Positions 1 to 64,000 of a stretch of 64,000 nucleotides of DNA are shown here, one piece after another. The notes under the pieces are model-generated. The model made no database searches and was not told the DNA's origin. It worked only from the letters and a program-made list of their open reading frames with translations. The position numbers were made by a program, and so were the translations under genes. Source of the stretch: Methanoculleus oceani (GTDB taxonomy: Archaea > Halobacteriota > Methanomicrobia > Methanomicrobiales > Methanoculleaceae); contig NZ_QFDM01000002.1 in NCBI RefSeq assembly GCF_023702065.1, forward strand, positions 620,001 to 684,000. The letters run 5' to 3'. Position 1 is the stretch's first letter, and each line of letters starts with the position of its first letter.

Positions 1-27
1 ACCCCATGAATAACCCTTAACCAGGCT

Positions 28-597
28 GTGATTGTAATGAAAACCATCTACATCCGTACCGAACGCCTGGACCTGATCCCGGCAACGCTCGAGATCCTCG
101 AGAGCGACCGGGACGACCGTCAAAAACTCGCCCGCCTCCTCTCCGCCGCCGTCCCGGGATCGTGGCCGCCGCCGCTCCTCGACGACGAAACGCTCGGGGC
201 GTTCATCCAGATGGTCTCTGAGAAAGGCGATCCGCTCTTCGCCGCCTGGTACTGGGTGCGCGACGACCCGAGAGATGGGGAACGGGTCCTCGTCGGCAGC
301 GGGGGGGTCGCCTCGTCGCCCGTCCCCGGCACGGTGCTCATCGGCTACTCGGTGCTCGAGGAGTTCCAGTGCCGCGGGTATGCAACCGAGGCGGTCCGCC
401 ACCTCATCCCCGCGATCTTCTCCCTCCCCGGCGTCCGGCGGATCGTCGCGACGACCTACCCGGACCTCTTCGGGTCCATCCGGGTGCTCGAGAAGAACGG
501 GTTCGTCCATGCCGGCGAGGCTCCCGCCGGCGAGGGGTTCGAGGAGGGAACCGTCGTCTACGTGCGCGAAAAGCCCGAAGCCCCCTTCCGATCCTGA
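28..597 (+). CDS. GNAT family N-acetyltransferase
   Basis: A 189-residue protein of typical GNAT length. The start of the domain reads TERLDLIPATLEIL, as in RimJ/RimL-like acetyltransferases. The acetyl-CoA loop is degenerate, around IGYSVLEEFQCRGYATEAVRHL at about residues 111-132 (QCRGYA stands for the Q/R-x-x-G-x-A motif). A C-terminal NGFVHAGE segment is typical of the fold. It probably transfers an acetyl group from acetyl-CoA to an amine or protein N-terminus; the substrate cannot be told. Translation may start at GTG 28 or at ATG 37, three codons later. It stands alone, with a convergent MBL gene downstream. Confidence 0.85.
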   Translation: MIVMKTIYIRTERLDLIPATLEILESDRDDRQKLARLLSAAVPGSWPPPLLDDETLGAFIQMVSEKGDPLFAAWYWVRDDPRDGERVLVGSGGVASSPVPGTVLIGYSVLEEFQCRGYATEAVRHLIPAIFSLPGVRRIVATTYPDLFGSIRVLEKNGFVHAGEAPAGEGFEEGTVVYVREKPEAPFRS

Positions 598-715
598 AGG
601 CGGAACCATCCGCACCATCCGGACGGCGGCAGGGAGCAAAGGGTTGGTGGCTGCTCACCATATCCTGCCGGTAATGAGCACCGGCTACAGCGCCCTGCAA
701 TCGAAGAACCGCTTC

Positions 716-1582
716 TCAGCCCCCGGTCCCGTAGAGGTACCTCCCGCTGATATCGAGGATGTAATCGCCCCGGTAGAACGGGTACTTCCCGACCAGGTGC
801 TGTTTTAAGGTCTCTACGTCGCTGCTTGCGGCGAGCGCCGACTTTGCGTCCTCGAGATACCCCGCCATATCCGCGAGGGCCTGCATGTTCGCCGGCAGCC
901 CGTGGCCAGGAAGGACGACGTCGTACTCCTTCTCCTGGAACCGGCGGAGGTGGGCGAGCCAGGGGTCCATCTCCTTCTGCTGCAGGAAGACGTGGACCCG
1001 GTTGTAGACGAGGTCCTGGGCGATGAGCACGCGGTTCTCCGGGAGTTCGATGACGAGATTGACGCCGGCCTCGGCCCCGTCGGCCTTCTCGTAGGCAAGC
1101 GTCACGCCGTCGACGGTCTCGGTCCCGGGCCGGACGATATGCTCCGGCACCACCACCGTCTCCGTGATCGCGTCGCCGAAGGTCGGCGCGTATGCCTGGA
1201 TCATGGCCTCCCCGCCCCCGCGGATCTGGTCTGTGACCTCGCTTAATGCGTAGATCGCGGCGTCCCTGAAGTATTCGCACCCGAACCAGTGGTCAGGGTG
1301 GCTGTGCGTGACGATGACGCGGTCGATCGGCTTGTCCAGGCTGTCGGCGTACCTGCGGAACTCCTCTGCGTGAGGACGGAGAAACTGCGTGTCGACGACG
1401 ATCAATCTGTTCTCCGTCTCGAGGATATGGGAGTTTACGAAGACTGCCGCCTCGGGCGCCTCGTAGGTGTGTATCCTCAGGTTCTCCAGCGGGATAACGG
1501 TCATAACCCCGATCTCAGGCAGGGATCCTGAGCGTTTCCGGGGCACCATCTCTGCGGTCTGGGGGTTCATAGCACCGCCCAC
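716..1582 (-). CDS. MBL-fold metallohydrolase
   Basis: A 288-residue metallo-beta-lactamase-fold protein. The metal-binding signature THSHPDHWFGCEYF (HxHxDH type, with Pro at the variable position) is at about residue 93, and later metal ligands appear as IAQDLVYNR and LPGHGLPA. It should be a Zn-dependent hydrolase of unknown substrate, resembling the glyoxalase II/quinohemoprotein-associated MBL group. A TATA-like stretch on the minus strand (revcomp of 1594-1604, CATATAGAG) lies just upstream of the start, so the leader is short. The gene is monocistronic and convergent with the acetyltransferase. Confidence 0.8.
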   Translation of the reverse strand: MGGAMNPQTAEMVPRKRSGSLPEIGVMTVIPLENLRIHTYEAPEAAVFVNSHILETENRLIVVDTQFLRPHAEEFRRYADSLDKPIDRVIVTHSHPDHWFGCEYFRDAAIYALSEVTDQIRGGGEAMIQAYAPTFGDAITETVVVPEHIVRPGTETVDGVTLAYEKADGAEAGVNLVIELPENRVLIAQDLVYNRVHVFLQQKEMDPWLAHLRRFQEKEYDVVLPGHGLPANMQALADMAGYLEDAKSALAASSDVETLKQHLVGKYPFYRGDYILDISGRYLYGTGG

Positions 1583-1866
1583 TGGAAACTCTCTCTATAT
1601 GTAACCAGAGGGTGGCCGGGAGAGCGAGGAAGACTCGCGGGATTCTCCGGACCAACCCCTGAAATCCGCCGGACCTCACCTTCCGGGACCCGGACGGCGG
1701 CGCACCGGCCGGCACGATTCCGGCACGCGCTATCAGGCCCCATAACAAGGAATGAACCCCGGCACTCCGGTGCTCCGGCAGGACGGGGTCCTGCACAGGA
1801 ACCTATATGAAGTGTTCATACCCTGTGAGCCTGCCGATACTGCAGAACAGTGAGGCAGGAGTAACC

Positions 1867-2565
1867 ATGGCATGGAGAAGATCTTCGCGTGAACTCTGGA
1901 GCGAATTCGACGAGATGCTCGGGGATATGCAGAAACAATTTGGCGAGGTGATGGAGCGCCTCTCAGGAGCCACGCAGCAGGTACCCCTGATTGGCGGAAC
2001 CGGAGCGGTGGTCGACGTCCTGGAACACGATGCGGATATCGTGGTCGTTGCCGACCTCCCGGGCGTGGAGAGGCAGGGTATATCGGTCCGGCTTCTCGAC
2101 CCGAGAACGCTGCGGATCACCGCCCGGCGGGAGGAGGCAAAAGAGGAGGAACAGGCCGGATACCACATGCGAGAGCGGAGGATCGGCACGATCTCCCGGA
2201 CGGTCTCCCTCCCCACCGACGTCAGGGGCGAGGAGGCACGCGCCACCTTCAAGAATGGTGTCCTCGAGATACGGTTGAAGAAGGTCGCCGAGGCTCGCGG
2301 CAGGGAGATCCCTGTGGGCGCAGAGGCCGAGCAGGCCGGCCAGTCAGTTGCAGAGATGCGCCGGCAACAGATCGAGGAGGAGTACCGGGAGGACAGGGAG
2401 AAGGTGAAGCCGTCCGGGTACCTGAGCCCCCGCGACCTACAGGAAGCGGCGCAGAAGATCCAGATCGAAGATAAGGGAAGCCCCGAAGAGCAAAAGACGG
2501 CCGAAGAGCTCCGCCGACAGAAGGAGATGATGTACGAGGAAGGAAAGAGGAAGCTGGCAGAGTAG
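1867..2565 (+). CDS. Hsp20/alpha-crystallin family chaperone with long charged C-terminal tail
   Basis: A 232-residue small heat-shock protein. The alpha-crystallin domain spans about residues 45-140, with ADLPGVERQGISVRL and the closing FKNGVLEIRLKK signature near 128-139; an IPV tripeptide at 148-150 could act as the oligomerising I-x-I motif. It should hold unfolded proteins in large oligomers. ATG 1867 is preferred over upstream codons because GAGGCAGGAG sits just before it. Residues 151-232 are a Glu/Lys/Arg/Gln-rich, probably helical extension, far longer than the usual short tail of this family. A CTATATG box near 1803 could be its promoter. Confidence 0.88.
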   Translation: MAWRRSSRELWSEFDEMLGDMQKQFGEVMERLSGATQQVPLIGGTGAVVDVLEHDADIVVVADLPGVERQGISVRLLDPRTLRITARREEAKEEEQAGYHMRERRIGTISRTVSLPTDVRGEEARATFKNGVLEIRLKKVAEARGREIPVGAEAEQAGQSVAEMRRQQIEEEYREDREKVKPSGYLSPRDLQEAAQKIQIEDKGSPEEQKTAEELRRQKEMMYEEGKRKLAE

Positions 2566-2619
2566 ACGGCGATACGAAAAAGCCATCGCGAGGAGGCCAC
2601 GGAGCGGCGGTCGAACACG

Positions 2620-3351
2620 TCATCCCACGAGGTCCCTGAGGGTCTCGAACCCCGACTCGATCATATCCAGGTAGCGCCGGTTGCGCCCGCCAGGATACGG
2701 CAGACAGAGGAGGCGGCTCTCCTGAAAGAGGCTCTCCCGGAGACTCCCGTTGATCCCGGTGATCGTCCCGACGCCGGAAAGAGCGCTCGCGTACGGCTCG
2801 ATCCCGGATAGACCGGTGAGTGCCGTATTCCCGAGGGCGACGACGTAATCCGGGGCAAGACCGGCGATCTCCGGGGCAAGGATCTCCCGGGCGCTCAGCC
2901 TGACGAGGTCCTTCGGGATGGCCGCCTTCCGGTTCTTACGGAAGACGCACTTGACCGTGTCGACGAGGAAGAAGTTCTCGGAGAAGAGTTCCAGGTTCTC
3001 CCGGCGCGACTCTCCGTCGAGTCCGAGCAGCGAAAAGAGGTTCTCCGCGAGCCCGCGGGAGAGCGGTGCGGTGCCCCGGCGATGCCGCACGTCGTAGCGG
3101 TCGTTCCAGAAGTAGGGGTAGTCGGGGCTGCAGCAGTCAGCGGGCCCGGCAACTTCGCGCCGGCCGGCGGTCCAGGGCGGAGACTCGGCGATGAAGAGGA
3201 CCGCTACGCGGTCGGCCCTCCGGCATGCAGCCCCGCAGGCATCGTGGGGCAGGAGTCCGGGCAGGAGGACGCCGCGGAGCTCCGGGCGGCAGGCAGAATA
3301 CCTCCGGTAGATCTCTCTGGCGCTCACCGGCAGGGAATGCCGAAGGTTCAT
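2620..3351 (-). CDS. Uracil-DNA glycosylase superfamily-like protein
   Basis: A 243-residue protein with VAVLFIAESPPW near residue 48, resembling the active-site loop of UDG superfamily members (GE-x-PG type). A central DYVVALGNTALTGLSG segment and the C-terminal LCLPYPGGRNRRYL also fit. The N-terminus has a Cys-rich stretch (LPHDACGAACRR). It may be a base-excision repair glycosylase or a non-catalytic relative; the degenerate first motif makes catalysis uncertain. The longer upstream reading frame was trimmed to ATG 3351, which opens the conserved region. It is divergent from the DEAD-box helicase, with 131 bp between them. Confidence 0.6.
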   Translation of the reverse strand: MNLRHSLPVSAREIYRRYSACRPELRGVLLPGLLPHDACGAACRRADRVAVLFIAESPPWTAGRREVAGPADCCSPDYPYFWNDRYDVRHRRGTAPLSRGLAENLFSLLGLDGESRRENLELFSENFFLVDTVKCVFRKNRKAAIPKDLVRLSAREILAPEIAGLAPDYVVALGNTALTGLSGIEPYASALSGVGTITGINGSLRESLFQESRLLCLPYPGGRNRRYLDMIESGFETLRDLVG

Positions 3352-3447
3352 CCCTGCAGGTTCGCCCGCAGGACGGATATGTGTTGCAGGTGAGCGGACC
3401 CCGGGGTATGCGATGCCGCATGCACCCCGGACGGCATCGTGATGCGA

Positions 3448-3456
3448 CATATAAAG
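3448..3456 (+). promoter_or_regulatory. TATA box of the DEAD-box helicase gene
   Basis: CATATAAAG lies 27-35 bases before the ATG at 3483. At normal archaeal spacing the transcript would start about 3-8 bases before the ATG, so the mRNA is nearly leaderless. This also argues against the much longer in-frame upstream extension. Confidence 0.6.
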
Positions 3457-3482
3457 AGGGAGCAGCACCAAGAGATGAACGA

Positions 3483-5099
3483 ATGGAGAACAATATCACC
3501 TTTAAGGAATTCAATATCTCGCAAAAGACGCTCCGTGCAATAGAAGATATGGGCTTTGAGGAGCCCACGCCCATCCAGGTCAGCACAATACCGGCGATAC
3601 TCGAAGGACGCGACGTGACCGGCCAGGCCCAGACAGGGACCGGGAAGACGGCGGCGTTCGGCGTCCCGGCGATCGAGCGTGTCGACCCCGATAGCCGGGA
3701 GACACAGGTCCTCGTCCTCTCCCCCACCCGGGAACTTGCCATCCAGACAGCCGAGGAGTTTGCCCGCCTGGCGAAACACCACCGGGGCATCAACATCCTC
3801 CCGATCTACGGCGGCCAGGCGATCGATCGGCAGTTCAGGGCACTGCAACGCGGCGCTCAGGTCGTCGTCGGGACCCCGGGGAGGGTGCTCGACCATCTCG
3901 ACCGTGGGACCCTCTCGTTTGCCGGGGTGAAATTCGTCGTCCTCGATGAGGCCGACCAGATGCTGGATATGGGCTTTCGCGAAGACATCGAGAAGATCCT
4001 CGACGAGACCCCGCGGAACCGCCAGACGGTCCTCTTCTCGGCCACGCTCCCAAGACCGATCCTCGAGATCTCAAAGAGGTTCCAGAAGGACCCCGAGTTC
4101 ATCTCGGTCGCACGCAAGGAAGTGACCGTCCCGCAGATCGAACAACTCTACCTCGAGGTGCGGAGCAGGGACAGGCTCGAGATCCTCACCCGGCTGCTCG
4201 ATATGTACGATCCGGAACTGACCCTGATCTTCTCGAACACCAAACGGGGTGTCGACGACCTGACCACCCACCTCCAGGCCCGCGGTTACTTCGCCGAAGG
4301 CCTCCACGGGGACATGAAGCAGGCCCTGCGGGACCGGGTGATGGCGAAGTTCCGCGCAGGAAACATCGATATGCTCGTCGCCACCGACGTCGCCGCACGG
4401 GGTATCGACGTCGAGGACGTCGACCTGGTCATAAACTACGATGTCCCGCAGGATATCGACTATTACATCCACCGGATCGGCCGGACGGCACGCGCCGGAC
4501 GAGCCGGACGGGCCGTCACGTTCGTGGGCCCGAAGGAGTACTTCAAACTCAGGACGATCCAGGACTACACCAGGATCAAGATCGCCCGCATTCCGCTGCC
4601 GACACAGGGAGACGTCGAGGAGAGCCGGACGCGGAAACTCATCGACCGGGTGCAGCAGGTCATCAACGAGGGCAACCTCGAGCACTACGCGAATCTCATC
4701 GAGCGGATCATATCCGAAGATTACACCTCGCTTGAGGTCGCGGCTGCCCTCCTGAAACTGGAACTTGGCGGGGCCGGCCCGGCCGACAGGGGCCAGGGTC
4801 TGCCGCAGGATATCGGGCCGGCCCAGGGGTTGGCTCTCCTCAGGATCCCGCTCGGGAGAGAGCACCAGATCAGGCCGAAGGATATCGTCGGAGCACTCGC
4901 GGGCGAGACCGGGATTCCCGGCAGCGCCATCGGTGCGATCAACATCTACGATACCTACTCCACCGTCGACGTGCCCCTTGATGCCGCCGACCGGGTCATC
5001 GAAGGGATGAAAGGAAAGACCATCGCAAGGGTCAGGCTGACCCGGCCGATCGAGATCGTCGGAGCGCCGGGGGGCAACGCGTCTCCGGGCGGGCGGTAA
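3483..5099 (+). CDS. deaD: DEAD-box ATP-dependent RNA helicase with DbpA-like RNA-binding domain
   Basis: A 538-residue helicase. Q motif FEEPTPIQVSTIPAIL; Walker A AQTGTGKT; DEAD box VLDEADQMLDMGF; motif III SAT; helicase-C with VATDVAARGIDVEDVDLVINYD and HRIGRTARAG. A C-terminal DbpA/RRM-like domain covers about the last 75 residues (LALLRIPLGREHQI...RVRLTRPIEIV). The architecture is that of CsdA/DeaD proteins, which unwind structured RNA in ribosome assembly and cold adaptation. The start is ATG 3483, supported by the TATA box just upstream and by homology beginning at FKEFNISQKTLRAIEDMGF. Confidence 0.95.
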   Translation: MENNITFKEFNISQKTLRAIEDMGFEEPTPIQVSTIPAILEGRDVTGQAQTGTGKTAAFGVPAIERVDPDSRETQVLVLSPTRELAIQTAEEFARLAKHHRGINILPIYGGQAIDRQFRALQRGAQVVVGTPGRVLDHLDRGTLSFAGVKFVVLDEADQMLDMGFREDIEKILDETPRNRQTVLFSATLPRPILEISKRFQKDPEFISVARKEVTVPQIEQLYLEVRSRDRLEILTRLLDMYDPELTLIFSNTKRGVDDLTTHLQARGYFAEGLHGDMKQALRDRVMAKFRAGNIDMLVATDVAARGIDVEDVDLVINYDVPQDIDYYIHRIGRTARAGRAGRAVTFVGPKEYFKLRTIQDYTRIKIARIPLPTQGDVEESRTRKLIDRVQQVINEGNLEHYANLIERIISEDYTSLEVAAALLKLELGGAGPADRGQGLPQDIGPAQGLALLRIPLGREHQIRPKDIVGALAGETGIPGSAIGAINIYDTYSTVDVPLDAADRVIEGMKGKTIARVRLTRPIEIVGAPGGNASPGGR

Positions 5100-5735
5100 G
5101 AGCACGCAGGCCGGCTGCGAGCACAGCCGGCTCCCGGGATCCATGTTATCGCGCCGGTTCAACGCACCGGAAGACTTGAGGCGCGCCTGAGGGGGCGCGG
5201 AGCAGAACAGTCGTGCATCCGGAACGTTTTTCCTGAAACCAGGACCTCCCCGGATGCGAACCGGTGGGAGTACCTCACGACAACCCGGGGGTGCGGGAGG
5301 ATTCTCCGCGGTAGCGGCACCGGCCCCTGCCGGGAGAAACGACTATATACCTTGATGCGTATTCTTCACCGTCTGGGGGTGGTGGCGTCAACGGGTATGG
5401 ATGCAATCTCTAAATCTTCCGGAGTCTCATCGCCATCGAAAAAATTGAGGATTATCTGCCCTACGACCCGCATATTCACAATAGTATATTCATAAGAAGG
5501 TGTGCTGCAAACCCCTGCCCGGGTTCCGCCGGCCATCTCTGCCACCTGCCCTGCATCGAGGGACGCGACGGGGCAACCCGACCCGAAACGTCTCACCGGA
5601 TCTCCGGAATCCCGCACGATTCTGCCGGGAAGCGGGCGGCCGTGAAGCCGCCATGCACGGTATCGCCCGCCCGTGGATGTATTGAGGTCATATTCTATTT
5701 TTTGGGCCGTTTCCCTGCCGACCGGGCCCTGCCCT
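5100..5735. other. Gene-poor spacer between deaD and treT
   Basis: About 636 bases with no convincing long gene. It contains a + strand TATA-like CTATATACC near 5343, an AT-rich patch at 5435-5500, a short minus-strand frame (5366-5473, listed separately) and a T-run at about 5697-5702. Other frames here have no recognisable domains. A non-coding RNA cannot be excluded by eye. Confidence 0.5.
5366..5473 (-). CDS. Possible 35-residue small protein
   Basis: An ATG-initiated frame encodes a small acidic peptide containing VVGQIILNFFDGDE and ending DATTPRR. A TATA-like AATATACTA lies about 20 bases before the ATG on the same strand, so a leaderless message is possible. No domain is recognised and the peptide is too short for codon use to decide. 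It is listed because it lies in the only promoter-bearing part of a long spacer. Confidence 0.25.
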   Translation of the reverse strand: MRVVGQIILNFFDGDETPEDLEIASIPVDATTPRR

Positions 5736-6995
5736 TCAGGTATTCTGGACAGCGAGCTCGGCGTTGAGCATGTCCAGGTAGTCGGTGAGGAGACGGGTGA
5801 TCAGGAAGTGCTGCCGGACATGCTCTTTACCGGCCCGCCCGAGCCGCTCCCTGAGCTCCGGGTTCTCGAGGACCTGCCGGATCCTCCAGGCAAACCCGTC
5901 GGTATCGGTCGGTTCGAGGAGGAACCCGGTTTCGCCGTCCTCTATCTGGAGCGGTATGCCCCCGACACGGGATGCGATGACCGGCTGCCCCTTCCAGAGT
6001 CCCTCGGTGACGGTCAGGCCGAACCCCTCGCGGAGCGATTTCTGGAGGATGACGCACGAGGCGCGCTGCAGGGCGTTGACCAGCAGGTGATCCTCGGCGG
6101 TGATCAGGATGACGTCGCCGGACTCGATGAAGGCCCGGGCCTTCTCCTCGACCTGCCGGTAGATTGCCCAGCCTTCGGGGTCGTCGGGGGCCATGCTCCC
6201 GCAGAGGACCAGTCTGCAGTCGACGTGCTCGCGTACCCTGGCAAAGACGTCGACGACGCCTTCGGGGTCCTTCCACTTGTCGAACCGCGAGATCTGGGTG
6301 ATCAGCGGTTTGTCGGTCGGTACGCCGTACTTCGCGAGAAGACCTGCGATCTCTGCGTCGGAGAGGTCGCGGTTCTTCTCCGAGAGCGGGTCGATCGCCG
6401 GCCGGCAGATCCACTGCTCCATCGCCATCCCCCTGCGCCGGTACTCTTCGTGTGAGATGACCATCCGGTCATAGTCCCGGACGAAGTCTTTGAGGAACTC
6501 CCAGAGATCCGCGTTCGGGTTCGAGAGGTCGACGTGGCACCGCCAGACCCAGGGCTGGGTCTTCTGGTAGAACCGGATCAGTGGCAGGGGCTGCGGGTCG
6601 TGGATGACCACCAGGTCGTGGTCGATCTTCATCTGCCCGGAGAAGAACTCGTTCGTCCTGAGATAGAGTCCCTTCTCTTCATCCGAGAACGCGATCGCCT
6701 GCCCCTGGAGCGCGTTATGGAAGTTCTTGGTGATGGCGAAGAAGTCGCCGTCGCCGTTTAAGATGTTCCACTGGGTCTTGATCCCGACGTCGTTCATGAG
6801 CGGAACCAGCGAGATGATCATCTCCGCTACACCACCGCTCTGGTAGGTCGAGTTCACGTGGAGGACACGCTTCCCCTGAAGGCTCGCCGCCTTGCGGTAG
6901 ATCCCGGAGATGACATCGTCGCCGACGATGGGCCGGTGGTCCTCGAGCGTCCGGCCGTTGTCGCATATGCAGGTTATTCCGTCCATGTACGCCAT
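5736..6995 (-). CDS. treT: Trehalose synthase (glycosyltransferring), GT4 family
   Basis: A 419-residue GT-B glycosyltransferase matching TreT, which joins NDP-glucose and glucose into trehalose, a compatible solute. Seen: HVNSTYQSGGVAEMI near residue 40, VIHDPQPLPLI, WRCHVDLSNPN, the donor-domain ISRFDKWKDPEGVV, and the retaining-transferase motif SLREGFGLTVTEGLWKGQPVI with the conserved EGFG...E arrangement. ATG 6995 is chosen although the frame is open to 7115. GAGGGGAGAT sits 5 bases before it, and a TATA box at 7056-7065 lies inside the longer version. The gene is monocistronic. Confidence 0.88.
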   Translation of the reverse strand: MAYMDGITCICDNGRTLEDHRPIVGDDVISGIYRKAASLQGKRVLHVNSTYQSGGVAEMIISLVPLMNDVGIKTQWNILNGDGDFFAITKNFHNALQGQAIAFSDEEKGLYLRTNEFFSGQMKIDHDLVVIHDPQPLPLIRFYQKTQPWVWRCHVDLSNPNADLWEFLKDFVRDYDRMVISHEEYRRRGMAMEQWICRPAIDPLSEKNRDLSDAEIAGLLAKYGVPTDKPLITQISRFDKWKDPEGVVDVFARVREHVDCRLVLCGSMAPDDPEGWAIYRQVEEKARAFIESGDVILITAEDHLLVNALQRASCVILQKSLREGFGLTVTEGLWKGQPVIASRVGGIPLQIEDGETGFLLEPTDTDGFAWRIRQVLENPELRERLGRAGKEHVRQHFLITRLLTDYLDMLNAELAVQNT

Positions 6996-7055
6996 TGCAG
7001 ATCTCCCCTCGGTAGGTTTGTGGAAACTTACCAGGTACAGCATCGGCATGCCGAG

Positions 7056-7065
7056 ATTATAAATA
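7056..7065 (-). promoter_or_regulatory. TATA box of treT
   Basis: On the minus strand the sequence reads CATATTTATAATC. It is about 60 bases upstream of ATG 6995, giving a predicted start near 7030 and a leader of about 35 bases that contains the strong ribosome binding site. Confidence 0.55.
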
Positions 7066-7280
7066 TGTCGATCAAAAAATAATAATTTTCCTCGTTTATT
7101 TAGCCCATACGCCAATTTATAGAGGTATTAAATGGGAACACGCCATGCACATCGGGGAAGGACGATACAAAAAAGGTTAATAAGATGGCATGAATCGGAG
7201 CCTCCCGGACGGTCCCAGAGGGGAGAGCGCAGTGGCTCCGTTGAGGCGGAGCGCCGCCGCAACCCCGGGGAGGAACGCCC

Positions 7281-7288
7281 ATATATTT
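7281..7288 (+). promoter_or_regulatory. TATA box of the FkbM methyltransferase gene
   Basis: ATATATTT lies 26-33 bases before ATG 7314, the distance expected for a leaderless archaeal transcript. No ribosome binding site is seen before that ATG, which is consistent. Confidence 0.55.
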
Positions 7289-7313
7289 CGGAATCCTAAC
7301 GTTAACAGGTGCC

Positions 7314-7937
7314 ATGTACCCAAAAGACGTTCCGGGCTCCCCGCCCCCGGTCACCACCCACGACGGCGTAACCTTCAGGAGGATGCCGCCGGGGGCCGAC
7401 GCCGTCTACGTCGTCGGCGAGTACCGGTTCGACGACATCCGGCCGGAGGACGTCGTCCTGGATCTCGGGGCCAACGTGGGCGCTTTCTGCATCCGTGCCG
7501 CCCGGCGATCGCAGCGCGTGCTGGCCGTCGAACCCATCCTCACGGAGGCTCTCCGGGAGAATGTCAGGACAAACGGCGCCGGCGTCACGGTGGTGGACGG
7601 GGCGCTCGGCGACGGGAGCGTGGGGCGGATAACCTGGGGAGGCGAGACCGTCACCGTGACGACTCACACCCTCGGGGAGATCGCCGCCATGGCCGGAGGA
7701 TGCGACTTCCTGAAGTGCGACTGCGAGGGGGCGGAATGGTCTATCCGGCCCGGAGATCTCGACGGAGTGCGGCGCATCGAGATGGAACTTCACGTGCCCC
7801 CGATCGGGGGGCCGATGAACAGGGCGCTCCTCGACTACATCGGAGAGCACTACGATTTCGAGATCGAACGGACACCCGGTTACGACGTGAAGGGCGTGAT
7901 GGGAGTCCTGCACGCCGTCCGGAAGAACGGCAGGTGA
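7314..7937 (+). CDS. FkbM family SAM-dependent methyltransferase
   Basis: A 207-residue class I methyltransferase. The SAM-binding motif VLDLGANVGAFCIRAARR is at about residues 46-63, followed by the acidic VLAVEPI. FLKCDCEGAEW near 137 is the FkbM signature (xLKxDxEGxE), followed by IEMELHVP. FkbM enzymes O-methylate glycans or small molecules; the substrate here is unknown and no glycan cluster surrounds it. Near-leaderless start at 7314. Confidence 0.85.
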   Translation: MYPKDVPGSPPPVTTHDGVTFRRMPPGADAVYVVGEYRFDDIRPEDVVLDLGANVGAFCIRAARRSQRVLAVEPILTEALRENVRTNGAGVTVVDGALGDGSVGRITWGGETVTVTTHTLGEIAAMAGGCDFLKCDCEGAEWSIRPGDLDGVRRIEMELHVPPIGGPMNRALLDYIGEHYDFEIERTPGYDVKGVMGVLHAVRKNGR

Positions 7938-8016
7938 CGCCCGGGGACTCCCTCCCCCGCCCCCGGAAAATCCCTGGAATACCGGGAGATTCCGGCAACC
8001 CGGGCAGGGCCGGCAC

Positions 8017-8026
8017 ACATAAATAG
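8017..8026 (+). promoter_or_regulatory. TATA box of the FKBP gene
   Basis: ACATAAATAG lies 35-44 bases before ATG 8061. Predicted transcription starts near 8046, and GGTGAAG just before the ATG serves as ribosome binding site. Confidence 0.5.
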
Positions 8027-8060
8027 GAACCCGGGATCACCACCCCGCCGGTGAAGCAGT

Positions 8061-8516
8061 ATGGCACAGGCAAAGGAAGGCGATACCGTCAAGGTGCACT
8101 ATACCGGAAAACTGGAAGACGGGACGGTTTTTGATACATCGGACGAACGAGACCCCCTGGAGTTCACCATCGGCGGGGGGCAGATCATCCGGGGGTTCGA
8201 ACAGGCCGTGGTCGGCATGGAACCGGGCGATATAAAGACCACCACTATCCCGCCAGAAGAAGCGTACGGGCCACGCCGTGAGGACATGACGCTTACGGTG
8301 GAGCGGGAACAGTTCCCCGAGGAGATCAACCCCGAACCGGGCCAGCAACTTCAGGTCCAGCAGCCGGACGGCAGGGCGGCCGTCGTCACCGTCAGCGACG
8401 TCTCGGAATCGACCGTGACGCTGGACGCGAACCACCCCCTGGCCGGCCAGCCCCTGACATTCGATATCCGGCTCGTGGATATCGTCGCCGCTGCACGGGA
8501 ACAGGTAACCGGGTAA
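8061..8516 (+). CDS. FKBP-type peptidyl-prolyl cis-trans isomerase
   Basis: A 151-residue protein. The FKBP core shows VKVHYTGKLEDGTVFDTS, FTIGGGQIIRGFEQAVVGM and IPPEEAYGPR. The segment from about 75 to 125 is the insert-in-flap domain of the short SlyD-like archaeal FKBPs, with strand EFTI-LVDI pairing at the ends. It catalyses prolyl isomerisation and acts as a folding chaperone in the cytoplasm; no signal peptide is seen. Monocistronic, convergent with polX. Confidence 0.93.
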   Translation: MAQAKEGDTVKVHYTGKLEDGTVFDTSDERDPLEFTIGGGQIIRGFEQAVVGMEPGDIKTTTIPPEEAYGPRREDMTLTVEREQFPEEINPEPGQQLQVQQPDGRAAVVTVSDVSESTVTLDANHPLAGQPLTFDIRLVDIVAAAREQVTG

Positions 8517-8519
8517 TTC

Positions 8520-10253
8520 CTAAGACCTCAGTAACCCCTTTAACTCCGGAAGCGGGCGGGTATTGACGATCTCGTCCGCCGAGAGCCATCCCCGCCGGGC
8601 TGTCGCGACGCCGAACTCCATATACCGGAGATTCTCCCGGCTGTGCGCGTCCGATCCGAGCGAGAACCGGACGCCCGCTTCGCGGGCCGAGAGGCAGTTG
8701 ACGTCGGAGAGGTCCAGCCGGGACGGGAATGCGTTGATCTCCATCGAGACGCCGAGCGATGCCGCGGCATCAAAGATCGCGCCGAGATCGATCCGGTAGG
8801 GCTCCCGCGAGAGGAGGATCCGTCCCGTCGGGTGGCCGATGATGTCGACGTGCTCGTTCTGCATCGCCGTGAGCACCCGTTCGGTCATCTCCCCCTCGGA
8901 CTGCTTGAACCCGGAGTGAACGCTCGCGACCACCACGTCGAGGTCGGCGAGGATGCTGTCCGGGAGGTCGACGCTGCCGTCCATGCCGATGTTGCACTCG
9001 GTACCGGAGAGAATGGTGAAGTCGCCGTCGCTCTCCCGGTTGATCCGCTCGATCTCGTGCACCTGGTCGGCCAGACGCCCGGGGGAGAGGCCGCGGGCGA
9101 TATGGAGGCTCTCCGCATGGTCGCAGATGGCGATGTACTCGTAGCCGAGCGCCCTCGCCGCCTCCGCCATCTCCTCGATGGAATGGGCGCCCTCGCTCCA
9201 GCGCGTATGGACGTGGAGGTCTCCTTTGATCGAGTCGTAGCCGACGAGATCGGGCAGGTTTCCGATCCGGGCGGCCTCGATCTCGCCCCGGTCCTCCCGG
9301 AGTTCCGGCTCGATCCAGGCGAGACCGAGGGCCTGGTAGACCTCCGCCTCCGTCTCCCCTGCGACCGTCCTGCCGCTTGCGAGGTCGACAAGCCCGTACT
9401 CGTTCAATCGCCAGTTCCTCGCGATTGCGAGCTTCCGGAGGGCGATATTGTGCTCCTTCGACCCCGTGAAATACTGGAGGGCGGCCCCGAAGTGCCTGTC
9501 CTCCACCACCCGGAGGTCGACCTGGATCCCGGTCGCGAGCACCACCGAGGTCTTCGTCGTCCCCCGGACGAGAACCCGCTCGACCCCGGGGAGGGTGGCA
9601 AAGACCTCCATCACCTTCTCGGGACGCATTGAGGTCGCGAGGATGTCGACATCCCCGATCGTCTCCTTCCTGCGGCGTATCGAGCCGGCAAGGCTCACCT
9701 GCCCGACGGTGGAAAGCGACGAGAGGCGCCGTTCGATATCCCGGGCGACGGGCAGGATGTATCCGAGAAGGCGGCGCTCTTTTGCGGTCCTGCTCACCCG
9801 GATGCTCGCGAGGATGTTCTGCTCGGTCTTCTCCCCGAACCCCGGGAGGTCGCGGATCCGGCCGGCCAACGCCTTCGCCTCCAGGTCGTCGACGGTCCGG
9901 ATGCCGAGTTCCCGGGAGAGGGCGATCGCCTTCTTCGGCCCGATCCCCTCCAGCCGGGTCAGGTGCTGCACGCCCTCCGGGAGTTCCTCGCGTAAGGAGG
10001 TGAGATACGCGAGGCTGCCGGTCTCGACGATCTCGCGGATCTTTCCGGCGATACCCCTGCCGACCCCCGGAACCTCGTCGAGGCGCTCCTCCCTTGCGAC
10101 CATGCCGATATCTTCCGGCAGGGTCTCGACTGCCTGCGCCGCCCGCCGGTATGCCTGCGGTTTGAACCGGACGCCCTTGATCTCGAGCAGATCGGCGACC
10201 TCGTAGAGGATCGCCGCGACCTCGATGTTGGTCACCCGTGAAAGACTCTCCAT
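8520..10253 (-). CDS. polX: DNA polymerase X with PHP phosphoesterase domain
   Basis: A 577-residue family X polymerase. The order is 8-kDa/HhH region with VPGVGRGIAGKIREI, LEGIGPKKA and LPGFGEKTEQNI; palm with the metal-binding pair GDVDILAT (D201, D203) and the third carboxylate in IQVDLRVV (D246); then a PHP domain with DLHVHTRWSEG, CDHAES, SVHSGF, GHPTGR and GSDAHS. It should fill short gaps in base excision repair, with the PHP domain giving 3'-5' exonuclease or AP-site processing. ATG 10253 is preferred to GTG 10262 because GGAGGT is 9 bases upstream of it. It lies 5 bases behind the ligase gene. Confidence 0.93.
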   Translation of the reverse strand: MESLSRVTNIEVAAILYEVADLLEIKGVRFKPQAYRRAAQAVETLPEDIGMVAREERLDEVPGVGRGIAGKIREIVETGSLAYLTSLREELPEGVQHLTRLEGIGPKKAIALSRELGIRTVDDLEAKALAGRIRDLPGFGEKTEQNILASIRVSRTAKERRLLGYILPVARDIERRLSSLSTVGQVSLAGSIRRRKETIGDVDILATSMRPEKVMEVFATLPGVERVLVRGTTKTSVVLATGIQVDLRVVEDRHFGAALQYFTGSKEHNIALRKLAIARNWRLNEYGLVDLASGRTVAGETEAEVYQALGLAWIEPELREDRGEIEAARIGNLPDLVGYDSIKGDLHVHTRWSEGAHSIEEMAEAARALGYEYIAICDHAESLHIARGLSPGRLADQVHEIERINRESDGDFTILSGTECNIGMDGSVDLPDSILADLDVVVASVHSGFKQSEGEMTERVLTAMQNEHVDIIGHPTGRILLSREPYRIDLGAIFDAAASLGVSMEINAFPSRLDLSDVNCLSAREAGVRFSLGSDAHSRENLRYMEFGVATARRGWLSADEIVNTRPLPELKGLLRS

Positions 10254-10258
10254 TAACG

Positions 10259-11998
10259 TCACACCTCCCGCTGCCGTCGAAACATGGCCGCGACCTCGGC
10301 GGCCGTCGTCGCCTGCTCGGGGCTCTTCTCGTCCCGCCAGCGCACGAACCTCGGGAACCGCAGGGCCAGCCCCCGCCGCCGCTCCGGGTCCCAGTTGCAG
10401 GTATGGTCCGGGCTCTCGGTGATCTCGAGCCCCAGCACCTCGACGACATGACGCGGCGCAAACCAGAAGTCGGGCGCCGCCTGCGGGTTCACCATCAACC
10501 GCGCCGGCTGCCGGTCCACTCTCGCACCGGCAAGCCGGCGGGGAAGGTCCGAGAGGTCAACGTCTGAGAACCCCGTCCCCATGCCGCAGACCGTCTGAAA
10601 GAGATCATCCTCGTGGTTATAGGCGGCGCAGAGGACCGAACCGTAGGTCCCGGCCCGCTTCCCCCGACCTGCGCTGGCGCCGACGATGACCAGGTCGAGC
10701 GTATCGGATAGATCGGGGACGTAATCGCTCTTCCACTTGATCCACTGCCACTCCCGCGCCCCCGCCCGGTAAAACGAGTCCTCTGCGCACGACTTGCAGA
10801 CGACTCCCTCAAGCCCCCGCTCGATGCAGGCGAGGTAGAACTCCGTGATCCCGTCGGTATCCCCCGTTACGATGCGGTCTGCGGGAGAGATGTGTTTATC
10901 CCGGCCGAGGATCTCCTCGAGCCTCGCCCGCCGGTCGGGGTAACTCCGGTAGAGATAGGAATCGCCGTTTACGTAGAGGAGGTCGAAGACCCGGTAGGTT
11001 GCGGGGATCTCGCCGGCGACCTCGCTGACCCGGTATTTCCGGCGCCGCCGCATCAGCGTCTGGAAAGGACGGTAGGTGCCGGTCTCGTGGTCGAACGCGA
11101 CCGCCTCGCCGTCGAGGATCGCCGTATCGGCCGTAACATGCTGCCGGACGTGGCGGACGATATCGGGGTACTGGCCGGTGACGTCGGTCAGCCGCCGCGA
11201 GAACAGGGTGACGTCGTCGCCGTCCTTGTGCGCCTGGATCCGTTCGCCGTCGTACTTCTCCTCGACGGCGATGACGGGGGAGCCGATCCGCTCGAGGATC
11301 TCTGATATCCGGGCGACGCGCTGGGTGAGCATCGGCCGGATGGGCTTATGAAGGGTGACGGAGATCGCCCGGACCCCGGGAAGGCCCTCCTCCCGGAGCG
11401 TCCGGGCCACGTGGCCGATATCGGAGGATATGTTGTAGGCGTGCTCGAGGGACGGGCGCTGTGCTTTCGAACCCAGAAACGCCTCCGCCAGCGCATCGAG
11501 TATGGTCATATCCCCGACGCCGAGCCGCATCTCCCCGGCGGCGAGGCGCGAGAGGTAGCGCCGTTCCCGGGGCGTGGCGGCGGCGATCAGCCCCGCGAGA
11601 AGCCCCACCTTCCGGTCGGCCGAACCCGGACCGGACGCGCCGGCGATCCGGGAGAGGGTCCGGTGGACGTCGGCGACCGAGAGCGGTTCTCCGGCCGGGG
11701 CCGCGATCAGCCGGACGGCTACGTCGCCGTAATCGCCGAGTTCCCGCGCCGCCGCCTCGACCGACGCGGGATCGGTGCCGGCCGCAAGGGCGATCGCTGC
11801 CGCCGCGGTCCGTTCCCCGATGCCCAGGTTCACCTCGCTGTACCCGGGCCCGATCTCCCCGAGAACAAAGTAGCAGACGATCCCGATCTCGTCCGGCGGC
11901 ACCCCGGCCAGCAGCCGGGCGAGAAGCGCGATCATCTCGTTCCGGGACGATGTCGCCTCGAGCCGCTCGAAACATGAGGCGAGGGTTGCGAATGTCAC
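10259..11998 (-). CDS. lig: ATP-dependent DNA ligase
   Basis: A 579-residue archaeal/eukaryotic-type ligase. An N-terminal helical DNA-binding domain is followed by the adenylation domain: motif I EEKYDGERIQAHK with the AMP-accepting Lys, motif III-like YRVFDLLYVNGD, motif IV GLEGVVCK and motif V WIKWKSDY. The OB domain ends near FPRFVRWRDEKSPEQAT. It seals nicks in replication and repair. Upstream of and co-directional with polX, 5 bases apart, which suggests a gap-filling and sealing repair operon. Confidence 0.95.
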   Translation of the reverse strand: MTFATLASCFERLEATSSRNEMIALLARLLAGVPPDEIGIVCYFVLGEIGPGYSEVNLGIGERTAAAAIALAAGTDPASVEAAARELGDYGDVAVRLIAAPAGEPLSVADVHRTLSRIAGASGPGSADRKVGLLAGLIAAATPRERRYLSRLAAGEMRLGVGDMTILDALAEAFLGSKAQRPSLEHAYNISSDIGHVARTLREEGLPGVRAISVTLHKPIRPMLTQRVARISEILERIGSPVIAVEEKYDGERIQAHKDGDDVTLFSRRLTDVTGQYPDIVRHVRQHVTADTAILDGEAVAFDHETGTYRPFQTLMRRRRKYRVSEVAGEIPATYRVFDLLYVNGDSYLYRSYPDRRARLEEILGRDKHISPADRIVTGDTDGITEFYLACIERGLEGVVCKSCAEDSFYRAGAREWQWIKWKSDYVPDLSDTLDLVIVGASAGRGKRAGTYGSVLCAAYNHEDDLFQTVCGMGTGFSDVDLSDLPRRLAGARVDRQPARLMVNPQAAPDFWFAPRHVVEVLGLEITESPDHTCNWDPERRRGLALRFPRFVRWRDEKSPEQATTAAEVAAMFRRQREV

Positions 11999-12093
11999 GA
12001 TTACCTGGTTTGTTCACTGCCGGGCGCTACTTGAACGTTGCGGTATGCGTCCCCGGGGGTTGGATTTATCATCGGCGGCGATGTGGTAGGTGC

Positions 12094-13404
12094 ATGGAAC
12101 CCCTGATACGGGTCGAACCTCCGGGCGAGAAAGCCCGTGAAGTGCTCCGCCGGGACGCGGCGATCATCTCCCCGTCGACCATGCGGGAGTATCCCCTCGT
12201 GCTCCAGAAGGCGAGCGGCGTGAACCTCTGGGACGTCGATGGGAACCGCTACCTCGACTTTACGGCCGGGATCGCCGTGATGAACGTTGGCTGGAACCAC
12301 CCGAAAGTCGTCTCCGCGATCAGAGAACAGGCGAAATACCTCTCGCACGGGGCGTTCCTGGACTTCTGCTCCGAAGTCCCCGTACAGTGCGCCGAAGAAC
12401 TGGTCGGGTTCCTCCCGGAAGGGCTCGACCGGGTCTACTTCTCCAACTCCGGAGCGGAGAGCGTTGAAGCGGCGATGAAACTCGCCCGGCGCCACACCGG
12501 CCGGAACTACTTCATAGCGTTCCACCGAGGGTTCCATGGGCGGACCTACGGCGCTCTCAGTCTCACGGCCGGGAAGGTGATCCAGCGCCGTTCCTTCGGG
12601 CCGTTTCTGCCGGTGATCCACGCCCCCTACCCGGACCCCTACCATCCGTTCGGCGGCAATCCCGGGACCTGCGACGCCGCCGTCGTGGCTTACCTCGAGG
12701 ATACGGTCTTTCGCACCGAGGTCGCGCCTGAGGAGGTCGCCGCGATCTTCGTCGAGCCCGTGCTGGGGGAAGGAGGATACGTCGTCCCGCCGCCGGGCTT
12801 TCTTCACCGGCTGCGGCGGCTCTGCGACGAGCACGGGATCCTCCTGGTGGCGGACGAGGTGCAGTCGGGGTGCTTCCGGACCGGGCGGTTCCTCGCCTCC
12901 ACGCACGCCGGCGTCACCCCCGACATCGTCTGCCTGGGCAAAGCGATCGGCGGGGGGTTGCCGTTCGGCGTCACCGTCGCCTCCGATGAAGTCATGGACT
13001 GGCCGCCCGGGTCGCACGCGAGCACCTTCGGCGGCAACAACCTTGCCTGTGCCGCATCGCTCGCCGTGATGGATCTTCTCCGTGAAGAGGGGTTCGGGGA
13101 CCGGGTGACAGCCAGGGGTGGGTACCTGCTGCAGCGCCTGCGCGAGCTCGCGGAACGGCACCCGATCGTCGGCGACGTCCGCGGCCTCGGGCTCATGATC
13201 GGGATAGAACTGGTCCGGGACCGGTCAACGAAGGAGCCGGCACGGGCCGAGCGGGAGACGATCCTCCGGCACGCGTTCGAGCACGGCCTTGTCCTCCTTC
13301 CCGCAGGGGAATCGGTGATCCGGTTCAGCCCTCCCCTGATCATGGACGAGGAGGATATCGATACGGGCGTCGATATCCTGGACCGGGTCATGGAGGGGTT
13401 CTGA
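12094..13404 (+). CDS. Class III PLP aminotransferase, ornithine/4-aminobutyrate group
   Basis: A 436-residue fold-type I aminotransferase. Features: GVNLWDVDGNRYLDFTAGI at the N-terminus, YFSNSGAESVEAAMKLARR for phosphate binding, FHRGFHGRTYGALSLT, LLVADEVQSG, and the Schiff-base Lys in CLGKAIGGGLPFG. Archaeal homologs include ornithine aminotransferase and broad-specificity amino-acid racemases. The next gene, 13 bases on, is a P5C-dehydrogenase-like enzyme, which points to an omega-amino acid converted to a semialdehyde. ATG 12094 follows GGTAGGTGC. Exact substrate unknown. Confidence 0.85.
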   Translation: MEPLIRVEPPGEKAREVLRRDAAIISPSTMREYPLVLQKASGVNLWDVDGNRYLDFTAGIAVMNVGWNHPKVVSAIREQAKYLSHGAFLDFCSEVPVQCAEELVGFLPEGLDRVYFSNSGAESVEAAMKLARRHTGRNYFIAFHRGFHGRTYGALSLTAGKVIQRRSFGPFLPVIHAPYPDPYHPFGGNPGTCDAAVVAYLEDTVFRTEVAPEEVAAIFVEPVLGEGGYVVPPPGFLHRLRRLCDEHGILLVADEVQSGCFRTGRFLASTHAGVTPDIVCLGKAIGGGLPFGVTVASDEVMDWPPGSHASTFGGNNLACAASLAVMDLLREEGFGDRVTARGGYLLQRLRELAERHPIVGDVRGLGLMIGIELVRDRSTKEPARAERETILRHAFEHGLVLLPAGESVIRFSPPLIMDEEDIDTGVDILDRVMEGF

Positions 13405-13417
13405 GGAGGTTGATGGT

Positions 13418-15007
13418 ATGCAGGAGTCAGGAAAAGTCACCTATGTTTCGCTTGAAACCGACGAGAGTTTTCACGGCGATTACGAAGCCGCCCTGATCGA
13501 GATCGAGCAGGAGTTCGGGAAGCGCCATCCGATGTACATCGGCGGACGGGAGGTCACCGCCCCCCGGGAGTTCGAGGCGAGATCCCCCATCGACCCGGGC
13601 ATCCTGCTCGGGATTTTTCCCGAGGGGGGAGAGGACCATGCCCGGGAGGGTATCGCCGCGGCGAACGAGGCTTTCCTCGATTGGAGCCGGCGGGACTGGC
13701 GGGAGCGGATCGCGGTCGTCAGGAAGACGGCTGGTGCAATGGAGGACCGGCTCTTTTTGCTCGCGGCCCTGCTGACCTACGAGGCGGGGAAGACCCGCTA
13801 CGAGGCGCTGGCGGAGGTCGGCGAGGCGGTCGATATGCTCCGGTATTACTGCAGGGTCTACGAGCAGAACAACGGCTACGTCTTCCCCATGCGCTCCCCG
13901 GCACCCGGCGAGGAGTGCCGGAGCGTCATGCGGCCCTACGGCGCCTGGGTGGTCATCTCCCCGTTCAACTTCCCCGTCGCGCTTGCCGCGGGCATGATCA
14001 CCGGTGCGCTCCTCACCGGAAACACGGTTGTCTTCAAACCGACGAGCAAGACGCCGCTCTCCGGGATGAACCTCTACCGGCTCTTCGTGGAGGGCGGGGT
14101 CCCTCCCGGTGCGATCAACCTGGTGACCGGGCCCGGCGGCCCCTTCGGCGAGGCCGTGGTTGCCCACCCGGACGTTGCCGGGATCGCGTTCACCGGCTCA
14201 AAGGCCGTGGGGACGTGGCTGCAGCGGCAGATTGCCACGGTGCAGCCCTACCACAAGCCGGTGGTGGCGGAGCTGGGGAGCAAGAACCCGACGATCGTCA
14301 CCGCGAGCGCCGATATAGCAAAAGCCGTCGAGGGCGTGGCCCGGGCGGCCTTCGGGTTTGCGGGACAGAAATGCAGCGCCACTTCCCGGGTCTACGTCCA
14401 TTCGTCGGTTGCAGAAAGGTTCTTGCAGGCGCTCAGGGACCGGGCGGACCGGATGGAGATCGGCGACCCCCGGCGGCGGGAGGTCGCGTTCGGACCCCTG
14501 ATCGACGACGATGCACGGCTGACATTCCAGAAGGCGGTCGAGGAGGCGCTCAGGGACGGCGGCAGGCTCGTTGCCGGCGGCGAGGTGCTCGAGGGCGGAC
14601 TCTACGGCCGGGGCGTCTACGTCAGGCCCACGGTCATCGCCGATCTTGCGCACGGCCACCGCCTCTTTACAGAAGAACTCTTCGTCCCGATCCTCACCGT
14701 CGGCACTTTCGAGACCCTCGAAGAGGCACTCGCTCTTGCAAACGCAACGGATTACGGCCTGACGGCCGGGATATTTGCACAGGACCCGGCGGAGATCGGG
14801 TACTTCTTCGACCGGATCCGGTTCGGGGTCGTGTACGCCAACCGGCGCGGGGGGGCGACGACCGGGGCCTGGCCCGGCGCCCAGCCCTTCGGAGGCTGGA
14901 AAGCGAGCGGGTCGACGGGCAGGGGGGTAGGAGGGCCCCACTACCTCCTCTCGTTCGTCCGCGAGCAGGCGCAGACGCGGGTGACGGAACCGGCGGGCGG
15001 GGAATAA
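13418..15007 (+). CDS. Aldehyde dehydrogenase, 1-pyrroline-5-carboxylate dehydrogenase-like
   Basis: A 529-residue NAD(P)-dependent dehydrogenase with the long N-terminal arm of PruA/RocA-type enzymes. Seen: VVISPFNFPVALAAGM, the cofactor loop FTGSKAVGTWL, general base in VAELGSKNP (E285) and catalytic Cys in FAGQKCSATSR (C319). These motifs match P5C dehydrogenases, which oxidise glutamate semialdehyde to glutamate. Good ribosome binding site GAGGAGGTTGATGG upstream. The pair with the aminotransferase could convert ornithine to glutamate; this is inference, and other semialdehydes are possible. Confidence 0.82.
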   Translation: MQESGKVTYVSLETDESFHGDYEAALIEIEQEFGKRHPMYIGGREVTAPREFEARSPIDPGILLGIFPEGGEDHAREGIAAANEAFLDWSRRDWRERIAVVRKTAGAMEDRLFLLAALLTYEAGKTRYEALAEVGEAVDMLRYYCRVYEQNNGYVFPMRSPAPGEECRSVMRPYGAWVVISPFNFPVALAAGMITGALLTGNTVVFKPTSKTPLSGMNLYRLFVEGGVPPGAINLVTGPGGPFGEAVVAHPDVAGIAFTGSKAVGTWLQRQIATVQPYHKPVVAELGSKNPTIVTASADIAKAVEGVARAAFGFAGQKCSATSRVYVHSSVAERFLQALRDRADRMEIGDPRRREVAFGPLIDDDARLTFQKAVEEALRDGGRLVAGGEVLEGGLYGRGVYVRPTVIADLAHGHRLFTEELFVPILTVGTFETLEEALALANATDYGLTAGIFAQDPAEIGYFFDRIRFGVVYANRRGGATTGAWPGAQPFGGWKASGSTGRGVGGPHYLLSFVREQAQTRVTEPAGGE

Positions 15008-15113
15008 GGGCCTTAAAACCCTTCAAGACCCCTACAATTGGTTTCGATGGGAACCTGAGCCCCGCCGACAACTCCATAAGGATAGAATACCCTTCCTTCT
15101 TCAGAGGGATCGG

Positions 15114-15554
15114 ATGGGTGAGCGCAGGAAGGAATCGGTCGTCGGCGTCCTCATCTCAAGGACCATCGGGATCGTCGTCTTCCTGATCGTGCTCGGCATA
15201 CTGAATATCCTCTCGGGCGCCTACGTCCAGACACCGATCTTCCTCCAGATCGTCGAGTTCCTCAATGCCAATCTCGGGCTGCTCATCATGATCTCGGTCA
15301 TCTTCCTCGTCGGGGACCTCTTCGGCGCCCTGGCATTTCCCCTGAACCTGCCGGGCCCGATCTTCGGCGCCGTCGGTGCCGTATTCCTGGTAATGTTCCT
15401 CTTCCGGCTCTTCTCGCTCGTGGGGGAGATCACCGGCGTCGAACTCTTTGCCCTCTTCGAGAGGCTGCCTGCGCTCCCGGTCTACCTGCTCGTCTTCATC
15501 GTCGCGCTCATCGGAGGATACATCGCACTCTTTGCAGATCCTCCGTCGGGCTGA
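15114..15554 (+). CDS. Small integral membrane protein, about four helices
   Basis: A 146-residue hydrophobic protein with membrane segments near residues 13-32 (TIGIVVFLIVLGILNIL), 48-70, 75-100 and 120-140. A short basic N-terminus (GERRKE) suggests cytoplasmic orientation. No domain is recognised. ATG 15114 lies shortly after AGAGGGATCGG. It sits between the aldehyde dehydrogenase and two opposite-strand small genes. Confidence 0.65.
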   Translation: MGERRKESVVGVLISRTIGIVVFLIVLGILNILSGAYVQTPIFLQIVEFLNANLGLLIMISVIFLVGDLFGALAFPLNLPGPIFGAVGAVFLVMFLFRLFSLVGEITGVELFALFERLPALPVYLLVFIVALIGGYIALFADPPSG

Positions 15555-15567
15555 GCGCGAGCCGGGA

Positions 15568-15852
15568 CTACTCGAACCCTTCCGTCTCCTCGAACGTCTT
15601 CACCTCGCAGTCCCCCAACCGGCCGGTCCCCGGGTCCATATGGACCATCACGAAGAGTTCGTGCTCGCTGTTCTCCCAGAGGGCAAGGGCGGGTTTATCC
15701 TCCTTCGCCCGGAACCCGAGAGCCTCGAGACCCTCCCGGATCCCGTCGTAGGTAGTGTTTGCGACGATCATCTCCCGGACCCGGTTCTTCATGGCCTCCT
15801 GCTCCTCCCGGTCAATCTCTATCTGTTCACGCATGCGAAGACCATACCGCAT
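15568..15852 (-). CDS. Uncharacterised small protein, paralog of the next gene
   Basis: A 94-residue soluble protein of unknown function. A helical N-terminus (REQIEIDREEQEAMKNRV) leads into YDGIREGLEALGF, ALALWENSEHELFVMVHMD and a C-terminal DCEVKTFEE. The same arrangement occurs in the neighbour at 15925-16188, so the two arose by duplication. No metal or catalytic motif is seen. A start at the internal ATG 15834 is also possible. Confidence 0.6.
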   Translation of the reverse strand: MRYGLRMREQIEIDREEQEAMKNRVREMIVANTTYDGIREGLEALGFRAKEDKPALALWENSEHELFVMVHMDPGTGRLGDCEVKTFEETEGFE

Positions 15853-15924
15853 ACGCCCAGATAAACCTGACCCGGCAGGGACGGTTGAGAAGAGGAGGCA
15901 TCACGGGCTACGGGGGAAAAACCG

Positions 15925-16188
15925 TTACCGGGCGTTGTAGCCGGCAAACTCCCCCTCACGGCCTTTCAGGTCATCGTAGGCGGCCACCCTGTACCCTGCA
16001 TACCCGCCCCCGAGGTTCATCTGGAGCAGGACGAAGATCCTGAGGCCGGGATGCACCCAGATCGCGACATCGGGATCATCCTGCTCCGGTATGAAGTTTA
16101 ACGAGCGGAGGGCCTCCCTGATGTCGGCATAGTCGGGCGTCGACTGGATCATCTCCTCGATCTCCACCATCACAGCCCGTTGCTGCAT
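15925..16188 (-). CDS. Uncharacterised small protein, paralog of the 15568-15852 gene
   Basis: An 87-residue protein aligning with its neighbour: EEMIQSTPDYADIREALRSLNF matches the neighbour's REMI...YDGIREGLEALGF, and VAIWVHPGLRIFVLLQMN matches LALWENSEHELFVMVHMD. ATG 16188 is chosen because GGAGAT lies 8 bases upstream. ATG 16209 would add seven residues, and the frame is open further still. Function unknown. Confidence 0.55.
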   Translation of the reverse strand: MQQRAVMVEIEEMIQSTPDYADIREALRSLNFIPEQDDPDVAIWVHPGLRIFVLLQMNLGGGYAGYRVAAYDDLKGREGEFAGYNAR

Positions 16189-16420
16189 GGTCTCGATATC
16201 TCCGAGCATGGCCCCCACGATAGGTCCCCTCGTATAAAACATGATCCGGGGCCGGATCCTGAGACGAACCGCGCATTCTGCGATGCCGTCCCGACGTAAC
16301 AGTCCGGGGATTGCAGCCCGTATGCTCATGCCGGCGAGGGGGGCCGCCCGGTGAAGTGCACAACCTTCATCAGAGACCTCGTGAAAACATACAGCAACGC
16401 AAGGCACGGCAGGAGAGACT

Positions 16421-17218
16421 ATGACCGACGACAACTCCAGGACACTGATCCTCGATATAGACACCGACGATCTGCAGGAACTCTCCGAGTACCTGGACGT
16501 GCTGAGCAGCAGCACACGCTTGAAGATCCTGAAGGTCATCGAACGAAGGCCAAAAGACGTCCGCCAGATCTCCGCCGAGATCGAGACGAGTTACGAGAAC
16601 ACAAAAAAGCACCTCGACAAACTGCTGAGCATAGGAGTCGTCCGCAAAGAGGCCGGTCTCTCGCGCCCGACCGCAAAGGGGATCCATCCTGTCTGGAAAT
16701 ACTCGCTCGTGCCCGGCGGTCTCGAAGCGATCACGAGAAGCCTCGGACTCTTCTCGAACCTGAAACTGACGCTCACGGATGCCGTGCTCGCAAAGAAACT
16801 TGCCGGTGTCCGGGAGACATTCTCGGGAGAGTTCGCCGGGCAACCCCCGGTCGTCATCCTCCTCGGGGGAGCGGAGGACGGCAGGGTCTTCCCCCTCGGG
16901 CACGACAGCGTCGCCATAGGGCGGGCGGACCCGGGCACGCCCGGCCGGCCCGAGCGGGAGATCGTCCTCGGCGAGGAGTACGCGGCGGTCACCCGTGTCT
17001 CGAGACCGCACGCCCGGCTCACCCGCCGCCGGGACGGTGCCTGGCTCATCGAGGACTGCGGCAGCACGGGCGGCACCTTCGTGAACGGCATGCCGCTGGA
17101 CCGGGGCATGCGGCGGGAGCTCCACGACGGTGACCTCATCGAACTCGCGAAGGGCGCGCCGGGGGCAACGCTTGTCTTCGTTGTTCCCGGGGGGGTGCCG
17201 GTGCCGGATGCCGCCTGA
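16421..17218 (+). CDS. Winged-helix (ArsR-like) protein with C-terminal FHA domain
   Basis: A 265-residue fusion. Residues 25-100 form an ArsR-type winged helix (LSSSTRLKILKVIERRPKDVRQIS, then ENTKKHLDKLLSIGVV). Residues 145-262 form an FHA domain with IGRADPG, the VSRPHAR motif and the closing GSTGGTFVNGMPL. FHA domains bind phosphothreonine, so DNA binding may respond to the Ser/Thr kinase encoded directly downstream and overlapping by 11 bases. No close relative with known function is recalled. Confidence 0.85.
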   Translation: MTDDNSRTLILDIDTDDLQELSEYLDVLSSSTRLKILKVIERRPKDVRQISAEIETSYENTKKHLDKLLSIGVVRKEAGLSRPTAKGIHPVWKYSLVPGGLEAITRSLGLFSNLKLTLTDAVLAKKLAGVRETFSGEFAGQPPVVILLGGAEDGRVFPLGHDSVAIGRADPGTPGRPEREIVLGEEYAAVTRVSRPHARLTRRRDGAWLIEDCGSTGGTFVNGMPLDRGMRRELHDGDLIELAKGAPGATLVFVVPGGVPVPDAA

Positions 17219-18539
17219 ACGGGCCGGACGGGCGGCCGTCCTGCTCTTGATCTCTGCCCTGCTCCTCGCCGCCGTCTGTCCCGCCGTTTCGGGCGCGGGG
17301 GGACCGCCGGAGCACTCCAGCGCCTCCCCCCAGGGCATCGAGTCTGCCGTCAAGACGCCAACCGAGGATAAGAGCACCGCTCCCGGCCAGAACAGGGGCA
17401 GGGATACACCGGAAGAGACGCCCACCCCCCAGCCCTCGCCCGAAGAGACCGTCACGCCTGCCGATACCCCGGGAGAGGAGCGGACAGAAGCAACGGCGGA
17501 GGCGACGGCTACCGGGACGGCCGGTGAAACGCCCACGGAGAACAGCCGGACGGTCACGGACCCGTTCCCCTGGACCGGGGTTGTCCTGGCCCTCGTCCTG
17601 CTCGCCGGAGCCTTCGTGCTCGGTGCCCGGTACCTGAAGAGACCGGGGGGAGCGGATACCACCGGAACATCCCCGGGCACGACCATCCTGCCCGGCGCAT
17701 ACCGGACCGTGCTCTCCCATCCGCCCGGGTTCCCGCCGGAACTTGCAGAGCGGTACGGCCAGGTCGCCTTCGTCGGGAGAGGCGGGCTCGGGCAGGTCTT
17801 CTCGGCGGTCAGGCGCGATGACCGTCGAACCGTAGCGGTGAAGATCCCGGTCGCCTACGACGAAGCGACCGGGAAAACCTTCATGAAAGAGATGCGGTTC
17901 TGGGAAGACCTCACCCACGAAAACATCGTGGCGGTCCACTCGGTCAACATCCTCCCGGTGCCGTATGTCGAGATGGAGTATCTGCCCCGGACCCTCGAGC
18001 AACTGGAAAAACCCCTTCCGGTGGAGACCGCCGCCCGCATCGCTGCAGGCATCGCCGCCGGGCTTGCCTACGCCCACGGGAGGGGCGTGATCCACCGCGA
18101 TATCAAGCCGAGAAACATCCTTCTTGCCGACGACCTGACGCCGAAGATCACCGACTGGGGCATGAGCACGACGCTGGCGGCGAGCCGGGATACCACCATT
18201 GCCGGGTTCACCCTCGCGTATGCAGCCCCGGAGCAGATCGCCCCGGAGCGGTTCGGCAGGACCGATGCACGGACCGACATCTACCAGCTCGGCGCCGTCT
18301 TCTACGAACTGGTGACGGGAAAGACCCCCAATGCCGGCGAGAGCCTCGCCGGGTTTGCCGAAGCAACTCTCGACGAGCAGCCGGTCCCCCCCGGAGAGAT
18401 CAATCCGGACGCCGCAGGATTCGACCCGATCATCCTCCGGTGCCTCGCAAAAGACCCCGCCGATCGCTACCGGTCCGCCGGAGAGGTGCTCGATGCGATC
18501 GAGACCGCGATGGGCGACGCAGGGGATGAGCGAGCGTGA
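17208..18539 (+). CDS. Membrane-anchored eukaryotic-type Ser/Thr protein kinase
   Basis: A 443-residue kinase of unusual layout. An N-terminal signal-like hydrophobic segment (residues 8-30) leads to a Pro/Thr/Glu-rich extracellular linker (35-118) and a membrane helix at 121-141. The kinase domain occupies about 178-440. Motifs: glycine loop GRGGLGQVF, VAVK (K212), helix C Glu in MKEMR, HRDIKPRNILL (D298), DWG in place of DFG (D316), and AAPEQ. ATG 17208 overlaps the FHA gene. It likely phosphorylates Thr/Ser on cytoplasmic partners, the FHA protein and the channel being obvious candidates. Confidence 0.9.
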   Translation: MPPERAGRAAVLLLISALLLAAVCPAVSGAGGPPEHSSASPQGIESAVKTPTEDKSTAPGQNRGRDTPEETPTPQPSPEETVTPADTPGEERTEATAEATATGTAGETPTENSRTVTDPFPWTGVVLALVLLAGAFVLGARYLKRPGGADTTGTSPGTTILPGAYRTVLSHPPGFPPELAERYGQVAFVGRGGLGQVFSAVRRDDRRTVAVKIPVAYDEATGKTFMKEMRFWEDLTHENIVAVHSVNILPVPYVEMEYLPRTLEQLEKPLPVETAARIAAGIAAGLAYAHGRGVIHRDIKPRNILLADDLTPKITDWGMSTTLAASRDTTIAGFTLAYAAPEQIAPERFGRTDARTDIYQLGAVFYELVTGKTPNAGESLAGFAEATLDEQPVPPGEINPDAAGFDPIILRCLAKDPADRYRSAGEVLDAIETAMGDAGDERA

Positions 18540-19216
18540 AGAGCCTTCTCGCCCGGTACCTCGCCCGCGCCAGGGCCATGCGGTTCCACTACCTGCTCGT
18601 ATCGCTCATCCTCCTGCTCGCCGTCTACCCCTACGTAGGTGCAGGGCCGACCGGCCAGATCGTCCTGAAGGTGCTCTCGTCCCTCGTCCTGATCACCGGT
18701 GTCTACGCCGTGAGTAACCGGCGTCGTCAGGTCGTCATCGCCGTCCTCCTTGCGATTCCCGCCTTCGGCTTCGGCTGGCTCTACGTCATCACCGGAAATC
18801 CCGCACTCGGAGACGCCGAGAGCATATTCACGCTCCTCTTCTACGCCTTCACCGCGCTCATCGGCCTCCTGCAGGTGCTCGGAGAACGCCGGATCACCAC
18901 CGACACCATCTCCGGAGCGGTATCCGTCTACCTCCTCATGGGCCTGACCTGGGCGACCGCCTACGGCCTCGTCGAGAGCCTCAGCCCCGGATCGTTCTCC
19001 AGCAGCCATCCGGGCGACGTTTTCACCTTCCCCACGTTCATCTACTATAGTTTCGTCACCCTCGCGACGCTCGGCTACGGCGACATCACGCCGGTCACCG
19101 ACCAGGCCCGGTCGCTCGCCGTGCTCGAGACCGTGAGCGGAACACTCTACATCGCCGTCCTGATCGCCCGCCTGGTGGCGGCGGCCGGGTGGATGCCGAA
19201 GACCGGCGCCGAGTGA
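18536..19216 (+). CDS. Voltage-gated-like potassium channel
   Basis: A 226-residue membrane protein with about six hydrophobic segments and a pore loop FVTLATLGYGDITPVTDQ. TLGYGD is the K+ selectivity filter. The last helix follows at about 196-215, with no C-terminal ligand domain. The first four segments occupy the place of a sensor domain but lack an obvious arginine ladder. GTG 18536 overlaps the kinase stop codon by four bases, so translation is coupled. It may pass K+ under control of the upstream kinase; that link is inferred from the operon. Confidence 0.85.
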   Translation: MKSLLARYLARARAMRFHYLLVSLILLLAVYPYVGAGPTGQIVLKVLSSLVLITGVYAVSNRRRQVVIAVLLAIPAFGFGWLYVITGNPALGDAESIFTLLFYAFTALIGLLQVLGERRITTDTISGAVSVYLLMGLTWATAYGLVESLSPGSFSSSHPGDVFTFPTFIYYSFVTLATLGYGDITPVTDQARSLAVLETVSGTLYIAVLIARLVAAAGWMPKTGAE

Positions 19217-19298
19217 CGGCGGCTGAAAAACGGGAGGGGAATGACCGGTTTTCCCATTCATCCGGTTAAAGTTACGAAAATTCTCGTTGTTAAAGCAA

Positions 19299-19310
19299 GA
19301 TATTTATTTT
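19299..19310 (+). promoter_or_regulatory. TATA box of the SIMPL protein gene
   Basis: GATATTTATTTT in an AT-rich patch 28-39 bases before ATG 19338. The predicted transcript start is near 19330, giving a very short leader. Confidence 0.5.
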
Positions 19311-19337
19311 CGCCAAATCAAGTGATGTCTGATATCT

Positions 19338-20075
19338 ATGCGAGGAAAGACAGCACTTCTGGGGATCGCTCTGATGGTCCTCTGCGCCGCGGTGATCGGC
19401 AATGTCAGCGCACAACTGCCGGAGGAATCCAGGGATAAACTGATCTACGTCTCCGGTACGGGCAAAGTGACGACCACACCCGACCAGGCCGTCATCGTGT
19501 TCGCGGTCGAGACCGAGAACACCGACGTCAAGACAGCACAGCAGCAGAACGCCCAGCAAATGGATTCCGTGGTCAATGCCCTGAAAGGGGCCGGCATCCC
19601 GGAGAAGGACATCAGGACCGCCGGCTACAACATCATCCCGGTGACCGAGAGCGACAGCAGGGGCCTGACAACCGCCAGGGTCAAGTATTACCGCGTGATC
19701 AACACCCTCGAGGTCACGCTGAACGACGTGAACCGTGCCGGCGAGATCGTCGATCTCGCGGTCGAAAACGGCGCAAACCGGGTTAACCGGTTCTCGTTCA
19801 CCTTAAGCGACGCAAAGCAGCAGGAGTTCCGCTCGCAGGCGCTGACCGCCGCGGTAGCGCAGGCACGGGGCGACGCAAACGCGGTTGCCGCAGCCATCGG
19901 CAAGACCATCGTCGACGTCAAAGAGGTCAACGTAGGGGGCAACTACGTGCCCATGGTCTACGACGGCCGCTACGCGGAGATGGACAAGGCAGCGGGCACC
20001 GCCGTCTCGACCCCGCTTGAGGTCGGTGAGATCGACGTGACCGCAAGCGTCTCGATCACCTACATCATCGGGTAA
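19338..20075 (+). CDS. SIMPL-domain (DUF541) secreted protein
   Basis: A 245-residue protein with a signal peptide (GKTALLGIALMVLCAAVIGNVSA). The SIMPL/DUF541 domain begins ISVTGTGKV-like, here IYVSGTGKVTTTPDQAVIVFAVET, and contains IPEKDIRTAGYNIIPV and a C-terminal EVGEIDVTASVSITYII. Family members are periplasmic or surface proteins of unclear role, some linked to oxidative stress or to signalling. Monocistronic with its own promoter. Confidence 0.88.
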   Translation: MRGKTALLGIALMVLCAAVIGNVSAQLPEESRDKLIYVSGTGKVTTTPDQAVIVFAVETENTDVKTAQQQNAQQMDSVVNALKGAGIPEKDIRTAGYNIIPVTESDSRGLTTARVKYYRVINTLEVTLNDVNRAGEIVDLAVENGANRVNRFSFTLSDAKQQEFRSQALTAAVAQARGDANAVAAAIGKTIVDVKEVNVGGNYVPMVYDGRYAEMDKAAGTAVSTPLEVGEIDVTASVSITYIIG

Positions 20076-20203
20076 TCCCTTCTACCACTCATCTTTTTCG
20101 TCTGCAGGTCCGGGTGCTCCGAACCCGGGCCGTTCCCCCGTCTTCCTGCCGCATCGGGAAGCATAATCTTCGGCGAAGAGAGACCGAATGATCGGAGTCT
20201 GTT

Positions 20204-20869
20204 TTGATGATCACGATAACCGAGGTCTACAACAACATCCCCTGCCGGCAGGGGCTCACGACGGACTGGGGGTTCTCCTGCCTGATCGAAGAGGCGGGCC
20301 TGCTCTTCGATACAGGAGAACGGGGCGACGTGCTGCTCGCGAACATGCAGGCGCTCGGCGTAGACCCCGCGCCCGTCAGGCAACTCGTCCTCTCCCACGA
20401 CCACCACGACCACATCGGCGGCCTTGCGGCGGTTCTTGCCGAGAACCCATCGGTGGAGGTCTTCGTCCACGACGCCTTCTCGGCACGGACACTCGGGCTG
20501 ATCCGGAAGTATACCGAACCGCGGATCGTCGGAGAATGGACGGAGATCGCGGACGGCATCGCCGTGACCGGCCCGCTCGGGACCGATATCCGTGAACAGT
20601 CGCTCGTGGTCGCCGTGCCGGACGGTTTTCTGGTCGTCACCGGGTGCGCGCACCCCCACATCGGTCGGATCATCGACCGGGTCTCCAGGGAGGGGCCGGT
20701 ATGGGGCGTCATCGGCGGGTTTCATACCGTCACCGGCGAAGATATCGATGCGCTCGCCGGGGTCACGTATCTCTCGGCATCGCACTGCACCGATAAGATC
20801 AGGGAACTGCAAGAGCGGTACCCGGGCTCCTTTAGGGCCGGAGGGGTAGGCAAAGTGCACAGGATCTGA
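20204..20869 (+). CDS. MBL-fold protein, ribofuranosylaminobenzene phosphate synthase-related
   Basis: A 221-residue metallo-beta-lactamase-fold protein. The opening EVYNNIPCRQGLTTDWGFSCLIE and the metal motif LSHDHHDHIGGLAAVL match the group named 7,8-dihydropterin-6-methyl-4-(beta-D-ribofuranosyl)aminobenzene-5'-phosphate synthase. VVTGCAHPHIGRII and IGGFHTV supply later ligands. A role in methanopterin biosynthesis is often annotated for this group but is not proven for this member. Start ATG 20204 or 20207. Convergent with mscS. Confidence 0.75.
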   Translation: MMITITEVYNNIPCRQGLTTDWGFSCLIEEAGLLFDTGERGDVLLANMQALGVDPAPVRQLVLSHDHHDHIGGLAAVLAENPSVEVFVHDAFSARTLGLIRKYTEPRIVGEWTEIADGIAVTGPLGTDIREQSLVVAVPDGFLVVTGCAHPHIGRIIDRVSREGPVWGVIGGFHTVTGEDIDALAGVTYLSASHCTDKIRELQERYPGSFRAGGVGKVHRI

Positions 20870-20877
20870 AAAAGAGG

Positions 20878-21738
20878 TTACTCTTTCTTTCCCGTATCTT
20901 CGGTAGGCCGGTTCTTCACTTCGAGTCCGTCCGCAAACCAGACCGTGCGCTGTGGGAAGGGTATCTCGATGCCGTTCTTTTCGAGTTCCTGCTTGATCTT
21001 CCAGAGGAGATCCGTCCTGACGTCCCACCAGTTCCGGGCCGGCGCCCAGATGTAGGCGGTCAGGTTGACACTATTGTCCCCCAGGTTATCGACGAAGACC
21101 GACGGTGCCGGGCTCTTCAGCGCGAACGGGTGGGTCGCGATGACCTCCTTCGCGATCCGTATCGCCTCGTTCGCGTCGTCCTGATACCGGATGCCGATCT
21201 GGTACTCGAACCTCCGGGCTGCGTTGTGGACGTAGTTGGTGATGTTCGAGGTGAAGACCTTCTCGTTCGGGAGCCTGACATAGATCCCGTCGTACGTCTT
21301 GACGACGGTCGAGAGGACGCGGATGTCCTCGACACTGCCGCTGACGTCCGCGACGTTGATGTTGTCGCCGATCTTGATCGGGTGTTCGAACATGAGGAAG
21401 AGGCCGGAGACCAGGTTGGAGACAACGCTCTGGCTCGCAAAACCGATGACGAGACCGGCGATCCCTCCGGCAACCAGGAGGCCGGAGAGGTCGAAGTTGA
21501 GCTGCGGGAGAGCGATGACGAACGCCCAGATTATGATGCCGTAATAGACCAGTTTCGTGAGCAACTCGCGCTCGTTTTTGGGCAGCCGCTCCGAAAGAAC
21601 TCTCCGGACATTTATTGAGACAATTTTCGCGACGACAACGCCGAGCGTGAGGAGGATGACGAAATACAGGAGGTTCCCGACGGTGACATCACCGACGCCG
21701 ACGGGTATCTCCAGGATCTGGGTCGCGTTGAATGTCAT
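20878..21738 (-). CDS. mscS: Small-conductance mechanosensitive channel, MscS family
   Basis: A 286-residue channel with membrane segments near 20-42, 65-85 and 90-110. The pore helix/beta-domain region (LLVAGGIAGLVIGFASQSVVSNLVSGLFLMFE) contains the conserved glycine-rich TM3. VGDNINV-type and VKTYDGIYVRLPNEKVFTSNITNY segments follow. It opens under membrane tension to release solutes. ATG 21738 overlaps the upstream gene's TGA as ATGA, so the two are translationally coupled. Confidence 0.93.
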   Translation of the reverse strand: MTFNATQILEIPVGVGDVTVGNLLYFVILLTLGVVVAKIVSINVRRVLSERLPKNERELLTKLVYYGIIIWAFVIALPQLNFDLSGLLVAGGIAGLVIGFASQSVVSNLVSGLFLMFEHPIKIGDNINVADVSGSVEDIRVLSTVVKTYDGIYVRLPNEKVFTSNITNYVHNAARRFEYQIGIRYQDDANEAIRIAKEVIATHPFALKSPAPSVFVDNLGDNSVNLTAYIWAPARNWWDVRTDLLWKIKQELEKNGIEIPFPQRTVWFADGLEVKNRPTEDTGKKE

Positions 21739-22442
21739 GAGAGCCCCCACTCCATCAGGTATCCGCGGTCGATAGCCGGGATCTTGCGGGCCGTGTACAG
21801 CTCGATGGACTTGACCATCCCCGGCCGGAGCGGCGCGTCGACGAAGTTCGTCTCCGCCATAGTCTTGGTGAGAATCTTCATCGTGGCGGTGGCCGCCACG
21901 AAGTCGCCGTAGTAGATCTTCATATCGGTACTCTCAAAGACAACCCGGGAAACCTCCACCCACTCGCGGTATGCGTTCAGGATGGAGAGCTCCATCACCC
22001 CCTCGCGGAAGGGCTCTACCCGGGGGATCTCCGGGTAGACCGCACTCTCGTAACACCGTGCGATGACCCCGTTCGTCGGCGAACCATAGAGCGTGTACTT
22101 CTGGCTGCCGGGAGCAAAGACGTCCACCACCTCGATATCCCGTGCAGACTCCACGAACACGCCGATCTCGATGGGAAACTTAAGGTAGACCGTCTGGGTG
22201 ACGCCGGGTTCGATGACCATCGGGGAGAACTCTATCTGGAAGAAGTCCGTGATATCCTTGGGGAGATTGACCGGTTCAATCGGGTTGATGACGATCTCGC
22301 CCGTCTTTGAGACCAGGAGCCGCTCGAACGTCTGCCCTTCGCACCTCCGCCGGTAGGTCAGAAGACCGCCATTTTGTTCGGCCTCTACCAGAATATCGCC
22401 GTCGTCACGGTGAAAAGTGCCTCTGTAACGTCCGAACATCAT
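21735..22442 (-). CDS. DUF432 family protein coupled to MscS
   Basis: A 235-residue soluble protein that I assign to DUF432 from its form and its position before mscS. It has many beta strands, for example MVIEPGVTQTVYLKFPIEIGVFVES and MELSILNAYREWVEVSRVVFES. No signal peptide or membrane helix is seen, so a cytoplasmic partner of the channel is plausible. The start is ATG 22442 or 22439. A TTAATATTT box lies upstream at about 22462-22470 on the minus strand. Confidence 0.6.
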   Translation of the reverse strand: MMFGRYRGTFHRDDGDILVEAEQNGGLLTYRRRCEGQTFERLLVSKTGEIVINPIEPVNLPKDITDFFQIEFSPMVIEPGVTQTVYLKFPIEIGVFVESARDIEVVDVFAPGSQKYTLYGSPTNGVIARCYESAVYPEIPRVEPFREGVMELSILNAYREWVEVSRVVFESTDMKIYYGDFVAATATMKILTKTMAETNFVDAPLRPGMVKSIELYTARKIPAIDRGYLMEWGLS

Positions 22443-22823
22443 CTATGATCTGCAAATACTCAAATATTAACTTACTCGAATGACGTGCATTGCCGGCTTT
22501 CGCGTTCGCGCACCCAATTCAGGAAAACTCTTTGACGTGCCCCTTTATCCATATACTCGAATCAAATGCATTTATTGAAGCAAACCACGCTGCCCTGACA
22601 GGGGACTATCTGAGAAGGTATAAATAATAAATCCATTCGGCAGTATATTATGCAGGAGATAAATGAACATCCTTTTAAGCGACGGTTCCAGACACTTTTC
22701 CAGCGCGTTTGTTCCAGGCAGTAATAAACAAGGGGCGCCGTACCTGCCGGCACGGAGGACTCGCCCGTAGATCCGGAGGAAGAGGCCTTCTCGTGGCTTT
22801 ACGGGGACAGGAGTTGTTCCCGG
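22443..22823. promoter_or_regulatory. Divergent spacer between DUF432 gene and sensor kinase
   Basis: About 380 bases. AT-rich at 22440-22660 with at least two + strand TATA-like elements, CCATATACT near 22550 and the strong TATAAATAA at about 22619-22627. A 24-codon frame starting ATGCAGGAG follows the second box but looks non-coding. The rest holds nothing recognised. The long leader after 22627 (about 170 bases) could be regulatory. Confidence 0.45.
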
Positions 22824-24299
22824 GTGATGCGTGTGAAGATAAGTCAGGAAATAATCAGGGAGTCCATGAATCGCAGCCAGATACCCATGAGTCTATTCGA
22901 CCACCTCCAGCAGCCGGCACTCGTTCTCGACTGTGAGGGACGGGTGGTCATCTGGAACAACAGCATGGAGCGATACACCGGGATTTCGGCAGAAGATATC
23001 GTAGGAAAAAGCGGTTACGTCCATGGAAATGCGTTGTTCGGCGAGATGTGTCCTACGCTCGCGAACTACATCCTGACTCCCGGCAATGCCGGGAGCGACC
23101 ATTACCGCCTGCTACCGCACGAGGGCGAAGAGCTGGTCGCCGAGTCGCACATCCCCCCGGCCTCCGGCAGAAAGGTTGTCTGCATGGCTGCCCCCCTCTA
23201 CGACACCACCGGCAGACAGATCGGTGCGGTTGAGACTATCCGGGATACTCCGGAAGAGAGGACGGTCGAAGAATCTCGTGGGACGCCGGAGGAGCAGGTG
23301 CAGATCCTGGCGAGAACTCTCCCCGACATCATCTTCACGCTCGACCGGGACGGCATCTTTACCCAGTTCTCCTGGACCGGGGCCCGGAGTCATGGCGTAG
23401 ACACGGAAGGGGTCGTGGGCAAGACCCCCCATGCCCTGTTCCCGGCGGAGGAGGCAGACTTTCTGGTCGGGGCTGCGCACCGGGTCGTCGCGGCAGGCGA
23501 GGTGATATCTGAGGTCCGGTCGTTCTCGTGGCGCAACGACCAGCGGTCGTTTCAGGTCACCATTCACCCCCTGCACAACTCCTCCGGGAAGATCGTGGCC
23601 GCCACCGGGGTCAGCCGCGATATCACCAGGGATCTTCTCTGCGAACGGACCAGCCAGCTCTCCAGCCTCTACCTCGACCTGCTCGGCACCGACATCTACA
23701 ACACCAGCATGGTTGCGGCGACGATCATCGAGATGCTTCGGGAACGACTCTCCGGTGAAGAGGCGGAACTCGCCCAACGGGTCAAGAACACGGTCGAGCA
23801 GGGGATCAACGTTATCAAGAACGTCGAACTCTTAACCACGCTTGACAAACACCATATCCGCCTGGGGCCGGTCGACCTGGACGGCATCATTCGCGGCCAG
23901 ATACGGCGGTATGCAGGCATCGATATCAGGTACGAAGGAGGGACCTGCATGGTCTGGGCAAACCCCCTCCTCGAACACATCGTATCGAACCTGATCAGCA
24001 ACAGCATCAAGTTCGGCGGCATGAAGGTGCGGATCGAGATATCCGTCATGGAGACCACGGAGATTGTGACGCTCTCCGTCGCCGATACCGGCATCGGCAT
24101 ACCGGACCACTTAAAGCCCAACATCTTCGATCGCTTCAGCCGCGAGGGGAGCAAAACCGCATCCGGGAGCAGAGGCCTTGGGCTTCATATCGTCAAGACC
24201 CTCGCAAACCAGTACGGGGGACGCGTCTGGGCGGCGGACCGGGTGCCCGGCAAACCGGAAGAGGGAGCGGCAATAAAGGTGATCCTCCAGAAGTGCTAG
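22824..24299 (+). CDS. Two-PAS sensor kinase-like protein with missing phospho-acceptor His
   Basis: A 491-residue soluble sensor. PAS1 is at about 24-140 (LVLDCEGRVVIWNNSMERYTG) and PAS2 at 160-268 (IIFTLDRDGIFTQFSWTG), followed by a dimerisation helix region SSLYLDLLGTDIYNTSM and an HATPase domain. That domain has an N-box (LISNSIKFGG) and G-boxes (VADTGIGIP, SRGLGLHIVKTLA). Related methanogen kinases read LMGHDINN where this one reads LLGTDIYN, so T289 replaces the histidine. It may bind ATP without autophosphorylating on His. GTG 22824 or ATG 22827 is the start, after GGAG at 22810. Confidence 0.85.
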   Translation: MMRVKISQEIIRESMNRSQIPMSLFDHLQQPALVLDCEGRVVIWNNSMERYTGISAEDIVGKSGYVHGNALFGEMCPTLANYILTPGNAGSDHYRLLPHEGEELVAESHIPPASGRKVVCMAAPLYDTTGRQIGAVETIRDTPEERTVEESRGTPEEQVQILARTLPDIIFTLDRDGIFTQFSWTGARSHGVDTEGVVGKTPHALFPAEEADFLVGAAHRVVAAGEVISEVRSFSWRNDQRSFQVTIHPLHNSSGKIVAATGVSRDITRDLLCERTSQLSSLYLDLLGTDIYNTSMVAATIIEMLRERLSGEEAELAQRVKNTVEQGINVIKNVELLTTLDKHHIRLGPVDLDGIIRGQIRRYAGIDIRYEGGTCMVWANPLLEHIVSNLISNSIKFGGMKVRIEISVMETTEIVTLSVADTGIGIPDHLKPNIFDRFSREGSKTASGSRGLGLHIVKTLANQYGGRVWAADRVPGKPEEGAAIKVILQKC

Positions 24300-24388
24300 A
24301 CCGTGATCTCCGAACGCCCGGGGGACTCAGATATATATCCCCCCAGCGACTATATCATACCGCATCATTCCCATTGGGGACCGCTTCA

Positions 24389-24847
24389 ATGATACGAACC
24401 ATATGCTTTAAAGAGCGACGATATATCGAAGAGTTGAGAATTCTTACCCGGGCGACCGCGCTGGACTGCATCATCGACGAGCGCTTCGACCGCATAGTAT
24501 ACCTCATAAAAGAAGGCGATATGGGACTTGCTATCGGCCGGAAAGGAAGCAATATCCGGAAGATGCAGAGAGTCCTCGGGAAACGCATCGAGATGGTCGA
24601 ATATTCCCCCGAGATCGAGACATTCACGAGGAACGCATTTAAACCGGCAAATGTCCTCGGTGTCGGGAAAGCAGACGACGGGAGGCTCACGGTGTATATC
24701 GATAAGAGCGATCTCGGCATCGCTATAGGGAAAGGCGGATGCACCATCGAGAAGGCGCGGCTCCTCCTCTCCCGGTACTTCGATACCGACCTCGGCGAGG
24801 TGCTCGCGGGAGTTGATACCCATGCGGGAGTTGATACCCATGCCTGA
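24389..24847 (+). CDS. NusA-like KH-domain RNA-binding protein
   Basis: A 152-residue protein with two KH domains: first GDMGLAIGRKGSNIRKMQRVL, second KSDLGIAIGKGGCTIEKARLLL. This matches archaeal NusA-like proteins, which bind RNA during transcription. The C-terminus repeats AGVDTH because of an 18-bp tandem duplication that also carries the hisE start. ATG 24389 follows TTGGGGA. The canonical archaeal gene normally lies in the RNA polymerase operon, so this isolated copy may be a paralog; that cannot be settled from one window. Confidence 0.8.
   Translation: MIRTICFKERRYIEELRILTRATALDCIIDERFDRIVYLIKEGDMGLAIGRKGSNIRKMQRVLGKRIEMVEYSPEIETFTRNAFKPANVLGVGKADDGRLTVYIDKSDLGIAIGKGGCTIEKARLLLSRYFDTDLGEVLAGVDTHAGVDTHA
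24806..24841 (+). repeat. 18-bp perfect tandem duplication at the KH gene/hisE junction
   Basis: GCGGGAGTTGATACCCAT occurs twice in direct succession (24806-24823 and 24824-24841). The unit is a multiple of three, so both overlapping frames stay open. Each copy holds a GGGAG and the start of an ATG, so hisE has two equivalent start signals. Confidence 0.95.
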
Positions 24848-25133
24848 CTGGACGGTCCTCGACGAAGTCTGGCAGGTCATCCAGGACCGGGCGGAGCACC
24901 CGTCGGCCGAAAGTTACGTGAGTTCCCTCCTGACCCACCGGAAAGGGGTCGACAAATCCCTCGAAAAGGTCGGTGAAGAGGCGGTCGAGTTCATCCTGGC
25001 CGCCAAGAACCAGGTCCCCGAGAGGACGATCTCCGAAGCGGCCGACCTCCTCTTTCACTTCCTGGTGGCGCTCCGGGCATCGGGCACCGACGTGGCGGAC
25101 GTGCTCGACGAGCTCGCCGAACGCCGGAAATAA
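24840..25133 (+). CDS. hisE: Phosphoribosyl-ATP pyrophosphatase
   Basis: A 97-residue HisE, the MazG-related enzyme that hydrolyses phosphoribosyl-ATP to phosphoribosyl-AMP in histidine synthesis. Motifs: SYVSSLLTHRKGVDKSLEKVGEEAVEFILAAKN with the metal-binding EExxE/D, then ISEAADLLFHFLVAL. ATG 24840 is chosen; in-frame starts 24822 (from the repeat) and 24813 would add residues absent from the family. It overlaps the KH gene by 8 bases. No other his gene is in the window. Confidence 0.92.
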   Translation: MPDWTVLDEVWQVIQDRAEHPSAESYVSSLLTHRKGVDKSLEKVGEEAVEFILAAKNQVPERTISEAADLLFHFLVALRASGTDVADVLDELAERRK

Positions 25134-25164
25134 CATTCTTTTGTATCGAATACCCAAGGGCCGC

Positions 25165-25611
25165 TCAAAGATATTCCTTCAGGTCCACCATCCTCGGGAG
25201 ATCGTCCTTCTTTACGGCCGCGGTCTCGACGACCGTATCCTCGATCATGATGGGAGCCCGGTAGCGCAGAGCGATGGCTATCCCGTCGCTCGGCCGGCAG
25301 TCCATGATCTCGGTGCGCGATCCCTGTCGAAGGAGGAGTTTTGCGTAGAAGACACCCTCCTCCAGGGAATCGATGTGCAGGGCATCGAGGACTATCTCGA
25401 AGTTCCGAAAGAGTTCAACGATGAGGTCGTGGGTGATGGGCCGGGGAAGCATCTCGCTATTGAGTGCGTTGCTGATCGAGATCGCTTCCCAGAGCCCGAC
25501 ATATATGGGTATTGTGCTGTCACTCCCGGCATCCAGGACGACGGTCGGCGCCGCTCCCATCTCGCTCACCGACATGAACACGCCCTGCACCCTGCAACTT
25601 TGAGCAGTCAT
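25165..25611 (-). CDS. Bifunctional nuclease (DUF151) family protein
   Basis: A 148-residue protein of the DUF151/BFN family. VVLDAGSDSTIPIYVGLWEAISI, then RPITHDLIVELF and the SRTEIMDCRPSDGIAIALR stretch are the family signatures. Plant and bacterial relatives have RNase/DNase activity; the archaeal role is unknown. ATG 25611 is preferred to 25626 because CAGGTGATC immediately precedes it. Confidence 0.88.
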   Translation of the reverse strand: MTAQSCRVQGVFMSVSEMGAAPTVVLDAGSDSTIPIYVGLWEAISISNALNSEMLPRPITHDLIVELFRNFEIVLDALHIDSLEEGVFYAKLLLRQGSRTEIMDCRPSDGIAIALRYRAPIMIEDTVVETAAVKKDDLPRMVDLKEYL

Positions 25612-25657
25612 GTGATCACCTGACATCAGCCTTATCGTGTTTAAACCTTGGGGTCAA

Positions 25658-26698
25658 TCACCGCTGCTTTTTGGCGCGGGCGAGAAACTCGCGCCGCACA
25701 ATGACGAGACCCGAGAGCAGGCCGAGGAGGATGTTGAGATAGTAGAGGATCAGCCGCCAGAGGAGGACGAAGACGCCCACGATCGACGACGGGACGAAGA
25801 GGCTGTAGAGCGACGTGGCGCCGATCTCCGCAACCCCCGAGCCCCCGGGCGTGAGCGGGATCATCATGACGATGGCGATGACGAGCTGGACGACGAACGA
25901 CTCGATGAGATACGGCGGCTGCCCGAGACCCACAAGAAGCAGCGACGCGATGGCGAACTCAGAGAGCCAGAAGAGCATGGTGAAGACCATCCCCCATACG
26001 AGGCCGCTTTTGCCGTGGTTTACGAACTTGACAAGACCCGCGTTGAAGTTGTCCACTTCCCGGTCGATCGCTTCAAGCAGGCTCTCGAGCCTTTTCAAGT
26101 GCCAGCGCCGGTCGACCCATCGCGACATCCATTTGAGAGCCCGCTTGAGGTGGTCCGGGTTCTTCACCGAGTAGATGAAGACCAGCACGAAGGCGGTGAC
26201 GAAGATCCAGGCGACGTACATCATGAGGCTCAGGCCGCTGAACCCCGAGGCGAGACTGCTCCAGTAACTGCCGAGGAAGAGCATGGCGAAGGCCCCGAGG
26301 GCCCCGAGGGCGATCCCGTCGAGGATCCGCTCCATCACGACGACGGCGGTGGCGTCCCCGACCGGAACGCCCGCCCGGTAGAGTTCGTGGACCCGGACCG
26401 GCTCGCCGCCCGCCTGTGACGGGGTGACCGCCGCGACGAGCATGTTCGCCAGCACCAGGTTCAGGCAGTGCCTGAACCGTACCCGGTACCCGAGCGACCC
26501 CGACATCTTCTGGATGCGGAGCGCCCAGAACCCGAGCGAGACGATGTGGAGGAGGGCAGCGAGGACCAGGTAGAATGGGTTTACCTGGCTGAGATACTCG
26601 ATCGTCGTCTCATCGACGGTGAAGTACAGGACGCCTGCCATGACAAGAGTGCTGAAACTGATCGAGACGAGCAGCCACTTCCATTGAGACCTCTTCAT
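25658..26698 (-). CDS. Lysylphosphatidylglycerol synthase TM-region/flippase-like membrane protein
   Basis: A 346-residue membrane protein of the UPF0104 (LPG_synthase_TM) family with about eight helices. The family motifs FRHCLNLVLANMLVAAVTPSQAGGEPVRVHELYR and IPLTPGGSGVAEIGATSLY are present. Archaeal members are proposed to move lipid-linked sugars or lipids across the membrane. The gene is alone, with a 216-base AT-rich upstream region. Confidence 0.85.
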   Translation of the reverse strand: MKRSQWKWLLVSISFSTLVMAGVLYFTVDETTIEYLSQVNPFYLVLAALLHIVSLGFWALRIQKMSGSLGYRVRFRHCLNLVLANMLVAAVTPSQAGGEPVRVHELYRAGVPVGDATAVVVMERILDGIALGALGAFAMLFLGSYWSSLASGFSGLSLMMYVAWIFVTAFVLVFIYSVKNPDHLKRALKWMSRWVDRRWHLKRLESLLEAIDREVDNFNAGLVKFVNHGKSGLVWGMVFTMLFWLSEFAIASLLLVGLGQPPYLIESFVVQLVIAIVMMIPLTPGGSGVAEIGATSLYSLFVPSSIVGVFVLLWRLILYYLNILLGLLSGLVIVRREFLARAKKQR

Positions 26699-26914
26699 TC
26701 TCTACGCCCTCCGGGTGGGGAGACCTGATCCCTCACCCCGATCTGCAGATCGTTTGCTGATGTTCGGGCAGCCTCAAGGCGGAAATACCCGAAATTTGAC
26801 TAATAAGGTATTGTGTAGCTACTATTTAACGATGGTTTTATCACAAATCAATAAAAATTCGAGATCAGCAGAATACGGGGCCGCCGGGCCCGGGATATGC
26901 TTCCACGCCGGCCC

Positions 26915-27484
26915 TTATACGGTGAAGAGACCCCGCTCGCCGGTGATCCTGAAAAGCCCCGCACGGACACCGGCATCGAGCCAGGCATACCCGTAGCTGA
27001 ACCGGGCGAGGGCGCAGGCAAGGTCCCCCGCATCAAGGAGTTCTACGCCCTCCGCATACCAGGAAGACGCCGCGGAACAAAACACCTCCGCCCCCGCAGA
27101 GAGCGGGCTTGCCTCGTCCGGGCCCGCGCGAACCGCGAGAAGAGCGGAGTGCAGCATCCGCCGGTAGCGGTGGGTCTTCTCGTCCAGATGGGCGCCATGT
27201 CGGTCCGGTATGACTGCATCCACCCCATCCGGCGGGTGGGCGGCGAGCGGCTCAAAGAGCCCGATTCGCGAGCCTGCGTCAAGCCACCCGAGCCCGTAGG
27301 CAAAGGAGGCGAGCGCGTTCACCGGGTCGCCCGTCCGGAGAAAGACCATCCCATCGCTCTGGTACGCCGCAGCCATCTCGACCACCTCTTCGGCCACCCG
27401 GTAAAGGAGGGTCCCCTCCGGGACGGCGATCCGGGTCCGGGAAAGAGCATCCAGAAAGAGAGCTCCGCACTCCTCGAGGGTCAT
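26915..27484 (-). CDS. DUF357 family protein with duplicated domain
   Basis: A 189-residue protein made of two similar halves. The first has [31 protein letters not shown] (about 51-81) and the second [31 protein letters not shown] (about 150-180). DUF357 proteins are usually a single copy of this helical unit. ATG 27484 overlaps the dph5 stop as ATGA, so it is translated with diphthine synthase. Function unknown; the coupling suggests a translation-related or housekeeping role. Confidence 0.75.
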
Positions 27485-28233
27485 AGGCCGGCAAAGATCT
27501 CCAGGTAATCGCGCTCCATCGGGTGGAGTTCTGCCGGTACGACGAGGATATGGAGCGGAGGCCCGAACTCCGTCTCTTTGAGTTTCGCACCGGTCCCGGC
27601 GCGAACCACCGGGTGCTCCGACCCCGCCCGGGCGATGCCCACGTAGAGCGCGGGCGGCTCGACCCCACGCTTCTCCGCCATCTCCTCGAGGATGGCGATC
27701 GCCTCCGGGACGCGCATGTAGCGGTCCTTCTGGATATCGAGGTAGACGAGCGTATGCAGGGAGAGGGCGAGGTTTGCCGTAACCGTCTCGACGGGGGCTG
27801 TCGGGAACCATCCCTTTGCGGGGAACGGCACGGAACAGGACTTCCCGAACCGGTAGTTCTGCAGACCCGAGAGGCCACAGACCGCGCTCGATATGGACGA
27901 AGCGTGGATGATGGACGTCTCGATGCCGGCGGCGGCCGCCCGCATCCGCAGGTCGGCGTGCGTCGTCGAGACCATCGGGTCTCCCCCGGTCAGGAACGCC
28001 ACCCGGCCTTCGGCGGCACGATCGAGGATCTCATGAGGGTCCTCTTCGACATCCTCCCGCGCGAGCACCCGGATCTCCGCACCAAAGAACGCTTCCATCC
28101 CGGGAACGTCCGTTCCCATCAGCCGCGACGTATACGCCTCGAGAAAGACGGCATCGGCGTTTTTAACGTAATTCAGGCCTTTGACCGAGATATCCCCGAG
28201 GTCGTAGAGACCGAGACCCACGAACGTCAGCAT
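27481..28233 (-). CDS. dph5: Diphthine synthase
   Basis: A 250-residue tetrapyrrole-methylase-fold enzyme that methylates the modified histidine of elongation factor 2 during diphthamide synthesis, using SAM. Seen: [19 protein letters not shown] at the N-terminus, [34 protein letters not shown] and [22 protein letters not shown], all diagnostic. It heads a two-gene operon with the DUF357 gene. The N-terminal Met at 28233 fits family length. Confidence 0.95.
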
Positions 28234-28424
28234 GGCCGGCTCGCTCCGGAAGCGATCTCAGGGGCAGGGGGGCATTGCACCGGGGGCGCAACGCGGCCGG
28301 CGTACAATCGCAGAAGTTTCATCATCCCTCAACTGTCGGTGCTCCATCATCGTAGAAGTAACGGATCAGGGGAGTCGCCCGGCCGCGGATGCCGGCGGTG
28401 CGGGAACTCCGTTCCGTCGTGTAC

Positions 28425-30275
28425 CTATGCAAGGATACGGAACATAAGGGCTCCGATAAGAAGCCCGAGGGCGACCGTGTAGAGCGTGATCGCGAGCGTG
28501 ATCCTTGAGCCGACCTCACGCACGAGGACCGTGATGGTCGCAAGACAGGGGACGAAGAGGACGGTCACGACCGCAAAGACGTAGAGCTGGAGGGACGAGA
28601 GCACCGCCCCGAGGTCGGCGGTGCCCGCGAGGATGGCAAGGGTCTCGAACGCCATCTCCTTCCTGAGGATCCCGAAGATGAGCGCCGTAGCCGAGTAGCC
28701 GGGAAGGCCGAGGAGGGCCATGGTGTAAGGCTCCACGATCCCCTCAACGATCGCCATGATACCGAAGAACCCGAGCAGCCCGAGGACAATGCTCCCCACA
28801 AGGAGCAGGGGCATCGCGATGAAGAGGAACTCGGAGAGGCGCGACCAGGCCTTCTTCATCACCAGTTTCGGGTCCGGCCAGCGGAGCGGCACCATCTCCA
28901 TGATCATGCCGAACCGCTCGCCGGGCGTCACGCGGGAGAGGACGAGGCCTGTCGCGAGGATAAGGACAAAGACGATGGCGTATACGCTGAATGCAGCCCC
29001 GATACCGACGAAACTGCCCACAATCCCGGCGATGATGACGGTCCGGGCCGAGCAGGGGACCATCGTGACCAGGAACGAGGCGATGATGCGCTCCCGCCGG
29101 GAATGCAGGAGCCGTATGCTCATGATGGCCGGCACGTTGCACCCGAACGCCAGGGTGAGAGGGATGACCGCCCCGCCGTGCATCCCGACCCTGTGCATCG
29201 CGTTGTCGGCGAGGAAGGCCGCCCGGGTCATGTAGCCGGAGTCTTCGAGGACGGAGATGATGATGTAGAAGAGCAAGACGTACGGGAACGCTATCCCGAG
29301 GCCTGCCTGGAGCGCGAGCAGGACGGATCTCCCCAGTTCTTCGATGAGGGGAGGGAGCCCAAGCGCGAGGAACGGCTGTATCGCAAAGACTTCGAAGAAC
29401 TCCACGATCATTCCCTCGAGGAACGATCCCACCGTGAAGACCACGAGGAGCATCCCTACGAGGATACCGAGGAGGATCGGCATTCCGGGGATCAACCGCG
29501 TCAGGATGCTGTCGGGGTCGGTCTGGCGGAGGAGCGCCTCTTCCTTCACGGTGAGGTCGGCGATCCGGTGAGCAAAGTTGTGCCGGTTGGCCGCGATGAT
29601 CTGGGCGACCGTCATCCGGTGCCGGGACTCGATCTCGTCGGCGATCGTCCTTGCCGCCTCGAGCAACTCCGGGTTGTCGCCGAACCCGAGGAGCGCCCTG
29701 ACGCTCTCCTTCCGGTCTGCCTCAAACATCTTCCCGAGGCTCCGGACGGCTGCCTCTACGTGATGGTCGTACGGGATCTCGACCGTCGAGGGGCGGGAGG
29801 CGGCAAGAGCCGCCGGGATGATCCGCTCGATGTTCTTTCCCTGCGATGCCGCCGTCTGGATCACGTCGACGCAGAGGAGGTCGCGGATCGGGCCGGGGTC
29901 GATCTCAAGCCCCTGTTTTGCGGCTTCGTCGGCCATGTTCAGCACGACGATCATCGGGAGGCCGTACTCCGCCACCTGGAGGAGAAGGTAGAGATTGCGT
30001 TCCAGGCGCGTGACGTTCACCACCACGATGATCGCATCGGTGTCCTGCTGCTCCAGGAACCGGCGGACCAGGGCTTCCTCGTCCGAATTTCCTTCCAGCG
30101 AGTAGACGCCGGGAAGGTCCACGAGTTCGACCATCTCGCGCTGGAAACAGGTGTTGCCCCGCTGCAGCTCGACGGTGGTCCCGGGATAGTTGCTCACCTC
30201 CACCCCGAGGCCGGTGAGCTGGTTGAAGATCAGGGATTTGCCTACGCTGGGGTTCCCTATCAGCGCAAACCTCAT
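28425..30275 (-). CDS. feoB: Ferrous iron transport protein B
   Basis: A 617-residue Fe(II) transporter. The N-terminal G domain shows GNPSVGKS, NYPGTTVE, DLPGVYSLE and the NMAD base-recognition motif. A helical spacer precedes eight or more membrane segments with the Gate motifs, for example DSGYMTRAAFLADNAMHRVG and GCNVPAIMS. It takes up ferrous iron in a GTP-dependent way. ATG 30275 overlaps the dtxR-feoA TGA (ATGA). The longer upstream frame is the shadow of that gene. Confidence 0.96.
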   Translation of the reverse strand: MRFALIGNPSVGKSLIFNQLTGLGVEVSNYPGTTVELQRGNTCFQREMVELVDLPGVYSLEGNSDEEALVRRFLEQQDTDAIIVVVNVTRLERNLYLLLQVAEYGLPMIVVLNMADEAAKQGLEIDPGPIRDLLCVDVIQTAASQGKNIERIIPAALAASRPSTVEIPYDHHVEAAVRSLGKMFEADRKESVRALLGFGDNPELLEAARTIADEIESRHRMTVAQIIAANRHNFAHRIADLTVKEEALLRQTDPDSILTRLIPGMPILLGILVGMLLVVFTVGSFLEGMIVEFFEVFAIQPFLALGLPPLIEELGRSVLLALQAGLGIAFPYVLLFYIIISVLEDSGYMTRAAFLADNAMHRVGMHGGAVIPLTLAFGCNVPAIMSIRLLHSRRERIIASFLVTMVPCSARTVIIAGIVGSFVGIGAAFSVYAIVFVLILATGLVLSRVTPGERFGMIMEMVPLRWPDPKLVMKKAWSRLSEFLFIAMPLLLVGSIVLGLLGFFGIMAIVEGIVEPYTMALLGLPGYSATALIFGILRKEMAFETLAILAGTADLGAVLSSLQLYVFAVVTVLFVPCLATITVLVREVGSRITLAITLYTVALGLLIGALMFRILA

Positions 30276-30904
30276 GGACACGACTCCACGAGGATAGATT
30301 TCGCGATCTCGGGGCTGATGGCGATATCGCACCCTTTCACCCTGACCACGACCGACTGGTTCGGGAGTTTGCGCCGGATCTGCACGACCTCGCCCGGGAA
30401 TATGCCGAGGTCGAGCAGCCTCCGGTGCCGCCGGGCCCCACGCATCATCGCCACCCGGACGGTATCCCCTTCCTTGCAGTCGAGCAGCGTGCAGGCGTCC
30501 CGCCCCCGGCAGCGTCCCATACACCCCGGCGGGGGTTGGGCGCCGTCCATGTAGGAGGAGAGCCGTTCTATCGTCTCGTCGGAGATGTCGTGTTCGAGCG
30601 TGCAGGCCTCCCTGCTCGCCGCGTCCGCATCGACGCCGAGCATCTCCGTCAAAAAGCACTGGAGGACGCGGTGTTTCCGCGCCACCCCTGACGCCACCGA
30701 CGAGCCCTTCCCGGTCAGTCTGACGGCGTCGCCGGCTGCCCGCTCCAGGTATCCTTCCTCGACCAGGGAGGCGATGGTCGTCTCGGCGATCTCCCTCCCG
30801 GTACCGAGGGCCGCCGCTATCTCCTGCGACGTCGCCGGCTGCCCGCCGTCCCCCGTGATCGTGAAGATTGCTTCGAGGTAATCCTCAAACGTGGAAGGAA
30901 GCAT
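30272..30904 (-). CDS. DtxR-type metal-dependent repressor fused to FeoA domain
   Basis: A 210-residue protein. Residues 1-65 are a winged helix (FEDYLEAIFTITGDGGQPATSQEIAAALG), followed by a dimerisation/metal-binding region with ACTLEHDISDETIERL. C-terminal residues 140-207 form a FeoA/SH3-like domain (GDTVRVAMMRGARRHRRLLDLGIFPGEVV). It probably represses its own operon in iron-replete cells, and the FeoA part may also act on FeoB. No separate feoA is present. Confidence 0.92.
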   Translation of the reverse strand: MLPSTFEDYLEAIFTITGDGGQPATSQEIAAALGTGREIAETTIASLVEEGYLERAAGDAVRLTGKGSSVASGVARKHRVLQCFLTEMLGVDADAASREACTLEHDISDETIERLSSYMDGAQPPPGCMGRCRGRDACTLLDCKEGDTVRVAMMRGARRHRRLLDLGIFPGEVVQIRRKLPNQSVVVRVKGCDIAISPEIAKSILVESCP

Positions 30905-30929
30905 GCTACAATTTCTTTGACTCCTATAA

Positions 30930-30940
30930 CTTTATATTTG
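30930..30940 (-). promoter_or_regulatory. TATA box of the dtxR-feoA/feoB operon
   Basis: Minus-strand CAAATATAAAG lies about 26-36 bases before ATG 30904, so transcription should start at or near the ATG. A DtxR operator would be expected to overlap this region. Confidence 0.6.
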
Positions 30941-30967
30941 GGGGTGTAGGCAGCATAAGCGGGAAGA

Positions 30968-30987
30968 CCCTCTGCGCAGGCGGAGGG
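30968..30987 (+). repeat. Left hairpin of the TnpB element (candidate)
   Basis: CCCTC and GAGGG flank TGCGCAGGCG. The loop closely matches TGCGTAGGC of the right hairpin at 32321-32339, while the stem differs by a paired change (T-A for C-G). This suggests a related end structure and a left boundary of the element near here. Confidence 0.45.
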
Positions 30988-31092
30988 ATGAGAGCAGCAC
31001 CCCTCCTCCAGGATCACTTTCACCACGCACGGCTCTTCTTTATGTCGAAAAACTGCAGATCACTCATGCGATAACCAGCAGGAGAGTTTCCG

Positions 31093-32367
31093 GTGCACAT
31101 CACCGCAAAAATCAGGATTCAGGTCATGCCCGAGCAGGAGGACGTGCTCTGGCATCTCTCCGAGAAGTGCCGATTAGTCTACAATTTTGCGCTTGCCGAG
31201 CGGAACCGGAATTACCAGGAAAACAAAGACAGACCCGACAAACAGTACATCGGATATGTGCAGCAGGCGAACGCCCTCCCTAGGTTGAAGGAGAAGTATC
31301 CCGAGTACAAGTGGGTCTACTCAAAAGTGCTTCAGACGACATTGAAGTCCCTGGACGACGACTTTCGCTCATTCTTCGCCCTGCGACAGGATGGGGATAA
31401 GGGGGCAAATCCCCCGGGGTTCAAGGGAAAAGACCACTTCTGCACGCTGCGCTACAACCAGAGCGGGTTCAAGATCGAGGGGGACCGGATCCGGTTCTCC
31501 CACTTCTACAACACGATGCCACTGATCTTCGCCCTACCCGCTGGTTCTCAGTTCACCAACGTCAAACAGGTTGATCTCTTCTACGACGACATCAAGAGCG
31601 CGTACTATGTATCGATCGTTCATGAGGTCCAGCCGGCGCAGGAGTACCGTGACAACGGGCTCTACCAGGCGTTTGACCTCGGGGTGACCCGGCACGTCGG
31701 GGTGAACAGTCACGGGAAGTTCATTGAGTTTCCTGTGGCTCACCCGGACAAGTACTGGAAAACCCCGATCGCTGAGTTGCAGGCCCGGCGAGACCACTGT
31801 AAGAAGAAGAGCCGAAAGTGGCAGAAGCTGAACCGGCTCAAGCGGAAGTGTGAACGAAAACAGGGCAACCAGATCAAAGATTTCCAGCACAGATTGAGCA
31901 AGAAAATCGTTAAGAACACTCGGGCTAACACGATCCTCGTTGGGGATCTGAGCGTGAAGCAGATGCCCCGGTCCCGGCAGGCGACCCCGGGGCTCAACCG
32001 CGCCACCCAGAACACGGGGCACCTGTCGCGGTTCATCGGATTTTTGACCTACAAGGCAACCCTTGCAGGTAAGAGAGTAATAAAAATCGATGAACAGAAC
32101 ACGACAAAAGCCTGTTGTGTCTGCGGGACGCTTCACGACATGCCGCTCTGGAAACGAGTTCTAGAATGTGAGTGCGGGAACACCATGGATCGAGACCGGA
32201 ACAGTGCGGTCAATATCATGGTACGGTTCCTATCACAGAATGCCCCGCGAACGGGCTACCGGCAGTTCGCCGGTAATCTGCGACAGACAGGTCTGGAAAT
32301 TCCAGTACACTCGCAGGAAGCCCCCTGCGTAGGCGGGGGTAGTTCGCGGATTTGGGTAGTGCCATAG
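31093..32367 (+). CDS. tnpB: TnpB, IS200/IS605 family RNA-guided nuclease
   Basis: A 424-residue OrfB/TnpB. An N-terminal helix-turn-helix-like region (SEKCRLVYNFALAERN) leads to RuvC-I FDLGVTRHVGV (D195), the bridge-helix Arg/Lys-rich region 232-275, and RuvC-II ILVGDLSVKQM. A zinc finger (C341, C344, C359, C361) and RuvC-III DRDRNSAVNIM follow. The usual RuvC-II Glu is G284. GTG 31093 follows AGGAGAG. The reading frame runs into the probable omega-RNA. No tnpA lies nearby, so the element is IS1341-like and not mobile by itself. Confidence 0.92.
   Translation: MHITAKIRIQVMPEQEDVLWHLSEKCRLVYNFALAERNRNYQENKDRPDKQYIGYVQQANALPRLKEKYPEYKWVYSKVLQTTLKSLDDDFRSFFALRQDGDKGANPPGFKGKDHFCTLRYNQSGFKIEGDRIRFSHFYNTMPLIFALPAGSQFTNVKQVDLFYDDIKSAYYVSIVHEVQPAQEYRDNGLYQAFDLGVTRHVGVNSHGKFIEFPVAHPDKYWKTPIAELQARRDHCKKKSRKWQKLNRLKRKCERKQGNQIKDFQHRLSKKIVKNTRANTILVGDLSVKQMPRSRQATPGLNRATQNTGHLSRFIGFLTYKATLAGKRVIKIDEQNTTKACCVCGTLHDMPLWKRVLECECGNTMDRDRNSAVNIMVRFLSQNAPRTGYRQFAGNLRQTGLEIPVHSQEAPCVGGGSSRIWVVP
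32257..32345 (+). ncRNA. Probable omega-RNA scaffold / right end of the TnpB element
   Basis: Several stems lie at the 3' end of tnpB. TACCGGC/GCCGGTA has a 5-base loop (32257-32275). CTGCGA (32278) pairs with TCGCAG (32311) and encloses CAGAC-AG-GTCTG (32284-32295) and CTGGAA-A-TTCCAG. A final CCCCC/GGGGG hairpin is at 32321-32339. Position and form match TnpB guide RNAs, whose guide would begin a few bases after the last hairpin, near 32346. Confidence 0.6.
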
Positions 32368-32559
32368 GAATTGTCAACGATCTACGGCCTGAGGAGGATG
32401 GGTGGGCCGGGTCGGCAGCGGAAGCGTGAAGCGATCTATGACCCCGGACGTTTTTCGGGATCTGAACTATTCGATCTGCATGCATCTTTCGGGCATGAAT
32501 GATCATGAGCGGGACCAACGGTTAAGTAGTTACAGCGGGCTTAAGGAGACGTGATATCC

Positions 32560-33015
32560 ATGCCGTCCGAAGAGAATAAGGCGATTGTTCGCAGGTTTAT
32601 CGAAGCCTACAACAGCCGAAACCTGGATCTGTTCGACGATTTAGTGGCACCGGATTACGTCGACCACACTCATCAACAACAGGGCCGGGAAATCTTCAAA
32701 CAACTCTTTAGTATGGCTTTCAACGCCTTCCCCGACTGGAATGAGAATATCGAAGATATCATTGCCGAAGAGGACAGGGTGTGGGTTTGTGTTAACGCTA
32801 CGGGGACCCATACCGGCGAATGGAATCTTTCCGGAGTTCCGTTACCTCCTACCGGCAAGAAGGTGACAATGACGATGGTCTTCATCTGGCGTATCGAGAA
32901 CGGCAAACTTGCAGAGGGATGGGAAGTCGATGAGGACCGGGATTTCCTCAAACAACTGGGCGTCATCGAATACACGGAAAAAGGAAGGAATCTCTTCCCG
33001 GAAGATGTTGGGTAG
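32560..33015 (+). CDS. SnoaL-like ester cyclase family protein
   Basis: A 151-residue NTF2-fold protein. NKAIVRRFIEAYNSRNLDLFDDLVAPDYVDH at the N-terminus, FNAFPDWNENIEDIIAEEDRVWV and FIWRIENGKLAEGWEVDE near the end are typical of SnoaL/ester cyclase-like proteins. These are small alpha+beta barrels of varied function; the true substrate is unknown. ATG 32560 is 9 bases after AAGGAGAC. Base use looks less GC-rich than neighbours, which may reflect transfer near the TnpB element. Confidence 0.8.
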   Translation: MPSEENKAIVRRFIEAYNSRNLDLFDDLVAPDYVDHTHQQQGREIFKQLFSMAFNAFPDWNENIEDIIAEEDRVWVCVNATGTHTGEWNLSGVPLPPTGKKVTMTMVFIWRIENGKLAEGWEVDEDRDFLKQLGVIEYTEKGRNLFPEDVG

Positions 33016-33094
33016 GGAACGTATCTCCCATGCACGCTTCCTGCCGGAGTCGGGGTCGCGAGCATCAACGCCTATATGGTTTCGCGGATGATCG

Positions 33095-34780
33095 ATGATC
33101 ATGGCGATCCCGGAGAGGCAGGTCACGAACAGGGACGTTGCCGAACGGCTCGCGTTCATGGGCCGTCTGCTCGAGATCGCGGGGGTTGATCGGTACCGGA
33201 CCGGGGCCTACGAGCGGGCGGCGCGGCAGGTCGAGCGGCTCTCCCTCCCGGTCGCCGAACTCGATGAGGAGGAACTCACCCGCATCCCGGGCATAGGAGT
33301 CCGGATAGCCGGGCAGATCCGGGAGATCGCCGCTACCGGATCGTTTCGGGAACTAAAAGATCTGCAGGCAACCATCCCGGGATCAATCGTCGAACTGCTC
33401 GGCGTTGCCGGGGTGGGGCCCCGGACCCTGCACACCCTCTGGAAGAGACTCGGCATCCTGACCCTGGAGGATCTCGAGCGGGCAGTGCAGGGACACCGGA
33501 TCAGGGCGCTCCCGGGGTTCGGCGCAAAGAAGGAGGAGACGATCAGGAGAGGTATCGGGCAGTTCCGCCACAGGTCGGACCGGATGACCCGGCCACAGGC
33601 CGACGCCGTGCTCGCGAACGTGGCGGCGCTGATCCCGGACGGGCAGTATCTGGTTGCGGGGAGTTACCGGCGGGGGTCGAGCACCGTCGGCAGGCTCGAG
33701 ATCGTCGCTACCGGGAACCGGAGCGCCCTCGTAAACCACGCACCCGCCGGTGCAATCGCCCACGAGAGCGCCGAAGAGGTTTCGCTCTCGCTTGCCGGTG
33801 CCGGAGTGAACATCCGGTTCACCGAACCCGGCCGGTGCGGCACCGCGCTCCTCTGTGCCACCGGTTCACGTGGGTTCCTGGCCCGGCTCGGCGAGGTGGC
33901 GCTCGCACGGGGCTACCGTCTCGGCCCCGACGGTCTCCTGGACTCTGCGAGCGGGCGCCTGCAGACATTCGGGAGCGAGGAAGAGGTCTTTGCGTTCCTC
34001 GGGATGGCAGCCGTCCCGCCGGAGTTGCGCGAGGACCGGGGCGAGATCGAACTCGCCCTCCGGGGCGCCCTCCCCGCCCTCGTCGATCTATCCGACGTGC
34101 GGGGAGACCTCCACGCCCACACCACCTGGAGCGACGGCCGTCAGTCGCTCGAGGACGTAGCGACGGCAGGTGATGCCCGGAACTACGAGTACATCGTGGT
34201 AACCGACCACTCCTCGCGAGTGAGCCCGGATGCCCTCGCAAAGCAACGGGCCGAGATCGAACGGATCAACCGGCAGCACGCCTGCCAGCTCCTCGCCGGG
34301 AGCGAAGTGGATATCAAAAGCGACGGCACGCTCGGGTACCAGAACAGGGTTCTTGCCGACCTCGACCTGGTGATCGCATCGGTCCACTCGGGGTTTGCCC
34401 AGGACCAGGACGTCCTGACCCGGCGCGTCCTCACCGCTATGGAGAACGAGCACGTCGATATCATCGGCCATCCCACCGGACGCCTGCTCGGCCGCAGGCC
34501 GCCGTATGCGATCGACCTTCTCCGCGTCATGAAGCATGCGGCGGAGACCGGGACCGCCCTCGAGATCAACGCGTCGCCCCACCGTCTCGACCTTGAGGAT
34601 ATTTATATCAGGCACGCGAAGAAGGAAGGAGTGAAACTGGCTGCAGGAACCGATGCCCACCGAATTGGCGAATTTTCAAACATGCGCTACGGCATCGTGC
34701 TGGCACGCCGGGGCTGGTGCGCCCCGGACGATATCTTGAATACCCTCTCCCTATCCGGGCTGCTGGAGTGGAGGTCGTGA
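33095..34780 (+). CDS. PolX paralog with degenerate polymerase site and intact PHP domain
   Basis: A 561-residue relative of the PolX at 8520-10253 with the same domain order. HhH motifs are kept (IPGIGVRIAGQIREI, VAGVGPRTLHTL, LPGFGAKKEETI). The palm reads GRLEIVATG where the active enzyme has GDVDILATS, and VNIRFT replaces VDLRVV, so the three metal carboxylates become R200, E202 and N239. The PHP domain keeps DLHAHTTWSDG, TDHSS, SVHSGF, GHPTGR and GTDAHR. It is likely a DNA-binding phosphoesterase, not a polymerase. Start ATG 33095 or 33101. Confidence 0.85.
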   Translation: MIMAIPERQVTNRDVAERLAFMGRLLEIAGVDRYRTGAYERAARQVERLSLPVAELDEEELTRIPGIGVRIAGQIREIAATGSFRELKDLQATIPGSIVELLGVAGVGPRTLHTLWKRLGILTLEDLERAVQGHRIRALPGFGAKKEETIRRGIGQFRHRSDRMTRPQADAVLANVAALIPDGQYLVAGSYRRGSSTVGRLEIVATGNRSALVNHAPAGAIAHESAEEVSLSLAGAGVNIRFTEPGRCGTALLCATGSRGFLARLGEVALARGYRLGPDGLLDSASGRLQTFGSEEEVFAFLGMAAVPPELREDRGEIELALRGALPALVDLSDVRGDLHAHTTWSDGRQSLEDVATAGDARNYEYIVVTDHSSRVSPDALAKQRAEIERINRQHACQLLAGSEVDIKSDGTLGYQNRVLADLDLVIASVHSGFAQDQDVLTRRVLTAMENEHVDIIGHPTGRLLGRRPPYAIDLLRVMKHAAETGTALEINASPHRLDLEDIYIRHAKKEGVKLAAGTDAHRIGEFSNMRYGIVLARRGWCAPDDILNTLSLSGLLEWRS

Positions 34781-35367
34781 TCTACCGGCTCTACGAGAAG
34801 ATCCTCCTCCGGGACCTCCATACGCTCCCGGAACACATCTGCTTCATGATCACCGAGCAGGATATGCTCGACGCCCCGGACAACCTCTACCTTGCCGCCC
34901 AGTGGTGCCGCGACCTCGGGATCGCCAGTGCCATGTTCCACATCAGCACCGCCGATCCGGCCCGGCTGGAACGGTGCCTCCCTTTGATTCGCACGCTCTC
35001 GTCGATAGCACGCCTGACCCTGCACTACCGGGACGAAAAGGAGGTCAGCGGGGAAGGCATGGACGTGACGGTGGCGATCGGGAAGAGCGGCCGGGAGGAG
35101 ATCGCCGGCTGCGTGAGACGGATGGCCGAAGACGGGGTGGACCCGGGCTCCGTCGACGAAGACCTGCTGGAGTCGTACCTCACCTTCAACTACGAGCCGG
35201 ACCTCGTCATCAAGACAGGCGGCGATCACCTGACCGACTTCCTCATCTGGCAGTCGGTCTACTCCGAACTCTTCTTCCTCGACATCAACTGGGCACTGCT
35301 CAGAAAAGTGGACTTTCTCCGGGCACTCAGGGACTTCCAGTCCAGGGCGCGCCGGTTCGGCCGGTAA
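34777..35367 (+). CDS. Degenerate cis-prenyltransferase (UppS)-like protein
   Basis: A 196-residue protein whose C-terminal half is clearly UppS-like: PDLVIKTGGDHLTDFLIWQSVYSELFFLDINWALL, then KVDFLRALRDFQSRARRFG. The N-terminus LYEKILLRDLHTLPEHICFMITEQDM aligns with LYERYLRWQVKHIPRHVAVIQDGN of the neighbouring UppS, but the catalytic Asp is Thr (T26) and the DGNRR loop is gone. It is unlikely to be catalytic and may be a regulatory subunit, as eukaryotic cis-prenyltransferases have. GTG 34777 overlaps the PolX-like stop as GTGA. Confidence 0.75.
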   Translation: MIYRLYEKILLRDLHTLPEHICFMITEQDMLDAPDNLYLAAQWCRDLGIASAMFHISTADPARLERCLPLIRTLSSIARLTLHYRDEKEVSGEGMDVTVAIGKSGREEIAGCVRRMAEDGVDPGSVDEDLLESYLTFNYEPDLVIKTGGDHLTDFLIWQSVYSELFFLDINWALLRKVDFLRALRDFQSRARRFGR

Positions 35368-35370
35368 CCG

Positions 35371-36150
35371 TCAGCCCCGCCGGTCTGCACGCTCCTTAAG
35401 CAGCATGCGCTGGTCGTAGACCCGCATCGCCCGCAAAAGGTCGATCTTCCTGAACGCCGGCCAGAACGGAGCGCAGAAGTAGACAGCCGACTCGTGGCCG
35501 TTCGCGAGCCAGGGGAGGAAGTTGGATGTCCGGTAGTCGTTGCCGGTGCGGATGATCAGGTCGACGGGGGGTATGGGCGCCCCGCGGTGCAGGTGGGCTT
35601 CAACGATCGCAGGATCGATGGCCGCGGGATCGACGGCGCCCCGCTTGACTTCTTCGAGGATCGACCGGGCGGCGTGCACGATCTCGTTCCGGCCGCCGTA
35701 GGCGAGCGCGATGTTGATGTAGTAGTCGGTGTAGTGCAGTGTCGCCTTCTCCGCCGCTTCGATGGTTGCAAGGAGGTCGTCGGGAAGAAGGGACCGGTCG
35801 CCGATCATCTGCACCCGGATGTGGTCCCGGTGCACCCGTTCGTCGGTCACGATCGCGGCGAACTTCTCCTGAAAGAGGAGAAAGAGCGACGCGAGCTCGG
35901 CGCTGTCCCTCCGGAAGTTCTCGGTGGAGAAGGTGTAGAGCGTGATGTACCGCACGCCGAGCTCGCACGCCCAGTCGAGAACCTGTTCCGTGGCATCGGC
36001 GCCGAGCCGGTGGCCTATCGCCGTATCGAGCCCCTGCTCCCGGGCAAACCGGCGGTTTCCGTCCTGGATCACCGCGACGTGCCGGGGGATGTGTTTCACC
36101 TGCCACCGCAGGTAACGCTCGTAGAGGGGTTCAATCCTCGATCGCAGCAT
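35371..36150 (-). CDS. uppS: Polyprenyl diphosphate synthase (cis-prenyltransferase)
   Basis: A 259-residue cis-prenyltransferase that makes the long-chain polyprenyl/dolichyl diphosphate carrier for glycan assembly. It has the catalytic HVAVIQDGNRRFAREQGL (D30), the YTFSTENFRR motif and VDLIIRTGNDYRTSNFLPW for IPP binding. It overlaps the upstream radical SAM gene by one base (TGATG) and is convergent, with a 3-base gap, with the degenerate paralog. Confidence 0.93.
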   Translation of the reverse strand: MLRSRIEPLYERYLRWQVKHIPRHVAVIQDGNRRFAREQGLDTAIGHRLGADATEQVLDWACELGVRYITLYTFSTENFRRDSAELASLFLLFQEKFAAIVTDERVHRDHIRVQMIGDRSLLPDDLLATIEAAEKATLHYTDYYINIALAYGGRNEIVHAARSILEEVKRGAVDPAAIDPAIVEAHLHRGAPIPPVDLIIRTGNDYRTSNFLPWLANGHESAVYFCAPFWPAFRKIDLLRAMRVYDQRMLLKERADRRG

Positions 36151-37160
36151 CAGAGCGGCGTCACCTCGACCACCATGCCGCCGTTCGGGTAGCGCTCGAC
36201 GACGTATTTCCCGCCCGGCAACCCGGCGCCGTGGTCGGCAAGCACCCACCACGCCATCTCGACCCTTCCTTCGCAAACCACGTAGTCATCCTCATCGAGG
36301 CTCTCCAGGAACTCGTCGACGGCACCCGCAGGTTCGAGCACTCCGTAGACGACAGTCCCGTCATCCGTCACCTCTTCGAACGGACGCGCAGTGTTTGCAG
36401 CGATCCGTTTTAAGCGTTCCCGTAGCTGGACCGAGTCCTTGAAGACCGACGAGCAGAAGTGGACTTTCGGGAGGAGAGAGAGTTTTTCAGCCCACCGGCG
36501 GGCGCCCAGCACGGCGTTATGCACCCCGTCCTCGGGCTCGAGCCCGCGCTCGCGCATGGCGGCGGCGCAGGTCTCGCCCCACTCCAGTTCGTTGATGTTG
36601 AGGAAATCAAGAAGCGGGAGAGCGGCAGCAAGGTCCTCGATTCCCGGGAGGGCCGGCACCTCGATACCGATCAAGAAGCCCATCCGGCGGGCGAGAAGGG
36701 CTGACCTGGCGAAATCGGTCTCGAGGATGCATGGCCAGGACTCGTGAGGCGGGTGCAGCCGGATCTCGTCGACCAGCCCCTGCAGGCGCCGGAGCACGGG
36801 TTCATCCGGCGCAAGGCCGGTGTAGAGGTGGATCTGGTGGTCCGGGCCGAAGTGCTCCTTCAGAGCCCTCGTATACTCCACCACCCGGTCGATCTCGAGC
36901 AGTGGTTCGCCGCCGGTGACGCCGGTCCCCAGAGCGCTCATGCTCTCCGCCACTTCGATGGCCTCGGACGGCGACGAGACTCTCCGTTCGTTTGCAAACA
37001 CGACGTCCCGACCTTTGCGCTCGCGCGAGAGCGGACAGTACCAGCAGGTGCGACGACACCGGCCGGTCACGAAGAGGACCATCTTTGCTCCCTGGTGGCA
37101 GAGGACGCATCCCGGAGAGAGGAACCGCCCGCCGGGGGGTACTCCCGACTCCTGTGGCAT
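36150..37160 (-). CDS. Radical SAM protein, COG2108-like
   Basis: A 336-residue radical SAM enzyme. An N-terminal CVLCHQGAKMVLFVTGRCRRTCWYCPLS carries two Cys groups, of which CRRTCWYC (CxxxCxxC) ligates the 4Fe-4S cluster. GVTGGEPLLE is the SAM-binding GGE motif, and HLYTGL and IGIEVPALPG follow. The C-terminal 90 residues form an extra domain. It resembles pyruvate formate-lyase activating enzyme relatives of unknown function. Operonic with uppS. Confidence 0.85.
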   Translation of the reverse strand: MPQESGVPPGGRFLSPGCVLCHQGAKMVLFVTGRCRRTCWYCPLSRERKGRDVVFANERRVSSPSEAIEVAESMSALGTGVTGGEPLLEIDRVVEYTRALKEHFGPDHQIHLYTGLAPDEPVLRRLQGLVDEIRLHPPHESWPCILETDFARSALLARRMGFLIGIEVPALPGIEDLAAALPLLDFLNINELEWGETCAAAMRERGLEPEDGVHNAVLGARRWAEKLSLLPKVHFCSSVFKDSVQLRERLKRIAANTARPFEEVTDDGTVVYGVLEPAGAVDEFLESLDEDDYVVCEGRVEMAWWVLADHGAGLPGGKYVVERYPNGGMVVEVTPL

Positions 37161-37302
37161 ACTCTAGTAGTTATGGGGGCGAAGAAGAAAAGGTTTGACG
37201 GTCATGGGAGGGGAAATACGGTGACGACAAAACCCGCGCGGCCGTACCGTCCCGTTCAGAGACGATTGCCTTCTTTCCGGTCGTCGATCTGCACACGCAA
37301 CG

Positions 37303-38484
37303 TCACACCAGACCGTCCGGCCCCCTCACCCTCCCCTCGTCCACCAGTTCCGTATAGTCGTCGAACCAATAGGCATCCGGGTTGCTCTTATAGACCATGA
37401 ATCGCCCGCGATCGTCCGGGTTTGCCGCCTGGTTGTACTTGAAATACGTGTATTTGTCCGTCTTTCCCAGAACCTCGATCTTGCCGGTGGCGTGCGAGAT
37501 CACGAACCTGGCCCGTTTCGCAAGCCCCGAACAGATCGACCGGGCCTGCTCGAAGATCCGGTAGGACTCCTCAACCGGCACCGCAAACGGCCGGTTCCCG
37601 ATCGTGGGACGGCACTGGAAGACGTAGTAGGGATTGGCACCGATGAACGAGAGTTTATCGAAGAGCGACGCAAGCACCTCCGGGTCGTCGTTGATACCGC
37701 GGATCAGGGGCGTCTGGTTCATGACGACCGCCCCGGCATCCTGCAGGAGAGCGACCGCCCGGCACGCTGCGTCGGTCAGTTCCCTCGGGTGGTTGAACTG
37801 CGCCATGATGTAAATGCGCTTCTCGTCCAGGCTGTAGTCACGGATCATATCCAGCAGCGCGAGGTCGTTCGTGATCCGGAAGGGATCGTATGCAGGCATC
37901 TTCGTGCCGATCCGGATGATCTCGACGTGGTCGATATCCCGGAGCTGCCGGATGATATCGAGCAGCCGACCGGTCTCGAGGATCAGGGGATCGCCCCCGG
38001 TGAGCAGGACGTTGTTGATCTCCGGATGATCACGGATGTAGGCAAGCCCCCGGGAAATGTCTTTATTCACTTCGCGCGCATCCTCGATGAAGAGGCGCTT
38101 GCGGAAACAGTAGCGGCAGAGGCCCCCGCAGAGGTCGCTGACCAGCAGGAGGGCGGTCTCACGGTACTTGTGCTGCAGCCCCGGAGCCCGGGTATACCGG
38201 TGTTCCGATGACGGATCGAGGTGCCCCCAGGGCACAAGCTCTTCAAGGGTCGGTATGACCAGTCGCCGGATGGGGTCGGCGGGGTCATTCCAGTCAATCA
38301 ACGAGAGGTAATAATCGTTCGCACGGAACGCGAAGAGATCCGTCACCTGCGCGAGACGAGCACGCTCCTCTGGACTGATACCAGGAACCCTATCGAGCGA
38401 TGAGAGGTAGATCGGGTTTGTGGTATCATTTATCGGGCTCACGATATCGTCGAGCGAATTTCGGATATCATATGTCGTGTTCAT
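37303..38484 (-). CDS. KamA family radical SAM protein (lysine 2,3-aminomutase-like)
   Basis: A 393-residue radical SAM, PLP-dependent aminomutase-like protein. Motifs: SDLCGGLCRYCFRKRLF for the cluster, VLLTGGDPLIL, RIGTKMPAYDPFRIT, and QTPLIRGINDDPEVL. The YYVFQCRPTIGNRPF segment matches KamA family proteins. In methanogens AblA of this family makes beta-lysine for osmoprotection, but the partner acetyltransferase AblB is not beside it, so the role may differ. GGAGGCATTCCC precedes ATG 38484. Confidence 0.85.
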   Translation of the reverse strand: MNTTYDIRNSLDDIVSPINDTTNPIYLSSLDRVPGISPEERARLAQVTDLFAFRANDYYLSLIDWNDPADPIRRLVIPTLEELVPWGHLDPSSEHRYTRAPGLQHKYRETALLLVSDLCGGLCRYCFRKRLFIEDAREVNKDISRGLAYIRDHPEINNVLLTGGDPLILETGRLLDIIRQLRDIDHVEIIRIGTKMPAYDPFRITNDLALLDMIRDYSLDEKRIYIMAQFNHPRELTDAACRAVALLQDAGAVVMNQTPLIRGINDDPEVLASLFDKLSFIGANPYYVFQCRPTIGNRPFAVPVEESYRIFEQARSICSGLAKRARFVISHATGKIEVLGKTDKYTYFKYNQAANPDDRGRFMVYKSNPDAYWFDDYTELVDEGRVRGPDGLV

Positions 38485-38593
38485 GGGAATGCCTCCGGAT
38501 CGACACTCTCCAGTGCAGGATACAATCCGCAACAGTCGGGGACAGCTGCATGAGAGCGGAGATCGAGAACGAGACGATCTGCGCAAAGGATTC

Positions 38594-38614
38594 ATGAGAG
38601 TTTCGCGCTCTCAT
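38594..38614. repeat. Perfect inverted repeat in the kamA-like leader
   Basis: ATGAGAG-TTTCGCG-CTCTCAT, seven base pairs with a seven-base loop, lies between the predicted promoter and the start of the kamA-like gene. It could be an RNA hairpin or an operator. Confidence 0.5.
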
Positions 38615-38684
38615 ACAGGAAACCGTCGCTCCGACATGCGTCATTGAGTGTCGGACTACGTGTCGTATCCAAAAGGGTCTTCAG

Positions 38685-38696
38685 GATATTTATATC
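38685..38696 (-). promoter_or_regulatory. TATA box upstream of the kamA-like gene
   Basis: Minus-strand GATATAAATATC predicts transcription from near 38663 and thus an untranslated leader of roughly 180 bases before ATG 38484, long for this genome. Confidence 0.45.
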
Positions 38697-38763
38697 TTCG
38701 GTTGGGGGCGTAGTGCTGCAGGAGAATAGCCCGCCGCCCCCATCAAATCCGGTAGACGCAGTA

Positions 38764-39138
38764 TTACTTCTTCTTCTTGGCCATAGAGAGGATGTCCACC
38801 ACGTATTTTCCTTCCTTTTCCAGTCCGACGACGACCTCGTCCGATCTGGCCAATTTCTCGATATTTAACTCGTACGAACCGGGACCGAGGATACGAATGC
38901 TCTCAATCCGCTCGAAGACCTCGATCTCTTCTTTCCGTCGATCCCGCTGGACCTCGAGCACGTCCTCGCCCGTATCCCGGGCAATCTCATCGATGGTCTT
39001 CTCCTTCAGCACGTCGTCGTGCCGTTCGGCCTCACGGATGTAGAGAAACTTCTTCCCGCCGCAGCTCGGACACCCCTTCAGTATCTTCGTCGAACCGTCC
39101 TCGAACTCCCTGCCGCATTGCGTACACTTGTGAGGCAT
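38764..39138 (-). CDS. arvC: OapC/ArvC family zinc-ribbon protein
   Basis: A 124-residue protein with an N-terminal zinc ribbon (HKCTQCGREFEDG, GCPSCGGKKF) and a charged middle. The C-terminal domain, SIRILGPGSYELNIEKLARSDEVVVGLE, is followed by a poly-Lys tail. It is the last gene of a three-gene cluster with the DUF2073 and Era-like GTPase genes. In Haloferax the equivalent cluster controls extracellular vesicle formation. Confidence 0.85.
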   Translation of the reverse strand: MPHKCTQCGREFEDGSTKILKGCPSCGGKKFLYIREAERHDDVLKEKTIDEIARDTGEDVLEVQRDRRKEEIEVFERIESIRILGPGSYELNIEKLARSDEVVVGLEKEGKYVVDILSMAKKKK

Positions 39139-39158
39139 ATATCACCCGTAATACCCGT

Positions 39159-39536
39159 TCATCTCGAAGACGAGACCCATGCGCTGATGAGATCCTTCTC
39201 CTTCTTGAGCGTCTTGAGCTGGTTTGCAGGTCCGATCACCGTCAGGCGGGTCTCGGAGCGTTTTCCGCCGAAAAGTTTCGCCAGGAACCCGTTTCCGGCA
39301 TCCCTGATGGGATAGGTCTCCATCTCGATTCCGGAAAACCCGTCCGGAGCGATCTCCCGCATCGTGATCTCGATGAGTTTGCTCTGCTCGTCCGGCGCGA
39401 GACCCTTCTCCAGAATGACGATGTTTCCTTCCATGACGTCATCGAGGATCAGGCGGATCTTCTCCATCGCAGTGAGACGATCAAGACGTTCCGCCGAAAT
39501 CAGGTCGATCTGTACACCCTGTATCATCTCAATCAC
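39159..39536 (-). CDS. arvB: OapB/ArvB family protein (DUF2073)
   Basis: A 125-residue DUF2073 protein: IQGVQIDLISAERLDRLTAMEKIRLILDDVMEG and GLAPDEQSKLIEITMREI are family segments. It has no membrane helix. The start overlaps the GTPase stop by four bases, and the zinc-ribbon gene follows 20 bases on, so the three are one transcript. Its biochemical role is unknown. Confidence 0.85.
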   Translation of the reverse strand: MIEMIQGVQIDLISAERLDRLTAMEKIRLILDDVMEGNIVILEKGLAPDEQSKLIEITMREIAPDGFSGIEMETYPIRDAGNGFLAKLFGGKRSETRLTVIGPANQLKTLKKEKDLISAWVSSSR

Positions 39537-40174
39537 CCGAAATATGACGTCATGTGTTCGTATAACTCATCCACGTTGTTCCCTTCAAGACCGGATATGG
39601 AGATGACGGGGTGCTGGGGAAACGCACTCTTGATCCGTGCGGCGGAAGCATCAGGGAGATCGTTCTTGTTCGCGACGATCAGGACCGGGAGCTTCCGGCT
39701 CTCGATGATCCCGACAAGCATGATATTCACCTGCTGGAACGGGTCCAGCGTGGAGTCGAGCATGTAGATGACACCGTCGATATCCTCACGGAGCCAGTGC
39801 ATCGCCTCAGCCACGCCCTCGGTCGCCTCCCGTGCCCGCTTGACCGCTTCCTCCTTCTCGAGGCCATACTCAACGAACTCGTTGTAGTCGATTTTGGTCG
39901 TCACGCCCGGCGTATCGACGATATCGATGGTGATCGAGTTGCCGTTCTGCCCCGTGATGGTTATATCCTCTTTGCGCCGCACGCGGCGGGTCTCGTGAGG
40001 CACCTCACTGACCGGCCCGACCGCATCGCCGACCCAATCACGCACAATTCTGTTTGCAAGCGTCGTCTTGCCGGCATTGGGGGGTCCATAGATCCCGATG
40101 CGGCAGGTCCGCTTCTTAAAGAATGCCTTCAAGAACCCCGAGATCTTTTTTTTCGTACGAACTAAGAACGTCAT
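39533..40174 (-). CDS. arvA: Era-like small GTPase, OapA/ArvA
   Basis: A 213-residue GTPase of the archaeal Era-like group. The basic amphipathic N-terminus (KKKISGFLKAFFKKRTC) may touch the membrane. Motifs: G1 GPPNAGKT, G2 region VPHETRRVRR, G3 DTPGVTTK, G4 NKND, G5-like SISGLEG. The Haloferax homolog drives vesicle release. Whether methanogens make vesicles this way is inference from the conserved cluster. Confidence 0.88.
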   Translation of the reverse strand: MTFLVRTKKKISGFLKAFFKKRTCRIGIYGPPNAGKTTLANRIVRDWVGDAVGPVSEVPHETRRVRRKEDITITGQNGNSITIDIVDTPGVTTKIDYNEFVEYGLEKEEAVKRAREATEGVAEAMHWLREDIDGVIYMLDSTLDPFQQVNIMLVGIIESRKLPVLIVANKNDLPDASAARIKSAFPQHPVISISGLEGNNVDELYEHMTSYFG

Positions 40175-40211
40175 TAAGCTCCCTCAGGTAGGCCAATTTA
40201 CCTATACTTAA

Positions 40212-40247
40212 GTGAGTTGTGGCACTCACAAATAAATATAATTATAT
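40212..40247 (-). promoter_or_regulatory. Promoter of the arv operon with palindrome over the start site
   Basis: Minus-strand CATATAATTATATTTATTT (40230-40247) is a strong TATA region. Directly downstream, GTGAGT-TGTGGC-ACTCAC (40212-40229) is a perfect 6-bp inverted repeat that would overlap the expected transcript start, so it may be an operator. Confidence 0.5.
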
Positions 40248-40308
40248 GTTCCGTCCGGCGCATTCTCCCCATTTTAGAGACAAACAGCAATCCCGGGGTG
40301 TGAGAATT

Positions 40309-40319
40309 CTTTTATACTG
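40309..40319 (+). promoter_or_regulatory. TATA box of the CBS gene cluster
   Basis: CTTTTATACTG lies about 66-76 bases before the first CBS gene. Its transcript would have a leader of about 45 bases ending with TTAGGAGAATCCC. Confidence 0.5.
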
Positions 40320-40384
40320 TTGAAACCTAGATAGACTTGCACCTGGAGAATTGGCTCTAATAGCGGCCAGATTAGGAGAATCCC

Positions 40385-40948
40385 ATGATGAATAATAGCG
40401 ATACCATCCGCTTCGAGACACGCGTTCCAGTCAGGGAGGTCATGCAGAGCCATCCAACGACCATCGATGTGGGGGAGACTGTCGCCCGGGCGGCGCAGAC
40501 CATGTGCCACGATGAGGTCGGCAGTTGTATCGTGCTGCAGAATAACCTGCCCGCCGGGATCGTCACGGAGGAGGATATTAACTGCAAAGTTGTAGCAAAA
40601 GACTCGAAACCGAGCAGCATTCGCGTCAGCGAGATCATGAGTACCCCGCTGATCACGATCGGTGCCGACAAACTGGTCGGTGATGCCGCGGCAATGATGG
40701 TGAAGCACCGGGTCCGCAGGCTTCCAGTCGTTGAGGACCAGCGAGTTATCGGGATCGTGACGGTCAGGGATATTCTCACCGTCGCGGCCGAAGTGAACGA
40801 ACTGCTGGCGGACCTCATCGAGATCAACCGCGAGGAAGAGTACGCCATGGGGGTCTGCGACAGATGCGGGAACATGTCCGACGATCTCTCGCGGGTCGAC
40901 AACCTTATGCTCTGCCCCGTCTGTCGGGAGGAGGAGCAGTTGCTATGA
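40385..40948 (+). CDS. CBS-pair protein with C-terminal zinc finger
   Basis: A 187-residue protein with two CBS motifs: VREVMQSHPTTIDVGETVARAAQTM and VSEIMSTPLITIGADKLVGDAAAMM. A C-terminal zinc-ribbon-like part has CDRCGNMSDDL and LCPVC. CBS pairs usually bind adenine nucleotides. The Zn part may bind nucleic acid or protein. TAGGAGA precedes ATG 40385 (40388 is an alternative). It is first of five CBS genes. Confidence 0.88.
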   Translation: MMNNSDTIRFETRVPVREVMQSHPTTIDVGETVARAAQTMCHDEVGSCIVLQNNLPAGIVTEEDINCKVVAKDSKPSSIRVSEIMSTPLITIGADKLVGDAAAMMVKHRVRRLPVVEDQRVIGIVTVRDILTVAAEVNELLADLIEINREEEYAMGVCDRCGNMSDDLSRVDNLMLCPVCREEEQLL

Positions 40949-41700
40949 AAGTGGCCTCAAACCTGATGGTGGAGATTCCAACCCTGCACTACGACGACTA
41001 CATCACGAAAGCACGCAGCGTTCTCCGGGACGACGTCTTTCGCGAACTCTATATCGTGGACGAAAGAAACCGTCTGGCAGGCTATCTCGACATATCCGAC
41101 GTCCTGCGGGTTATGGACACCAAGTCGAACGTCACCATCAAAGGATTTGTCAGGGAGGCTGCCCGGGTCGCCCCGAATACGCCCCTTGCAGAGGTCGGCC
41201 TCGCTATACTGAATGCCCGTACAAACAGTGCTGCAGTCGTCAACGAAGACGGTACGTTCCAGGGAGGGGTGCTCTTCTCCGAACTCTTCCCCGTCCTGAT
41301 CTCCCGTCGCGACATCCCCGGCAGGGTCGAGGCAGCCATGTCGCGGGAACCCGTCACCTGCGCACCGGATGACTCAATACACCGCATCTACAGCCTGATC
41401 GTTGCGAGCGGCTTTACCGCATTTCCGGTAGTGCAGAAGAAAGAGACCATCGGCATCATCTCCCGCCGGGATCTTCTGCGCGCCGGAAGTGTCCGCACAT
41501 CGGTGAAGAATCAGGCCGACACCACCGTCGAGCGGGTGATGACGACACCCGTCATCACGGTGACGCCGGACGACACGATAGCAACGGCGAGCCGGCTGAT
41601 GGTCGACCACGACATCAGCATCCTCCCGGTCGTCGACGAGAGAAAGAGGCTCGTCGGCGTTATCGACCGCCATGACGTCCTCGCTGGCCGCACCGCATAA
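40945..41700 (+). CDS. Four-CBS-domain protein
   Basis: A 251-residue protein built of four CBS units, with no other domain. The later units are clearest: VEAAMSREPVTCAPDDSIHRIYSLIV and VERVMTTPVITVTPDDTIATASRLM. The first unit is degenerate (LMVEIPTLHYDDYITKARSVL). ATG 40945 overlaps the preceding stop as ATGA. It probably senses adenylates or SAM and regulates a partner. Confidence 0.88.
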   Translation: MKVASNLMVEIPTLHYDDYITKARSVLRDDVFRELYIVDERNRLAGYLDISDVLRVMDTKSNVTIKGFVREAARVAPNTPLAEVGLAILNARTNSAAVVNEDGTFQGGVLFSELFPVLISRRDIPGRVEAAMSREPVTCAPDDSIHRIYSLIVASGFTAFPVVQKKETIGIISRRDLLRAGSVRTSVKNQADTTVERVMTTPVITVTPDDTIATASRLMVDHDISILPVVDERKRLVGVIDRHDVLAGRTA

Positions 41701-41739
41701 GGACGTCTTCGGACGCTATAATTCCAGAGGAGTGAGACC

Positions 41740-42687
41740 ATGCAACCGAATTCCAATAATTCAGATAAGAAACCGGCTGACAGACTCCTGAAGATGCCGG
41801 GCAAACGCGACCGCGGACCGGTCGACTTCAAGACGAGGATCGCCGGGTATGAAGGCGAGATTATGGCGATCGCTACCCGGGACGTTGTTATGGCACAGCG
41901 GACCACCACGATCATCCAGGCAGTCGAGATCATGACCCGCGCAGGGTTCCGCAGGCTGCCGGTCGTCGATGCCGGAACACACCGCCTCCGTGGAATCGTG
42001 ACCGTCAGCGACATCATCGACTTCATGGGCGGCGGCGATAAGTTCAACCTCGTGCAGGTGAAGCACGCAGGGAACTTCCTCGCGGCCATCAACGAGGAAC
42101 TTCGCGAGATCATGACCCCGCACCTGGTCACCATGCCCGTTACCGGGAGCATCGCCGATGCGGTCGACATCATCGTCAACAAAAACGTCGGCGGGATCCC
42201 CATCACCGACGCCGAAGGAGAACTGAAGGGTATCGTGACCGAGCGTGACGTGATGAAGGTGCTCACCACCGAGCACTCGCGCCGCAGGGCGGAAGACGTC
42301 ATGAAGTCGTCGGTACGCGTCACCAGTCCCGACACCCCGATCGGCAAAGTATGCGAGGAGATGGTGAAGTGCAGGTTCAGGCGGCTTCCGGTCGTCGTCG
42401 ACGAAGTTCTCTGCGGCATCGTCACCGCCACCGATGTCATGAGTTATCTCGGAAAAGGCAAAGCCTTCGAGCAGCTGACGACCGGGGACTCCGCCGAGGT
42501 TATGGGGGCGCCGGTGCGGTCGCTCCTCTCCGGGGAACTTTACACGACCACACCGGACCGGAACATCCACGACGTCGCCCTCGAGATGATCCAGCGGCGC
42601 GTCGGGGCGCTCCCCGTTATAGAAGATTCGCACCTTGTCGGACTCGTGACGGAATACGACCTTGTGAAGGCATTTGCAGAGGAGTGA
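41740..42687 (+). CDS. Four-CBS-domain protein
   Basis: A 315-residue protein: a hydrophilic Lys-rich head (about 1-45), then four CBS units including TRDVVMAQRTTTIIQAVEIM, REIMTPHLVTMPVTGSIADAV, AEDVMKSSVRVTSPDTPIG and VRSLLSGELYTTTPDRNIHDV. GAGGAGTGAGACC precedes ATG 41740. Third gene of the cluster; ligand unknown. Confidence 0.88.
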   Translation: MQPNSNNSDKKPADRLLKMPGKRDRGPVDFKTRIAGYEGEIMAIATRDVVMAQRTTTIIQAVEIMTRAGFRRLPVVDAGTHRLRGIVTVSDIIDFMGGGDKFNLVQVKHAGNFLAAINEELREIMTPHLVTMPVTGSIADAVDIIVNKNVGGIPITDAEGELKGIVTERDVMKVLTTEHSRRRAEDVMKSSVRVTSPDTPIGKVCEEMVKCRFRRLPVVVDEVLCGIVTATDVMSYLGKGKAFEQLTTGDSAEVMGAPVRSLLSGELYTTTPDRNIHDVALEMIQRRVGALPVIEDSHLVGLVTEYDLVKAFAEE

Positions 42688-42694
42688 AAAGAGA

Positions 42695-43534
42695 ATGCGT
42701 GCCATTGATGTGATGTCGACGCCGGTGTACGTCGTTGCACCGACCGATAACGTTGCCTATGCGCGAAACCTTATGCTCAAGCACCGTGTGTCGAGACTCC
42801 CCGTTATGGAAGGGGACGATCTTCGGGGCATCCTTACCAAGAAGGATATCGCCTACCGGCTCAGGCAGACGGAACCTATGTGGCGACGACGCCCGATCGA
42901 CCGGATCCCGGTCAGTATCCTGATGGCACCGGACCCGATCACCGTAAAGCCGGAGACCAGCATTCGCGATATTGCAGCCATAATGCTTGATCGGGACATA
43001 TCCGGACTACCCGTGGCCGATAACGGCAAGATAACCGGCATCGTCACCAAACTGGACGTCATACGTTCGGCCCACGTACGCGGGCTCACCGCCCGGGTCG
43101 GCGAGATCATGGAGGATGCGGTCACGGTCAACCGGTATCATTCGCTGGACCATGTCATCGACACGATAAAAGGAAAAAACGATAAACTTATTGTCGTTAA
43201 CGACAATGGAAGCCTTGCCGGCATAATTACGGAGAGTAACCTCGCATTTTATGAGTATCAGGACGAGCGGATGAACCTGCCCAGGAAAGACGTTACACAC
43301 CTCCGAAAAGAGGAGCCGGCAGGGCAGAAACGCTTCAGATACGTCGTCGAGGTATCGGCAGTTGCAGAGGACATCATGAGCCGCCCGGTCATTACCGTCT
43401 CCCCCGATGCATCCCTCCAGGATGCTGTCGGGTTGATGCTGGAAAACCAGATCAACAGTCTCATTGTCGTGGTGGACGGGGATGTCCGGGGGATGCTCAA
43501 GAGAGATGATATCATCAAGGAAGTGGCAAAATGA
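42695..43534 (+). CDS. Four-CBS-domain protein
   Basis: A 279-residue protein starting directly with a CBS unit, MRAIDVMSTPVYVVAPTDN. Further units are VSILMAPDPITVKPETSIRDI, VGEIMEDAVTVNRYHSLDHV and AEDIMSRPVITVSPDASLQDA. ATG 42695 is preferred to the frame start at 42674, which lies inside the previous gene. Next to it sits a GAGGAGTGAAAAGAG ribosome binding site. Confidence 0.88.
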   Translation: MRAIDVMSTPVYVVAPTDNVAYARNLMLKHRVSRLPVMEGDDLRGILTKKDIAYRLRQTEPMWRRRPIDRIPVSILMAPDPITVKPETSIRDIAAIMLDRDISGLPVADNGKITGIVTKLDVIRSAHVRGLTARVGEIMEDAVTVNRYHSLDHVIDTIKGKNDKLIVVNDNGSLAGIITESNLAFYEYQDERMNLPRKDVTHLRKEEPAGQKRFRYVVEVSAVAEDIMSRPVITVSPDASLQDAVGLMLENQINSLIVVVDGDVRGMLKRDDIIKEVAK

Positions 43535-44313
43535 GCGACAGATTTCAGGTACTCGTCAAAGACGTGATGGCAAAACCGATCACTATCGCGAAGTCCGCCT
43601 TTGTCAGCGAAGCGCTCGAGAAAATGCTCGGTGAAGGCGTCGATCCGCTCATCGTGACCAACAACGGCACGGTCATCGGCACGACATCCCGGGCGGCGAT
43701 CGCAGAGACGCTCGGGAGCAGGAAGACCCAGGCGCTGAAGGCCACATCCATCCATGTCGCGAACACGGTCGAGGAGAACTTCACCTCCGCATACCCGGAC
43801 CAGAGCCTCGACGTTCTGGTGCCGCTGCTCCAGCACTACAAGCTGGTCGTGGTTCTCGATGCCGAGCACCGCCTCATCGGACAGGTGACGGCAGGGGACC
43901 TCCTGAAGGTGCTCCGGCCGGCGGGCGGTATCACGGAGATCATGGAACCGGCACACACCATCCAGGGCGAGGAGCGGGCCGTCCACCTCCGCCGGAGGAT
44001 GCTTGACGGCGAGATCGACCGCTTCATCGTCGAGGACGGCGATAGAGTCCTCGGTATCGTCACGGAGACCGATGTCGCAAAGGCGCTCCATGCGTTCAAG
44101 GATCTCGTGGAGGGTACCCACCAGGACTACCGGATCAGGAACCTCCTCGTGCGGGATATCATGAGCGCGCCCCTGATCTCAATGGACGCAGATACGGACG
44201 TCTCCGACGTCATCGACCTGATGCTCAAGAAGAACATCAGCTCCGTCCCGATCAAGCAAAACGGTAAGATCGCGGGTGTCGTGACCCGGAATTCACTCGT
44301 CCAGGCCCTGTGA
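43531..44313 (+). CDS. Four-CBS-domain protein
   Basis: A 260-residue protein, the last of the cluster. Its CBS units include VKDVMAKPITIAKSAFVSEAL, a less regular centre, and VRDIMSAPLISMDADTDVSDVI. It overlaps the previous gene as ATGA. A T5 tract (44337-44341) follows shortly after the stop. No effector domain is fused in any of the four-CBS proteins here. Confidence 0.88.
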   Translation: MSDRFQVLVKDVMAKPITIAKSAFVSEALEKMLGEGVDPLIVTNNGTVIGTTSRAAIAETLGSRKTQALKATSIHVANTVEENFTSAYPDQSLDVLVPLLQHYKLVVVLDAEHRLIGQVTAGDLLKVLRPAGGITEIMEPAHTIQGEERAVHLRRRMLDGEIDRFIVEDGDRVLGIVTETDVAKALHAFKDLVEGTHQDYRIRNLLVRDIMSAPLISMDADTDVSDVIDLMLKKNISSVPIKQNGKIAGVVTRNSLVQAL

Positions 44314-44818
44314 GAGGGGTCTGATAATACTACCTCTTTTTGCGGGCGGGGGCTGACGCCCCGGGGTTTTTATCGGAAATTTTGGGTTTGAGAATATTAT
44401 TTCCGGTATTTGTAACCCCACCCCGCCCGGCCTTCGGCCTCCTCCCCCGCCCCTTGGGGCGGGGGCAGTCATGGCGATAGCCGGTGGGAAGCCGTGCACG
44501 GTTCTTCTCCGGGATCTCCCCATGAAGTGGACCGTGGGGGTATCGCCATCGGGGGTGGGGCTGACGGGGAGGGGGGAGCATCCCCCCTCCCCTGTCCCCA
44601 ACCCGGACTTTCGGTGCTCAGGCTCGCTACGGGCACACTCTGCACCCCCACCGCGCCTCTCCCCTCCGAACCCCACATAATGCTAGTGCCGAAATCTCCA
44701 TCCGCCCCGCTCGCTCGCACCTGGCGGTGCTCGAACTCCGCTCCTAGCGGAGCGTCGTTCACCGAACCGGTGCCAATCATTAATACTCCTCAGCCAGAAA
44801 CGGTATCAGGATATTTCC
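44314..44818. repeat. Palindrome-rich GC-skewed spacer
   Basis: About 505 bases without a credible gene. CCCCCGCCCC-TT-GGGGCGGGGG at 44444-44465 is a perfect 10-bp inverted repeat. A GGCC-TTC-GGCC stem is at 44429-44439, and CTCCGCT/AGCGGAG (44736-44752) forms a third. The composition (C runs on one strand, then G runs) differs from neighbouring genes. Frames through it have low-complexity products. It may be a dispersed intergenic repeat. Confidence 0.55.
44337..44341 (+). terminator. Oligo-T tract after the CBS cluster
   Basis: TTTTT, 24 bases past the last stop codon, fits archaeal oligo-U termination. Confidence 0.35.
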
Positions 44819-45784
44819 ATGAAACCAACGCAGCCAGTCAAACCGAACAGGGATGTAACGGCCCTCCTTCTGTCCATGAGCAGGACCGGCTTCCAGGGGA
44901 GAAAACTCGGGGAGTCGCTCGGCGTCTGGACCAGGATGGTCGAAGATCCGGACTGCACGATATTCATGGGGCTGTCGGGCGCGATGATCCCGGCAGGCAT
45001 GCAGAACATACTCATCGAACTCGTCAAACATCGCTACATCGACGTCATCGTCTCGACGGGTGCGAACATCTTCCACGACACCTGCGAGCACCTCGGCGTC
45101 CGGCACTACCTCGGCCACCACCACGCAGACGACGCGGCACTCTTCGAGGAGGGGATCGACCGCATCTACGACGTCTTCGCGTACGAAGAGGAGTTCCGGG
45201 GCATCGACGCGGAGATCTCGCGGTTTGCCGACGAAATCGCACCGTTCCGGGGTTCGTCGCGGGAGTTCATCCAGGTTTTAGGAGAGTGGCTCCGCGAGCA
45301 CAGGCCGGAGGGGCGGTCGCTCATCGCCACCTGTGCCGAATACGGCGTCCCGATCTTCATTCCCGCCCTCGGCGACTCATCCATCGGCATCGGCCTCGTG
45401 ATGGCGCGCCGGCGCGGGGTCGAGGTCGATATCGACCAGCTTGCCGACACCGACGAGATCACGCGGATGGTCGAGGAATCGAAGAAGACCGGCGTCATCT
45501 ACGTCGGCGGCGGCGTGCCGAAGAACTTCATCCAGCAGACCCAGGTCATCGCCTCGATCCACGAACAGAACCTCGGCGGGCATGCCTACGCCGTCCAGTA
45601 CACCACCGACGCGCCCCACTGGGGCGGCCTTTCCGGGTGCACGTTCGAGGAGGCGATCAGCTGGGGCAAGGAGGCGCCGGAGTCGCCTCGTGTCCAGTGC
45701 TTCTGCGACGCAACGATAGCGCTCCCCATCGTCGCGTCGGGGCTGATCGGGAGCGGGGTTCGGCGGGCTCGCCGCTCCCCCTGA
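44819..45784 (+). CDS. dys: Deoxyhypusine synthase
   Basis: A 321-residue enzyme that transfers aminobutyl from spermidine to a lysine of translation factor aIF5A. Seen: FMGLSGAMIPAGMQNILIELV, STGANIFHDTCEHLG, IPALGDSSIGIGL and the catalytic-Lys loop YVGGGVPKNFIQQTQ, followed by HAYAVQYTTDAPHWGGLSG. Full length. The last residues (VRRARRSP) look like an unconserved tail. Monocistronic. Confidence 0.94.
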   Translation: MKPTQPVKPNRDVTALLLSMSRTGFQGRKLGESLGVWTRMVEDPDCTIFMGLSGAMIPAGMQNILIELVKHRYIDVIVSTGANIFHDTCEHLGVRHYLGHHHADDAALFEEGIDRIYDVFAYEEEFRGIDAEISRFADEIAPFRGSSREFIQVLGEWLREHRPEGRSLIATCAEYGVPIFIPALGDSSIGIGLVMARRRGVEVDIDQLADTDEITRMVEESKKTGVIYVGGGVPKNFIQQTQVIASIHEQNLGGHAYAVQYTTDAPHWGGLSGCTFEEAISWGKEAPESPRVQCFCDATIALPIVASGLIGSGVRRARRSP

Positions 45785-45900
45785 GACACCACAATTATTA
45801 TTAGGCTATCATACCAAAATTAATAGGCACAAGTCATAGAATGCTGTGTCTGGAGCAGCACCCTTGCGTGTTGCGAGTATCGAAAGATGCGAAGTTCTAT

Positions 45901-45985
45901 GTTGAGGTAGCCAAGCCTGGTATGGCGCAGGTTTGCTAAACCTGTGTCCCCCTGGGACTCGAGGGTTCAAATCCCTCCCTCAGCG
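45901..45985 (+). tRNA. tRNA-Ser (anticodon GCU)
   Basis: An 85-base type II tRNA. The acceptor stem GTTGAGG pairs with CCTCAGC (one T-G wobble). The anticodon arm is CAGGT-TTGCTAA-ACCTG with GCT. A long variable arm GTCCC-CCT-GGGAC follows, then the T arm GAGGG-TTCAAAT-CCCTC. Discriminator G; CCA is not encoded. It lies 34 bases before rps13, so it may be co-transcribed with the ribosomal genes. Confidence 0.95.
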
Positions 45986-46019
45986 CTTTCACCGACAACG
46001 TCGATGATGAGGCGATCAC

Positions 46020-46469
46020 ATGGATGAAGAAGAGATAAAGTACTTTGTTCGAGTCAGAAACACTGATCTCGACGGCACCAAGGCAGTGCACATTGCACTG
46101 ACCGGGATCAAGGGCATTGGTCCGCGCACGTCGCGCACCATCACCGCTCTTGCCGGCGTGGATCCTCATGCCGTGCTCGGCAAGCTGGACGACGGATCGG
46201 TCGAGCGGATCGCAAACGCCGTCGACACGTACACCGAACAGGTGCCCGACTGGATGGTAAACCGCCCGAAAGATGTCTACACCGGAGAGATCCGCCACCT
46301 CCTCGGAACCGATCTCACCATGATGAATGACGATGACGTCAACCGTATGCGCAAGATGCGCAGCTACCGGGGCATCAGGCACGAGACCGGACAGAAGGTC
46401 CGCGGTCAGCGCACCAAGTCCACCGGAAGAACGGGCACGACCGTCGGCGTCAAGAGAAAGAAGAATTGA
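46020..46469 (+). CDS. rps13: 30S ribosomal protein uS13
   Basis: A 149-residue archaeal S13. [29 protein letters not shown] at the N-terminus and the C-terminal [25 protein letters not shown] are diagnostic. It sits in the small-subunit head. ATG 46020 follows GAGGCGATCAC, similar to the archaeal anti-16S signal. First protein gene of the super-operon. Confidence 0.98.
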
Positions 46470-46480
46470 GCGGTGATTGA

Positions 46481-47029
46481 ATGGCATATCCAGGAAAAAA
46501 CCACAAGCAGTACGCGACGCCCAAGCGGCGGTTCGAGAAGACCAGACTCGAGGACGAGAAACGGCTCATCATCGATTACGGCCTGAGGAACAAGCGTGAA
46601 CTCTGGAAGGCCCAGAGTGTGCTGCGCAAGTACCGTGCTGCCGCCCGCGAGCTGGTGGCACTGCGCTCAGGCGGCCTCAGCACCGAGGACTACCAGAAGA
46701 AGAGAGACCAGCTCATCAACCACCTGTACCGTTACGGTCTCGTCGGTGAGAACGCCGATGTCGGTGACGCTCTCGCCCTGAAGGTCGAGCAGCAGCTCGA
46801 CCGGCGCCTCCAGACTCTGGTCATCCGCAAGGGGCTCGCACGATCCCCGAAGCAGGCCCGCCAGTTCATCACCCACGGCCACATCGCGATCTCCGGTCGC
46901 CGCGTGACCATACCGAGCTACCGGGTCGCGAGAGCCGAAGAGATGGAGATCAGTTATTACGGCCCCTCCCCGTTCACGAACGACGTTCATCCCGAGAGAA
47001 GCCGCATCGCCCGCACAGGAATGAGGTAA
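46481..47029 (+). CDS. rps4: 30S ribosomal protein uS4
   Basis: A 182-residue S4: [32 protein letters not shown] and the S4 RNA-binding domain [29 protein letters not shown]. It binds 16S rRNA early in assembly. GCGGTGATTGA precedes ATG 46481, 11 bases after rps13. Confidence 0.98.
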
Positions 47030-47033
47030 AACC

Positions 47034-47423
47034 ATGGCAGAAGAGAAATGGGGCATTGCACATATCTTTGCCTCCTTTAACAACACCATCATCACCGTCA
47101 CCGATCTCTCCGGAGCCGAGACGGTCACCAAGAGCAGCGGCGGCATGGTCGTGAAGCAGGACAGGAACGAGAGCTCCCCGTATGCCGCCATGCAGATGGC
47201 AATCCAGGTCGCACAGAACGCACGCGACAAGGGGATCACCGGCGTCCACGTGAAGGTTCGCGCACCCGGCCGCGGCAAGCAGCGGAGCCCCGGGCCCGGC
47301 GCCCAGGCAGCGATCCGTGCCCTTGCCCGTGCAGGGATGAGGATCGGCCGCATCGAAGACGTCACCCCGGTGCCCCACGACAGCATCCGCGGTAAGGGCG
47401 GCCGGAGAGGAAGGAGAGTGTAA
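47034..47423 (+). CDS. rps11: 30S ribosomal protein uS11
   Basis: A 129-residue S11 with [22 protein letters not shown] and the conserved C-terminus [29 protein letters not shown]. Platform of the small subunit. Its TAA overlaps the rpoD ATG by one base. Confidence 0.98.
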
Positions 47424-48253
47424 TGGAGATAGCGTTTTCTCGACTGGATGAGAGAGTCGCCAAATTCACCCTGACCGGCGTTTCCACATCGTTTGCCAAT
47501 ATGTTCAGGCGGGCGATGATCAGCGAAGTGCCGACGCTCGCCATCGAAGATGTCCGTATCTACGATAACACAAGCGTACTCTTCGATGAGATGCTGACGC
47601 ACCGGCTGGGGCTCATCCCCCTGCAGACCGACCTGAAACGCTACAAACCACGTAGCGAATGCACCTGCGAAGGCGCAGGGTGCCCGGTCTGCACCGCCAC
47701 CTATACGCTCTCCGTCGAGGGGCCGAAGACCGTCTACTCAAGCGACCTGATACCCCAGGACCCCGACGCCGCACCGGCAGAGGAGAAGATCCCCATCATC
47801 GACCTCGGGCGAGATCAAAAGGTCGTTCTCGAAGCTTACGCCATCGTCAGCACCGGAAACGAGCATGCCAAGTGGCAGGCGACTACCGCCTGCGGGTACA
47901 AGAATTACCCCCAGATCACCATCGGTGAGTCGTGCGACGGGTGCGGCATGTGCGTCGACGAATGTCCGCGCAACGTGCTTGAGTCCGGACAGGGAAAGGT
48001 CCAGGTCGTCGAAGGGCGGCAGGAATTCTGTTCCCTCTGCAGACTCTGCGAGCGGGCGTGCCTTGCCGGCGGCATCGGTACCGAGGCGGCAATCCGTATC
48101 GGCGCCGATGCAGAGAGATTCATCTTCGTGGTGGAAGGCGACGGCTCAATGCCCGTCCGGGATATCATCGAGAGAGCGCTACAGTATATCCAGAAATCAT
48201 CAGACGACCTGGTAGACGTGATGAACGAGATTACGGGAGAGGGGACTGAATGA
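47423..48253 (+). CDS. rpoD: DNA-directed RNA polymerase subunit D with ferredoxin-like domain
   Basis: A 276-residue alpha-like subunit (Rpo3) that dimerises with L to start polymerase assembly. The core is FTLTGVSTSFANMFRRAMISEVPTLAIEDVRIY. A Cys-rich strand, CTCEGAGCPVC, is at 80-90. The inserted ferredoxin domain keeps all eight ligands: C171-C174-C177-C181 (CDGCGMCVDEC) and C203-C206-C209-C213 (CSLCRLCERAC), which suggests two 4Fe-4S clusters. It overlaps rps11 by one base and rpl18e by four. Confidence 0.97.
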   Translation: MEIAFSRLDERVAKFTLTGVSTSFANMFRRAMISEVPTLAIEDVRIYDNTSVLFDEMLTHRLGLIPLQTDLKRYKPRSECTCEGAGCPVCTATYTLSVEGPKTVYSSDLIPQDPDAAPAEEKIPIIDLGRDQKVVLEAYAIVSTGNEHAKWQATTACGYKNYPQITIGESCDGCGMCVDECPRNVLESGQGKVQVVEGRQEFCSLCRLCERACLAGGIGTEAAIRIGADAERFIFVVEGDGSMPVRDIIERALQYIQKSSDDLVDVMNEITGEGTE

Positions 48254-48618
48254 AGAAGACAACCGAGAATAAATCGAACCCCCGGCTGACCGCCCTCATC
48301 GTGACGCTGAAAGATGCGTCCCGCATACATGAGGCGAACATCTGGCGCGAGATTGCAAAGAGGCTGGATGCACCCCGGAAGAACTACGCAGAGGTGAACC
48401 TCAGCAAGATCGACCGGTACGCGAATGAAGGCGAGACGATCCTGGTGCCGGGCAAGGTGCTCGGCAGCGGAGCGCTCAGCCTGCCGGTGAAGATCGCCGC
48501 GCTGGACTTCTCCGAGGCCGCGATGAGCAAGATCACCGGTGCCAACGGGACGTGCATGACTATCGAGGACCTTGTTCGGGATAACCCGAAAGGGAGCAGG
48601 GTACGGATCCTCAGGTGA
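48250..48618 (+). CDS. rpl18e: 50S ribosomal protein eL18
   Basis: A 122-residue archaeal L18e: [35 protein letters not shown] and [20 protein letters not shown] are typical. Present in archaea and eukaryotes only. ATG 48250 overlaps the rpoD stop. Confidence 0.97.
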
Positions 48619-48623
48619 GACGA

Positions 48624-49046
48624 ATGGTTACAGTTATCGACGCAGACGGATTACTGCTCGGAAGAATGGCCAGCATCGTCGCGCAGCGCGCGCTCGCCGG
48701 CGAAGAGATTGCCATCGTGAACGTGGAGAAGGCAATCGTCTCCGGAAGCCGGGCACACGTGCTTGAGAACTACACCACGAAGCGCGAGCGGGGATCCCGT
48801 GAGGGCGGCCCGTTCTTCCCGCGCAGGCCGGACCATATCGTCAAGCGCACCATACGGGGCATGCTTCCGTACAAACGCGAGCGCGGTATCGCCGCATTCA
48901 AGCGGATCAAGACCTATGTCGGGGTTCCGGTGGAACTTGTCGGGATGGAGACCGAAACGCTCGAAGGAGCCCACATAGACCGGCTGAGCAGCCCAAGGTA
49001 TATAACGATCGGGGCGATAAGCACCAACCTCGGAGCAAAATATTAG
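48624..49046 (+). CDS. rpl13: 50S ribosomal protein uL13
   Basis: A 140-residue L13: [20 protein letters not shown], then [31 protein letters not shown] 48624 is preferred to GTG 48615, since AGGTGAG lies just upstream of the ATG and the length matches the family. Confidence 0.97.
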
Positions 49047-49059
49047 ATGAGGTGATGGA

Positions 49060-49461
49060 ATGGCAAAGATCATCAATACAAGCGGTAAGAGAAAGACGGC
49101 AATCGCCCGGGCGACCTTAAAACCCGGCAACGGCCGGGTCCGCATCAACTCCGTACCCCTGGAGATCTACGGGAACGAGCTGATTCGCATGAAGATCGCC
49201 GAGCCGCTGCTGCTGGCGCCGACCGCACTCGACGGTGTCGATGCGGCGATCGACGTCTCGGGCGGCGGTACGATGGGGCAGGCCGAGGCAGTCCGGACGG
49301 CGCTTGCGCGCGGCATCGTGGAGTGGCACAACGACCCACAGATCAAGGATGTTTTCCTCGCGTACGACCGGACTCTGCTCGTGAACGACTCGCGGCAGAA
49401 GGAAACGAAGAAGCCGCACGGCCCTGGCGCACGGGCACGGTTCCAGAAGTCCTACCGGTGA
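49060..49461 (+). CDS. rps9: 30S ribosomal protein uS9
   Basis: A 133-residue S9. [31 protein letters not shown] at the N-terminus and [17 protein letters not shown] at the C-terminus, whose tail contacts P-site tRNA. GAGGTGATGGA precedes ATG 49060. Confidence 0.98.
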
Positions 49462-49495
49462 GCAAAAGAGATATAAGGGATGCAGGACCACGGTT

Positions 49496-49684
49496 ATGAT
49501 ACCCGTACGATGTTTTACATGCGGTAAAGTCATCTCTACAGCCTGGAAGGAGTTCGAGGAGCGGCGGGATGCGGGCGAGGATCCAAAACGGATCCTCGAC
49601 GATCTCGGCCTGGAACGTTACTGTTGCAGGCGGATGCTGCTGACGCACAAGGTAGTAGTGGAGGACCTGAATCCGTACCAATGA
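49496..49684 (+). CDS. rpoN: DNA-directed RNA polymerase subunit N
   Basis: A 62-residue zinc protein (Rpo10). [13 protein letters not shown] and [10 protein letters not shown] form the CxxC...CC zinc site. It links D/L with the large subunits. Its stop codon is directly followed by the first base of tRNA-Pro, with no spacer. Confidence 0.98.
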
Positions 49685-49758
49685 GGGGTCGTGGGGTAGC
49701 CTGGCCATCCTATGGCGTTCGGGATGCTGTGACCTGAGTTCAAATCTCAGCGACCCCA
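49685..49758 (+). tRNA. tRNA-Pro (anticodon CGG)
   Basis: A 74-base tRNA. Acceptor GGGGTCG/CGACCCC is perfect; T arm CTGAG-TTCAAAT-CTCAG is perfect; discriminator A, no encoded CCA. The loop TTCGGGA gives anticodon CGG, but the anticodon stem TGGCG/TGCTG has three G-T pairs, so this arm is weak. It lies between rpoN and rpoK and must be cut from their transcript or made from an internal promoter. Confidence 0.85.
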
Positions 49759-49788
49759 TTTTATCATTAATGATTTTGAGGCTACACG

Positions 49789-49956
49789 ATGGAATCGTAT
49801 ACCCGATATGAACGAGCGCGAATTATAGGGGCTCGTGCTCTTCAGATATCGATGGGTGCACCGGTTTTGGTTAAAACACCAAAAACAGAGCCGCTCGAGA
49901 TCGCACTCGAAGAGTTCGATCGAGACATGATCCCTATAACGGTGAAGAGAAAGTAG
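49789..49956 (+). CDS. rpoK: DNA-directed RNA polymerase subunit K
   Basis: A 55-residue omega/Rpb6 homolog (Rpo6) found by direct translation: [20 protein letters not shown] and then the closing [14 protein letters not shown]. Both segments are diagnostic for RpoK, which stabilises the largest polymerase subunit. It lies 30 bases after tRNA-Pro and 7 before eno, the normal euryarchaeal order. Confidence 0.97.
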
Positions 49957-49963
49957 TGATCTG

Positions 49964-51151
49964 ATGACGACCATCGAACAGATTATCTTAAGAACAATCC
50001 TTGACAGCCGTGGAAACGAGACTGTCGAGGCTGAAATCTACACGGGTTGCGGCTTTGGACGGGCTGCGGCACCCAGCGGTGCCAGCACCGGAACCTATGA
50101 AGCCAGGGTGCGGCCGGCGCGCGAAGCTGTCGAGGACGCACAAAAAAACCTGATTCCATCGCTTATCGGTGAGGACACCCGCGACCAGATCACATTCGAT
50201 GCATTACTCAGAGAGCACGACGGGACACCCGACTTCAGTTCGATCGGTGCAAACGTCGCCGTAGCACTCTCCCTTGCGTGTGCAAAGGCGGCCGCATCGT
50301 CTCTCGACCTGGAACTCTTCCGCTACCTGGGCGGTGCATTTGCCGCAGAGACGCCCCTGCCCCTGGGGAACGTTATCGGCGGAGGAGCGCATGCCCCGAA
50401 TGCCACATCCATCCAGGAGTTCCTGGTGGTTCCCACCGGAGCTTCCGGCGCAACGGAGGGGGTCTTCGTAAACGCTGCCGTCCACGGGGCGACAAAGAAG
50501 ATCCTGCAGAAGCAGGGCAGACTCTCCGGCAAAGGCGATGAAGGGGCCTGGGCTCCTGCCATAACCGATGCCGAGGCATTCGAGATCATCGGCGAAGCCA
50601 TCAACACCGTCTCCGACGAGATGAACGTCGAGGTCAGGATGGGCATCGACGTGGCGGCAAGCGAACTCTGGGACGGCAAGGCGTACCGCTACAAGGATGC
50701 CGGGCGGACCCGGGAAGACCAGGTTGCCTACATGGCGGACCTGGTCGACCGCTACAACCTCATCTACATCGAGGACCCTCTCTTCGAGGAAGACTTCGAG
50801 GCATTCGCCGACCTGACCGAACAGGTCGGGGACCGCTGCCTGATCTGCGGAGACGACCTCTTCGTGACCAACGTCGAACGGATCACGAAGGGCACCGAGA
50901 TGGGTGCGGCCAACTGCGTGCTGATCAAACCAAACCAGATCGGAACGCTCACCGATACCTTCGAGGCGATACACCTCGCCCGGGAGAACGGAATGGAGAC
51001 CGTCATGAGCCACCGTTCCGGAGAGACCACCGACGCAACGATCGCGCATCTTGCAACCGCGTTTGAATGCATCTTCCTCAAGACCGGTGCGGTCGGCGGG
51101 GAACGGATAGCCAAACTGAACGAATTGATTCGCATAGAGGAGCTGATCTAA
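49964..51151 (+). CDS. eno: Enolase
   Basis: A 395-residue phosphopyruvate hydratase (2-phosphoglycerate to phosphoenolpyruvate), used in gluconeogenesis in methanogens. Features: [30 protein letters not shown], the metal-site segment [26 protein letters not shown] with the catalytic Lys, and [16 protein letters not shown]. Slightly shorter than bacterial enolases. Close spacing in the super-operon. Confidence 0.97.
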
Positions 51152-51152
51152 C

Positions 51153-51761
51153 TTGACTGGAAACGAACTTGAAATCGAACTGAAAGAACCACTGGTGCCC
51201 GTTGAAGAGTACCTGGCGGCAGGCGTGCATATCGGCACCCAGCAGAAGAGCAAGGACATGATGAAGTTCATCTACCGCGTCCGCGGGGATGGGCTGTATA
51301 TCCTGGACATCCAGGCAACCGACGAGCGGGTCAAGGTCGCTGCGGAGTTCCTCGCACGCTACGAACCCGCGAAGATCCTGGTGGTCACCTCCCGGCAGTA
51401 CGGCCAGTACCCGGCCAAGAAGTTCGCCGATGCCATCGGCGGCATGGCGGTCATCGGACGCTTCATCCCCGGGATGCTCACCAACCAGCGCCTGAACAAG
51501 TACATCGAGCCTGACGTGATCGTGGTGACCGACCCCATCGGGGATTCCCAGGCGATCAACGAGGCGGTCCAGGCAGGCATCCCGATCGTCGCTCTCTGCG
51601 ACACCAACAACATGACGAAGTACGTCGACGTGGTCATCCCCACCAACAACAAGGGCAGAAAGGCGCTCTCGGTGATCTACTTCCTCCTGACGAAGGAACT
51701 GCTCCGCCTGCGCGGTGTGGCCACATCGCTCACTCCCGAAGACTTTGAGACAGAGTTATAA
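51153..51761 (+). CDS. rps2: 30S ribosomal protein uS2
   Basis: A 202-residue archaeal S2: [22 protein letters not shown], then [27 protein letters not shown] and [29 protein letters not shown]. The start is TTG 51153, one base after the eno stop, supported by AGAGGAGCTGATC upstream. Confidence 0.96.
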
Positions 51762-51788
51762 GATCCGAAGCACAAGAGCTCAACCTTG

Positions 51789-52577
51789 ATGGATATGCGC
51801 CCATGCAGTGTAGCGGGAATGTTCTATCCTGCCGAGCCCAGGCATCTGGAGCAACTGCTGGAAACATTCTTCCGGAACAGGGCCCCGGACATCGATGCCC
51901 GGGGCATTGTTTCTCCCCATGCCGGCTACGTCTATTCGGGGGAGACCGGAGCCTGTGCTTTCTCTACCATACCACCTGATTTTGACGGCACCTTCGTTGT
52001 CATCGGTCCGAGTCACCGGGGATACATGACCTGTGCCTCTGCCGTAGCCTGGGAGACGCCTCTCGGGATCGTCGACGTCGATAATGAGTTTGTCGACGCG
52101 CTGGATATCGAGATAGATGAGGTATCGCACCGGAGCGAGCACTCGATCGAGGTGCAGATGCCGTTCATCAAATACCGGTTCCCGAGAGCAAGGGTTGCGC
52201 CCGTCCTCATGGGAGAACAGAGTTACGAGGCGGCAATGAGCCTCGCGGAGCAGGTGCTCCGGGCGATACGGCACACGGGAAGGAACGTGCGGATCGTCGC
52301 CTCAAGCGACTTCTCCCATTATGTCCCGGACCAGATAGCCCGCCGACAGGACCTCTACGCGATCGATGCGCTCAAAACCCTGGACACACCGGAGTTCTAC
52401 CGGCGGCTCCAGGAGACCGGTGCTACGGCGTGCGGCTACGGCCCGATCGCCGCCATGTGCATCGCCTGCCGGTCGCTCGGTGCAGAGAGAGGAGAACTCT
52501 TGCGGTATACGACCAGCGGCGATGTGACGGAGGACTTCGATCAGGTAGTGGGGTATGCGGCGATAGCGGTGGTGTAA
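51789..52577 (+). CDS. AmmeMemoRadiSam system protein B (Memo family)
   Basis: A 262-residue MEMO1-like protein: CSVAGMFYPAEPRHLEQLL, ARGIVSPHAGYVYSGETGA, VIGPSHRGYM, RSEHSIEVQMPFIKY, ASSDFSHYVPDQIA and the Cys in ACGYGPIAAM. Members bind a metal in the fold of catechol dioxygenases; the archaeal function is not settled. It is regularly placed before the mevalonate kinase gene. ATG 51789 or 51795 is the start. Confidence 0.92.
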   Translation: MDMRPCSVAGMFYPAEPRHLEQLLETFFRNRAPDIDARGIVSPHAGYVYSGETGACAFSTIPPDFDGTFVVIGPSHRGYMTCASAVAWETPLGIVDVDNEFVDALDIEIDEVSHRSEHSIEVQMPFIKYRFPRARVAPVLMGEQSYEAAMSLAEQVLRAIRHTGRNVRIVASSDFSHYVPDQIARRQDLYAIDALKTLDTPEFYRRLQETGATACGYGPIAAMCIACRSLGAERGELLRYTTSGDVTEDFDQVVGYAAIAVV

Positions 52578-53447
52578 TTGGCAACGTGGAGCGCGCCGGG
52601 CAAGATATTCCTGTTCGGCGAGCATGCAGTGGTCTACGGGAAGCCGGGGGTCGCGATGGCGATCAAGCCCCGTGTATTCGTCACGGTGAGGAAATCCCGG
52701 AACCCGACACGTGCGAAGTCGCCCTACATCGACGAGTGTTTCAGGATGATGGGTGTCAGGGGCAGTGTCTACGTCCACTCACAACTCCAGAGCTCGTCGG
52801 GGCTCGGATCATCGGCCGCGGTGACGGTGGCGACGCTCTCTGCAATCAACGACGAGTTCGGTCTCGGGCGTACCCGCGAATATATCGCCGATGCCGCGTT
52901 CGCCATCGAAAAGAAGGTCCAGAAAGGGAGGGCAAGCCCCACCGACACCTACGTCTCGGCAAACGGGGGGATGGTGCTCATCACGGGGAACTCCAAGCGA
53001 AGACTCCCCCCCGAGGGGTTGCAGGTCGTTGTAGGCAATACCCTGGTGCCGCACAGCACCGCGAGAATGGTAGAACTGGTCGGGAACCTCCAGAAGAAGC
53101 ATCCCGATGTCGCAAACCCGATACTGGACGCTATCGGGGCCGTGACGCTTGCCGCCCTCCATAACATCGGCAACCCGAAGGAACTCGGGCAGTACATGGA
53201 CATGAACCACGCCCTCCTGGAGGCTCTCGGCGTGGGACACCCGGCAAGCAGCAAACTTGTCCTTGCGGCGAGGGCGAGCGGCGCTTATGGCGCGAAGATC
53301 ACGGGGGCCGGAGGCGGCGGGTGTATCATCGCCCTCTGTCCCCGGCGCGCAAAGAGCCGGGTTGCCGGGGCCATCGAGGCCTGCGAAGGAAGGGCAATCA
53401 TCACCACCATAGACACAGACGGCGCGAGAAAAGAGAAGCATGACTGA
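52578..53447 (+). CDS. mvk: Mevalonate kinase
   Basis: A 289-residue GHMP kinase making mevalonate-5-phosphate for archaeal isoprenoid lipids. Motifs: SAPGKIFLFGEHAVVYGKPG, SSSGLGSSAAVTVATLSA for ATP binding, and GAKITGAGGGGCIIAL. The start is TTG 52578, directly after the memo stop. It overlaps ipk by 8 bases. Confidence 0.96.
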   Translation: MATWSAPGKIFLFGEHAVVYGKPGVAMAIKPRVFVTVRKSRNPTRAKSPYIDECFRMMGVRGSVYVHSQLQSSSGLGSSAAVTVATLSAINDEFGLGRTREYIADAAFAIEKKVQKGRASPTDTYVSANGGMVLITGNSKRRLPPEGLQVVVGNTLVPHSTARMVELVGNLQKKHPDVANPILDAIGAVTLAALHNIGNPKELGQYMDMNHALLEALGVGHPASSKLVLAARASGAYGAKITGAGGGGCIIALCPRRAKSRVAGAIEACEGRAIITTIDTDGARKEKHD

Positions 53448-54201
53448 GACCGTGGTACTGAAACTGGGGGGGAGCGTGATCACCGACAAGTCGGGAGAAT
53501 GCGCTATCGATCACGCCCGCCTGCACGAGGTTGCGGAAGAGCTCGCCGCACACAGGGAGACCGCGCTCGTGCTTGTCCATGGTGCAGGGTCATGCGGGCA
53601 CCCGGAGGCCCGGCGCTACCACATCAACGACGGCCTCACCGGGGAGAACATCCCCGGCGTCTACGAGACGCACGCGGCCGTCTCAAGCCTGAACACCGCG
53701 GTCGTCGATGCCCTGCGGGATACAGGGGTCGAGGCGATCGGCATCCACCCCCTCGATCTGGCTCTCGCCGAAGACGGACGCCTGGTCTCGTTCGAGACCC
53801 GCCATATCGCCGAGATGACAGAACACGGCATTGTGCCCGTGCTGCACGGCGACGTGGTGATGGACCGTCTGCGGGGATCCTGCATCGTATCGGGCGACCA
53901 GCTGGTGACCCGCCTCGCCGTTGCTCTCGCGAGCCGGCGCGTGGGCCTCGCAACGGACGTCCCGGGCGTGCTGCAGAACGGCCTGGTCGTCCCGCGCATC
54001 GACCGGAGCGTCGCCGCGACGCTCGATGTCGGCGGGTCGGGAAACACCGACGTGACCGGAGGCATGCAGGGCAAGATTGCCGAACTCCTGGCACTGGCCG
54101 ATGCCGGCATCGATTCGCACATCTTCCATGTCTCGAAGATCGGCCGGTTCCTGGACGGCACAGGGCATGGCGGAACGATAATCGGAAGGAGTATGCCATG
54201 A
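53440..54201 (+). CDS. ipk: Isopentenyl phosphate kinase
   Basis: A 253-residue amino-acid-kinase-fold enzyme that phosphorylates isopentenyl phosphate, the archaeal end of the mevalonate route. VVLKLGGSVITDKSG is the ATP site. VLVHGAGSCGHPEARRY contains the substrate-binding His, with Cys where Phe is common. DVTGGMQGKIAELL is the C-terminal ATP motif. Overlaps mvk and fni. Confidence 0.95.
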   Translation: MTETVVLKLGGSVITDKSGECAIDHARLHEVAEELAAHRETALVLVHGAGSCGHPEARRYHINDGLTGENIPGVYETHAAVSSLNTAVVDALRDTGVEAIGIHPLDLALAEDGRLVSFETRHIAEMTEHGIVPVLHGDVVMDRLRGSCIVSGDQLVTRLAVALASRRVGLATDVPGVLQNGLVVPRIDRSVAATLDVGGSGNTDVTGGMQGKIAELLALADAGIDSHIFHVSKIGRFLDGTGHGGTIIGRSMP

Positions 54202-55250
54202 CGAAAGAGACCGCCACGTCCTCACGGAAACGGGATCACCTGGTAATCTGTTGCGAACAGCCCATCGAGGCCGGCGATGCCGGGTTCGGAGACGTGCGGC
54301 TGGTCCACAACGCCCTTCCCGAGTGCGACATGGATGCGATCGAGACCGAGACCCGGTTCCTCGGTAGAGCACTCGGCTCTCCCCTCTTCATTGCAGCGAT
54401 GACCGGAGGACACCCGGACACCCTCGAGGTAAACCGGCGGCTCGCACGTGCCGCCGAACGGTATAACCTCGGTATGGGTGTCGGTTCTCAGCGAGCGGCA
54501 CTGGAAAAGCCCGAACTGGAGGAGAGTTTCACCGTCGTGCGGGAGGAAGCGCCGCGTGCCTTCCTCTGTGCGAACCTCGGAATCATCCAGCTCCGCGACC
54601 ACGGCATCGAGTGGGCGGAACGGGCTGTCGAGATGATCGATGCACAGGCGATCGCCATCCACGTCAATTCGCTTCAGGAAGCGATTCAGCCGGAGGGCGA
54701 TCATAACGCAGAGGGGAGCCTTGAAGCGCTCCGCAGCCTCTGTGAAGAGTTCTCCTATCCGGTCATCGTGAAGGAGACCGGTTCCGGTATATCGGCCGGG
54801 ACTGCAAGGGTTATCCGGGGGGCAGGAGCAAGCGCCATCGATATCGGGGGCTATGGAGGCACGTCGTGGGCGAAGATCGAACGCCTGCGGGCGAACGACT
54901 CCGGGCTCGCCGATCTCGGGGAAGCATTCCTCTCCTGGGGCATACCGACCGTGGTGAGCCTCTGTGAGGTCCGGACGACAGGAGGCCCGATCATAGCGAC
55001 GGGCGGACTGCGAACAGGTGTCGATATCGCGAAAGCCATTGCACTCGGGGCGGATCTCGGGGGCATGGCGCTCCCCCTCTTAAAACCGGCCATGAAGAGC
55101 GAGGAAACCCTCTTTGCAGCCGTCGAGGCGATGCACCGCGAACTCGAGGTGGCGATGTTCCTGACGGGATCCCGGTCGATACGGGATCTTTCCCACGCAC
55201 GGACGTATATAACCGGTCTAACCCGGCAAATGATTGGAACCAGCGACTAA
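54198..55250 (+). CDS. fni: Type 2 isopentenyl-diphosphate delta-isomerase
   Basis: A 350-residue FMN-dependent IDI-2, interconverting IPP and DMAPP. Features: RKRDHLVICCEQPIEAG, IAAMTGGHPDTLEVNRRLA, LGMGVGSQRAAL, AIAIHVNSLQEAIQPEGDHNA and GGYGGTSWAKIE. The frame is open far upstream, but ATG 54198 forms the ATGA overlap with ipk and begins the family. Confidence 0.96.
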   Translation: MTKETATSSRKRDHLVICCEQPIEAGDAGFGDVRLVHNALPECDMDAIETETRFLGRALGSPLFIAAMTGGHPDTLEVNRRLARAAERYNLGMGVGSQRAALEKPELEESFTVVREEAPRAFLCANLGIIQLRDHGIEWAERAVEMIDAQAIAIHVNSLQEAIQPEGDHNAEGSLEALRSLCEEFSYPVIVKETGSGISAGTARVIRGAGASAIDIGGYGGTSWAKIERLRANDSGLADLGEAFLSWGIPTVVSLCEVRTTGGPIIATGGLRTGVDIAKAIALGADLGGMALPLLKPAMKSEETLFAAVEAMHRELEVAMFLTGSRSIRDLSHARTYITGLTRQMIGTSD

Positions 55251-55289
55251 CTACAAAAATCACGGAAAACATCTCTACAAGGAGGCTAC

Positions 55290-56627
55290 ATGGATATTGA
55301 GATTATAGCAGTGGGCGGATATAACGAAGTCGGCAGAAATATGACCGCCGTCCGCTGCGGAAAAGAGATTGTCATCTTTGATATGGGTCTGCGTCTGGAC
55401 CAGGTGATGATCCACGAGGATGCTGATATCGAGAATATGCATTCCCTGGACCTGATCCAGATGAAAGCCATTCCTGATGATACCATCATGAATGGGGTAG
55501 AGGGGAGTGTCAAGGCGATCGTCTGTTCGCACGGACACCTGGACCATATCGGTGCGATACCGAAACTGGCACACCGGTATAACGCCCCGATCATCAGCAC
55601 GCCCTATACCTCGGAACTGATCAGGCAGCAGATTGCAGGCGAACAGAAGTTCGGAGTGAACAATAAACTCTTCGCCCTGAAGGCCGGGCAGCGCTACACC
55701 ATCTCCCCGCACCTCACGCTCGAGTTCGTGCGTGCCCAGCACTCCATCATCGATACGGTCTTTCCCGTCCTGCACACGCCGCGAGGCGCAGTCATCTACG
55801 CGAACGACTTCAAACTGGACAGGACGCCGGTGCTCGGGGAGCCGCCGGACTTCGCCCGGCTGCGGCAGATCGGGAAGGAGGGTGTTATCGCTCTTATCAC
55901 GGAGAGCGTCAACATCGCCGACAACGGGCGCTGCCCGAGCGAGAAGATCGCGCGGGACCTGGTCAGGGACACCATCACCAGTTACGAGGACGACAAGAGC
56001 GCTCTCTTCGTCTCGACGTTCTCGTCGCATATCTCCCGTGTCAAGACCATCGCCGAATGCGCCCACGAGATCGGCAGAAAACCGGTCCTGCTCGGGCGGT
56101 CGATGGAGCGCTACAGCTCGGCGGCCGAACAGCTGAAACTGGTCGGGTTCCCCGAGTCCCTCTCCATGTTCGGCAACCGCCGGACCGTTGACAGGACGCT
56201 TCGGCGGATCATGAAGTCCGGGAAGGACAAGTTCCTCCCGATCGTCACCGGCCACCAGGGAGAGTCGGGTGCCATCCTGACGAGGATCGTGATGGGGGAT
56301 ACTCCCTACAAGCTGGAGAAGGGCGACAAGATCCTCTTCTCGGCAAAGGTTATCCCGAACCCGATGAACTACGGGCAGCGTTACCTGGTCGAGGCCCGCG
56401 CCAAGATGGCGGGCGTGCGGATCTTCGACGAGCTGCACGTCTCGGGGCACGCCTACAAAGAGGACCACTACGAGTTCCTGCATCTCTTAAACCCCCAGCA
56501 CGTCATCCCGTCCCACGGCGACATCGGCATGACCGGCGGCTACGCGAAGTTCGCGGAGGAGATCGGGTATACGCTCGGAAACGACCTCCATATCCTCCGG
56601 AACGGGAAGAACGTCCTGATAAAATAG
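55290..56627 (+). CDS. rnj: Ribonuclease J
   Basis: A 445-residue MBL/beta-CASP RNase. IAVGGYNEVGRNMTAVRCG starts the domain; metal motif CSHGHLDHIGAIPKLA; beta-CASP region with LFVSTFSSHISRV and GRSMERYS; C-terminal HVSGHAYKEDHYEFLHLLNPQHVIPSHGD. It acts as a 5'-3' exonuclease on RNA in euryarchaea. AAGGAGGCTAC precedes ATG 55290. Confidence 0.95.
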   Translation: MDIEIIAVGGYNEVGRNMTAVRCGKEIVIFDMGLRLDQVMIHEDADIENMHSLDLIQMKAIPDDTIMNGVEGSVKAIVCSHGHLDHIGAIPKLAHRYNAPIISTPYTSELIRQQIAGEQKFGVNNKLFALKAGQRYTISPHLTLEFVRAQHSIIDTVFPVLHTPRGAVIYANDFKLDRTPVLGEPPDFARLRQIGKEGVIALITESVNIADNGRCPSEKIARDLVRDTITSYEDDKSALFVSTFSSHISRVKTIAECAHEIGRKPVLLGRSMERYSSAAEQLKLVGFPESLSMFGNRRTVDRTLRRIMKSGKDKFLPIVTGHQGESGAILTRIVMGDTPYKLEKGDKILFSAKVIPNPMNYGQRYLVEARAKMAGVRIFDELHVSGHAYKEDHYEFLHLLNPQHVIPSHGDIGMTGGYAKFAEEIGYTLGNDLHILRNGKNVLIK

Positions 56628-56637
56628 GAGAGAGTGC

Positions 56638-57603
56638 ATGACGACGCTTGAAGACTACCTGGAGAAGAATGCCGAGCGGATCGACAAGGTGATCCACCGC
56701 TACTTCGGAGACGTCCACGGCGACCTATTCCGGGCGAGCGCCCACCTGCTGCTTGCGGGGGGCAAACGGCTCCGCCCGGCGGTCGTCATACTCGCCGCGG
56801 ATGCGGTGAGGAAAGGAAGTTCGGACGACCTGATCCCGGCGGCGCTCGCGCTTGAACTGACCCATAACTTCACCCTCATTCATGACGATATCATGGACGG
56901 CGACGTCGTCCGGCGCGGTGTCCCGACGGTGCATACGGTCTGGGACGAGCCGACGGCAATTCTTGCAGGCGATGTACTCTACGCAAAGGCGTTCGAGTTC
57001 ATCTGCCTCTCGGATGCCGAGAACCCCGCCAAAATCCGGGCAGTGAAGATGCTTGCCAGGACATGCACCGATATCTGCGAGGGGCAGAGCATGGATATGG
57101 CATTCGAGAAGAGGGACGACGTCTCGGAGCTCGATTACCTGGAGATGGTCAGCAAGAAGACCGGCGTGCTCTACGGCGCGTCCGCCGCCATCGGCGGGAT
57201 CCTTGCCGGGGCAAACCCGGTCCAGGCCGATGCCCTCTACCAGTTCGGGGTGAACAGCGGCGTTGCCTTCCAGATCCAGGACGATCTCATCGACCTCCTT
57301 GCAAGCACCGAGAAGAGCGGCAAGGACCGCGCGTCGGATATCCGGGAAGGGAAGCAGACCCTGATAGCAATCAAGGCACGCGAGAAAGGGCTCGATCTCG
57401 CCCCGTACCGCAGAGAACTCTCGGGCGCCGAGATCGACGACCTGATCTCCCTCCTGCAGAATGCAGGCATCATCGAAGAAGTCCGGGCCGTTGCCGTCGA
57501 GCGGGCTGTCGTCGCAAAACAGGCGCTCTCGGTCCTCCAGGACTCCGAGGAGAAGCAGATTCTTGCAGAGATCGCCGATTACTTCATAGACCGGGGTTAC
57601 TGA
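56638..57603 (+). CDS. idsA: Short-chain trans-prenyl diphosphate synthase (FPP/GGPP)
   Basis: A 321-residue polyprenyl synthase. LLAGGKRLRPAVVILAADA binds IPP. First aspartate-rich motif LIHDDIMDGD, with HNFTL just before it; second FQIQDDLIDLLAS. It makes geranylgeranyl diphosphate (and perhaps farnesyl) for archaeol lipids. Clustered with mvk, ipk and fni. Confidence 0.95.
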   Translation: MTTLEDYLEKNAERIDKVIHRYFGDVHGDLFRASAHLLLAGGKRLRPAVVILAADAVRKGSSDDLIPAALALELTHNFTLIHDDIMDGDVVRRGVPTVHTVWDEPTAILAGDVLYAKAFEFICLSDAENPAKIRAVKMLARTCTDICEGQSMDMAFEKRDDVSELDYLEMVSKKTGVLYGASAAIGGILAGANPVQADALYQFGVNSGVAFQIQDDLIDLLASTEKSGKDRASDIREGKQTLIAIKAREKGLDLAPYRRELSGAEIDDLISLLQNAGIIEEVRAVAVERAVVAKQALSVLQDSEEKQILAEIADYFIDRGY

Positions 57604-57607
57604 TTCC

Positions 57608-59293
57608 ATGGACGCGGATCTCGAGCATCTGCTCTTCATCTACGCGTTACAGAACGCGGTGAAGCACGACGCGGCCCCGAAGACCGGAACGGTCATCGGC
57701 ACGGTGCTCGGCAAGCACCCCGAGTTCCGGAGTCGGGCGAGGGAGCTTGGCCCGCTCGCAGGGAAGGCGATCGCGGAGGTGGCGGCGATGAGCCAGTCCG
57801 ACCGCAAAAGCCGCCTTGAAGCGATCGCTCCCGAGCTCCTCGCCGAACTCACCGAGACGCACGAACGCTCACGGGAACTCCCTGCCCTCGAGGGTGCCGA
57901 GAACGGCGTGGTGATGCGGTTCGCACCGAACCCGAGCGGGCCGCTGCACCTCGGGCATGCCCGGGCCTCCATCTTAAACGACTACTATGTCCGGCGCTAC
58001 GGGGGGCGGTATGTCCTCCGTATCGAGGACACCGATCCGAGGAGGGTCGATCCCGAGGCATACGCGATGGTGCAGGAGGATATCGCGTGGCTGGGGCTCG
58101 GGATCACCGATATCGTCTACCAGAGCGACAGGCTCGATATCTACTACGACTGGTGCAGGAAACTCATCGAGCTTGGCGGTGCCTACGTCTGTGTCTGTGA
58201 CGCAGAACGGTTCAGGGAACTCAAACTCAAGGGGAAGGCATGCCCCTGCCGGGAAGGGACGGTGGAGGAGAACCTGGAACTCTGGCAGCAGATGCTTGAC
58301 GGAGAGTTCTACGAGGGCGACGCGACCGTCCGGGTGAAGACGGATCTCACCCACCCCGACCCGGCCATGCGCGACTACTCCGCGATGCGAATCGTGAACG
58401 CGCCCCTCCACCCGAGAGTGGACGCCACGGTCTTTCCGCTGATGAACTTCTCGGTCGCGGTGGACGACCACCTGCTCGGGATCACCCACGTGATCCGCGG
58501 GAAGGACCACATCGCGAACACGAGACGGCAGCGCTTCATCTTCGATTACTTCGGCTGGAAACCGCCGGTCTACCGCCACTACGGCAGGATGGGGATATCG
58601 GGCGTCGTCCTCTCGACGTCGGGGATGCGCGAGGGGATCAACAGCGGCATCTACACCGGCTGGGACGACATCCACCTGGGGACGATGCGGGCGATCGCAC
58701 GCCGGGGTATCGAACCCGAAGCGGTCCGGAACGCCATGGTCGATATCGGCATCGGGGAGACCGACATCTCGTTCTCCTGGGAGAATCTTTACTCCCGGAA
58801 CAAGGAACTCGTCGACCCGAAGGCGAACCGCTACTTCTTCGTGCCCGACCCGGTCGAGGTCGTCGTGGAGGGCGCTCCTCTCCACGAGGCCCACGCGGCC
58901 CTTCACCCGAACGACCCCTCCCGCGGGGTCCGCACCCTCGTCACCGCCGGAAGGGTGCTCCTCCCGAAGACGGATATCGAAGGGAAGAGCATGGTCCGCT
59001 TAAAAGACCTCTATAACGTCAGGATCGAGGGGGAGGGGGATACGCTGCAAGTATCCTACGCAGGCGACTCGCTCGAGGATGCCCGGCGCGAGAAGGCGCC
59101 GATCATCCAGTGGCTGCCGGCGGACGCGAAACTCCCCTGCACCCTTCTGCGGCAGGACGGGAACCTCGAGGGGTTCTGCGAACCGCTGGTCGCCGGAGAG
59201 ATTGACCACGTCGTCCAGTTCGAGCGGATCGGGTTTGCCCGGATCGACTCGGCGGACGGCGGCCGGGTGAGCGCGTACTTCGCGCACAGGTGA
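57608..59293 (+). CDS. gltX: Glutamyl-tRNA synthetase, archaeal type
   Basis: A 561-residue class I synthetase. An archaeal N-terminal helical domain (about 1-95) precedes the catalytic domain with RFAPNPSGPLHLGHARAS (HLGH as HIGH), VLRIEDTDPRRVDPEAY and the KMSKS-position segment VVLSTSGMREGI. The C-terminal half is beta-barrel, as in GlnRS-type enzymes. It likely charges tRNA-Glu and, with the amidotransferase route, supports tRNA-Gln. Last gene of the super-operon. Confidence 0.96.
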   Translation: MDADLEHLLFIYALQNAVKHDAAPKTGTVIGTVLGKHPEFRSRARELGPLAGKAIAEVAAMSQSDRKSRLEAIAPELLAELTETHERSRELPALEGAENGVVMRFAPNPSGPLHLGHARASILNDYYVRRYGGRYVLRIEDTDPRRVDPEAYAMVQEDIAWLGLGITDIVYQSDRLDIYYDWCRKLIELGGAYVCVCDAERFRELKLKGKACPCREGTVEENLELWQQMLDGEFYEGDATVRVKTDLTHPDPAMRDYSAMRIVNAPLHPRVDATVFPLMNFSVAVDDHLLGITHVIRGKDHIANTRRQRFIFDYFGWKPPVYRHYGRMGISGVVLSTSGMREGINSGIYTGWDDIHLGTMRAIARRGIEPEAVRNAMVDIGIGETDISFSWENLYSRNKELVDPKANRYFFVPDPVEVVVEGAPLHEAHAALHPNDPSRGVRTLVTAGRVLLPKTDIEGKSMVRLKDLYNVRIEGEGDTLQVSYAGDSLEDARREKAPIIQWLPADAKLPCTLLRQDGNLEGFCEPLVAGEIDHVVQFERIGFARIDSADGGRVSAYFAHR

Positions 59294-59472
59294 GGAAGCG
59301 GAGGGACAGGCTCCCTCTTCGAACCGGTCCTGGGACGGCCGGCCGCTGAATGAGGGGCGACTCCCGGACCATCCGTTTTTCCAACCCAGGGGCGAGAGCC
59401 TGCCCGCCGTGCCGTTCGCCGGGGTTACACATTAATAACAAAATGTTCAAGATTGTATACAACGGCAGCAAT

Positions 59473-59973
59473 ATGAAGCGAAACACGTTCTATCTTCTGG
59501 CCGGTATCGTTGCGCTCGCCGAGGTCGGCATCTTCTGGCTCTCGGTGGATCTCGAGAGGCCGATCCTGATCCAGGTCGCGTTCGTCCTCGGTGTCCTTCT
59601 GCTGTATGCGGCGCGAAGGAGAGTCGAAGACAGGATAGAGGACGAACGGACGGCGATGATCACACAGAAGGCGGCGCTCCGGACGCTGGAGGTCTTCTGG
59701 GTGGTCTTCTTCGCGGTCAGCCTGGGGGGTGCGGTCGCTGCGTTTTCGAGGCCGCTCGGGTTGCGCCCGCCCCATCCTCCACTGGACCCTAACGCTACAC
59801 ATATGCTGGTGATACGGATAACGGATCCTGACGTCCTGCCTTTCGATCTCTTCGGCAGGTTTGCCGTCGGCCAGCTGGTACTCCTCTGCCTGATGATATT
59901 CCTGTACGTCGGGTTCAGGATGTACTACGCCCGCAAGTACGGAGAATGGGATACCGATGAAGAACAGGATTAA
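59473..59973 (+). CDS. DUF2178-type membrane protein
   Basis: A 166-residue protein with helices near 5-22, 27-43, 70-92 and 132-152. The amphipathic cytoplasmic loop RRRVEDRIEDERTAMITQKAALRTLE is like that of DUF2178 proteins. These commonly pair with a small XRE regulator, as here (17-base overlap). Start ATG 59473 is likely; ATG 59443 is possible. Function unknown. Confidence 0.65.
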   Translation: MKRNTFYLLAGIVALAEVGIFWLSVDLERPILIQVAFVLGVLLLYAARRRVEDRIEDERTAMITQKAALRTLEVFWVVFFAVSLGGAVAAFSRPLGLRPPHPPLDPNATHMLVIRITDPDVLPFDLFGRFAVGQLVLLCLMIFLYVGFRMYYARKYGEWDTDEEQD

Positions 59974-60166
59974 GGTCTACCGGGCGATGCACGATCTGAC
60001 CCAGGAAGGGCTCGCAAACGAGCTCGGGGTCACCCGGCAGACCATCCTCGCCATCGAGAAGGGAAAGTACGACCCGTCGCTCGACCTCGCCTTCAAGATC
60101 GCCCGGTTCTTCGGCGTCGCTATCGAGGAGATCTTCCTCTACGGCGATACGGCAGAGCGGAAATAA
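59957..60166 (+). CDS. XRE family transcriptional regulator
   Basis: A 69-residue helix-turn-helix protein: NRIKVYRAMHDLTQEGLANELGVTRQTILAIEKGKYDPSLDLAFKIARFFG, a Cro/CI-type domain covering the entire chain. It overlaps the membrane protein gene, so both are made together; it may regulate that operon. Confidence 0.92.
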   Translation: MKNRIKVYRAMHDLTQEGLANELGVTRQTILAIEKGKYDPSLDLAFKIARFFGVAIEEIFLYGDTAERK

Positions 60167-60477
60167 TCCCGGGGGAGCCCTCCCGGTGACCGGGGCCCGC
60201 TGCTGCGATCGTTTTTTAATGGCTCCGACGACGGAGCGGAGCACCGGGTTTGCCTCGTCTCTTACGCATCGACATATTCCGAAAGGCCGGACTGTTTTCT
60301 AAAAAATCCAGGGACGTCCGTCCGACATGCGCCTCGGTCGTCGATGGAGGCGCTCCGGTTCATGCACGGCAGGTTCCCCAACCCGGTTGCGAGTGAAAAG
60401 AACATGAAAACTGCCAGAACGATACCAGAGCAGCACCGATGCCATGCAGACAACACCATGAACTGGAGGCAGGGCCG
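60167..60477. other. Spacer between XRE gene and truncated CARDB-type gene
   Basis: About 310 bases. Apart from the T6 tract nothing is recognised: no tRNA, no repeat and no convincing frame. It may hold decayed sequence related to the gene remnant that follows. Confidence 0.4.
60212..60217 (+). terminator. Oligo-T tract after the XRE regulator
   Basis: TTTTTT, 46 bases past the XRE stop, fits archaeal termination. Confidence 0.35.
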
Positions 60478-60666
60478 ATGAAGTATAAGTTGTGCGTCCT
60501 GATCCTCCTCCTCTCGGCAATCGTGGGGGCCGCTGCGGCGGCCGATACGTCGGCGGAGGAACAGATCGCGGTCACCGGGGTCACCGTCAATCCCGACGCG
60601 CTCATGCGCGGGGATACGGGCACGGTGACGGTCGAGATCAAGAACACCGGAGAGACAGGCGTTGCG
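60478..60666 (+). pseudogene. N-terminal remnant of a secreted CARDB/S-layer-like protein
   Basis: Residues 1-22 are a signal peptide (KYKLCVLILLLSAIVGAAAA), then EEQIAVTGVTVNPDALMRGDTGTVTVEIKNTGETG, the start of a CARDB-like surface domain. After residue 63 the frame turns into Arg/Pro-rich nonsense antisense to the TPR gene (open to 60846). Relatives are several hundred residues long, so this is a truncated gene, cut where the opposite-strand TPR gene begins its 3' end. Confidence 0.7.
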
Positions 60667-60718
60667 AGCAGAATAGGAACAGGAAGAAGGGTGATTTCCA
60701 TCCTTCTCCCCGGTGCGA

Positions 60719-61360
60719 TCACGGCCTCTGAACCGCCGCCCTCTCCGCCTGCCCGGCGAGTTCCCGGAGCACCGCCCGTGCGAGATCGACGTTGCCGTAG
60801 TCCCGCTCGCGGGCGACGTCCCGGATGCAGGCCGGCACCTCGATGATCCGCTCCGCCTCCCGGATCTCGGATGCGAGCGCCTCAAGGTTCCTCCGCTCCC
60901 GCATCCGCTCCCGGTGCCAGGCCGCGGACCCCCGGTCGGGGTCGATTGCGAGGATCGCCTCGTAGCAGTCCATCGCCTCATCGTATCTGCACATGACCCC
61001 GAGCACCCAGCCCCTGCTCTGCCAGGCGACGATATGGTGGGGGTCCAGCGCGAGCGCCCGGTCACAGCAGGCGACGGCCTCGTTGTGCTCCCCGAGGTGC
61101 GCGAGAGCGTATCCCATTCTCTGCCAGGCCGTTGCATCCTCCGGATCGAGAGAGAGCGCCCGGTCAAAGCAGGCGGCAGCCTCGTCGTAGCGGCCGGCCT
61201 TGATGAGAGCAAACCCCTTCCGCCTCCATAGAACCGGTTCTTCGGGGGAGAGTTCAAGGGCCCTGTCGTAGCAGGCGATCGCCTTGCTGTAGTTTCTGGT
61301 GCTGCAGAGAGCCTGACCTCTGTGGTACCATGCTTCGGCACCCTCTTCTCTGGTCGCCAT
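60719..61360 (-). CDS. TPR-repeat protein
   Basis: A 213-residue protein with four tetratricopeptide repeats, e.g. AWYHRGQALCSTRNYSKAIACYDRALEL, VLWRRKGFALIKAGRYDEAAACFDRAL and AWQRMGYALAHLGEHNEAVACCDRAL, then a charged C-terminal helix region. It is a protein-protein scaffold of unknown partner. ATG 61360 opens the first repeat. Its 3' end abuts the CARDB remnant. Confidence 0.85.
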   Translation of the reverse strand: MATREEGAEAWYHRGQALCSTRNYSKAIACYDRALELSPEEPVLWRRKGFALIKAGRYDEAAACFDRALSLDPEDATAWQRMGYALAHLGEHNEAVACCDRALALDPHHIVAWQSRGWVLGVMCRYDEAMDCYEAILAIDPDRGSAAWHRERMRERRNLEALASEIREAERIIEVPACIRDVARERDYGNVDLARAVLRELAGQAERAAVQRP

Positions 61361-61447
61361 CGAACCTAGGGGGAGACCAACCCATAAGAACATTACCCGT
61401 ATCCTCCGGGAACGTTTAAGACCGGTCGAGCGAGAGGTACCTGTAAT

Positions 61448-61954
61448 ATGACAGGTAAGATTCTTGTTGCCTATGCCACCCGCTACGGCTCGACCGCAGA
61501 GGTGGCGGAGGCGATCGGGGATGAACTCCGGAAGGCAGACGTTGCGGTCGATGTGCTGCCGGTGGGCGAAGTAGAGGATCTCTCGCCGTACCGGGCGGCC
61601 GTCATCGGGAGCCCGATCTACATGGGGAAATGGCTCCCGGAGTCGCAGGTCTTCATCGAGCGGCACCAGCAGCACCTGCGCACCATCCCGGTCGCCTACT
61701 TTGCCGTGGGGCTCACGGTCGCAGACGGGGGAGCAGAGATCCTCAGGAAAGCGGAAGCGTCGATGGACCAGGTCAGGATGCTCGTAACCCCCGTGGATGT
61801 CGGCGTCTTTCCGGGAAGGCTGGAGAGCGGCCGCCTATCCCTCACCGACCGGACCATCACCAAACTCATCAGGGCAAAGACAGGAGACTTCCGCAACTGG
61901 GAGGCCGTCCGCTCCTGGGCGGAGGCGGTGCGCCCGAGGCTTTCTCAGGACTGA
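61448..61954 (+). CDS. Flavodoxin-domain protein
   Basis: A 168-residue flavodoxin-like protein. KILVAYATRYGSTAEVAEAIG is the FMN phosphate loop, and AAVIGSPIYMGKWLPESQVFI follows. The form resembles HemG-type flavodoxins; electron carrier or menaquinone-independent oxidase role unknown. Short leader, divergent from the TPR gene. Confidence 0.85.
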   Translation: MTGKILVAYATRYGSTAEVAEAIGDELRKADVAVDVLPVGEVEDLSPYRAAVIGSPIYMGKWLPESQVFIERHQQHLRTIPVAYFAVGLTVADGGAEILRKAEASMDQVRMLVTPVDVGVFPGRLESGRLSLTDRTITKLIRAKTGDFRNWEAVRSWAEAVRPRLSQD

Positions 61955-62057
61955 CAACAGCACCAAAATCCCTTATTTCTCATTCCAGCCCAGAGGAACG
62001 CAAGAAAAGGTGCTTATAGGACGACCACCCATCTCTAAAGACTATCAGGTGAACCGG

Positions 62058-63578
62058 GTGAACAAATATTCTTTTGTCGCGAGAATGCCCGACGAACCGG
62101 GCGCGCTGCACCGCGCGGCCGAGATCGTCAAGTCCTATTCGGGCAACATCATCCGCATCCAGTACGACCGCAGGATCGATCCCGCCACGGTCTTCTTCGA
62201 GGTGACCGCCACCCCGGAGACCTATCGCCGGATGAAGGAAGACCTCCACGCGATCGGCTACCTCCAGGAATCGCTGCCCACGCTCGGGTTTCTCAAGTTC
62301 TCAGTACACGTCCCCCACGAGCCCGGATCCCTCTTCGAGCTCCTCACCTACATCACCGGGGCGGGGGCAAACATCGCCTACATAGACTTCGACGACCGGC
62401 GGTGCGACCCGGGCAGGGTCACCATCAGCTTGAACGTCGAAGAGACCGCGATCGTGGAGAGCCTCCTCGACCGGTTGAAGTCGCAGTACCGCCTCGAGAT
62501 CCTGGAGTACGACATGACCGGCGAGCAGCTCGACGACACCGTCTTCTACGTCAGGTTCGCCCAGGCGGTGCGGGGGCTGATCGGGACTGCCGAGGACGAG
62601 TTCCTGCTCTCTCTCCTGCAGGATGTCAACCACATCGTCCAGGAACTCAACAGCCTCGGCCAGGACCCGAAGGAGGTCTTCGAGTGCATCCTGCTCACCG
62701 GGAGGACGCTCCGGAACACAACAGGCGACCGGTTTTACGCGGACGTCCAACGCATCCGCTTGAGCGACGCCGTCGAGGTCTTCTGCTTCCAGATGCCGGG
62801 CGGCGGAAACATCTTCCTGCTCCGCGCTCCGGACGAGACCGTCATGATCGACACCGGATACGGGATCTACCACGAGGACGTCGTGCGGATGTTCCAGCAC
62901 TACAACCTCGGGGATCTCAAAAAGATCAGGAGGATCTACCTCACCCATGCCGACGCGGACCACTGCGGGGCGGGCGGGCTCTTCGATGCGAACGCGTATA
63001 TGCATGCCGGGTCCCGGGAGATCATCAGCCGGGCGAACCGGGCCTACGGCTCGCGCAGCGAGTCCTCGATCCTCGAAGAGGTCTACACGACCATCATCAA
63101 CCTCTTCTCGCACTTCACTCCGCCGGAGAACCTGGAGGTCTTCCCGGCGGAGAGAATCGGCACACGCTCGATCTTTCCCGTCCTTGCCCGGATTAAGGTC
63201 CACGACCTCGAATTCGAGGTCCTCGAGTCCCTGGGCGGGCACATGCACGGCCAGGTCTACTTCTTCTGTCCCGGGCACGGGATCATCTTCACCGCCGATA
63301 CGCTGATCAACTTCGGGAGCCTCGACGAAGACCGGAAACGCTACAACTCGCTGGCCGACTTCCTGGTGACGTCGGTCAACGTCGACAGCGACTGTGCACG
63401 CCGGGAGCGCAGGGCGTTGCTTGAACTGATCCGGAACCTGGACGAGGAACTCGCCCCGACCGGTCGCCGGTGCCTGATCGCGTGCGGTCACGGCGCCGTC
63501 TCCGTCCTCTCGGACGGGAAGATGGAAGCGGTCGCGCCGGTCGAGTGTTACCGGGCCAGGGAGTCAAAAGAGAGTTAG
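62058..63578 (+). CDS. ACT-ACT-metallo-beta-lactamase fusion protein
   Basis: A 506-residue protein. ACT1 (about 1-70): VARMPDEPGALHRAAEIVKSYSGNI. ACT2 (75-155): SVHVPHEPGSLFELLTYITGAGANI. A helical linker (165-235) follows. The MBL domain (about 245-430) has YLTHADADHCGAGGL as metal motif, FTADTLINFG and a late ACGHGAV. ACT domains usually bind amino acids, so the hydrolase may be ligand-controlled. Substrate unknown. GTG 62058 after CAGGTGA is preferred; GTG 62049 is possible. Confidence 0.82.
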   Translation: MNKYSFVARMPDEPGALHRAAEIVKSYSGNIIRIQYDRRIDPATVFFEVTATPETYRRMKEDLHAIGYLQESLPTLGFLKFSVHVPHEPGSLFELLTYITGAGANIAYIDFDDRRCDPGRVTISLNVEETAIVESLLDRLKSQYRLEILEYDMTGEQLDDTVFYVRFAQAVRGLIGTAEDEFLLSLLQDVNHIVQELNSLGQDPKEVFECILLTGRTLRNTTGDRFYADVQRIRLSDAVEVFCFQMPGGGNIFLLRAPDETVMIDTGYGIYHEDVVRMFQHYNLGDLKKIRRIYLTHADADHCGAGGLFDANAYMHAGSREIISRANRAYGSRSESSILEEVYTTIINLFSHFTPPENLEVFPAERIGTRSIFPVLARIKVHDLEFEVLESLGGHMHGQVYFFCPGHGIIFTADTLINFGSLDEDRKRYNSLADFLVTSVNVDSDCARRERRALLELIRNLDEELAPTGRRCLIACGHGAVSVLSDGKMEAVAPVECYRARESKES

Positions 63579-63629
63579 GCGGCAGCCCGGTTGCCGCTGG
63601 CGTACCGGACCCTCACCCCCGGGACGAGC

Positions 63630-64000
63630 TCAGTCGACCCGGACAAATCCCTCTTCCTCAACGATCGCCTGACCGTCGGGGCTGAGGATGAAGTCGATGT
63701 ACGCCTTCGCAAGGCCGGCTGCTTCACCCTTCGTGAACATGAACACTTCGCGTGCGATCGGATAGGTTCCGGCCTTCACGTTCTCGATCGTGGGTAGAAC
63801 GGCATCCCCGTTCACATCGACGGAGAGGCCCTTCACGGTGTTGTCGAGGTATCCGAGCCCGACGTACCCGACGGCACCCGGAGTCTGGGCGGTGGTCTGC
63901 GCCACAGCACCGTTCGAGTTCTTCTCAAGCTGGGTGTTGACGAAGTCCTCTTTCTGCATCACGGCTTCCTGGAAGTACTCGCGGGTTCCGGAAGCGCTGT
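63630..64000 (-). CDS. pstS: Phosphate ABC transporter substrate-binding protein PstS (partial)
   Basis: The 3' 123 codons of a gene that runs off the window end. SASGTREYFQEAVMQ (phosphate-binding SGTR motif), GAVGYVGLGYLDN and YPIAREVFMFTKGEAAGLAKAYIDFILSPDGQ are typical of PstS, which captures phosphate outside the membrane. The N-terminus and the transporter genes lie beyond 64000. Confidence 0.92.
   Translation of the reverse strand, partial: SASGTREYFQEAVMQKEDFVNTQLEKNSNGAVAQTTAQTPGAVGYVGLGYLDNTVKGLSVDVNGDAVLPTIENVKAGTYPIAREVFMFTKGEAAGLAKAYIDFILSPDGQAIVEEEGFVRVD

Follow-up and report, generated by a model that had tools for sequence, protein, structure and literature searches.

How a condition outside an archaeal cell comes to change gene expression inside it when the protein at the membrane is a Ser/Thr kinase is a largely open question, and a three-gene locus of Methanoculleus oceani gives a candidate for such a route. 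The locus lies in the window, by which we mean the whole stretch of 64,000 nucleotides that was analysed, and consists of three genes on the + strand. The original prediction had described them as overlapping at both junctions, by 11 and 4 bases, and the coordinates of the open reading frames confirm this; the products it had named were also recovered, with Pfam giving HTH_5/ArsR plus FHA, Pkinase and Ion_trans_2 in gene order. The genes are the following:

16421..17218, + strand: wHTH-FHA regulator gene, an open reading frame of 265 aa with an ATG start
17208..18539, + strand: membrane Hanks-type Ser/Thr kinase gene, an open reading frame of 443 aa from the ATG at 17208, taken here as the start (the longest listed frame begins with GTG at 17130)
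18536..19216, + strand: K+ channel gene, an open reading frame of 226 aa with a GTG start

The 11-base overlap of regulator and kinase is the same in all 24 scorable loci of the genus, and thus is not one genome's accident.

The first gene joins a DNA-binding domain to a reader of phosphorylated residues (Pfam, HTH_5/ArsR 7e-7 and FHA 3e-14), and the protein is up to 94% identical to its closest named relatives, which belong to Methanoculleus. Three parts of the gene carry the argument:

16442..16444, + strand: codon of Thr8, the invariant threonine of a predicted-disordered N-terminal tail (111/111 distinct proteins)
16508..16648, + strand: ArsR-type winged helix-turn-helix (HTH_5, Pfam), residues 30-76
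16916..17146, + strand: FHA domain (Pfam, with fold matches in the PDB), residues 166-242

Across 23 diverse members, the run Y58 E59 N60 T61 K62 K63 H64 of the winged helix is invariant, as are R168, S194, H197 and N222 of the FHA domain. Most of the residues that hold a phosphopeptide are thus in place, including the Arg of the GR motif and the Ser and His of SxxH (R168, S194 and H197); the Asn of STNG, usual in FHA phosphopeptide binding, is Gly217 in every member. With the three former residues kept and the latter replaced, binding of phosphothreonine by this domain is probable, as far as sequence can tell. Among the nearest solved FHA folds in the PDB are the GarA-PknB complex, OdhI, and the DgcB FHA domain with a phosphorylated N-terminal peptide. 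The AlphaFold model of the regulator derives from a shallow alignment (pTM 0.48), and how it places the domains relative to one another cannot be relied on.

The second gene encodes the kinase (Pfam, Pkinase 1e-38; nearest solved kinase in the PDB, PknB, 1e-36), in which a hydrophobic stretch (residues 9-27), a segment rich in T, P and E (31-118) and a hydrophobic helix (122-140) precede the kinase domain:

17298..17561, + strand: predicted outer T/P/E-rich segment, residues 31-118, between two hydrophobic helices
17763..18470, + strand: kinase catalytic domain, residues 186-421, with K212, E228, HRD at 296-298, DWG at 316-318 and APE at 340-342

All the Hanks-type hallmarks are kept (the Gly-loop, Lys, Glu, HRD and APE), the common DFG reading DWG here, and a Ser or Thr is present in the activation loop in each of the 94 loops read. 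The outer part varies with lineage, being T/P-rich in Methanoculleus, of the NosD/beta-helix type in Methanoregula and PEGA in Methanolinea and its relatives, and extra hydrophobic helices precede the kinase domain in still other lineages. The NosD/beta-helix or PEGA outer parts join the same catalytic domain (L052:6843-8984, L046, L064, L076 and L087). A swapped outer part on a kept catalytic part is the pattern expected of a sensor kinase, a role that its sequence would assign to this protein.

Regulator and kinase form a unit across the Methanomicrobiales. Of the 199 genomes searched in the order, 136 have the regulator, 139 the kinase and 133 both; the regulator alone is present in 3 (G090, G104 and G184), the kinase alone in 6 (G006, G103, G119, G143, G160 and G195) and neither in 57; some of the single-gene genomes are incomplete, and the Fisher test (p 6e-39) ignores kinship. 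Named loci numbered 80, of which 8 end too soon; in 70 of the remaining 72 the kinase is the next gene downstream, in the same orientation. The two exceptional loci are L102, where the kinase gene is convergent, and L103, where it lies beside a second FHA copy. Ten genomes carry between two and four copies (G001, G008, G009, G013, G015, G021, G025, G031, G033 and G045), and all 22 of their regulator genes adjoin their own same-strand kinase, pairing being read from gene positions, which argues for duplication as pairs. Outside the order, no regulator appeared among the matches listed at E 1e-10 in 394 genomes of the phylum. The co-conservation of all three genes, on which the original prediction had staked its reading, thus holds for two of them, which co-occur order-wide and adjoin, while the channel is restricted in its distribution. 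As separate observations, regulator and kinase are convergent and not in tandem in some genomes (L102:6825-9107, - strand, and the second copies at G097:C63 and G161:C1), and the divergent wHTH-FHA copy at L103:9924-10727 has a shortened tail, is followed immediately by a kinase gene and lies 3 kb away from an FHA-PP2C pair of the normal kind.

One family within the order (f2) adds a third component: 24 of its 28 genomes have a PP2C phosphatase, whose gene often lies just ahead of that of the regulator, and each of the 11 regions read (L151 and L177-L186) has the PP2C, wHTH-FHA and kinase genes in that order on the same strand. L103, a record titled Methanospirillaceae, has a PP2C gene after its regulator gene. 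Pfam confirms PP2C in three tested f2 regions, in L103 and in the window genome's copy, and no PP2C lies beside the other three FHA-kinase pairs of G013. A single FHA domain is present in the window genome, along with a single PP2C match (G000 C2:514185-515111), about 105 kb from the window start, and two Pkinase matches over the cut-off. The second of these is a frame of 1841 aa (L144:2481-7001, contig C3 of the window genome) which, by our reading of its sequence, begins with a Hanks-like kinase and continues with AAA-, GAF- and PAS-like parts; it has HGG in place of HRD, so that the operon kinase is the only canonical one in this genome. With one canonical copy of each component and a single candidate phosphosite, the signalling route could be tested with few purified proteins.

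That candidate site is Thr8, which is kept in 111 of 111 distinct wHTH-FHA proteins in a tail predicted by AlphaFold to be disordered (pLDDT about 34) and mostly variable, the next-best position being an Asp in 104 of 111. Its codons are ACA (46), ACG (34), ACC (20) and ACT (11); all four Thr codons being in use, it is the protein that is conserved and not the DNA. The surroundings read xT[ILV][IVA][LVI], the three hydrophobic residues being followed by acidic ones. An artefact of motif selection was considered and rejected, the anchor motif lying 12 residues off and being without Thr8; a Thr stands at the same spacing in two of the three proteins that the anchor missed. The invariance of Thr8, together with its use of all four codons, is the reason for favouring, by analogy and tentatively, an FHA/phosphothreonine switch of the GarA/OdhI kind. 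A structural role for Thr8 could be an alternative.

The proteins of the comparison share with the archaeal pair an FHA protein with a disordered N-terminal tail bearing a conserved Thr, a PknB-like kinase and a phospho-Ser/Thr phosphatase. The N-terminal motif of GarA and OdhI is ETTS, which is absent around Thr8 of the regulator. Their targets are enzymes of 2-oxoglutarate metabolism, and they lack a DNA-binding domain, whereas the regulator described here carries a winged helix. In OdhI, phosphorylation of N-terminal Thr14 shifts the conformation, and the phosphatase Ppp undoes the shift (PMC9769921). Closer in gene order is EmbR/PknH of Mycobacterium tuberculosis, in which one operon encodes a Ser/Thr kinase together with a winged-helix FHA regulator (PMC9239209). 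In both systems the FHA domain is C-terminal on a winged-helix protein, the gene of a transmembrane Ser/Thr kinase lies directly downstream, and the kinase domain is nearest to the mycobacterial PknB group. EmbR, however, is of the SARP family, with an OmpR/PhoB-type winged helix and a BTAD, while the archaeal regulator has an ArsR-type HTH and no Pfam match to Trans_reg_C or BTAD; since the HTH class differs and the BTAD is missing, it is not a member of the EmbR family, though it would work like EmbR/PknH. It differs also in its invariant tail Thr, and its kinase in a different, interchangeable outer part. Phosphorylation of EmbR was observed in vitro and in E. coli and went undetected in the living cell under normal growth (PMC9239209), which calls for caution and counts against the switch proposed here.

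Among archaea, the FHA proteins studied as of 2019 were those of the Sulfolobales, among them one that has a kinase as interaction partner and may act in transcription control, and FHA domains were reported absent from most archaeal genomes; ArnA and ST0829 thus resemble the present regulator as archaeal FHA proteins linked to Ser/Thr kinases and to transcription control (PMC6509490). ArnA, however, works with a vWA partner, for which Pfam gave no match among the neighbouring genes scanned beside the operon, and it comes from a different archaeal lineage. To our knowledge, neither ArnA nor ST0829 is a winged-helix fusion. No published description of the regulator-kinase pair was found in the open-access literature, and the pair looks like an undescribed route from an outside signal to a change in gene expression. 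The likeness to two-component systems is that a membrane sensor kinase and a DNA-binding partner are encoded side by side, with the sensor part swapped between lineages; the chemistry here would be of the Ser/Thr type with a phospho-reader, as opposed to His-Asp phosphotransfer. Throughout an order of methanogens the genes of a kinase and a DNA-binding phospho-reader stand together, joined in one family by that of a phosphatase, and it is conceivable, though we put this forward tentatively, that they are a Ser/Thr counterpart of two-component systems in archaea, built separately from EmbR/PknH, with swappable-sensor kinases, for each kinase a wHTH-FHA regulator of its own that is switched when its FHA domain binds its own phosphorylated tail Thr, and reversal by PP2C.

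The explanation that we consider best, and reasonably probable as a whole, is a kinase-to-FHA-regulator switch with PP2C reversal; the link from kinase to regulator, taken by itself, is likely. The phospho-controlled loop of the original prediction is retained in this part, which order-wide co-occurrence, adjacency and the PP2C neighbour in one family strongly support. The membrane kinase would sense a condition at the cell surface through its interchangeable outer segment, autophosphorylate, and phosphorylate the wHTH-FHA regulator encoded by the adjoining gene, with Thr8 as the most likely acceptor. The FHA domain of the regulator would then capture the phosphorylated tail, either in cis, as in GarA and OdhI, or between subunits, and this contact would alter the pairing of the winged helices or their binding to DNA until the PP2C phosphatase reversed the phosphorylation. 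The regulated promoters would probably include that of the operon itself, and in Methanoculleus the K+ channel would have been added as a co-expressed output.

The main rival to the tail switch is a docking role, in which the FHA domain would bind the kinase itself, at its activation loop or juxtamembrane segment once these are autophosphorylated; the regulator would not be switched by its own tail, and the active kinase would hold it at the membrane or recruit it for phosphorylation elsewhere, a scheme already proposed for EmbR/PknH. The Ser or Thr of all the activation loops read and the place of the GarA-PknB complex among the top fold matches speak for it, as does the need of EmbR for its FHA domain in both interaction with PknH and phosphorylation by it (PMC9239209); docking alone, however, leaves unexplained one invariant Thr in a mostly variable tail, and we regard it as rather unlikely. 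Far less probable still is co-transcription without any signalling link, in which the products share a promoter and act separately. Gene overlap is frequent in compact archaeal genomes, so that the overlaps of the operon fit such a reading, against which stand the order-wide adjacency, the duplication in pairs, the joint absence and the PP2C neighbour.

The original prediction had placed the third gene inside the loop too, with ion flux linked to transcription. The channel (Pfam, Ion_trans_2 7e-14) has six hydrophobic helices, and its predicted structure is poor in the pore region; its filter is the following:

19067-19084, + strand: TLGYGD selectivity filter, which fits TxGYGD and is invariant in 14 sequences

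Among 35 genomes of the genus, a channel orthologue is present in 20, always with the pair, while 6 have the regulator without the channel and 9 have neither (exact test 7e-5, with kinship ignored and some genomes incomplete). The gene sits between those of the kinase and a SIMPL protein, and where it is absent the SIMPL gene comes directly after the kinase. The sister genus has a channel at 63% identity (L047 and L155), and none was found beside the pair in the named loci read elsewhere in the Methanomicrobiales. G058 and G120 lack the whole trio, and the flanks there stand in order, about 200 bases apart (L157:8465-8651 and L158:3662-3875). To judge from this distribution, the channel is a later, optional addition to an older pair, and it probably belongs to the output of the same operon, because it never occurs without the pair and because two genomes lack all three genes. 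A coupling of flux to transcription, in which the kinase phosphorylates the channel too or the channel gives the signal, would draw on the same co-occurrence and joint loss with kept flanks, and on the overlap of the channel gene with the kinase gene. Against it, beyond the genus and its sister genus no channel gene adjoins the pair, several members of the genus keep the pair and lack the channel, and the cytosolic ends of the channel are of some 10-17 residues with no regulatory domain, so that we hold such a coupling to be quite improbable. The ion-flux part of the original prediction is accordingly weak, the channel being confined to the genus and its sister genus and absent from several genomes that keep the pair.

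Upstream of the operon, an alignment of 17 upstream regions from the genus and its sister genus brings out one conserved element:

16358..16391, + strand: candidate promoter/operator block, GCACAACCTTCATCAGAG...GTGAAAACATACAG, conserved 5' of the first gene

Naming a regulon by means of this block was given up, since its 18-base core occurs once in the genome, even with up to 3 mismatches allowed, and the sequences upstream of the operon differ in other genera. Divergent from the operon are two tandem small paralogues on the - strand, at 15568-15852 and 15925-16245 (about 94 and 106 aa), which gave no Pfam or NCBIfam match and are kept beside the operon in the genus and its sister genus.
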